Shown: positions 1 through 32,937, numbered from the stretch's first letter. The stretch: DNA of 32,937 nt from Candidatus Ozemibacteraceae bacterium (GCA_937998695.1 CALLCO010000278.1:1-32937); one strand, 5' to 3'. Made by a program: numbers and translations. The notes: generated by a model from the sequence alone, not told the origin.

Positions 1-1698
1 GAACCTGTCGTTGAACGAGACCAGATACCCACCGGGCAGCCTTTTCCGCGTATTGACCAGTTCCCGTTTGAGATAGAGCTTCTCCAGTTCCTGCTTGCGC
101 CAGTTGGCCATGACCATGTGCGTGAACCGCCGCTCCCGGGAGAGGAGAGGAGTTGTATAGGTCCAGGTGGAGGCCCCGGTGGTCGTGAACTCGAAGATCT
201 TGCCAAGATTGCGAGTGAGCTGGGAAACCGGGCTTTCTCCTCCGGTGAACGACTCCAGGAACATGATCGCGGCATCGGTCTTGCCCTTGAAAACATCGCG
301 GTTGAGATTGGCGAGGATCTCTCCGGCGATGCTTCCCATCATCTTCCGACTCCGGCTGCCCTTGAACCCGACGTCGGAGTCGGCATCCCAGGCCACGCGT
401 CCTCGGTCATCGAACAGAATCATATCGGAAGGGAAAAACCGGGAGGAGAACCACTTCATGACCCGGGCGGAGCGAGCCCTGGCCCGCTCCGTATCGAGCC
501 GGCAGGTTCGGAAGATGCAGGAGAAGGTGATCTCCATTCGGCCACGCATGAGCGGAAACTGGGCGTCGAACGCCTGCAGGGTCCGTTCCAGCTCGTCGTG
601 GGTCTGGCGCACCCGGGTCTCATACTTTTGGTTGAGGTAGTCCCACCCGGCCATAATCACCACCGCCAGAGGAAGCCCGCTGGCGAACGCGAACAGCACG
701 ATCAACCGCCACCGGATGGAGAACGGGAACGAGCGCCCACCCACCATAACCGAGTGGCTGAACACGGTCAGGACGGCGAAGATCGTTAGACCGATCCCGA
801 TCAACCAGACCCGGTGGCGGGAATAGTCCAGAGCGACCGCCCGCGGCCGGGAAGCCCAGAACCGACCCGTGGTCTGCAGTGGCATGACCGAGAACAACCG
901 CCTGCCGACCCAGACATGAGACCGGTTCGTGCTCTGGAAGTGCCCCAGCGCTAGGGCCAGGGCACCGGTGGGGGTGGCGACAGCCGCCATATCGTGCACC
1001 CCTACTTCCACCCCGAGGTGAGGCCGATACCGCATCATCCGGTCCGCTTGGTCGGCCAGACCGGCTAGCCCCAGTCCGGGCGATTCGGAGGCATGGACCA
1101 GCAGCCCGAACTGCCCCGGCTTGCAGATGTAAGCGAAGTAGCGATCGGTCTCATACGAAGAGACCTTAGCAAACGGATGGCGGCGTTGATCGATGAACAG
1201 CGGACTGACGTCGTTTCCGATGAACACCTTGAAGATGTTCAGCGTTTTCTGGAATCGGTCCCGGAGAACCGGCCGGGGCTGATTCTCGGTAACCAGATCG
1301 AAGAACTTCTTGACCACCGCCCGTGGAGGATTCCCATCACTCAGGGCAGGAATGACCTGACCATTGCCATCGCACACGGTGAACCGGAACACCCCGGGGA
1401 AGCGGCCCCGCAAGGTGCGCAGACCCCGCCCCAGGCGAACAAACCGCTCAGGTCCACTGCCCGCCACGCGGGTGGCAGCCGCCAGCAGGTCGAATAGATA
1501 CTCGAGGGTGTCCTCGCGGCGGCGCATCCGCAGGAGCAACCGATCGAGGCCGGTGTATGCCTTGGCGATAGACTGCTGCTCCTGGGCAGTCCAGCGGGCA
1601 TTCAGTCCATAGAGGAGCAACAGAAACGGCAGGGCATAGAACGTCAGGCAGGTCAGCGCCCACTTGAGACGCAGGCCCCAGTAATCGAAGGCAATCAT
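1..1698 (-). CDS. Membrane-anchored sensor protein, C-terminus beyond the window
   Basis: The minus-strand frame is open for 566 codons from ATG at 1698 and runs off the left edge without a stop, so the output domain is not visible. Residues about 11-30 form a hydrophobic segment, followed by a long extracytoplasmic-looking region of about 250 residues. Two more hydrophobic stretches follow (around LIGIGLTIFAVLTVF and LIVLFAFASGLPLAVVIMAG), then a second soluble region of over 200 residues that contains a sensor-like piece (MILFDDRGRVAWDAD). This layout is usual for bacterial signalling proteins that end in a HAMP plus phosphatase, kinase or GGDEF domain, but which one cannot be told here. 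The start is chosen because the frame begins there with a GGGGATC purine stretch about 10 nt upstream; it is not strong. The gene lies about 300 bp downstream of aspS on the same strand. Confidence 0.75.
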   Translation of the reverse strand, partial: MIAFDYWGLRLKWALTCLTFYALPFLLLLYGLNARWTAQEQQSIAKAYTGLDRLLLRMRRREDTLEYLFDLLAAATRVAGSGPERFVRLGRGLRTLRGRFPGVFRFTVCDGNGQVIPALSDGNPPRAVVKKFFDLVTENQPRPVLRDRFQKTLNIFKVFIGNDVSPLFIDQRRHPFAKVSSYETDRYFAYICKPGQFGLLVHASESPGLGLAGLADQADRMMRYRPHLGVEVGVHDMAAVATPTGALALALGHFQSTNRSHVWVGRRLFSVMPLQTTGRFWASRPRAVALDYSRHRVWLIGIGLTIFAVLTVFSHSVMVGGRSFPFSIRWRLIVLFAFASGLPLAVVIMAGWDYLNQKYETRVRQTHDELERTLQAFDAQFPLMRGRMEITFSCIFRTCRLDTERARARSARVMKWFSSRFFPSDMILFDDRGRVAWDADSDVGFKGSRSRKMMGSIAGEILANLNRDVFKGKTDAAIMFLESFTGGESPVSQLTRNLGKIFEFTTTGASTWTYTTPLLSRERRFTHMVMANWRKQELEKLYLKRELVNTRKRLPGGYLVSFNDRF

Positions 1699-1992
1699 GC
1701 CGCCGGATCCCCTAGAAACTGCCGGAGGGCCCCACACCGCCTCCAGGACCCCGCCGAGGCAGGGGAACGATCGACTGGCACCCTTCCGACCAACCCGGGC
1801 CAGGACGGTTCCAGCGATCCGCCGTTCGGACATCTCGACGCCCCAGAAGCGCCACCGGCCTGTCCCTGCCACCAGGGGGTGGGCTCGGAAGGGACCCCAC
1901 GGGCGAAGGCCGGCGGGAGCATGTCCGCCAGCTCGCAGCCCGGCCCCTTCACCCCCTGCCCCCAGTCATCCGGCCCTTTCCCTGGTTTCGGT

Positions 1993-3774
1993 TCAGGCCT
2001 TCTCGGGCGGCACGATCCGCAGATGCAGTTCGTCGAGTTGTTTCTGGCTGACCTCGCTGGGAGCGCCCATCAGGAGGTCCTGGGCGTTCTGGTTCATCGG
2101 GAAGGCGATGACCTCACGGATGTTGCGTTCGTCGGCCAGCAACATGACGATGCGGTCGATGCCGGGGGCGATGCCGCCATGCGGCGGGGCGCCATAGCGG
2201 AAGGCCCGGATCAAGCCGCCGAATTTCGCGTCGACCTCGGCCTGGGTGTACCCGGCGATGGCAAATGCCTTGTACATGATATCGGGTCGGTGGTTGCGAA
2301 TGGCGCCCGAACTGAGCTCGACCCCGTTGCAGACCAGGTCATACTGGAAGGCCTTGATCGTCAGCGGATCCTGCGTCTCGAGGGCGTTCAGGCCACCCTG
2401 CGGCATCGAGAAGGGATTATGGCTGAAGACGGTCTGGCCGGTCTCGGGGTCTTTCTCGAACATCGGGAAATCGGTGATCCAGACGAAGGCGAAGACGTTC
2501 TTCTCGCGCAGGTCGAGGAGATCGGCCAGCCGCACCCGCACCTTGCCCAGCAGCACCGAGGCTTGCACCGGCACGGCATCGGCCACGAACAGCAGGGCGC
2601 TTCCCGCGGGGGCGCGCAAGCGGGCCTGCAGGGCCTCCTTCATCGCGGGAGGCAGCGGTTTGGCCAGGGTGCCCTTGGGGTCGGCCCCGACCGGGAAGAT
2701 CAGCGTCGCCAGCCCCTTGGCCCCCTGCTCCTTGGCGAACGCCTCGAGGTCGTCGAAGAACTTGCGCGACTGGTCGGCGGCGCCGGGAACGCAGAGGGCG
2801 CGCACCGCCCCGCCCGCCTCGACAACCCCCCGGAAAGCCCGGAACTCACCGGCCCCGAAGATGTCCGAGACGTCCTCGATCCCGAGGTCGAAGCGCAGGT
2901 CGGGCTTGTCGCTGCCGTAGCGGCGCATCGCCTCGTCGAAGGGCAACCGCGGGAAGGGAATGCCGGTGACCTTGGCTTGCGAGAACTCGGTGAAGACTCC
3001 GTGCATGACCCGCTCGACCGTGGCGAAGACGTCATCTTGCGTGACGAACGACATCTCGAGATCGAGCTGGTAGAACTCACCGGGCGAGCGATCGGCGCGG
3101 GCATCCTCGTCGCGGAAGCACGGCGCAATCTGGAAATAGCGGTCGAAGCCTGCAACCATCAGCAACTGCTTGAACTGCTGCGGCGCCTGCGGCAGGGCGT
3201 AGAACTTCCCCGGGTAGAGGCGGCTGGGCACCAGGTAGTCGCGCGCCCCCTCCGGCGAGCTGCTGGTGAGGATGGGCGTCTGGAACTCGTTGAAGCCCTC
3301 GGCGATCATCCGGCGCCGGATGCTGGAGATGACGCGCGAGCGCAGCAAGATGTTCTCGTGCAGCTTGGGCGTGCGCAGGTCGAGAAACCGGTAGGTCAGC
3401 CGGGTCGCCTCGGGCGTCGTTCCCTCGTCGTGCAACGGGAAGGGCAGCACTTCCGCTGCCCCCTGCAGGGTCACGGCGGAGGCCTCGACCTCGATCTCGC
3501 CGGTCGGCATGCGTGGGTTGACGTTGCCCTCGCCACGGTGGCGCACGGTGCCATCGACGGTGACGACCGACTCGACGCGGAACTCCTCGAACGCCTGGTG
3601 GACGGGCGTGCCCGGCGGCACCAGGATCTGGGTCAACCCGTAGTTGTCGCGCAGGGTGACGAACAGCACGCCGCCCAGGTCGCGCTTGTGCTGGATCCAG
3701 CCGCTGAGCCGGACAATCTGACCGACGTGGGTGCCGCGGAGTTCCCCGCAGTGGTGGGTGCGATACGCATGCAT
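1993..3774 (-). CDS. aspS: Aspartyl-tRNA synthetase
   Basis: Class II aminoacyl-tRNA synthetase that charges tRNA-Asp in the cytoplasm. From ATG at 3774 it is 593 residues, the usual bacterial length. The N-terminal OB-fold (about 1-110) contains [11 protein letters not shown]; class II motif 2 is [11 protein letters not shown] (around 216-228); a GAD-type insertion lies near 280-415; motif 3 is [13 protein letters not shown] (around 530). The frame is open 43 codons further upstream, but the family begins at [13 protein letters not shown] and an AAAGGG lies just before it, so 3774 is preferred. Motif 2 reads SPGEFYQLD, with one residue more than the E. coli form (QPEFTQID); this is the type I know from alphaproteobacteria. 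The residue that is His in many non-discriminating AspRS (RDHGG) is Leu here, which leans towards an Asp-specific enzyme, but this is inference. Confidence 0.96.
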
Positions 3775-3832
3775 GGATGGATGACCCTTTCTGGAGCGTA
3801 AGATGGAAGACCCGGCGCCGAGGCGCCCGGCC

Positions 3833-3862
3833 AGTGTAGCGCAGCCGCCCGGCCCTTGGCAA
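3833..3862 (-). promoter_or_regulatory. Sigma-70-type promoter of aspS
   Basis: On the minus strand TTGCCA (3857-3862) lies 18 bp before TACACT (3833-3838). Five of six -35 bases and four of six -10 bases match the consensus. The predicted transcript starts about 50 nt before the aspS ATG and includes a GC hairpin (GGCGCC repeats, around 3816-3830). Confidence 0.6.
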
Positions 3863-3990
3863 CGACCGCCGGCGATCTTCCGATCGCTTCTTCGGGCGTC
3901 CATACAGCAATTTTCGATAAGTCAAAAGAACCAGCAAGCGTTTTCACGCATCGAGCGTTGCTCGAGATTGCTGGCGTCCATACGCAGGAG

Positions 3991-4019
3991 TTGCCACGGT
4001 TCCCCCCCTGGGGTACCAT
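3991..4019 (+). promoter_or_regulatory. Sigma-70-type promoter of the diguanylate cyclase gene
   Basis: TTGCCA (3991-3996) and TACCAT (4014-4019) are separated by 17 bp. Transcription would begin about 15 nt before the ATG at 4040, leaving just enough leader for the GGGAGG ribosome-binding site at 4029-4034. Confidence 0.55.
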
Positions 4020-4039
4020 GACAGGGTCGGGAGGATCGG

Positions 4040-6148
4040 ATGACCGAAGGGTTCGTGATGGCACCTCCACCCCCCGGAGGGAGCGGCACCAGCGCCTCCG
4101 GGTCGGGTGGTTCGCTGTCGCGGCAGATTCCGCTGCTACACCGCATCCAGGTCAAGTTTTGGATGGGGATCCTGCTCGTTTCGATCATTCCCCTGGCGGT
4201 GCTGGGGTTGTATGCGTTCGACATCCTGACCCGCATCACCCGCGATCTGCTGATCAAGAGCAACCTGCAGGCGGTGCAGCAGGTCAAGACCGCCGTCGAC
4301 CAGGAGGTCAACCTCTACGTCGACCTGATCTCCTTCCTGAAGGCCGATCAGCGGCTGGCCGACCCTACCGCCAGCGCGGCGGCCGAGGCCCTGCGCCAGA
4401 TGCATCTCGGCTACGAGTTCATCGAACGGCTGGTGATTTGCCGCCGGTCAGGTGAACTCCTGGTTCATTCGGCCAAGACCCCCGAGGAGATCACTGCCCT
4501 GACCCCCTTCGAGCGGCGGGCGCTCGAACTCGATCGTCCCCTGGTCTTCGGCACGGGGCATTTCACGATCAAGGCCGGCCTGTCGGGCGCCCGCGACGCG
4601 ACCTGCCTGATCGCCACCGTCTCGTTCCTCAAGCTGCGCAAGGCACTCGAAGGCATGGCGTTCGGCACTTCCCTGCGCTTCTTCCTGGTCACCCGCGAAG
4701 GCACCAACATCCTCGACCAGCAGGAGTTCCCCGCCGAACTGGTCCGCAGCTTGATCGACCGGCCGTTCGGCGGCTACGACATCAGCCTAACCGGCGACCA
4801 GTCCCCGACCCAGGTGGCGGTGGTGCTGCCGATCCTGCCCTACGGCCTGCGCCTGATCGTCATCCAGGACGCCGGCGAGGTCTACGCGGTGGTCAGCGCC
4901 ATCAAGCGCAACATCTACCTGGTCATCTTCTCGGTGATGGTGATCGCCTTCCTGGCCGGCACCGCCTTCAGCCTGCGCATCACCTCGCCGATCATCGCCA
5001 TCGCCGACAAGGCCAACCAGATCTCGAGCGGCAACCTCCGCGTCAACATCATCAGCGACCGGCGCGACGAGATCGGCTTTCTGGCCACCTGCTTCAACCA
5101 CATGACGACCCGCATCCGGCGCAAGGTCTTCGAACTGAGCGCCTTGTTCCGCATCTCGCAGATCGTCAACCAGGCCAGCAGCTATCAGAAGGCCCTCGAC
5201 GATACCATGACCTACATCGTCACCGCCTTCCTCGCCCAGCGCGGCTCGATCCTGCTGGTGGCCGACACCGAAGAGCGGCTGCAATTGCGTAGCGTGCGGT
5301 TCTTCGGCGGCCTCAATCCGACCGGCGAGGAGCCCCGCGAACGGATCGTCCTCCATTTGGGGGAAGGCATCGCCGGCGTGGCCATGTCCACCGGGCGGCC
5401 CGTGATGTGCGAGGACTGTCGGACCGACCCGCGGTTCAAGCCCTACCCCGCCGACCTCGCTGAGTTGACGCCGCGGCGGCTGCTGTCGGTCCCGTTGATC
5501 GTCCAGGGCAAGGCGGTCGGGGTCATCAACCTGGCCGACCGCTCCGACAACCAGCCGTTCAACATCGACGATCAGGAGGTCCTGCTGGCCATCGCCAACC
5601 AGGTGGCGATGTCGATCGACAACGCTAAGCTGCACGAGCTGGCCATCACCGACGGGCTGACCCAGTTGTTCATCCACCGCTTCTTCCAGCTCAAGCTCGA
5701 AGACGAGATGAAGCGGGCCAAACGCTACGGCGAGCCGCTGTCGCTCCTGCTGTTCGACATCGACCATTTCAAGATGTTCAACGACACCTGGGGCCACCAG
5801 ACCGGTGACCAGGTGCTGCGCGAGACCGCCCGCCTGCTGCGCAACGCGGTGCGGGCCTCCGACGTGCCCTGCCGCTACGGCGGGGAGGAGTTCACCGTCA
5901 TCCTGCCCCACACCACGGCCGAGCAGGCGCTCGTCTTTGCTGAGCGCTTCCGCGAGAAGGTGAGCGAGAACCAGATCCCCGTCGGCAACGACCATGTCAC
6001 GGTGACGATCAGCATCGGCATCGCCGAGTTCCCGCGCATGGCCGCCGACAAGGCCACCCTGATCAAGAAAGCCGACCTCGCTCTCTACCAGTGCAAAAAA
6101 CGCGGCCGCAACTGCTCCATCGTCTTCGAGGACAGCATGCATGCCTGA
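4040..6148 (+). CDS. Membrane diguanylate cyclase (dCache-HAMP-GAF-GGDEF)
   Basis: Predicted to make cyclic di-GMP from two GTP in response to an extracytoplasmic signal. The 702-residue protein has TM1 (about 38-58), a roughly 230-residue extracytoplasmic sensor of double-Cache size, TM2 (about 293-312), a HAMP linker, a GAF domain (about 380-530) and a C-terminal GGDEF domain opening with AITDGLTQLF. The active-site motif is GGEEF at 614-618, so catalysis is expected. An RxxD inhibitory site (RASD, 605-608) sits exactly five residues before it, so product feedback inhibition is expected too. GGGAGG lies 6 nt before the ATG. The Pro/Gly/Ser-rich first 30 residues look disordered. Its last codons overlap the start of the TAXI binding-protein frame, so the two are probably co-transcribed. 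Confidence 0.93.
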   Translation: MTEGFVMAPPPPGGSGTSASGSGGSLSRQIPLLHRIQVKFWMGILLVSIIPLAVLGLYAFDILTRITRDLLIKSNLQAVQQVKTAVDQEVNLYVDLISFLKADQRLADPTASAAAEALRQMHLGYEFIERLVICRRSGELLVHSAKTPEEITALTPFERRALELDRPLVFGTGHFTIKAGLSGARDATCLIATVSFLKLRKALEGMAFGTSLRFFLVTREGTNILDQQEFPAELVRSLIDRPFGGYDISLTGDQSPTQVAVVLPILPYGLRLIVIQDAGEVYAVVSAIKRNIYLVIFSVMVIAFLAGTAFSLRITSPIIAIADKANQISSGNLRVNIISDRRDEIGFLATCFNHMTTRIRRKVFELSALFRISQIVNQASSYQKALDDTMTYIVTAFLAQRGSILLVADTEERLQLRSVRFFGGLNPTGEEPRERIVLHLGEGIAGVAMSTGRPVMCEDCRTDPRFKPYPADLAELTPRRLLSVPLIVQGKAVGVINLADRSDNQPFNIDDQEVLLAIANQVAMSIDNAKLHELAITDGLTQLFIHRFFQLKLEDEMKRAKRYGEPLSLLLFDIDHFKMFNDTWGHQTGDQVLRETARLLRNAVRASDVPCRYGGEEFTVILPHTTAEQALVFAERFREKVSENQIPVGNDHVTVTISIGIAEFPRMAADKATLIKKADLALYQCKKRGRNCSIVFEDSMHA

Positions 6149-7370
6149 TCGTCTCCTTCCCGCCGCGGATGCCGGCCAGCCACCTGTCCGGTGGGGGCCT
6201 GGCTCACCCGCTGTAGTGCCCTCAGACCGATGCGCAAGGGCAATCGCAACGGGCAGCGCCCACCGCGCCGTGAGCCTGATGTCTGGAGCCTCGAAGACGG
6301 GAACGGAAGAAACTGCGCCCCCCAGCGGGGGCAGTCGAGCGCCGGCCCGGCGGGCGCCCAGCGCCCGGCCCCGCCACTCTTTTGCCCTGAAGGTGGCGTC
6401 GGTCCTGTGCCTGTTGCTCATCGCTCTGTCCGGCCTGGGCGCCGCCCAGGAGGGCAGCGGCACCTATGACATCCGGCTGGTCAAGCGGTTCTTCTCGATC
6501 GGCACGGCCAGCATCAGCGGCATGTACTACCCGCTGGGCAGCGCCATGTCGCGCCTGTTCAATTCCAACCTCGACGGGATCGTGACCATTCCCGAACCGA
6601 CCAAGGGCTCGGTCGACAACATCGAGTACCTGCGGCGGGGTGAGATCGCATTGGCCCTCGTCCAGAACGATGTGGCCTTCAACGCCTTCCACGGGAAGGG
6701 CGCCTATGAGGGGCGGCCGATGCCGACCCTGCGGGTGCTGGCGTCGCTCTATTCCGAGGTTCTGCACGTAGCCGTCCGCCAGGAGTCGGGCCTGCGCACC
6801 CCCGACGACCTGCGAGGAAAAGTGCTGGCCATCGGCGAGGAAGGCAGCGGCACCGCCGTCAACTCCCAGATCATCCTCGAGCAGCTCGGGCTCAAGGCGG
6901 GCGATTTCACGCCCAGTTTCCTGGGCCTCACCAAGGCGATCGCCGCCCTCGAAGGCGGCTATGTCGATGCGGTGTTCTTCACCGGGGGCCTGCCGTCGGA
7001 AGGGTTCGCCCTGCTCGGCAAGCGCATGCCCATCCGCCTGCTGAGCTTCTCTCCGGAGATGCGCCAGAAGGTGATCGCCGCCTACCCCTTCTGGCAGGAG
7101 GAGATCATTCCGGCCGGCACCTACCCTGGCCAGGTCAACGACGTGGCGACCGTCGGCCTGCGGGCTTTGCTCTGCACCACGGCCGGTTTCGATGCCGACC
7201 TGGGCGAGCGGATGCTCGGCCTGATTTTCGACCAGGTTCCCTACCTGGCCACGATGAGTCGGGCCGCCGCTGGCCTGCGCCTCGACACCGCCACCAAGGG
7301 CGTGCCCGCCGAGATGCTGCACCAGGCCGCCCGTCAGTTCCTGACCGGCCGCGGCCTCGCCGCTCCCTGA
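6141..7370 (+). CDS. Exported TAXI-family solute-binding protein
   Basis: Periplasmic binding protein of the TAXI branch of TRAP transporters, recognised from FSIGTASISGMYYPLGSAMS, the segment with GSVDNIEYLRRGEIALALVQNDVA, and LRGKVLAIGEEGSGTAVNS. It would bind a small organic acid or amino acid such as glutamate; the ligand cannot be read. An export signal lies around residues 80-102 (FALKVASVLCLLLIALSGLGAAQ), which is far from the first ATG. The start at 6141 overlaps the cyclase stop by 8 nt and has GAGGA upstream; an ATG at 6279 would give a more normal signal-peptide N-region but lacks a clear ribosome-binding site. No DctQ/DctM-type permease gene is nearby, so it may supply a permease encoded elsewhere or present ligand to the neighbouring sensor. 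Confidence 0.88.
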   Translation: MPDRLLPAADAGQPPVRWGPGSPAVVPSDRCARAIATGSAHRAVSLMSGASKTGTEETAPPSGGSRAPARRAPSARPRHSFALKVASVLCLLLIALSGLGAAQEGSGTYDIRLVKRFFSIGTASISGMYYPLGSAMSRLFNSNLDGIVTIPEPTKGSVDNIEYLRRGEIALALVQNDVAFNAFHGKGAYEGRPMPTLRVLASLYSEVLHVAVRQESGLRTPDDLRGKVLAIGEEGSGTAVNSQIILEQLGLKAGDFTPSFLGLTKAIAALEGGYVDAVFFTGGLPSEGFALLGKRMPIRLLSFSPEMRQKVIAAYPFWQEEIIPAGTYPGQVNDVATVGLRALLCTTAGFDADLGERMLGLIFDQVPYLATMSRAAAGLRLDTATKGVPAEMLHQAARQFLTGRGLAAP

Positions 7371-7425
7371 GGGCTGATCCATGAGGCGCGGCAACGACCG
7401 AAGCAAGATCTTTGGGAAAGGGGAC

Positions 7426-7453
7426 GGGCGTCGTCCACCGGTAGACGACGCCC
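7426..7453 (+). terminator. Hairpin downstream of the TAXI gene
   Basis: A perfect 10-bp inverted repeat (GGGCGTCGTC at 7426-7435 against 7444-7453) with an 8-nt loop, 55 bp after the stop. The trailing GCTTGT is only weakly U-rich, so termination efficiency is uncertain. A second, imperfect stem (7467-7505, CTGGAGG...CCTCCAG) lies between it and the minus-strand remnant and could serve that strand. Confidence 0.5.
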
Positions 7454-7516
7454 GCTTGTATGATGACTGGAGGATCGCCCGGATGAATCCGGGGCGTGCC
7501 TCCAGGGATCACGGAA

Positions 7517-7861
7517 TCAATCGTTGGTCTGGTTGATCATGATGACGGTCACGTGGTCGCGCTGTTGGCCGGTTCCGAAGCGGAAGAGGATCGGATCGAC
7601 GTCAAGACCGCTGAGGTAGTTCCCCTTCTCGTCTTTGGAATCGAGGTAGGCGACGATCTTGTTCAGCCTGAGCTGGCGGCCCTGCTGCTGGAGGTAGCTC
7701 GACAACGCCTTCTGGCCGGATTTGGACCAGGCGGGGCTCAGGTGGTCGGTACCGGCCAGGTGCTTGACCTCCTGTGGAGAGGCGGGTTTGACGTCGATCT
7801 CGTCGAGCCAGCGGCCCTTGGCCTCGTCGGGATCTCTCGCGGCAGTCGCTTTGCCATTCGG
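7517..7861 (-). pseudogene. Remnant of a gene 3' end, no start codon
   Basis: On the minus strand the frame from 7861 down to a TGA at 7517 reads like protein: WLDEIDVKPASPQEVKHLAG, then LNKIVAYLDSKDEKGNYL and FGTGQQRDHVTVIMINQTND. The residue mix is charged and normal, unlike the Arg/Pro/Ala-rich shadow frames around it. The frame is closed at 7862 by a stop and contains no ATG; the first plausible start is TTG at 7705, which would leave out clearly coding-like sequence. I therefore read it as the surviving C-terminal 115 codons of a gene whose front is lost, its place now taken by the promoter region of the transporter gene. A small gene from the TTG (62 aa) is the alternative. I do not recognise the family. 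Confidence 0.5.
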
Positions 7862-7891
7862 TCAAAGACGAGTCCGGCGGAACGGGGGTTC

Positions 7892-7900
7892 TGGTATGAT
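7892..7900 (+). promoter_or_regulatory. Possible extended -10 promoter of the transporter gene
   Basis: TGGTATGAT has the TGn extension plus TATGAT (5 of 6 to TATAAT), 73 bp before the transporter ATG. No good -35 hexamer lies 16-18 bp upstream, which extended -10 promoters can tolerate. Confidence 0.35.
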
Positions 7901-7973
7901 GCAGGGCATGGACCGTTGGCACCCTGCAACCTGCCCCCGTTTCCTGCCGACGAGTGCCGTCACGGGTTGACCG

Positions 7974-10265
7974 ATGGGTGAACCTGCCCACACCGGCGGC
8001 AACAAGGAAGGCCGGCACCAGTTCGGCACCTTCGAGGGTGTCTTCACCCCGAGCATCCTGACCACGTTCGGGGTGGTCATTTTCCTGCGCGCCACCTACG
8101 TCACCGGGGTGGCCGGCGCCTGGCGGGCGGTGTTGATTCTGCTGCTGGCCAAGTCGATCACCACCATCACCACCTCGTCGCTGGGCGCGATCGCGACCAG
8201 CATGAAAGTGCGGGGCGGCGGGGTCTACTACCTGGTCTCACGGGTGCTCGGCCCGACCCTGGGCGGAGGGATCGGCCTGGCCCTCTACGCGGCGCAGACC
8301 ACCTCGATCGCCTTTTACACGTTGGGGTTCGTGGAATCGCTGACCGCCACGATTCCCGACTTGCAGGGCTGGCAGTCGGCGACCGGCCTGATCTCGGTAC
8401 TGCTGATGTTCGGTTTGGCCTACTTCGGCACCGAGTGGGCAATGCGGGTGCAATATCTGATCATGGCAATACTTGGCCTGTCGATCGTCAGTTTCCTGGG
8501 CGGGGCCTGGGCGCTCTTCTCGCCAGTGCGGTTCTGGGACAACTGGTCGGCCGTCTGGACGGGGTCGCAGAACGGAGTTGCCTGGTCCCACGGGTTCTGG
8601 GACACGTTTGCCATCTATTTTCCTGCCGTGACCGGCGTGGTGGCCGGAATCAACATGTCGGGCGACCTGAAGAACCCCGGCCGCAGCCTGACCGTCGGCA
8701 CCTTCGCCTCGATTCTGGTGAGCGGCCTCGTCTACCTGTTGCAGATCGTGCTGTGGGCCGGTGCCGCCCCTCGCCTCGACCTGATCGGCCGCCCCTACCT
8801 GGTCATGTATGAAGGGGCATTGTTCGGATGGGGGAAGGTGATCACCGCCGGTGTCTTTGCCGCCACCATCTCGAGCGCGGTGGGCCGCATCGTCGGCGCC
8901 CCGCGCGTCTTGCAAGCGATCGGTCGCGACGGCATCCTGGAGTGGCTGCGGCCGTTCGGTCGAGGCAGCGGACCGACCGACGAACCGCGGGCCGCCGTCG
9001 TCGGCACCGGCGTCCTGGTCACTGGCATCATGCTCTGGGCAGAGATGGCGGGCGGATCGGCCGGCGCCCTCAATCTCGTGGCCGAGACGATGTCGATGGT
9101 CTTCCTCTACACCTTCGGCATGATCAACCTCGCCGCCTTCGTCGAGGGGTTCGGAGCCAATCCCAGTTTCCGGCCACGCTTCCGCCTTTTCCATTGGAGT
9201 CTCTCGTTGGTGGGCGCCGTGTTGTGCGTGGGGGTCGCCTTCCTGATCGAGTGGCGGGCCGCCGCCGCCGCCCTGGTCGGCTTGGCCGGGCTGTTCTGGT
9301 TCCTGCAGCGACGCACTCTGCAAGTGACGTTCGGCGATGCCCAGCGCGGCTTTCTGTTCTCGACCGTGCGTCGGCAGTTGTTGCGCCTGCAGGACTATCC
9401 GGAAGATGCCCGCAACTGGCGACCGACCATCCTCGTCTTCACCGGCAACCCCAAGACCCGCCGGACCCTGGTGCGGTTTGCCGAATGGTTCGAGGCCGAC
9501 CGCGGCATCGTCTACCTGGCCCACATCGTCATCGGCCGCCTTCCGGAGCAGACCGCGCACCGTCTCGCCGCTCTCCGGCACCTGCGAGAATTCTGCCGGA
9601 CCAGCAATTTACCGGCCTTCCCGATGGTGATAGTGGCTCCCGATCTGCCCAGCGGCGTGCAGAATATTCTGCAACTGGCCGGCAGCGGGATGATTTCCCC
9701 CAATCTCGCCCTGTTCGGCTGGCCAAGCACCCCGGCGGGCGATCCAGTTCTGGCCCGTCACCTTGTCGCGGCCAGCAACCTCGGGTATAGCTTCATCCTG
9801 ATCGACGGGCACGGGTTGTCGGCAGCCCGCCCAGGGCAGCGGATCGACCTGTGGTGGCGCGGCCGCGAGAACGGGGATTTGATGTTGATGTTGGCGTTCC
9901 TGCTGACCCGTTCGCCTCACTGGCAAGGCGCCCATCTCTTTCTTCATCGCATCGTCAAGCACCCTGACGGCATCGCACCCGCGCGCCACGATCTGGAGGC
10001 CCTCCTCGACCAGCGTCACATCGAAGCCACCCCGGAAATCCTGGTGTCGGACGCCCCCTTCGCCGAGGTCCTCCGCGACCATTCGGCGGGCGCCGACCTC
10101 GTCTTCCTCGGCATCGAACCGCCCGCCCCCAAGGATGTCCCGGTCTGGTTCGCCCGACAACGAACCCTTTTGTCCCCCGCCCACACCACCATCATGGTCT
10201 GGACGAGCATTCCCATGCGCCACACGATGCGCGCCGCCGACACCCCCGGCGGGCCCAAGCGATGA
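7974..10265 (+). CDS. SLC12-like cation-chloride cotransporter / APC permease
   Basis: Integral membrane transporter of the APC superfamily resembling eukaryotic Na-K-Cl cotransporters (SLC12). The 763-residue protein opens with a soluble tail, then FGVVIFLRATYVTGVAG, equivalent to the first transmembrane helix of the CCC family; FPAVTGVVAGINMSGDLKNP matches the family's most conserved segment. The membrane core spans about residues 25-450 with some 12 hydrophobic helices. The C-terminal 300 residues are soluble, as in SLC12 proteins, and include TILVFTGNPKTRRTLVRFA and the late element NLALFGWP. Substrate is not certain; by family it would be K+/Na+ with Cl-, though bacterial members are poorly characterised and some carry amino acids. 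It appears monocistronic. The ribosome-binding site before ATG 7974 is weak. Confidence 0.87.
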   Translation: MGEPAHTGGNKEGRHQFGTFEGVFTPSILTTFGVVIFLRATYVTGVAGAWRAVLILLLAKSITTITTSSLGAIATSMKVRGGGVYYLVSRVLGPTLGGGIGLALYAAQTTSIAFYTLGFVESLTATIPDLQGWQSATGLISVLLMFGLAYFGTEWAMRVQYLIMAILGLSIVSFLGGAWALFSPVRFWDNWSAVWTGSQNGVAWSHGFWDTFAIYFPAVTGVVAGINMSGDLKNPGRSLTVGTFASILVSGLVYLLQIVLWAGAAPRLDLIGRPYLVMYEGALFGWGKVITAGVFAATISSAVGRIVGAPRVLQAIGRDGILEWLRPFGRGSGPTDEPRAAVVGTGVLVTGIMLWAEMAGGSAGALNLVAETMSMVFLYTFGMINLAAFVEGFGANPSFRPRFRLFHWSLSLVGAVLCVGVAFLIEWRAAAAALVGLAGLFWFLQRRTLQVTFGDAQRGFLFSTVRRQLLRLQDYPEDARNWRPTILVFTGNPKTRRTLVRFAEWFEADRGIVYLAHIVIGRLPEQTAHRLAALRHLREFCRTSNLPAFPMVIVAPDLPSGVQNILQLAGSGMISPNLALFGWPSTPAGDPVLARHLVAASNLGYSFILIDGHGLSAARPGQRIDLWWRGRENGDLMLMLAFLLTRSPHWQGAHLFLHRIVKHPDGIAPARHDLEALLDQRHIEATPEILVSDAPFAEVLRDHSAGADLVFLGIEPPAPKDVPVWFARQRTLLSPAHTTIMVWTSIPMRHTMRAADTPGGPKR

Positions 10266-10380
10266 TTTCACCACCGACCGCCGCTCGGAGGAACACCAAA
10301 GACCCGGCTGAGATCCCGACCTCGTTCGCCGTCGTTTCACCCCTCGACTCGTCTCCGGGAGGTAGGCGCGCGCGCCAGGT

Positions 10381-12684
10381 TCACCGCGAGGGTCGACAGT
10401 CTATCCGAAGCCTCCACCAACGGGCGAGCAGAAGATATGCGGCCCCACGGGTCAGCTCCTGAGCGGGTTCGACCAGGTCGGGAGGCCACGGCGGAGCGAA
10501 CAGGCCGGCCGCCCGGAAGGCGGCGAGGGCAACTTCAGGCCCTTGCCCCTCAAACGCGGTCGCGGCGGACGGGCTGGGCCCCACCTCTGGCGCCACGGGC
10601 GGCGGCGGCGAGGGGGTGACAGCGGGCGCCGCTGTTTCCGCCAAGGTGGGCACCAACGGGACCTCGGCGACCGCCTGCCGTACCGGTACGGCCGAGGGAG
10701 AAACGGCGAGCCCTTCCTTGAATGCACGCTCCAGGCTGTAGAACAGAGCGCACGCGGCCCCCAAGGTCAGCGGCGAAGGAGGCGTCGCGTTCCCGATCGC
10801 TTCGAGTCGATGGCGAGTGGCCCGATCAACCTCGCGCCCAAGGAAGAGCAGGCGGTTGGTCAGGGCCTTGACCGGCATCGGCGCGTCGAGATCGTAGCGG
10901 TTCTGGTACCCGCCGGAAACCTGAGCCCGCCGCCGCAGGAAGCGTAGGCCGGCATACGCCCAATGAGTGGTTTCGGGGCCGGGGCGGGCAGGGTTCGGCC
11001 CCAGCGCCACCCCCTGGCTTTTGAGCAGACGGTGGATCTCGGCGATGGCGGCGGGGTCGGCGGCCAGACGTTCGACCGTCAACCCCTGACGCACACTGAC
11101 CACCGCCGCCACCCCGGCGCCCTGGCCTGCTGCGATGCCAACGGGAACGGTGCGGGCGCTGCTTTGCGCCAAGGAATCGTAGCCGGCGCTGCGACCGACG
11201 ACGAAGAGGTTGGCGAACCCGCGGGGAATGAGACTGCGCAACGGCACTGCGTAGCACGCGGGCTTGCCGATGATGTCACCCGGGAAGCCTGGATCTGTCG
11301 CCTGCACGTCGAGTGGGTAGGAACCAAAGGCCACGCGGTCAGGGAAATCGCGGTTCTCGAGGAGGTCATCGACGGTCAGACGATGCAGGGCCTCGATCTG
11401 TCGCGAGGTCCGCACGTAGAGTTCAGGCGCGGTGCCGGCCAGACGAGCGGTTTCGAACCCGGGCAAACGGCGGCGCAAAAAGTCCACCAGGGAAGGCAGC
11501 TCGGCTTCCGCGATCTGACGGGCGAGGCGCCGCGCCGCCGGATCGAGCCCGTCGACGCCGAACACCTGCAGGGCATTGATCAGCACGGTGTCATCATCCT
11601 GGCGACCGATATTGAGAGCCCGCACCCCGACCCGCGGCGAGCGGGGCTTGTACTGACGCAGAATGTCGCCGAACCCCCAGGCGCTGCGGTCATTGGCCCC
11701 GACGAGGCCGGTGCCGCCGCCGCGCGCCCGCAGGTCGGCCCGCAGGCGTGACCAGCCGTCCGCGCCGATGCCGTCAAGGCGAAAGACGAGAGTGACCGCC
11801 ATGTTCCGAGGTTCCCCCCACACGTCTTCGCCATAGCCGATCCAGCGGGCGCCGGCCGCGACAGCCAGGTCGGCATCCTGGGTGGCATCGATGAAGCGCG
11901 CGCCCTGGATCGTCGTCCGCCTGCCGTCGCTCCCCACCAGTTCGATCGCCTCGATCGACACGGGCCTCGCCGGGTCAAACGCAGGCTGGACCACGGAGGC
12001 CAGCCAATCTGCGACGCCAGAGAGCCATTCCGAGCGGAAAACCGCCCGCGGGTGGGTGGCCGGAGCCCGCTCACCATCGCCATCGCCGATGGCCGCCCGG
12101 GCTGGGGGCATCGGGCGGGAACCCCTAACATCGTCGGCCTCCGTCAGTGGCGTGACCTCTCCACCTGCGACCACCTCTTCCGGCCAAAGCGTCTGGCCCG
12201 GCCGGAACAGCAGCCGGGGGTGTCCGGCCACCACAGGACGCACCGACACGGCGTCGGTCGCCACCCAGAGATTGGGGGTGGCGGCCACCAGGGCGCGCAG
12301 ATGCCGTTCCATGGCAGCCACATCGAACGAGGTGCCGTCGAGCCGTCGAAAGAGCTCGCCGAAAATACCGCCGTTCAGCGGCTTTCCGGCAGCATCGAGG
12401 TTCATGTCGAGCATGTTCAGCCAACCGCGCGTCCACAACCCGCCCAGGCGGTCGCGCGGATCGATCAGCAGGGTGCGGGCGCCGGCCCGCGCCGCAGCAA
12501 CGGCGGCCGCCACCCCTTCCGGATCTCCGCCGACGACGACCACATCCACACGCGATGCGGTGAGGGGAGTGCTTCCGGAGGAAGAAGGGTAGCCGAAACC
12601 ATGGACCGGAGCTCTTGCCGCGAGGGAAAGCCAAACCACCAGGATCGGAAGAGTCAGGCGAACCCATGCTCCCACCCACCTCAT
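10381..12684 (-). CDS. Exported FAD-dependent oxidoreductase with SLH-like C-terminus
   Basis: Flavoprotein of the FAD_oxidored (PF12831-like) group, substrate unknown. From ATG 12684 it has 767 residues; GGAGG lies 10 nt upstream, whereas the longer frame to 12750 has no ribosome-binding site. A signal peptide (about 1-28, LTLPILVVWLSLAARAPVHG) predicts export. The FAD-binding motif is VVVVGGDPEGVAAAVAAARAG, a GG-D-P-E-G variant common in this family, followed by DRLGGLWTRG. The late flavin motif is VVGRSAGYDSLAQSSARTVP, then GIAAGQGAGVAA. After a Pro/Ala-rich linker the last 150 residues contain two degenerate SLH-like units (PLTLGAACALFYSLERAF; ELTRGAAYLLLARWW), suggesting attachment to the cell surface. 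An exported flavoprotein must get FAD across the membrane or fold before Tat export; no twin-arginine is visible. No operon partner. Confidence 0.83.
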   Translation of the reverse strand: MRWVGAWVRLTLPILVVWLSLAARAPVHGFGYPSSSGSTPLTASRVDVVVVGGDPEGVAAAVAAARAGARTLLIDPRDRLGGLWTRGWLNMLDMNLDAAGKPLNGGIFGELFRRLDGTSFDVAAMERHLRALVAATPNLWVATDAVSVRPVVAGHPRLLFRPGQTLWPEEVVAGGEVTPLTEADDVRGSRPMPPARAAIGDGDGERAPATHPRAVFRSEWLSGVADWLASVVQPAFDPARPVSIEAIELVGSDGRRTTIQGARFIDATQDADLAVAAGARWIGYGEDVWGEPRNMAVTLVFRLDGIGADGWSRLRADLRARGGGTGLVGANDRSAWGFGDILRQYKPRSPRVGVRALNIGRQDDDTVLINALQVFGVDGLDPAARRLARQIAEAELPSLVDFLRRRLPGFETARLAGTAPELYVRTSRQIEALHRLTVDDLLENRDFPDRVAFGSYPLDVQATDPGFPGDIIGKPACYAVPLRSLIPRGFANLFVVGRSAGYDSLAQSSARTVPVGIAAGQGAGVAAVVSVRQGLTVERLAADPAAIAEIHRLLKSQGVALGPNPARPGPETTHWAYAGLRFLRRRAQVSGGYQNRYDLDAPMPVKALTNRLLFLGREVDRATRHRLEAIGNATPPSPLTLGAACALFYSLERAFKEGLAVSPSAVPVRQAVAEVPLVPTLAETAAPAVTPSPPPPVAPEVGPSPSAATAFEGQGPEVALAAFRAAGLFAPPWPPDLVEPAQELTRGAAYLLLARWWRLRIDCRPSR

Positions 12685-12865
12685 AGTCCGTTGTCCTCCC
12701 ATTTCGAGATCAGCCGAAGGTTTCCCATCGATGCGGCGCCAGTCAATCATGTCACATTTTTCGGTTTCGGTTGGTCTGAACGGTCGATCTCCGAAAGAAT
12801 ACCCATAGTTCAGGAGACAAGCACAAGTCCTTCACAAAAAAGCGATGATCCGCGTCAAAACTAGC

Positions 12866-12985
12866 CGAAGGGGGCTTCGCCCCTTCGCCCCACCAGAGCC
12901 AAAGGCCCTGGACCTTTTTGCCGACCAGGGGAACGCGGCGTGTTCCCTTGGCGGCAAGTCCGCGGCGCGGACCATCGGAAAGGAG
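12866..12985. repeat. Hairpin-rich intergenic element, repeat-like
   Basis: Four consecutive GC-rich inverted repeats in about 120 bp: GGGGGCTTCGCCCC, then CCAGAGCC/GGCCCTGG, GGGAAC/GTTCCC and TCCGCG/CGCGGA. This layout, especially the gggcttcgcccc and ccctggacc pieces, resembles dispersed intergenic repeats I know from deltaproteobacteria and relatives. Only one copy is in this window, so its repeated nature is inferred. Confidence 0.4.
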
Positions 12986-13248
12986 ACATGGCCGGCCGTT
13001 CGGTAAAAAAAAATCGATTAATTTTTGCATTCAAATAATTCATTTATGGCCTATTTATGGCAAATAGCTTGGCACGCAATGTGACAAGCATGGTTTCGAT
13101 TTTAATAATTTTCACAGATAATTTTAAAAATGGAAATAGCAAATAAACTGTCGTTGAAATGCTTAAAACTCAACATTAGCGAACCTATCGTCGATGACGC
13201 TTGCCACGGCAATTCTCTGAGGATAAGCAAATCGCTGTCGAAAACCTT

Positions 13249-13265
13249 TTGGCATGACAATTGCT
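13249..13265 (+). promoter_or_regulatory. Sigma-54-type promoter
   Basis: TTGGCATG-ACAA-TTGCT matches the RpoN consensus (TTGGCACG-N4-TTGCW) with one mismatch. The invariant GG (13251-13252) and GC (13263-13264) are separated by exactly 10 bp. It faces the TPR gene at 13363, giving a leader of roughly 90 nt, and has AT-rich DNA upstream, as is common where bending proteins and enhancer-binding activators act. Confidence 0.6.
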
Positions 13266-13284
13266 TTGAGGGCCTCGGTGCACA

Positions 13285-13299
13285 TGGTGATCATCACCA
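13285..13299. promoter_or_regulatory. 15-bp palindrome, possible operator
   Basis: TGGTGAT-C-ATCACCA is a perfect inverted repeat starting about 10 nt downstream of the expected sigma-54 transcription start. It could be a repressor site or a small RNA hairpin in the leader; nothing in the sequence decides. Confidence 0.3.
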
Positions 13300-13362
13300 G
13301 CCGCATCGAATCCTGACGAGCCAACGCGAAAGAAGGTCGTCATAAGAACAACGGAGGTTAGT

Positions 13363-13974
13363 ATGAAGAGAACGGTTTTATTGGGGATTGTCTTGGGGGC
13401 TGCCCTCACGGGGGTGCCAGGGTATGGCGCAAAACCGCCACAATCTCTCCAGAGGGTTCCTCTGTCCGCTGAGGCGAACGTCGAGGAAAAATTCGATGAG
13501 AGCGACCTGCAAGAGGCGCATCGACTTCGGAACCACTTCGGCATCATGTCATTCGAGAAAATGCAAGAAAGCCTGCTGGAAGCCAGGATTCTCTACTATC
13601 GCATAGCCAGGAGTCCGAGGACCGACCCGCAGATTCGTCGCGAAGCCGCGTATTATCTTGCCGTTTGCGATTATCGGTTGAATTTTCAAGCCGGCGATGC
13701 CATCCGCAGTTTTCAAGCCTTCCTGAAGACCTATGACAACGGGAATGAGGCCTGGGTTCCCGAAGCATTGATCGGTCTTGGGATCTCTTATCAAGACGCC
13801 CGCTTGTTCCGCCAAGCTGGGCAGGCATTTGCCGAAGTCATTCGTCGATTTCCCACCCATCCGGCAGCTCAGGTGGCCGAGAAATATCTCAAAGACATGC
13901 AGCAGGCCCGCCTCATCGGAGAGCCCACCGAAAGATCCACCCGCGCGTATTTCCAGGAATTGTTCGCCGATTGA
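13363..13974 (+). CDS. Small exported TPR-repeat protein
   Basis: A 203-residue protein with a signal peptide (KRTVLLGIVLGAALTGVPGYGA, cleavage near residue 23) and helical repeats. Residues about 75-185 contain TPR/Sel1-like units (AAYYLAVCDYRLNFQAGDAIRS; ALIGLGISYQDARLFRQAGQ; AFAEVIRRFPTHPAAQVAEK) of the kind seen in YbgF/BamD-like periplasmic scaffolds. There is no lipobox cysteine. GGAGG sits 5 nt before the ATG. The gene stands alone between a sigma-54-type promoter and a strong terminator, so it is a single-gene unit probably switched on by an RpoN-dependent activator. Codon use is somewhat less GC-biased than the neighbours. The partner of the TPR domain is unknown. Confidence 0.83.
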   Translation: MKRTVLLGIVLGAALTGVPGYGAKPPQSLQRVPLSAEANVEEKFDESDLQEAHRLRNHFGIMSFEKMQESLLEARILYYRIARSPRTDPQIRREAAYYLAVCDYRLNFQAGDAIRSFQAFLKTYDNGNEAWVPEALIGLGISYQDARLFRQAGQAFAEVIRRFPTHPAAQVAEKYLKDMQQARLIGEPTERSTRAYFQELFAD

Positions 13975-14058
13975 GTCTGTGGGTTTTCGTCGGTCATCCC
14001 AGGGGCAAAACGTCCATCGCGATCGCTTCTCGGGATACTTTCAATGAGGCCCATCGCC

Positions 14059-14109
14059 CCACCAGGGGCAGGGGGGCGACCAAGCAGCCCCCTGCCCCTG
14101 GTGGTTTTT
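14059..14109 (+). terminator. Strong rho-independent terminator
   Basis: A perfect 17-bp stem (14059-14075 with 14088-14104; left arm starts CCACCAGGGGC) and a 12-nt loop, followed by five T. It ends the TPR gene transcript about 85 bp after its stop. On the opposite strand there is no U-tract, so it probably works in one direction only. Confidence 0.88.
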
Positions 14110-14249
14110 CCACACGTCTCGGCCGGGACGACCCACCTCGGCCCCGGAGCGCCATTGCCCAACCGCTCGCTGGCCCAACCGGCGCCAAGCAAGGGTCTGG
14201 CGTGCGACGCTCGCGATGCCGCATGGTGCCCCGACTGTCCCACCGCGCC

Positions 14250-15704
14250 TCAGAATTTGTTCTCGCCGGCCACGGCGTTGACCTTGTAGTCGACCGTGAT
14301 CGTGGTGGCGGTCATGGTCTTGATCTTGATCAGGGCATAGTGGCCGGTGGCGGGGAAATAGAGCGAGAACACGTCGCCCACGGTGGCGGGGCCGGTCATG
14401 TTGAGGGCGTCCTTGGCGGCGGTGGTATGCGCGGCGAACCGCGTATCACCCTGCACGAAGGGTTCGGCGTAGGTCATTTCGGCCAGTTCAGGTTTGCCTT
14501 GGTAGGCCCGCACCAGCTTGACGGCATCGCTGGTCGAACCGAGGCCGCGGGCGGCATCGAGAAAGCTCAGGTTGGTGGCGGCAGCGGCCCCGTCGGTCAG
14601 GAAGTCGGAGGCGGCCACGGCGCCCGCCTCAGGGTCGGCTCCCGCCCGCAGGAAGGTCTTGGTGCCGGTGGCGACGGCGGTGGCGGTGGCGGTGACATAG
14701 CGATACTCGGCGACCACGCCCCGGAAACTGCCTTCCACGAGGTCGATGCGCTTGATGAACAGTTTGAGGTAGGTGTCGGCCACCGCGCTGCGCTTGAAGT
14801 AGAGGCCCAGGGCGAAATTCTTCGCCGCGGGGTCATGGAAGCGATCGGTGCGGGTGCGGTTGGCGGCGAAGTCGGCGAGCAGTTCGGCGTCGCGGTATTC
14901 CCCGACCGAGGTGAGATCGCTCTTCAGCGAGCTCGAGGCCGAGAGGGCGGTGAAGATCCGGATGGCGGTACCGTCGATGTTCTTGACGATCTGCAGGTCG
15001 GGAACGCCGTCGCTGTCGAGATCGTTGCTGGTCTTCAGGTAGGCCACCATGGCGGCAGGGTCGAACCCGGAGGTGGTCTTCAGGAAGTCGGCCTGGCTGG
15101 CCACCTCGTTCTTGACTTCGGGAACGTCGAAGATGGTGGTGGGCACACTGGCGGTATCGGCCAGCCAGGCGGTTTCGAGGCGTTGGGCGACGAGGCCGAC
15201 CATGGCGGGGAAGGTGGCGAGCAGGGCGTCGGCCTCGAGGCCGGAGGCCTGGGCCAGCAGCGCGGCGGCGGTCGTGCGACTGTTGATGGCGAACGCCGAG
15301 CGCGACGCTTCCCGCACCCGGGCCTTCAGGCCAACCTTGCCGACGTTGACGTCGAGGCGGTAGAGCTGATCGGCCGCCTGGGGCACCTGCAACCGGAACT
15401 CCCAGTCGCCTGAGAAGGTCGAGGTGGCCAGGGTGAAGGCGGTCACCACCTGGTCGTTGACCGCCACGGCCGGCTTCGACCAGGCGTTGCCGGTGGTGGT
15501 GTCGGTGTTGCGCACCTCCTGTACCGCCGCCAGCAGGTTGCTGTTGAGCCGGGTCGGCAGCGTCAGGGTGCCGGCCAGTTCGACCGTCGCCGCCGGCGGG
15601 GTCGGCGACGACCCGCCGTCCTTGCCGCCGAAACAGCCGGTCAGCAGCAGAATTCCCGTCAGAGCGACACCAAGCACCAAGGGCGGCACACATCTGTTCA
15701 TCAT
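14250..15704 (-). CDS. Lipoprotein of unknown function
   Basis: A 484-residue protein whose N-terminus is a lipoprotein signal: hydrophobic LVLGVALTGILLLTGC, with lipobox LTGC and modified Cys at 24. A Gly/Ser/Pro-rich tether (FGGKDGGSSPTPP) follows. The mature part starts with a beta-like region and has long Ala-rich helical stretches. DLDSDGVPDLQ looks like a calcium-binding loop of the dockerin/EF-hand type. I do not recognise the family. GGGGA lies 7 nt before the first ATG. The start overlaps the stop of the upstream exported protein (TAATG), so the two are translationally coupled and probably function together at the envelope. Confidence 0.82.
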   Translation of the reverse strand: MMNRCVPPLVLGVALTGILLLTGCFGGKDGGSSPTPPAATVELAGTLTLPTRLNSNLLAAVQEVRNTDTTTGNAWSKPAVAVNDQVVTAFTLATSTFSGDWEFRLQVPQAADQLYRLDVNVGKVGLKARVREASRSAFAINSRTTAAALLAQASGLEADALLATFPAMVGLVAQRLETAWLADTASVPTTIFDVPEVKNEVASQADFLKTTSGFDPAAMVAYLKTSNDLDSDGVPDLQIVKNIDGTAIRIFTALSASSSLKSDLTSVGEYRDAELLADFAANRTRTDRFHDPAAKNFALGLYFKRSAVADTYLKLFIKRIDLVEGSFRGVVAEYRYVTATATAVATGTKTFLRAGADPEAGAVAASDFLTDGAAAATNLSFLDAARGLGSTSDAVKLVRAYQGKPELAEMTYAEPFVQGDTRFAAHTTAAKDALNMTGPATVGDVFSLYFPATGHYALIKIKTMTATTITVDYKVNAVAGENKF

Positions 15705-16303
15705 TATTGTTCCCCAATCATCTGAATTTCCCGGTCATCAACCGTTCCTGAGCCAATCCCCTCGTCGCGGGGCTCCGCCTCCACGACAGGGCCATTCCCG
15801 CGTTGGAGCGGGCGGGCCTTCTGCAGGAGGCCGAAGACGGCCGTGGTGAGATCATCGTTGAGTGTTCCCGGAAGCGAGGCCCGGGCCAGCACCAGCCCGC
15901 GCGGGCCCTGGTAGATCACGGCGGCGAGCCGCTGCCGGCCGTCGGCCGTGCGGGCCCCCAGATACAGCAGGCGCATGGTTTCCTGGACGTCGACATCTTC
16001 TTCTTCCCAGGTCAGGGCCCCGAACTCGCCGGCCAGCCGGCTCTTCACGGCATCGCGGACCACCGCCGGCTCTTTTCCCTCGATCAGGTCGACGGTCACG
16101 GTGGCGGCCGCCTTCCACTGCAGCACCATCGTGGCCGAGGCCTCTTGCACCTGCCACTCGGCGGTGAGGGGAAACACGATGCCGCCGGCGGAGAACGTCG
16201 CCACCCGCCGCTCCACTGCCAAGGATGGCCCACCCATTACGAGCAGGCATCCCAGGACCAGCGAGACCACCCATCCGCGACATCGACCCGGCACTGGCAC
16301 CAT
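15704..16303 (-). CDS. Exported protein of unknown function, coupled to the lipoprotein
   Basis: About 199 residues from ATG 16303. The open frame extends to 16372, but the signal peptide (GWVVSLVLGCLLVMGGPSLAVE) and a GGAGGA favour a start at 16303 or at one of the GTG codons just after it; the GGAGGA abuts the ATG directly, so the exact codon is open. The mature part has alternating beta strands and helices (GIVFPLTAEWQVQEASATMV ... YQGPRGLVLARASLPG), in general layout like small periplasmic DcrB/PsbP-type folds, but this is only a resemblance. The acidic tail ends in a TAA overlapping the lipoprotein ATG. Confidence 0.72.
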   Translation of the reverse strand: MVPVPGRCRGWVVSLVLGCLLVMGGPSLAVERRVATFSAGGIVFPLTAEWQVQEASATMVLQWKAAATVTVDLIEGKEPAVVRDAVKSRLAGEFGALTWEEEDVDVQETMRLLYLGARTADGRQRLAAVIYQGPRGLVLARASLPGTLNDDLTTAVFGLLQKARPLQRGNGPVVEAEPRDEGIGSGTVDDREIQMIGEQ

Positions 16304-16679
16304 TCCTCCACCTTGTGGATGCCCTATCGTACCTGGAACCTCCGCCCACGGCAACCCACCCATTCGGGGCAATTCATTGGGGGTTCAAACGGCGAAATGC
16401 CGGTGTCCATCTCCCGTCCAGAGTCCTCCCCATGAAAGGGTCCCAGTCGGTAGGAGGAGGTCTTGGATGAGGACTATGTGAAAATTCCGAGGTTCGTGGC
16501 GCCCGTTCCAGGGTTGCTCACGGGCAGGATGGCCGGAGGTGCTTTTCCGATCAAAACGGAAAGAAGCGGACGGCAGCTGCGTCCTTGCAAAGCCGGAAGG
16601 GTTGATCTACTCTTTCCCTCGAACGCCCCCGACGGGGGCCGGTCCCCAGTTCGCCCGCGCGCCGCGGAAGGAGCCTGCC
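16304..16679 (+). other. Leader region of the tryptophanase gene
   Basis: No convincing gene. A strong ribosome-binding sequence (AGGAGGAGG, 16451-16459) stands before a four-codon frame ATG-AGG-ACT-ATG-TGA (16466-16480) or, from TTG 16463, a longer low-quality frame. Hairpins follow at about 16543-16563 (TTTTCCG/CGGAAAG) and 16625-16639 (CGCCCCCGACGGGGG). The leader could be regulatory, but no known riboswitch, T-box or TnaC-like Trp codon is visible. Confidence 0.4.
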
Positions 16680-18029
16680 GTGAAGACCCTCATCGAGCCT
16701 TTCAAGATCAAGATGGTCGAGCCCATCCGTCAGACCACCGAAGCCCAACGCCAGTCGATTCTCAAGAAGGCCCACCACAATCCCTTCCTCATTCCCGCGC
16801 AGGACATCCTGATCGATTTCCTGACCGACAGCGGCACCGGCGCCATGAGCGATGCCCAGTGGGGCGCCATCATGACGGGTGACGAGGCGTATGCCGGCAG
16901 CAAGAGCTTCTTCCAGTTCGAGGCAGCGGTGCGCGACATCACCGGGCTGAAGCACATCATCCCGACCCACCAGGGACGCGCCGCCGAGCGCATTCTGTTC
17001 TCGCTGGTGGCGAAGAAGGGGCTGAAGATCCCCAACAACACCCACTTCGACACCACCCGCGCCAACATCGAGTTCACCGGGTGCGAGGCGGTCGACCTCG
17101 TCATCCCAGAGGGGAAGATCCCCTCCTGCGTCCACCCCTTCAAGGGGAACATGGACCTCGGCCGGCTCGAGGCGTTCCTCGCCAAGCATCACAAGCAGGT
17201 GCCGATCGGCATGCTGACCGTCACCAACAATTCGGGCGGCGGCCAGCCCGTCTCGATGGAAAACATCCGCGGAGCGTCGCGGCTGTTCAAAAAGTACAAG
17301 ATTCCCTTCTTCCTGGATGTCTGCCGATTCGCCGAGAACGCGTGGTTCATCAAACAGCGCGAGAAGGGCTACGCCGGCAAGTCGGTCCGCGAGATCGCCC
17401 GCGAGATGTTCTCGTATGCCGACGGCTGCACGATGAGCGCGAAGAAAGACGGCATGGTCAACATCGGCGGATTTCTCGCCCTCAACGACGAAGACCTGGC
17501 CATGCGGGCCCGCAATCTGCTGATCCTGACCGAGGGGTTCCCCAGCTACGGGGGATTGGCCGGCCGCGATCTGGCCGCCCTGGCGGTCGGCCTCTACGAG
17601 GCCCTTGACGAAGACTACCTGCGCTACCGCATCCGCACCGCCGAATACATGGGCGAGCGGCTGCTGGCCGGTGGGGTCGAGATCATCCGGCCGACCGGCG
17701 GGCACGCCGTCTACATCGACGCCCAGGCCTTCTACCCGCACATCCCGCCCACCCAGTTCCCCGGGCAGGTATTGGTCTGCGAATTGTACAAGAAGGGGGG
17801 CCTGCGCGGCGTCGAGATCGGCTCGGTCATGTTCGGCAAGAACGCCACGATGGAGCTGGTGCGCCTCGCCTTCCCGCGTCGCGTCTACACCCAGAGCCAC
17901 TTCGATTACGCCATCGAGATCATCCTCGAGACGTTCGCCGAACGGAAGAAGGCCAAGGGTCTGAAGATCACCTGGGAACCCCCGTTCCTGCGCCATTTCA
18001 CCGCCCGCTTCGCCCCCGTCGCGCGCTGA
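16680..18029 (+). CDS. tnaA: Tryptophanase (PLP-dependent beta-eliminating lyase)
   Basis: Splits L-tryptophan into indole, pyruvate and ammonia. The start is GTG 16680, with AAGGAG 7 nt upstream, giving 449 residues beginning VKTLIEPFKIKMVEP; the ATG at 16539 only adds non-homologous sequence. Family signatures are LIDFLTDSGTGAMSD, GDEAYAGS, IPTHQGRAAE and NNSGGGQPVS. The PLP lysine is K256 in MSAKKDG. Overall wording (AMSDAQWGAIM, EMFSYADGCTMS, PSYGGLAGRD) is close to tyrosine phenol-lyase. However, the three residues that separate the enzymes are of the tryptophanase kind: Asp124 in HFDTT, Ile380 in GVEIGS and His439 in LRHFTAR, where TPL has Thr, Arg and Phe. No tryptophan or tyrosine permease gene is adjacent. 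Confidence 0.9.
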   Translation: MKTLIEPFKIKMVEPIRQTTEAQRQSILKKAHHNPFLIPAQDILIDFLTDSGTGAMSDAQWGAIMTGDEAYAGSKSFFQFEAAVRDITGLKHIIPTHQGRAAERILFSLVAKKGLKIPNNTHFDTTRANIEFTGCEAVDLVIPEGKIPSCVHPFKGNMDLGRLEAFLAKHHKQVPIGMLTVTNNSGGGQPVSMENIRGASRLFKKYKIPFFLDVCRFAENAWFIKQREKGYAGKSVREIAREMFSYADGCTMSAKKDGMVNIGGFLALNDEDLAMRARNLLILTEGFPSYGGLAGRDLAALAVGLYEALDEDYLRYRIRTAEYMGERLLAGGVEIIRPTGGHAVYIDAQAFYPHIPPTQFPGQVLVCELYKKGGLRGVEIGSVMFGKNATMELVRLAFPRRVYTQSHFDYAIEIILETFAERKKAKGLKITWEPPFLRHFTARFAPVAR

Positions 18030-18200
18030 GCAAGGCAACCGATCCCAGGCGGATATCTCTTGCCGAAAGTCTGATCCACCGGGAGCGCCCGATGAGCCAA
18101 CCCGATTCCCCAGGGTCTCGAGCCTGTTGCATGAATCGGTTTTTTGCTCGTCGTGTACATAACGCCCCTGATCCGATAGGCATCTCCGAATGGACGGTAC

Positions 18201-18680
18201 ATGAAAATGGGCTGTTTTGGGCCTTCGCGCCACAGGCTCTCTCCCCCCGGAGGGACCAGGGAGCCATCTCTCCCCGGCCCAGGGGCCGCCGCCACCCCGC
18301 CGGGGTGGCGGGACCAGCTGCGGCAGTGGGCGCGCGCACTCAAGCGCGACGCCATCGCCATCTTCCTGGCCCTGCGCGACCCCCGCACCCCCTGGTCAGC
18401 CCGCGTGGTCGGCTTTTTGACCTGTGCCTACGCGTTCAGCCCGATCGACCTGATCCCCGACTTCATCCCCATCATCGGGCAACTCGACGACCTGCTGCTG
18501 GTGCCGCTGGGTGTCCTGCTCACCCGCCGCCTGATCCCCGACCCGCTCTGGGCCGAATTCCGCGCCCGGGCCGACGAGATCTCCAGCAAGCCGCTCTTTC
18601 CCGGCAGTCTGCTGGTGGTGATCGCCACCTGGTTCCTGGCCATCGGCCTTGGCGCCGGACTGGTCATGGCCCTGCGATGA
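18201..18680 (+). CDS. YkvA/DUF1232 family membrane protein
   Basis: A 159-residue protein with the DUF1232 signature [20 protein letters not shown] (about 80-99) following [12 protein letters not shown], then a second helix ([16 protein letters not shown]) and a C-terminal hydrophobic segment ([20 protein letters not shown]). The role of this widespread family is not established. The first 37 residues are Pro/Gly-rich and not family-like, and no clear ribosome-binding site precedes ATG 18201, so a later non-ATG start is possible. It lies 170 bp after tnaA on the same strand and converges with the HEAT-CheR gene. Confidence 0.82.
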
Positions 18681-18728
18681 CCCGTCCTCCGAACATCGCG
18701 AGATCGAAAAGAACCCCCTGAATGGTCA

Positions 18729-18760
18729 ACACCCCGCCGGAATCGCTGCCGGCGGGGTGT
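18729..18760. terminator. Hairpin between convergent genes
   Basis: A perfect 12-bp stem (ACACCCCGCCGG, 18729-18740, with 18749-18760) and an 8-nt loop lies between the ends of the DUF1232 and HEAT-CheR genes. Neither side carries a proper U-tract, so it may be a bidirectional, inefficient terminator or a 3'-end protecting structure. Confidence 0.6.
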
Positions 18761-18781
18761 GACAAGCGGTCGGAGAACGGA

Positions 18782-21700
18782 TCAGAGTTTGCGGTAGACG
18801 ACGACCTTCTCGTAGGTCTGCAGGCGGAAGGCCTTGGTGACATTGTACAACGACTCCTTCGAGCCGATGAACAGGGCCCCGCCGGGGGTCAGGATGTTGT
18901 AGATGTTCTCGGCCAGGCGTTCCCGTTGCCGCTGCGCGAAGGACGAGAAGAGGTTGCGGGCCACCACGACGTCGAACTCGCCGAGGGCCTCCATCTCCTT
19001 GGTGGCACTGGCGTTCACGTATTTGAACTCCACCAGGTTCTTCACTTCATCCTTGATGCGCAGGTCGCCGCGGTCGTCCTCGAAGTAGAGGTCGATGTAC
19101 TTCTGGTCGACGTGCCGCAGCATCTCGCGCTTGTAGATGCCCCGCTTGGCAGTATTCAGACAGATGTGGGAGATGTCGGTGCCGGTGACCATCACCTTGA
19201 CCCGGTCGGAATGGACTTCCTCGAGGATGCTCATGGCCAGGGAGTAGGCCTCCGGGCCGAACGAGGAGCCGATCGACAGGATGCGCAGGGTGTTCTTGCC
19301 CTGCCGCACGCACTCCTCGATCAATTCAGGAATGGTAGTGGTGATGAGCACCTTGGTCTGCTCGGGCTCCGAGAAGAAGTTGGTACGGGGGTCGGTGATC
19401 GAATCGTAGAGGCTGATAAGAATGTTCTGGTCGTCCGCCCCGTAGCGCAGGCAGTGGTAGTATTCCATCCACGAGGTGATGTAGAAGCGGTCGAGGTTCT
19501 TCTTGAGGGACCGCTCCAGGGACTTGCGGTCGGCCAGACCGATGCCGCAGCGCTCGGCGATGATCTCGCGCAGCAGATAGCCTTCCTCGGCGTTGAGGAC
19601 GCCGGCGGCTTCGCTGCCGCCCGATTGGCGCTCGATGCGGGCCAGCTCGCGGGGGGTGGCCACCGCCTGCAGGATCGAGTCGAGCAGCGGGCACTTGTTG
19701 TTCTGGTAAGCGGCCAGGAAGTAGGCGCGGGCCCAGGGGTGCAACTGCAGGATGTTCTTCAGCTTGGCCTCGAGGTCGGCCACATCGGGGTTCTGGAAGA
19801 TCAGGAAGAATTTGACCGCCGCGATGATCAGATCGCGATCTTCGTGTTCGAGCAGGGCGAGGGCGGCATTGACCGATTTCTTGTCGTTGATCCGGGCGAG
19901 GGCCAGCAGGGCTTTGGCGCGCACGCCGTTGTTGACGTCGGTTTCGGCGAGCTTGATCAGGGCATCGACGGCCTTCTGGCTCTTGATCTTGCCCAGGGCT
20001 TTGACGATCTGGTACCGCACCTCCCATTTCGGGTGCGACAGGTATTTCCGGAACGTATCGTCGAGGGTGCGATCTTCCAACTCGCTGAGAGCGACCACGG
20101 CGAGCTTGGCCACCTGCGGGTTGGCGTCACCCAGCAGCGGCACGAAGAACTGCTTCAGTTCCTTGCTCTTGAACGCGCGCAACGCCGACAGGGCCGCAAT
20201 GCGGATCTGCCAGTCGTCGTGCTTGAGCAGTTCCTTGAGCGGGAAGATGGACTTGAGGTCCTTCATGTTCTCGAGGGACTGACAGGCGTTGACGACGACG
20301 CGCCATTCCTTGTCGTTGAGCTTGTTGATCAGGGAATCGACGGCCAGGGTCGACCCGCACTGCCAGATCGTCTTGGTGATCGTCTCGCGGATGCGGGAGT
20401 TGTCGCTATCGAGCATCTCGAGCAGGCGCCTGGTGATCTCGGGGTCTTTGCGAGACGCCAGGACGGTGGCGGCCGCCTCCCGCACGTCGCCGTAGGGCTC
20501 CTGCAGGATGACGTTGAACAGGGGCTCCTCGATCTGACGGGAGGTGGTGCCCATCATCGCGAAGGCCGCCTCACGCCGCACGTGGCCGTTGATGTCCTTC
20601 AACGCCCCGATCAGGGCGGTGAGGGCACCATCGTAGGTCAGCATCTGGCGCAGACCCATCACGGCCGACTTGCGGACGATCTCGTCGGGATCGTGCAGCA
20701 GTTCGCGCAAGGCGGTGAAGCTGGTGTCGGAGGGGTTGGCCCCGAAGGTGCGGGCCAGCGCTTGTCGGACGGCGTCTTCCGGGTTACGGGAGAACAGAAC
20801 GATGCCCTTGGGGATATCGGGATGCGGTACCTTCTCGAGCAGTTCGAGGATCCGGATGCAGACCGGGGCGGCCACGCGGCCGATCCGCTCGAGGGCAGCC
20901 TTGACGACCTTGGTTCCCAGGCGCACCAGCCCGTGGAAGGCGATCTCGACGATCTCGGGCTCGGGGTTCTCGAGGGCGGTCAACAGGGCCGGGCCGTAGC
21001 ATTCGTTCTCGAGGGCGGCGGCGATGCGGACCAGGAAGATGTATTCGGCGGCATCCTGCTGTTCGAGCAGTTCGAGTAGGATGGGTTTGAGCGCGTCATG
21101 GTTCAGCTTCTTGACGGCACCGGGGTTGGCGTCCTCGATCTGGGAGATCGACTTGAGGATCAGCCGGCGGGTGCCGCCGTCATCTTCCTTCAGCAGCTTC
21201 TTGAACAGCGGCTCGAGGCATTCAGCCTTTTCCATGGCGCCCATGGCGCCGATGGCGGAGAAATACTCGAGCACGTCTTCCGACTCGAGGGCGCTCATGA
21301 CGACCGGCAGCACGTCTTTGGTGGCGATGTTGCCCAGCGCCTCGACGATGGAATACTTCAGGATGTCGGTCTGGTGATAGGTGTTGATCAGGGTCTTGAC
21401 GGCCCGCGCATCCTGGATCTTGCCCAGGGCCTCGACCGCGGTGGTCTTGACGTTGTCGTCTTCATGCGCGACGTATTTCAGACAGGTGTCGGTGGCCAGG
21501 TTCGATTGGATGTTGCCCAGTACCACAAGGATCTGGATGATCTCGTCGACGTCGGTGGCTTCGCTGATGGCCTTGATCAGATGGGTCACGGCGGGCGGGC
21601 CGTATTCCTTGAGGACCGACATACCCGCATTGCGGGTATTGAGATCGGACCCGCGGATGACCGGCAGCAGGGCCGCAATGACGTTTGGGTGGCGGATCTG

Positions 21701-21877
21701 CGACAGGGTCTCGACGGCGGTATTCTGCACGCCCTTGTTGGGATCGCCCAGGGCCTCGACCAGACCTTCGACGGCTTCCTTGTCGGGAAAGGCGACGAGG
21801 TCGCGCACGGCCCGCCGGCGCACGCCAGCATCGGCATCCCGCAACTTCTCGAGCAGCATGGGGAGGGAGTTCGTCAT
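18782..21877 (-). CDS. HEAT-repeat protein fused to a CheR-type methyltransferase
   Basis: A 1031-residue two-part protein. Residues 1 to about 750 are some 20 tandem HEAT/PBS-lyase-like repeats of 30-38 residues (PDKEAVEGLVEALGDPNKGV; VRYQIVKALGKIKSQKAVDA), a curved protein-binding scaffold. Residues about 755-1031 are a complete CheR, the SAM-dependent glutamate methyltransferase of chemoreceptors: an N-terminal helical part (EEGYLLREIIAERCGIGL), TNFFSEPEQ (832-840), the SAM loop RILSIGSSFGPEAYSLAM (about 864-881), GTDISHICLNTAKRGIY and FDVVVARNLFSSFAQ (about 965-979). Compared with classical CheR, the Arg of T-x-F-F-R-E is Ser836 and GEEPYS is GPEAYS; one acidic residue and the Ser are kept, so activity is possible but not assured. 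It starts 3 nt after the CheY-like gene. No MCP, CheA, CheB or CheW gene is in the window. Confidence 0.9.
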   Translation of the reverse strand: MTNSLPMLLEKLRDADAGVRRRAVRDLVAFPDKEAVEGLVEALGDPNKGVQNTAVETLSQIRHPNVIAALLPVIRGSDLNTRNAGMSVLKEYGPPAVTHLIKAISEATDVDEIIQILVVLGNIQSNLATDTCLKYVAHEDDNVKTTAVEALGKIQDARAVKTLINTYHQTDILKYSIVEALGNIATKDVLPVVMSALESEDVLEYFSAIGAMGAMEKAECLEPLFKKLLKEDDGGTRRLILKSISQIEDANPGAVKKLNHDALKPILLELLEQQDAAEYIFLVRIAAALENECYGPALLTALENPEPEIVEIAFHGLVRLGTKVVKAALERIGRVAAPVCIRILELLEKVPHPDIPKGIVLFSRNPEDAVRQALARTFGANPSDTSFTALRELLHDPDEIVRKSAVMGLRQMLTYDGALTALIGALKDINGHVRREAAFAMMGTTSRQIEEPLFNVILQEPYGDVREAAATVLASRKDPEITRRLLEMLDSDNSRIRETITKTIWQCGSTLAVDSLINKLNDKEWRVVVNACQSLENMKDLKSIFPLKELLKHDDWQIRIAALSALRAFKSKELKQFFVPLLGDANPQVAKLAVVALSELEDRTLDDTFRKYLSHPKWEVRYQIVKALGKIKSQKAVDALIKLAETDVNNGVRAKALLALARINDKKSVNAALALLEHEDRDLIIAAVKFFLIFQNPDVADLEAKLKNILQLHPWARAYFLAAYQNNKCPLLDSILQAVATPRELARIERQSGGSEAAGVLNAEEGYLLREIIAERCGIGLADRKSLERSLKKNLDRFYITSWMEYYHCLRYGADDQNILISLYDSITDPRTNFFSEPEQTKVLITTTIPELIEECVRQGKNTLRILSIGSSFGPEAYSLAMSILEEVHSDRVKVMVTGTDISHICLNTAKRGIYKREMLRHVDQKYIDLYFEDDRGDLRIKDEVKNLVEFKYVNASATKEMEALGEFDVVVARNLFSSFAQRQRERLAENIYNILTPGGALFIGSKESLYNVTKAFRLQTYEKVVVYRKL

Positions 21878-21880
21878 GGC

Positions 21881-22276
21881 TCAGGCCCCCTTTCCCGGCC
21901 CGCCGGCCCTCTTGCCCAAAAGACGCTCCACTTCCTGCAGCATCAGGTCGGGCTTGATCGGCTTCTGGAGGAACGAGTTGGCGCCAAGCGTCAGCCCCTT
22001 CATCACCATGTCCTTTTTCCCTTCCGTGGTCAGGATGATGATGGGGATGTGCTTGAACTTCTCGTTCTCCTTGACTTGCGTGATCAATTCGAAGCCATCC
22101 ATGCCGGGCATGTTGAGGTCGGTGATGATGATGTCGACTTCGTTCTTGGACATTGCTTCGATCGCCTCGATGCCGTTGTTGGCTTCGAGCACCTTGTAAC
22201 CCGCCTTCTCGAGCGGGAAACAGGCGACCTTTCGCAACATCAAGGAGTCTTCAGCCACCAGGACGGTTTTGGCCAT
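21881..22276 (-). CDS. CheY-like single-domain response regulator
   Basis: A 131-residue stand-alone receiver. It has the acidic pocket (VLVAEDS), the phosphoacceptor Asp in IIITDLNMPGMDG, the switch Thr in IIILTTEGKK and the conserved Lys in FLQKPIKP, so it should be phosphorylatable. There is no output domain, so it acts by protein contact; the tail GKRAGGPGKGA is a short basic extension. GGAGG is 8 nt before ATG 22276, and a strong promoter lies upstream. The HEAT-CheR gene begins 3 nt after its stop, so the two are made together and the receiver is the obvious candidate to bind or control the HEAT scaffold. The cognate kinase is not in the window. Confidence 0.93.
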   Translation of the reverse strand: MAKTVLVAEDSLMLRKVACFPLEKAGYKVLEANNGIEAIEAMSKNEVDIIITDLNMPGMDGFELITQVKENEKFKHIPIIILTTEGKKDMVMKGLTLGANSFLQKPIKPDLMLQEVERLLGKRAGGPGKGA

Positions 22277-22733
22277 TGCAGAATCCTCCGGTAAGTTACT
22301 GGGAACACTGGTAGCAGATTATACCGAGAGCCCGGGGGAAATTGCAATCGCTAAGAAAAGGGACGAAAACCATCCCCCCGACGCCGGATTTTCCCCTGGC
22401 AAGAGACTTGAGGCCATCCCGGCATGACCATGGGACTACCGGCCTGGTACCCTATGGGGCCGGGGGAAGGGTACCTGGCAGGCCCAGGGGAATTCTGGCG
22501 AAACGAGGCCGCCTTCCCTGGGAGCTGAGTTTGAGAGCGGGATTTGGGGGGTGGGGGGGAGATCAGGAAGGCCTCTGAGCCGGGTCTTGACCGCCCCCCA
22601 CGGCTTCCCCTTTCCGACCGGGTGGGTCACTCGCACACACGCAAACAGGGCCCTGCGAGCAGGAGGGGAAGGGAAAACGGCTCTCCATCCGGATCGCCAA
22701 TCGCTGGGCTGACCGTGGGGAATCTCCCTGCGG
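22277..22733. other. Intergenic region upstream of the receiver gene
   Basis: Besides the promoter at 22318-22347, this 457-bp stretch has an 8-bp inverted repeat GGTACCCT/AGGGTACC (22446-22453 with 22468-22475) and G-runs (about 22545-22560). I see no convincing gene. It ends in the terminator hairpin of the TPR gene. Confidence 0.5.
22318..22347 (-). promoter_or_regulatory. Strong sigma-70-type promoter of the receiver/HEAT-CheR operon
   Basis: On the minus strand a perfect TATAAT (22318-22323) is preceded by TTGCAA (22342-22347) at 18 bp. The expected start leaves a leader of about 35 nt before ATG 22276. This is the best housekeeping-type promoter in the window. Confidence 0.75.
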
Positions 22734-22740
22734 TCAGCCC
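22706..22740 (-). terminator. Hairpin overlapping the TPR gene stop codon
   Basis: GGGCTGACCG (22706-22715) pairs perfectly with 22731-22740, and the inner GGGGA/TCTCCC can extend the stem. The TGA stop of the TPR gene (22734-22736) lies in the stem. No U-tract follows, so terminator function is likely but not proven. Confidence 0.5.
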
Positions 22741-24632
22741 TTCACTTTGCCGTAGAGGGCCCGCAGATGGCGACGGGTGCTGGGTTCGGCCTGGACCTGG
22801 AGACCGGCCTCCACCCGCTCGCGGGCTTGTTTGTGCTCGCGGCGCTCGAAGTGGTACAGGGCCAGGTAGAGGTTGGCGCGGGCGCACTCCGGGTTCTTCT
22901 GCAGCTCTTCGCGCAGGGCCTGCAATCCGAATCCCGCGGCCAGAGCACTGTTGTCGGCATCGCCGGCGGCGAACAGGTGGGAGGAGAGAGCCAGGTAGGC
23001 CCGGCCGATCTCGGCCAGATCGCGGGCATCGTGGAAACAGCGCAGCGCCATGAAGAAGGATCCCCGCTTCAGGAAGTCCTCGCCGATGGCCTTCAGGTCC
23101 TCGGCGTGGTTGCCCCGGCTGCCCGGCAGGGCCAGCAGGCTGGCGACATCGACCCGCCCGCCCTGGCGCTCGACCCGCTCGCATTCGGCCAGGACACGCC
23201 CGGCCAGGATCTGCACCTGCGGGTCGCGGGTCTGCTCGAGGCCCTGCCGAAGGGCCGCCTGGCCCTCGCGCAGCTTCCCCTGCATGCAGATCAGCAATGC
23301 GCGCATCACTCCGACCCGGGGGTCGCCGGGGGCGAGCCGGTCCACCAGGTTCAGGTATTTGGCCACCCCTGCCGGATCGAACCGGGCGGTCAGATAGAAC
23401 TTCGCCAGGTTCATCGCCGCTTCGGCCGAGTCGGGGTTGGCCCGCATGATCTGGACGAGCGTCCGCTCGGCCCCCGCGTAATCACGCATGCCCATCTGGG
23501 CTTCCGCCAGCATCCGGGACAGGAACATGTCATCGGGCACCTGGCGCAGCAGGTTGGTGAACAGGCCGGCCGCCACCGCATAATGTTCGGCACCGAGCGC
23601 CACCCCCCCGACCAGGCGGGCGACATCCTGGGGTGAAGAAGCGGTCTGGGCGCGGTTGTAGACGTCGAGGAACGAGGCGTACGTCTCTTTGCTCAGGAGG
23701 GGTTTGAGCTTGAACAACTGCTGTCCGAACTCGCGCAGATCCATGCGGTAGAGGTTGAGGAGACTGCGGTGGATCTGGGATTCCAGGAACCGGCGGGTGT
23801 CGCGGGCCTTGAGGGCAGCCACTTCGGCATCGCGCAGATGATCGGCGGCCTTGTCCAGTTCGCCTTTTTCCATGCAGAACTTGGCGTATTCGAGACTGAT
23901 GCCGAAGGCGCCCTTCGTCTGCTGCAGAAAGTCGGTGACCTTCCAGGTCGAGACCGCCCGGGCGGGAGGGGGAACCGGCGCATCGGGGTCGCGGGCGGGA
24001 GCGGGGACAGGAGCTGCGGGGGCGACCGCTGGGGAGCGGGAGGCTCCCTTCCGGGGGGCGGGGGCGGGCTCCTCGTCCACCACGACGCCAGGGCGCATGG
24101 GAAGCGGCTGGAAGCCGGCCGGAACGTTCTCCCGGCCATCTTCCGCGGAAGCGGCCACCGGGGCGGCGGGCGAAGGGGCAGCCCTCCCTTCGAGCGTGGC
24201 CATCAAGGAACGGGCCTCGGCGTGTTCCGGCTGAACCTGGAGGATCCAGGCGAGCTGCTGCCGGGCTTCGGTCGTGCGTCCAAGGCTGATCAGACCCTGC
24301 GCCAGGGCGACCCGGGCGGTCACGTGGTTGGGATGTTTCCCGAGAAGCGCAGCGAAGTGGGCGATGCTCTCCTCGGTGCGACCGAGCGCCTGCAGAGCCT
24401 GGCCCAAGCGGAACCGGGGACGGACCTGGTCAGGTTGAACAGCCAGGGCGTTCGAGAAACAGGTCACCGCCTCCTCGAACCGCCGCTGTCCGAACGCCGC
24501 TTCCCCCGCTTCGAAATTGGCAAGGAACACGTCGCGACTGGCAGCCGGGATCGATCCGGACACGGGGATCAGGGCCCCTCCGACCAACAACCATACCACC
24601 ACGACGCCTGTCGCGATCTTCCGCACGTTCAT
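22734..24632 (-). CDS. Large exported or membrane-anchored TPR protein
   Basis: A 632-residue protein with a hydrophobic N-terminal segment (IATGVVVVWLLVGGALIPVSG, about 5-26) acting as signal peptide or anchor. Residues about 35-150 hold three canonical TPRs (FEAGEAAFGQRRFEEAVTCF; FRLGQALQALGRTEESIAHF; VALAQGLISLGRTTEARQQL). A Pro/Ala-rich linker covers about 150-225, and the remaining 400 residues are further degenerate TPRs (DYAGAERTLVQIMRANPDS; ANLYLALYHFERREHKQARE). The start is ATG 24632, with GAGG 5 nt upstream, rather than the GTG two codons earlier. Such proteins act as extracytoplasmic assembly scaffolds; the partner is unknown. It diverges from the FlgM-like gene. Confidence 0.85.
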   Translation of the reverse strand: MNVRKIATGVVVVWLLVGGALIPVSGSIPAASRDVFLANFEAGEAAFGQRRFEEAVTCFSNALAVQPDQVRPRFRLGQALQALGRTEESIAHFAALLGKHPNHVTARVALAQGLISLGRTTEARQQLAWILQVQPEHAEARSLMATLEGRAAPSPAAPVAASAEDGRENVPAGFQPLPMRPGVVVDEEPAPAPRKGASRSPAVAPAAPVPAPARDPDAPVPPPARAVSTWKVTDFLQQTKGAFGISLEYAKFCMEKGELDKAADHLRDAEVAALKARDTRRFLESQIHRSLLNLYRMDLREFGQQLFKLKPLLSKETYASFLDVYNRAQTASSPQDVARLVGGVALGAEHYAVAAGLFTNLLRQVPDDMFLSRMLAEAQMGMRDYAGAERTLVQIMRANPDSAEAAMNLAKFYLTARFDPAGVAKYLNLVDRLAPGDPRVGVMRALLICMQGKLREGQAALRQGLEQTRDPQVQILAGRVLAECERVERQGGRVDVASLLALPGSRGNHAEDLKAIGEDFLKRGSFFMALRCFHDARDLAEIGRAYLALSSHLFAAGDADNSALAAGFGLQALREELQKNPECARANLYLALYHFERREHKQARERVEAGLQVQAEPSTRRHLRALYGKVKG

Positions 24633-25047
24633 GGTCACCTCGCTTCGGGGATGACATCCCGATCCCGTCTGGAATGCCCGAATCTGCCGTTTCTCTTAAT
24701 CTCATCGACCAGATCGGGGAATTCCCCCACCCTCTCCTCTATCACAGAAGAAAAATCGACCGCCACATGGCCCTCCTCCCACCATGGTTCAGGTGATCCC
24801 TGGCGGCTCAACAGAGCCGAGGCGGAACCTCCTGCCCGGCTGGGAACCCAAGCCAGCAGGTCAGGAAACCTGAAGCCTGGATGGGATTCAGAAAGAAGGG
24901 AGATTCTGCTGATACGAAGGTGGTGGTGATTTTTGTGGGGGAAGGGTTAAGTTCTGGCCGATTTTGCCGATAATGAAAGTAGGAATAGGGAAAATAGGCC
25001 CAAAAAACAGGGGCCGATTCCACACGGATGTACGAGGGAGTTCGGAT
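24633..25047. other. Intergenic region between divergent TPR and FlgM-like genes
   Basis: This 415-bp stretch must hold the TPR gene promoter on the minus strand, which I could not place with confidence. It also contains the sigma-28 promoter at 24947-24973. From about 24890 the sequence becomes less GC-rich. No gene is supported. Confidence 0.55.
24947..24973 (+). promoter_or_regulatory. Sigma-28 (FliA) promoter
   Basis: TTAAGTTC-N11-GCCGATAA. The -10 element is a perfect match to the flagellar sigma-28 consensus GCCGATAA, the spacer is exactly 11 bp, and the -35 element matches TAAAGTTT at six of eight positions. The transcript would start near 24980, about 65 nt before ATG 25048. Confidence 0.82.
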
Positions 25048-25542
25048 ATGGTCGACCCGATCAAAGGTCCGGGCCACAAGCCCATCATCGCTGACAAGAC
25101 CCAGGGCAAGGACAAGGCGGAGAAAACCAAGGACGGCGACTTCGACAAGCGGCTCGCCGGCAAGGAAAAGACCGCCAGCGCCGAGCCGCCCAAGGCCGGC
25201 CAGGTCCGCACCGCCGGGGACCAGACCGCCCGACTCCTGCAACAGCAGCAGCTCGAGAGGATGCAGCGCATCGCCGAGATCACCCGGCAGGTCCAGAGCG
25301 GCACCTACAAGATGGCCGATCCCACCGTGCTGGCCGATCGCCTCTACCGCATCATGACCGACCGCAAGACCCGAGACAAATTCATCAAAAAAGTGCTCGC
25401 GGAAGAGGCCGAAACCCTCAAGGAACGGGGCCTGCCGCTAACCAAGTTGGAGCTGAAGAAACTCATTTTCCTGGTCAAGAACGCCTCCGACGAAGAGTTC
25501 TCTGACCCGCACCTGGAAGCCCTTCTCAAAGAACTGAGCTGA
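25048..25542 (+). CDS. FlgM-like anti-sigma-28 protein
   Basis: A 164-residue soluble protein. The start at ATG 25048 follows GAGGGAG by 7 nt; the in-frame ATG at 24964 would lie inside the promoter. Residues 1-60 are charged, Lys-rich and probably disordered, as in FlgM, which is secreted unfolded through the flagellar export gate. Residues about 72-103 (RIAEITRQVQSGTYKMADPT then VLADRLYRIM) match the FlgM core pattern of helix, SGTY, short loop, helix that contacts sigma-28. The last 60 residues are an extra helical region (LKERGLPLTKLELKKLIFLV ... LEALLKELS) not found in classical FlgM of about 100 residues. The sigma-28 promoter in front supports a flagellar role by feedback. No other flagellar gene is in the window, and the homology is short, so I leave the symbol blank. 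Confidence 0.65.
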   Translation: MVDPIKGPGHKPIIADKTQGKDKAEKTKDGDFDKRLAGKEKTASAEPPKAGQVRTAGDQTARLLQQQQLERMQRIAEITRQVQSGTYKMADPTVLADRLYRIMTDRKTRDKFIKKVLAEEAETLKERGLPLTKLELKKLIFLVKNASDEEFSDPHLEALLKELS

Positions 25543-25693
25543 CGCTCTCCGGGCCTCCGACCGGCTTGCTACTCCCCGCTGGGTTCCTCAGCAGGGTCCG
25601 CTCCATGGGGTCCATCTCGAGAGGGAATTTCTCCAGGGCTGATATGGTGGATGGCAGTTCAACGTGCCATTCCGTTTTGGGGGAGCCCCCCCC

Positions 25694-25945
25694 TCACTTA
25701 ACCTGGAATGGAGTGGCCTCCGAACCTGAGACAATGGGCTTGGTTTGATCGATGGTCACACTGCCTCCGCCGCTGGCCGGGGCCGGCGGAGCGGCAAGGA
25801 TGGGGTGCCGAGCAGCGAGGGCGGCCCGGGCCGCGGGTGAATTGCCCAGGAACTCGACCAGCTCCTTGTCGGAGAGCTTGCCCAGGGTTTCCTTGTCGAT
25901 GATCCGCAGGACGGCGGCGGCGTCTTCCGGGTGAACCACGATCAA
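25694..25945 (-). pseudogene. Remnant or short gene of unknown function
   Basis: The minus-strand frame reads IVVHPEDAAAVLRIIDKETL, then GKLSDKELVEFLGNSPAARA and a Pro/Ala/Ser-rich tail ending in FQVK. Protein-like residues continue upstream of the first possible start (TTG 25945): the frame stays open to about 26026 with NPHVAAIAGGNLPL before it, yet has no ATG or GTG there. The front therefore seems lost where the arsR promoter now lies, much like the fragment at 7517-7861. An unusual start codon (TTG 25945 or GTG 25939) making an 81-83-residue protein is the alternative. No family recognised. Confidence 0.45.
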
Positions 25946-26044
25946 GGGGAGGTTCCCGCCAGCAATCGCGGCAACGTGCGGGTTACACGAGCGCGGGAAA
26001 AATGGCCTTGCAAAAATAGGCTTTTTATATTACTTTTTATATAT

Positions 26045-26371
26045 ATGACTTCAACTATAAAAAAACTGGATTCTGCTCTGCTGCCCCGGATGGCCCGGGT
26101 GCTGAAAGCGGTCGGGCATCCCCTGCGGCTTCAGTTGTTGGAACGGCTGGCCGAGGGTGAGTGCTCCGTCCGGGATTTGGTGGCTGAACTCAAGCGCCCC
26201 CAGGCAATCGTATCCCAGCATCTCAAGGTCATGCGGAACGGGGGAGTGGTCATCCACCGACGGGAAGGCACCCGAGTGATCTACGCCTTGGCTCACGACG
26301 GGCTGCTCAACCTGCTCACCTGCCTGGCCACCTGTCAGTCTCATTGCCTGACCCAGGGCGGCCGACCCTGA
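26045..26371 (+). CDS. ArsR-family transcriptional regulator, probable persulfide sensor
   Basis: A 108-residue winged-helix repressor: DNA-recognition helix in RPQAIVSQHLKVMRNGGVV, wing in HRREGTRVIYAL. The metal-binding CVCDL motif of ArsR proper is absent (SVRDL). Instead it has Cys40 at the start of that helix and Cys93, Cys97 and Cys101 near the C-terminus (LLTCLATCQSHC). A Cys pair in these two places is how BigR/SqrR-type regulators sense sulfane sulfur, and the next gene is a persulfide-handling enzyme, so this function is inferred. The start is set by family length; the frame runs upstream to 25931 but that part is unlike the family. There is no Shine-Dalgarno sequence before ATG 26045, only AT-rich DNA with TATATT at 26026-26031, so the message may be nearly leaderless. 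Confidence 0.87.
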   Translation: MTSTIKKLDSALLPRMARVLKAVGHPLRLQLLERLAEGECSVRDLVAELKRPQAIVSQHLKVMRNGGVVIHRREGTRVIYALAHDGLLNLLTCLATCQSHCLTQGGRP

Positions 26372-26416
26372 CCCTGAGCTAGCCGACTGGCTCATCGATA
26401 CAAGGAGGAACCAACC

Positions 26417-28909
26417 ATGTCCAAACGCATCGTCATCGTCGGCGGCGTCGCCGGAGGGGCTTCGGCCGCCACCCGGGCCCGCCGACTCGACGAGAACGCC
26501 GAGATCGTCGTCCTCGAACGCGGCCCCTACGTCAGCTTTGCCAACTGCGGCCTGCCCTACCACATCGGGGGGATCATCAAGGACCGCGACGACCTGCTGC
26601 TGCAGACGCCGGAATCGCTCAAGAAGCGGTTCAACCTCGACGTACGGGTCAACACCGAGGCGGTGCGCATCGTGCCGGCCAAACGCCAGGTGCTCGTCCG
26701 TGACCTCGAGAACAACCGAGAATACACCCTCGACTACGACGATCTGATCCTGGCCCCGGGGGCGGAACCCTTCCGCCCGCCGTTGCCGGGCATCGACCTG
26801 CCCAACGTCTTCACGTTGCGCACCATCCCTGACATGGACCGCATCATCGCCTGGCTTGAATCGCACCCGGTGCGCCACGTCTCGGTCATCGGGGCCGGGT
26901 TCATCGGGCTCGAGATCGTCGAGAACCTGCGCCACCGCGGCCTGGCCGTCAGCCTGATCGAGCGCGAGAAGCAGGTGATGCCGCCCCTCGACCCCGAGAT
27001 GGCAACCCTGCTGCATAAGCATTTGCGCTTTCATGGGGTCGACCTGCGCCTGGGCCAGACCGTGACCGGCATCACCGGAGGTGGACCCCGCAGTTCGGTG
27101 ACCTTCGCCGACGCCGGCCCCCTGGAAACGGATGCGGTGGTATTGGCGATCGGGGTCAGGGCCGAGGTGAAGCTGGCGCGGGAAGCCGGATTGGAACTCG
27201 GGCCCCGCGGCGGCATCAGGGTCGACGCCCGCATGCGCACCTCCGACCCGCACATCTACGCGGTCGGCGATGCGATCGAAACCGTCGACCGCGTTTCGGG
27301 CGAGCCGACCATGGTCTGGCTGGCCGGCCCCGCCAATAGACAAGGGCGACTGGCCGCCGACACCATCTGTGGCGCCGCCACTCCAGACTTCGGTGGCACC
27401 CAGGCCACCTGGATCTGCAAGGTCTTCGACCTGACCGTCGCGGCCACGGGCCATTCCGAGAAGCTTTTGAAGCGGGCGAACCGCTCCTACGCCAAAGTCT
27501 ACACTCATCCGGCGAGCCATGCGGGGTATTACCCCAATGCTTTTCCGATGAGCCTGAAACTCCTGTATGATCCCGCTGACGGGCGCATGTTGGGAGCGGC
27601 GGTGGTTGGCAGCGATGGCGTGGACAAGCGGATCGACGTGCTGGCCACGGCCCTTTACGCCAAACTGACCGTGCGCGACCTGGCCAACCTCGAACTGGCC
27701 TACGCGCCACCCTACGGGGCGGCCAAAGACCCGGTCAACATGGCGGGCATGGTCGCCTCGAATCTCATCGACGGCATCCACCTCGGAATCACGCCGGATC
27801 AGATTCCCACCCTTGTACCTGGGTCCTATCAGTTCGTCGATGTACGCACCGCCCCGGAGCACCAGACCGGGCACATCCCTGGATCTCTCCACATTCCGGT
27901 GGATGAGCTCCGGGAGCGACTCGGCGAACTTCCCACCGACAAGGAACTGATTCTGTATTGCCAGGTCGGGGTGCGCGGGTTCATCGCCCAGCGAGTTCTG
28001 AGCCAGAAGGGTTTTCGGGCCCGCAACCTGCTGGGCGGGTTCAAAACCTGGGGGATGTTTCATGAGGAAGCCCTGGACATCGGCGGTATTCCCCGACCGC
28101 TGGGAGAAGATGCGACCAGCTCGGCGAAACACACCTCGGATCAGCCGTCAGGCGGGGCAGACACCTTCGAACTGGATGCCTGCGGCCTGCAGTGCCCAGG
28201 CCCCCTGCTGAAAATGCGGGAACGGATGGACCAGCTCCAGCCCGGCCAGCGCCTGCGGGTGGTGGCCACCGATCCGGGCTTCCCGGCTGATGCCGCCGCC
28301 TGGGCGCACCGGTCGGGAAACCGACTGGTCGAGACGGTTCCCGAAGGCGGCCGGTTCGTCGCCGTCATCGAAAAAACCGCCGCGGGGATGTCACCGGCGG
28401 TGGCCTGTCCGACCACTCTGGCTGGTGGTCCGCCCCGGAAGAACGCGCTGACCATGGTCGTCTTCAGCAACGACCTCGACCGGGCCCTTGCCGCCTTCAT
28501 CATCGCCAACGGCGCCGCCGCCATGGGCATGGAGGTGACGCTGTTCTTCACCTTCTGGGGGCTCAACATCCTGCGCCGCCGGGATGCCCCGCCCGTCGAG
28601 AAATCGATGCTCGAGTCGATGTTCGGCATGATGATGCCCCAGGGCCCCGAGGCCCTGGGTTTGTCGAAGATGCACTTCGCCGGCCTGGGTACTGCCATGA
28701 TGAAGCATGTCATGGAGTCAAAGAAGGTCACCTCGCTACCGGAGCTGATCGCCTCGGCCAAGGCGGCCGGGGTAAAGCTGGTCGCCTGCACCATGAGCAT
28801 GGACGTCATGGGCATCAAGAAATCCGAGCTGATCGACGGCGTGACCGAGGGCGGAGTGGCCGCCTACATCGATGCCGCCGCCGCCTCCGGGATCAATCTC
28901 TTCGTCTGA
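26417..28909 (+). CDS. Four-domain persulfide/CoA-disulfide reductase-rhodanese-TusA-DsrE2 fusion
   Basis: An 830-residue sulfur-relay protein. Residues 1 to about 455 are a flavoprotein of the CoA-disulfide reductase/NADH persulfide reductase family: FAD motif VIVGGVAGGASAATRARRLD, active-site Cys44 in SFANCGLPY, NAD(P)H motif VIGAGFIGLE and IYAVGDA. Residues about 462-555 are a rhodanese with catalytic Cys515 (YCQVGVRG). About 585-655 is TusA, with Cys593 in the CPGP motif. About 675-830 is DsrE2-like (FFTFWGLNILRR; conserved Cys791 in ACTMSMDVMGI). Sulfur could pass between the four cysteines of one chain, with reduction to H2S or handover to a biosynthetic acceptor. AAGGAGG lies 8 nt before the ATG, 45 nt after arsR, so the two form an operon that is probably repressed without sulfane sulfur. 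Similar fusions exist in other phyla. Confidence 0.94.
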   Translation: MSKRIVIVGGVAGGASAATRARRLDENAEIVVLERGPYVSFANCGLPYHIGGIIKDRDDLLLQTPESLKKRFNLDVRVNTEAVRIVPAKRQVLVRDLENNREYTLDYDDLILAPGAEPFRPPLPGIDLPNVFTLRTIPDMDRIIAWLESHPVRHVSVIGAGFIGLEIVENLRHRGLAVSLIEREKQVMPPLDPEMATLLHKHLRFHGVDLRLGQTVTGITGGGPRSSVTFADAGPLETDAVVLAIGVRAEVKLAREAGLELGPRGGIRVDARMRTSDPHIYAVGDAIETVDRVSGEPTMVWLAGPANRQGRLAADTICGAATPDFGGTQATWICKVFDLTVAATGHSEKLLKRANRSYAKVYTHPASHAGYYPNAFPMSLKLLYDPADGRMLGAAVVGSDGVDKRIDVLATALYAKLTVRDLANLELAYAPPYGAAKDPVNMAGMVASNLIDGIHLGITPDQIPTLVPGSYQFVDVRTAPEHQTGHIPGSLHIPVDELRERLGELPTDKELILYCQVGVRGFIAQRVLSQKGFRARNLLGGFKTWGMFHEEALDIGGIPRPLGEDATSSAKHTSDQPSGGADTFELDACGLQCPGPLLKMRERMDQLQPGQRLRVVATDPGFPADAAAWAHRSGNRLVETVPEGGRFVAVIEKTAAGMSPAVACPTTLAGGPPRKNALTMVVFSNDLDRALAAFIIANGAAAMGMEVTLFFTFWGLNILRRRDAPPVEKSMLESMFGMMMPQGPEALGLSKMHFAGLGTAMMKHVMESKKVTSLPELIASAKAAGVKLVACTMSMDVMGIKKSELIDGVTEGGVAAYIDAAAASGINLFV

Positions 28910-28935
28910 TCGGCTTTCCCACCGCCCGGCCCGCC

Positions 28936-28974
28936 TGGCCGGTCGATCCGCACCCCGGATCGACCGGCCATTTT
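28936..28974 (+). terminator. Strong rho-independent terminator of the sulfur operon
   Basis: A perfect 15-bp stem (28936-28950, TGGCCGGTCGATCCG, with 28956-28970) and a 5-nt loop, followed by TTTT, 27 bp after the stop. Confidence 0.93.
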
Positions 28975-29526
28975 CCACAAGGGCACATTCCAAGCCGTCC
29001 CCCCCGCTCGGCGCCTTCGTCGGCCCGCCACAGTCGCCACCAAAGAAAGGTACAATCACTGATGCCGGCCACAATCGCGCCCGCAGAAGAAGCGCTCCTC
29101 GCTCATGCAGCTTTGGAAAGGGTTGTCAAGGGGGCACCCAAAATTGTTTTTCCACTTGAAAACCCTTGGTGGAATCATTATCCCCAGGGTTTTCCACAAT
29201 TTCCACCCAGGAAAATGTACCTCTTCGTCGATTGGTGGAGGGCAGAATTCAATGGACGACAGGCTCCCCGGAATGGTTGATACGTCAATGTTTTTTCTCG
29301 TCCACGAACGTCTTTCGACTACCCCGACCCCAAAAGTTGTTATCACTTTTTTGATTGATGATGTTTTCCCTGATCAACTGTCAGGGGATACACCTCCATA
29401 AGGGCCCATCCAAGCGGGAAATGGCCTCCAACCTGGAGCTGAGCCGAACAGGGAGACCCTCGACGAGAGGATAGATTCCTGAGAGCAGCCCTGAATCAGC
29501 CGGTCAAAGGGGGAAAAGGCCTCCGG
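28975..29526. other. Non-coding, DnaA-box-like region between convergent genes
   Basis: About 550 bp with no convincing gene and a composition unlike the neighbouring coding DNA. It holds DnaA-box-like 9-mers on the plus strand: TTTTCCACT (29148-29156), TTATCCCCA (29178-29186) and TTTTCCACA (29190-29198); another TTTTCCACA (28971-28979) overlaps the terminator T-tract. An AT-rich patch follows at about 29333-29375. Whether this is a replication element is discussed as a finding. Confidence 0.4.
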
Positions 29527-31344
29527 TCAGGGTTTCTCGACCTGGATGATCTCGCCACCGAAGACGCTCAGGGCGTCGGACACGGCGGGTTTGTCGATGA
29601 TCGCCTGGCGGGCGGCCCGGTCGATCTTGGCGATTTCCTCGGCATGGTTCGGGCGAGCCCGGGCGGCGGCAGGAGGCCCCCCGGCGCCCATTCCAGGCCC
29701 GGGACTTCCGCTTCCCGAGGCGGGCGGCGATACGGGGGTTGCGGGCAAAGAGGCCCCGGCGGCCTGCCGGTCGGAAGGGCCCAGCAGGCGCAAGGTCTGG
29801 AAGGCGCCCAGGTCGGCTTCGAAATGGGCTTTCAGTGTCTCGAGCGATTTCGGCTCGCGGCATTTGACCACGGCAAAGTCGTTCTCGAGAGAGATGGTCA
29901 GAATCCCATCTTTCAGGCTCTCGAAACTGGCGGTTCGCACCAGCGCACCGAGAACCTTGGAAGACTTGGCCAGGCGAGCTTTCGACTCGCGGAACCGGTC
30001 GGCCACCGAGCCTTCGGCCGGCCGGTCGCGGCCGGCCGCGGGGGCGACCCCAGCCGGGCGGGGTTCGCTGCCGGCCGGGGGGCGCAGGGGCAACGGGGTC
30101 GGGCGGACCGCCTCGGTCGTCGCCATGCGGACGGGCACCCCCACGGAGGTCTTCAGCCGGGCCTCGACCTGGTCGAGCCGTCGTTCCACCCCTTCCTGGC
30201 CCACCGAAATCTCGCGCAGGGCCATCCGCACCAGTTCGACCTCGAACAGGATGCGGGGGGCGACCGAGGTGCGCAGTCCGGTCAGGGAGCGTTCGAGACG
30301 GGTGACCACCCCGACGAGATACTCGAGAGGAACGGCCGCCACCTGTTCGATCATCTCCTTGGCCTGCTCGGGGACCACCTCGAGGAACCCCGCCGAGGTG
30401 CCATCGAGCTTCAACAGCAGGCACTTGCGCAGGTATTCGAGCAGGTCGCGGCCGATGGGGCCGACGTCATAGCCGCCGTAGAACAGGTCGTTGAGTTGGC
30501 GCAGCAGGCCCTGGGTGTCACGCGTCAGCAGACTGCCGGCCAGTCCGCGCAGCACCGGGTAGCCAAGCCGGCGGGTGATGGCGAGCACGTGTTCGACGGT
30601 GGCCACCCCATCGCTCTGGAACGAGGTCACCTGGTCGAGCAACCCGAGCGCGTCACGAAATCCGCCTTGGGCGCATTCGGCGATCAGATGCAGGGCTTCC
30701 GGCTTCACCTCGGGGAACCGGTCGGGCCGCTCGGTGCGCTCCCGAGCCACGACGTCGGCCAGGCGGGTGATCAGCACCTTCTGCGGAATGGGGTGGAAAT
30801 CGAAGCATTGACAGCGGCTGACGATGGTGGCGGGCACCTTCTGCTGCTCGGTGGTGGCCAAAACGAAGACGACGCGCGGGGGCGGCTCCTCGAGGGTCTT
30901 GAGGAAGGCGTTGAAGGCTGATCCCGACAGCATGTGCACTTCGTCGATGATGTAGACCTTGTACTGGCCCTCGACCGGCATGAACTTGACCTTTTCGCGC
31001 ATCTGCCGGATGTCCTCGACGCTGTTGTTGCTGGCCGCATCGATCTCGATGATGTCCATGAAGGTGAGTTCCTCGATGCGCTTGCAGACATCGCAGATGC
31101 GGCAGGCATCGACCAGGCCCTTGGCCAGGGTGACCGGCTGCCGGCAGTTCAGGATCTTGGCCAGCAGGCGCGCCGCCGAGGTCTTGCCGGTACCGCGCGG
31201 CCCCGAGAACAGGTAGGCGTGGTTGATCCGGCTCGACGACACCGCCGCCTGCAGGGTGCGGGTGATGTGGTCCTGGCCCAGCAGTTCGGTGAACGACTGG
31301 GGGCGGTATTTGCGATACAGGTTCTGCTTGGCGATCTGCTGCAT
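29527..31344 (-). CDS. dnaX: DNA polymerase III gamma/tau subunit
   Basis: ATPase of the clamp loader that opens the beta clamp and links the replisome. It has 605 residues. The AAA+ part has Walker A SGPRGTGKT (47-55), zinc cysteines 67, 81, 84 and 87, Walker B VYIIDEVHML (130-139) and the SRC sensor motif (VSRCQCF). The domain III collar runs to about 370. A Pro/Ala-rich linker and a tau-like C-terminal domain follow (SKVLGALVRTASFESLKDGI; AKIDRAARQAIIDKP). No A-rich slippery site for making a short gamma form was noticed. GAGG lies 5 nt before ATG 31344, and TAGAAT (31378-31383) could be its -10 box. It follows the stable-RNA unit on the same strand but is separated from it by a terminator. 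Confidence 0.96.
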   Translation of the reverse strand: MQQIAKQNLYRKYRPQSFTELLGQDHITRTLQAAVSSSRINHAYLFSGPRGTGKTSAARLLAKILNCRQPVTLAKGLVDACRICDVCKRIEELTFMDIIEIDAASNNSVEDIRQMREKVKFMPVEGQYKVYIIDEVHMLSGSAFNAFLKTLEEPPPRVVFVLATTEQQKVPATIVSRCQCFDFHPIPQKVLITRLADVVARERTERPDRFPEVKPEALHLIAECAQGGFRDALGLLDQVTSFQSDGVATVEHVLAITRRLGYPVLRGLAGSLLTRDTQGLLRQLNDLFYGGYDVGPIGRDLLEYLRKCLLLKLDGTSAGFLEVVPEQAKEMIEQVAAVPLEYLVGVVTRLERSLTGLRTSVAPRILFEVELVRMALREISVGQEGVERRLDQVEARLKTSVGVPVRMATTEAVRPTPLPLRPPAGSEPRPAGVAPAAGRDRPAEGSVADRFRESKARLAKSSKVLGALVRTASFESLKDGILTISLENDFAVVKCREPKSLETLKAHFEADLGAFQTLRLLGPSDRQAAGASLPATPVSPPASGSGSPGPGMGAGGPPAAARARPNHAEEIAKIDRAARQAIIDKPAVSDALSVFGGEIIQVEKP

Positions 31345-31566
31345 GGATGCCTCCGCGAGGGGAAATGCGCTGGCGCCATTCTACCCCGAACCACCGCCCG
31401 GCGGGGAGTCCTCCCCATGTCCCAAGTATCGCGATGCCTTTCGGGATTTGGTAGCCAGCCTGATCCGCCGTGGGCGAGCGATCATTCCACCTGGGATCCC
31501 GAAGATTCTCTGCCCGAGCAAGTTCAGAGAGGAAACCATGATCCCGCTTCCTGCAACGAGCTCTTG

Positions 31567-31595
31567 ACGAAAAAAACCCGTCTTGCGACGGGTTT
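31567..31595 (-). terminator. Rho-independent terminator of the tRNA/SRP RNA unit
   Basis: Read on the minus strand: AAACCCGTC, tetraloop GCAA, GACGGGTTT, then a run of T reaching about 31570. A 9-bp stem, a GNRA loop and a U-tract make it a textbook terminator, about 10 nt after the predicted SRP RNA 3' end. dnaX must therefore have its own promoter. Confidence 0.92.
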
Positions 31596-31605
31596 CTTTC
31601 TTGCA

Positions 31606-31876
31606 GATCGTGCACCCATCCTCGAACCCGGCTAACGGCTCAATTCCCAGACCTTCGGCTCGGGACAGGCGCCTCCACATCACCCGGAAGCTGACGCTTA
31701 CCGTTGCTTCCTTCCGGACCTGGCGGGGTTCACGGGCTTCCGCCGTGTGGAACCCATCCTTCGACACTTCGGGAAAGGGCTGTGGCCACCAACCGGGCCC
31801 TCTGACAGGAATTCGGCCCGCCATGACGGGGATTTGCGATGGATAGAGGACCCCGAGCCCTCCGCCTAGCACGACA
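31606..31876 (-). ncRNA. ffs: Signal recognition particle RNA, long form with Alu domain
   Basis: RNA of the SRP that targets membrane and secreted proteins with Ffh. The S domain is unmistakable: on the minus strand CAGGTCCGGAAGGAAGCA, with the GGAA tetraloop that binds Ffh and FtsY, flanked by CGGAAGC/GCTTCCG and CCACA/TGTGG helices. Upstream, CGTGCTAGGCGG, GCAAATCCCC and GCGGGCCGAATTCC align with the Alu domain of the Bacillus scRNA. The 5' CGTGC pairs with a 3' GCACG (31609-31613), closing a molecule of about 270 nt, much longer than the roughly 110-nt 4.5S RNA of E. coli. Ends are set from this helix and are good to a few bases. It starts within about 2 nt of the 3' end of tRNA-Ser(GGA), so tRNA processing probably makes its 5' end. 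Confidence 0.92.
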
Positions 31877-31877
31877 T

Positions 31878-31965
31878 CGGAAAGGGCGGGATTCGAACCC
31901 GCGGTGGAGTTTCCCCCACTCACGCTCTCCAGGCGTGTGCCTTAGACCAACTCAGCCACCTTTCC
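31878..31965 (-). tRNA. tRNA-Ser (anticodon GGA)
   Basis: An 88-nt class II tRNA: acceptor GGAAAGG/CCTTTCC, anticodon stem CACGC/GCGTG with loop CTGGAGA (anticodon GGA, codons UCC/UCU), a long variable arm (AGTGGGGGAAACTCCAC), GTTCGAAT T-loop and discriminator G. CCA is not encoded. Confidence 0.97.
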
Positions 31966-31993
31966 AGGAACCTGGGGACACGACACAACAGGG

Positions 31994-32085
31994 CGGAGAG
32001 AGAGAGATTCGAACTCTCGAGGCACCATTTCGGGCGCCTACTCGATTTCGAGTCGAGCGCTTTCGACCAACTCAGCCATCTCTCC
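31994..32085 (-). tRNA. tRNA-Ser (anticodon CGA)
   Basis: A 92-nt class II tRNA: acceptor GGAGAGA/TCTCTCC, anticodon stem CTCGA/TCGAG with loop CTCGAAA (anticodon CGA, codon UCG), a long variable arm (GGCGCCCGAAATGGTGCC), discriminator G, no encoded CCA. Confidence 0.97.
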
Positions 32086-32093
32086 TCGTACAG

Positions 32094-32168
32094 CGCGCCT
32101 GAGAGGACTCGAACCTCTGGCCACCAGATCCGCAATCTGGTGCTCTATCCAAACTGAGCTACAGGCGC
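32094..32168 (-). tRNA. tRNA-Arg (anticodon GCG)
   Basis: A 75-nt class I tRNA: acceptor GCGCCTG/CAGGCGC, D-arm GCTC...GAGC with an A in GGATA as usual for arginine tRNAs, anticodon stem CCAGA/TCTGG with 7-nt loop TTGCGGA, T-arm AGAGG/CCTCT with loop TTCGAGT, discriminator G, no encoded CCA. The anticodon reads GCG (codons CGC/CGU) where nearly all bacteria have ACG, modified to ICG. Confidence 0.93.
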
Positions 32169-32188
32169 AAAAACATCGTTTGATTCGG

Positions 32189-32278
32189 CGGAGAAGGGGG
32201 GATTCGAACCCCCGGTAGAACTTTCGCCCTACGCCGGTTTAGCAAACCGGTGCCTTAAGCCAACTCGGCCACCTCTCC
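32189..32278 (-). tRNA. tRNA-Ser (anticodon GCT)
   Basis: A 90-nt class II tRNA: acceptor GGAGAGG/CTTCTCC with one G-U pair, anticodon stem CCGGT/ACCGG with loop TTGCTAA (anticodon GCU, codons AGC/AGU), variable arm GTAGGGCGAAAGTTCTAC, discriminator G, no encoded CCA. Confidence 0.97.
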
Positions 32279-32289
32279 CCATTGGAGGA

Positions 32290-32372
32290 CGGAGGAAGTA
32301 GGATTCGAACCCACGAACCTTTCGGTTTCCGGTTTTCAAGACCGGCGCCATCGACCGCTCGGCCATTCCTCC
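32290..32372 (-). tRNA. tRNA-Ser (anticodon TGA)
   Basis: An 83-nt tRNA: acceptor GGAGGAA/TTCCTCC, anticodon stem CCGGT/ACCGG with loop CTTGAAA (anticodon UGA, codons UCA/UCG/UCU), a short variable arm with AACC-GAAA-GGTT, T-arm GTGGG/CCTAC, discriminator G, no encoded CCA. It is the first gene of the stable-RNA unit. Confidence 0.96.
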
Positions 32373-32383
32373 CCGGGAATGTC

Positions 32384-32412
32384 AGTGTAACACAGAGACG
32401 TCGGAAAAGCAA
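32384..32412 (-). promoter_or_regulatory. Promoter of the tRNA-Ser/SRP RNA unit
   Basis: On the minus strand TTGCTT (32407-32412) is 17 bp before TACACT (32384-32389), which also has a TGn extension (TGTTACACT). Transcription would start a few bases before the first tRNA. No other promoter-like sequence is seen between the five tRNAs and the SRP RNA, so one transcript is likely. Confidence 0.55.
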
Positions 32413-32518
32413 CCTCAGCAGTCGGCCCACATCCAGGTGGTTCTCCCCCAGGAAAAGGGCACGCGGTCCGCGTGTCCTGTATTTCCTCGGAATCCCTGAA
32501 AGAAAACGTCGCTCGCGA

Positions 32519-32923
32519 TCAGGGCGCCCCTGTTGCCCCTGGCGTCCCTGATGGACCGCCCATCCCGGGCACCCCTTCGACGCCGGTCGCCGGAATCGGA
32601 TAGATGACCACCTCCTCCGGCTTGACCAGACCGAGCCGTTCGCGCGCCAGCCGCTCGATGCCGGCCGGGGTCGACAGCAGATCGAGATTCTCTTTCAGGC
32701 GCCGGTTCTCGCGTTCGAGATCTTGCAGGCGCTGGGTCATCTCCTCTTCCTTCTGCAGCAGGGCCCGGATGGCCGAATAGCGCGACAGGTAGATGACCGA
32801 CAGCGCCACGCAGAAGACCACCGACACGATGAACATCACCTCGGCCGAGAACCGCACCCGCTTGCGGCGGGGCTGTCCTTCGTCGGTCACGATGGGGGAC
32901 CGATCCATCGGAGCGGGACTCAA
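32519..32923 (-). CDS. FtsB/DivIC-like cell-division protein
   Basis: Small bitopic membrane protein of the septum-formation-initiator family (FtsB/DivIC), which joins FtsL and FtsQ/DivIB in the divisome. Of 134 residues, about 1-27 are cytoplasmic and basic (QPRRKRVRFS), 29-48 form the single membrane helix (VMFIVSVVFCVALSVIYL), 52-85 are a coiled coil (LLQKEEEMTQRLQDLERENR), and the family's end motif is LARERLGLVKPEEVVIYPIP. A Gly/Pro tail of about 20 residues follows. The start may be TTG 32923, with AGAAGG upstream, or ATG 32908, which lacks a ribosome-binding site. The upstream neighbour is outside the window. Confidence 0.87.
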   Translation of the reverse strand: MSPAPMDRSPIVTDEGQPRRKRVRFSAEVMFIVSVVFCVALSVIYLSRYSAIRALLQKEEEMTQRLQDLERENRRLKENLDLLSTPAGIERLARERLGLVKPEEVVIYPIPATGVEGVPGMGGPSGTPGATGAP

Positions 32924-32937
32924 TCGACCTTCTCTTC

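Follow-up and report, generated by a model that had tools for sequence, protein, structure and literature searches.

The window, the whole stretch of 32,937 nt that was analysed, is one entire contig of a 4.5 Mb genome in 324 contigs. The genome is a Riflebacteria MAG of the Ca. Ozemobacter group; among named organisms, Candidatus Ozemobacter sibiricus of the same phylum is nearest to it. On the minus strand, the ORF of a 131-aa receiver (22276..21881) is followed after a gap of 3 nt by that of a 1031-aa protein, HEAT-CheR (21877..18782), which is 93% identical in Ca. O. sibiricus. Both ORFs and their spacing were found exactly where the earlier note, made from this DNA alone, had placed them. 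The features of the locus are as follows.

25048..25542, plus strand: FlgM-like (anti-sigma-28) protein, conserved divergent neighbour, match in 13 loci
22734..24638, minus strand: TPR protein (Pfam TPR) with an N-terminal signal-like segment, conserved upstream neighbour, separate unit
22318..22347, minus strand: sigma-70-type promoter of the bicistron, TTGCAA-N18-TATAAT, 10/12 matches, equivalent in aligned upstream regions
22285..22289, minus strand: Shine-Dalgarno sequence GGAGG of the receiver gene
21881..22276, minus strand: single-domain receiver (CheY-like), 131 aa; E9/D10, D53, T83 and K105 invariant in 21 orthologs
21886..21893, minus strand: AAAGGGGG, likely Shine-Dalgarno sequence of HEAT-CheR, within the 3' end of the receiver gene
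18782..21877, minus strand: HEAT-CheR protein, 1031 aa; orthologs in 22/24 family genomes, 51-93% identity
19628..21865, minus strand: HEAT solenoid, residues ~5-750, ~24 repeats (Pfam HEAT_2, AlphaFold2, conservation)
18785..19612, minus strand: full-length CheR fold, residues 756-1031 (Pfam CheR, AlphaFold2, structure match)
19370..19372, minus strand: Ser836 replacing catalytic Arg98; S/A/D/G in 22/22 orthologs, R in 64/64 other CheRs
19250..19252, minus strand: Glu876, corresponding to Glu129 of GEEPYS; presumed SAM contact, invariant
19175..19177, minus strand: Asp901, corresponding to Asp154; presumed SAM contact, invariant
19013..19015, minus strand: Asn955, corresponding to Asn212; presumed SAM contact, invariant
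18941..18943, minus strand: Ser979 replacing catalytic Tyr235; D/A/S/V/T in 22/22 orthologs, Y in 64/64 other CheRs

Expression signals of the two-gene unit

The combination of TTGCAA-N17/18-TATAAT and GGAGG is present upstream of the receiver gene in aligned relatives, most clearly in 16 of 18 loci; in L047 and L049 the first promoter hexamer is looser than in the others. Since promoter and GGAGG precede the receiver in these relatives, the description of the pair as being under one strong promoter is fair. A hairpin is located at 22706-22740, and the TPR gene upstream constitutes a separate unit. At the place of AAAGGGGG most relatives have a G-rich tract. Translation of the two genes is likely to be coupled, with HEAT-CheR initiated from AAAGGGGG within the receiver gene.

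The receiver and HEAT-CheR are conserved together

Orthologs of HEAT-CheR were found in 22 of the 24 genomes of the GTDB family, whose members are uncultured, and in none of the 16 genomes of other Riflebacteria families. It was missing from two family genomes, of 83% and 69% completeness. The receiver gene lies directly 5' of HEAT-CheR in all 21 complete loci, with a gap of -4 to +4 nt, and among the 40 Riflebacteria genomes it is present exactly in the 21 that have a complete HEAT-CheR gene; the two genes share the same phylogenetic limits. As the unit is kept in 21 complete loci at identities as low as 51%, the arrangement is not a matter of chance. The joint conservation in relatives, on which the idea of a coupled pair depended, is thus borne out, and the receiver and HEAT-CheR are a dedicated, fixed two-gene unit.

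The receiver itself matches Pfam Response_reg (7e-29). Its orthologs are 82-99% identical across the family, those of HEAT-CheR 51-93%, and the next closest receiver in the pair-bearing genomes is at most ~45% identical. The residues of the phosphorylation site are intact in 21/21 orthologs, and alpha1 and beta4-alpha4 hardly vary. The paired receiver is also the most conserved receiver found in the family.

The HEAT solenoid

HEAT-CheR matches Pfam HEAT_2 with 3e-82. AlphaFold2 predicts the first 750 residues to be a single long solenoid of ~49 helices, equal to ~24 HEAT repeats, with pLDDT ~90, as against about 20 repeats in the earlier note; the CheR fold follows at the end. Two patches of the solenoid are conserved, ~45-270 and 385-600. 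Fold search with the whole HEAT-CheR model retrieved generic HEAT proteins only (CAND1, importins, SF3B1). Because the TGA of the receiver gene and the start of HEAT-CheR are in frame, the natural DNA could be read through for folding, with TGA taken as Trp and the stops of three relatives as Tyr. In the AlphaFold2 model of this receiver/HEAT-CheR fusion, the receiver was of low confidence, with blocks of pLDDT 34-66.

The CheR fold is intact and its catalytic residues are lost

Residues 832-1021 of HEAT-CheR match the Pfam CheR SAM-binding domain (2e-43). The CheR domain alone, modelled by AlphaFold2 with 31 relatives, reached pLDDT 92.5. In Foldseek, the model aligned along its entire length with Salmonella CheR (1af7; TM 0.84), and it matched 5ftw with a TM of 0.72. 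E129, D154, N212, G874 and R974 are invariant in 22/22 HEAT-CheR orthologs; Glu129, Asp154 and Asn212, given like Arg98 and Tyr235 in the numbering of Salmonella CheR, are positions which we take to be SAM contacts. Purifying selection acts on the CheR part, with dN of 0.02-0.21 at dS of 0.38-0.94 and dN/dS of ~0.04-0.22 where dS was measurable. The beta-loop extension is a mark of pentapeptide-binding CheRs, and the Salmonella-type extension is absent from HEAT-CheR in the alignment.

Arg98 and Tyr235 form the key pair of catalytic residues in Salmonella CheR, and swarming is lost in the R98A mutant (PMC3447774). Both positions are replaced in every HEAT-CheR ortholog and retained in all 64 CheRs used for comparison (31 HEAT-linked, 30 unlinked and 3 Riflebacteria paralogs). 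The substitutes differ from one ortholog to another and are mostly small, so that none stands out as a newly fixed catalytic residue. A degenerate CheR-like gene of the same genome (L005), outside the 64, keeps the Arg and has His for the Tyr. The changes of FFRE to FFSE and of GEEPYS to GPEAYS, pointed out in the earlier note, are real in the alignment. The latter matters less than had been supposed because the conserved second Glu is kept. A third change, absent from that note, is more telling: the Tyr of RNVLIYF is Ser979.

With Arg98 and Tyr235 lost in 22/22 orthologs, methyl transfer by HEAT-CheR is unlikely, the loss of two residues being no proof of inactivity. Judged by the residues kept and lost, the CheR domain is probably a SAM-binding pseudo-methyltransferase. 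The proposed control of methylation by the receiver is not supported, both catalytic residues being lost. The original observation is confirmed and its meaning changed: the locus probably encodes a receiver-coupled pseudo-CheR rather than a methyltransferase under receiver control.

Closest to the original view is a methyltransferase that is still active but works with changed chemistry on a substrate other than a receptor; the small residues at 98 and 235 would widen the site for another acceptor and the receiver would gate access. The invariant SAM pocket and the strong constraint on the CheR part agree with such an enzyme, and replacement mostly by G, A, S or D could represent a reshaped pocket. 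However, the residues lost are the key catalytic ones, and those replacing them differ even among close relatives, which would not be expected of a new catalytic site. We consider this explanation unlikely.

A HEAT-CheR module in chemosensory gene clusters

The genomic context of CheR genes was compared in a sample of 382 genomes, mostly one per family; 'other phyla' here denotes the kinship label 'same domain'. Among CheRs outside Riflebacteria, counting only matches whose alignment covers CheR alone, HEAT is located within 300 nt or fused in 15 of the 24 most similar CheRs as against 3 of 25 of low similarity (Fisher p = 3e-4). In 29/30 HEAT-linked loci, HEAT and CheR share a strand and HEAT is the upstream one. 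The gap is mostly -12 to +35 nt, and several loci (L083, L087, L088, L092) have the two as one protein. A receiver-bearing gene is found 5' of HEAT in 14/29 of these loci; it often encodes a larger protein or CheB rather than CheY, and in three of the 14 (L078, L084, L089) it is also labelled CheB. Most HEAT-linked loci also carry CheA, CheW, CheB or MCP genes. REC-HEAT-CheR is thus a recurring module of chemosensory gene clusters, in several phyla by kinship label. The architecture had been called unusual, which is right only in part, as HEAT beside or fused to CheR recurs elsewhere. No description of HEAT-CheR was found in the literature searched, and the chemosensory module itself seems undescribed.

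The Riflebacteria unit resembles this module in that HEAT immediately precedes CheR or is joined to it and, as often in the module, a receiver gene lies 5' of HEAT. The module CheRs keep Arg98 and Tyr235 and lie mostly among CheA, CheW, CheB or MCP genes. The Riflebacteria unit, in contrast, stands as an orphan, is altered at the catalytic positions and carries a conserved single-domain receiver of its own. Because the module recurs, the Riflebacteria unit would most simply be such a module after relocation, fusion and silencing of its catalysis, and we infer from the gene arrangements that it derives from a REC/HEAT/CheR module. In the CheR tree the HEAT-CheR clade is long-branched and takes no fixed place: joining it to the main HEAT-linked CheRs (lnL +5.0, p-AU 0.595) is allowed, as is joining it to the Riflebacteria CheRs (+1.7). 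The tree does not contradict an origin from the module, with which it is compatible without being proof.

Neighbouring genes and the chemotaxis background

Among the matches listed on the contig there is a single CheR and no CheB, CheW or MCP, in agreement with the earlier remark that receptor, CheB and CheW genes are missing nearby. By these matches the unit lies outside any chemosensory gene cluster. The TPR neighbour was matched in 16 of 20 searched ortholog loci. Pfam FlgM gave 33.3 bits in the ortholog locus L055 (cut-off 25), the window copy being borderline. MCPs, CheW-domain proteins and CheB are encoded in 24/24 family genomes and FliM (flagellar) in most of them; by gene content, these bacteria are flagellated and chemotactic. 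A test by MCP loss failed, all 24 family genomes having MCPs, and so did linking the unit to flagella by co-occurrence, FliM being present also in Riflebacteria families without the pair. From the flagellar and chemotaxis gene content and the FlgM-like and TPR neighbours, motility as the output is a fair guess, no more.

In both of the genomes inspected for this, G017 and G006, an intact CheR gene adjoins CheB. A separate gene of G006, two genes from fliM, encodes a 120-aa CheY-like protein (L102:390-752). In view of this separate intact CheR/CheB and CheY-like gene, the unit adds to the ordinary chemotaxis system and does not replace it.

Proposed working of the unit

The reading we prefer, held at somewhat short of even confidence, is that of a relocated and rewired chemosensory REC/HEAT/CheR module acting as a receiver-docked, SAM-sensing, non-transferring scaffold with two inputs. 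The receiver would be phosphorylated by a kinase, probably a CheA, whose gene lies elsewhere. It may dock on the HEAT solenoid as CheY7 does on Cpc7 in Myxococcus, and the CheR domain may bind SAM/SAH without methyl transfer, as in spirochete CheWS. The complex would then be a two-input scaffold for phosphorylation and SAM/SAH level, and the two inputs would change binding by the HEAT/CheR surface, either to a chemosensory array element or in flagellar control. More tentatively, a phospho-receiver-gated, SAM-sensing pseudo-methyltransferase scaffold of this kind, arisen from a fused, relocated and silenced HEAT-CheR module, could be the first detector of coincident kinase signal and methyl-donor supply to be built from a CheR. 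If true, it would be a receiver-coupled case among the few known CheR domains that have apparently exchanged an enzymatic role for one as sensor or scaffold. The finding also draws attention to a HEAT-CheR-(receiver) module that recurs in the chemosensory gene clusters of several phyla, and it offers a concrete proposal, open to test, of how a cell could combine phosphorylation with methyl-donor supply.

HEAT-CheR shares with the chemoreceptor methyltransferase CheR the fold and the SAM pocket (G-E-E, Asp154, Asn212), without Arg98 and Tyr235. In Myxococcus xanthus, the single-domain receiver CheY7 binds the HEAT protein Cpc7 (PMC11514114, citing Darnell et al. 2014), so that a single-domain receiver is likewise paired with a HEAT protein. 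Cpc7 is described there as a 27-helix HEAT protein, CheR going unmentioned, whereas the Riflebacteria HEAT region is fused to CheR; receiver-HEAT binding, shown for CheY7-Cpc7, is predicted for the Riflebacteria pair. In spirochete CheWS, a CheR-like domain senses SAM without catalysis, SAM binding having been measured, and here too a CheR-derived domain lacks the catalytic residues and keeps the SAM pocket (PMC10653840). CheWS, a CheW fusion, belongs to the array and has neither HEAT nor receiver; HEAT-CheR is not CheW-fused. CheR-TPR fusions also carry a helical repeat on CheR, and a small subgroup with N-terminal TPR is likewise without catalytic residues; their TPR is short, often of 2 repeats, in proteins of 320-690 aa (PMC3447774). 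The repeats of HEAT-CheR, in contrast, are HEAT, ~24 in number, and accompanied by a dedicated receiver.

A pure scaffold, with the CheR fold serving as a SAM-free protein-binding domain and the receiver as the switch that turns the scaffold, for instance, to the array or the flagellar switch, appears as improbable as the active enzyme. HEAT proteins do connect Che proteins with the archaeal flagellum in haloarchaea, where OE2401F of Halobacterium salinarum, a HEAT_PBS protein of chemotaxis signalling, binds CheD and the CheF-type OE2402F (PMC2666748); it has no CheR domain and serves an archaeal motor, unlike HEAT-CheR. The FlgM-like neighbour and the FliM of most family genomes would suit such a function. 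A dead pocket, however, would not need Glu876, Asp901 and Asn955, which are invariant in 22/22 orthologs.

That the main motor CheY is this receiver, with HEAT-CheR merely its phosphatase or sink, is very doubtful: its conservation, the highest among the receivers found in the family and including alpha1 and beta4-alpha4, speaks for it, but G006 has its separate CheY-like gene close to fliM. Least probable of all is an ordinary chemoreceptor methyltransferase with an incidental HEAT tether, since the full CheR fold and the MCPs, CheW-domain proteins and CheB of all family genomes are outweighed by the lost catalytic residues, the orphan location, the missing Salmonella-type beta-loop extension and the separate intact CheR beside CheB in G017 and G006.

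Conserved neighbours of the receiver and HEAT-CheR genes

The receiver and HEAT-CheR genes are flanked in the window by the following features.

14250-15704, putative lipoprotein, downstream of HEAT-CheR
22706-22740, hairpin with a 16-bp stem, at the end of the TPR gene
22734-24638, TPR protein with a signal-like N-terminus, upstream of the receiver
25048-25542, FlgM-like (anti-sigma-28) protein, about 164 aa, encoded divergently to the TPR protein

The position of the TPR gene upstream of the receiver is kept in 16 loci, and the FlgM-like gene is conserved in 13 ortholog loci. No Pfam match was obtained for the putative lipoprotein; its relatives lie directly 3' of HEAT-CheR in several other loci. 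Further upstream, a single protein of 830 aa (26417-28909) carries pyridine nucleotide-disulphide oxidoreductase, rhodanese, TusA and DsrE-like domains (Pfam).

HEAT and cheR in chemosensory loci

A cheR with HEAT repeats fused or encoded directly 5' was seen at loci L083, L087, L088 and L092 and at about 25 more (L057, L077-L096, L105-L124), spread over several other families and in most cases surrounded by CheA, CheW, CheB or MCP genes. The HEAT plus cheR arrangement is a recurring chemosensory module, of which no description was found in the papers searched.

Three Riflebacteria genomes carry a tandem pair of CheA-like genes within their chemotaxis cluster (L102:11725-15569, L097:5948-9851, L104:5277-9355), one coding for about 750-780 aa and the other for about 500-585 aa. 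In one of these, G017, where an intact CheR lies beside CheB, a 406-aa HEAT protein gene (L097:4724-5944) is convergent with both. In the window's own genome, a CheA gene is adjoined by a short CheR-like domain (L005, G000:C262:7061-7582), in which the catalytic Arg98 is retained and Tyr235 is replaced by His (Salmonella numbering).
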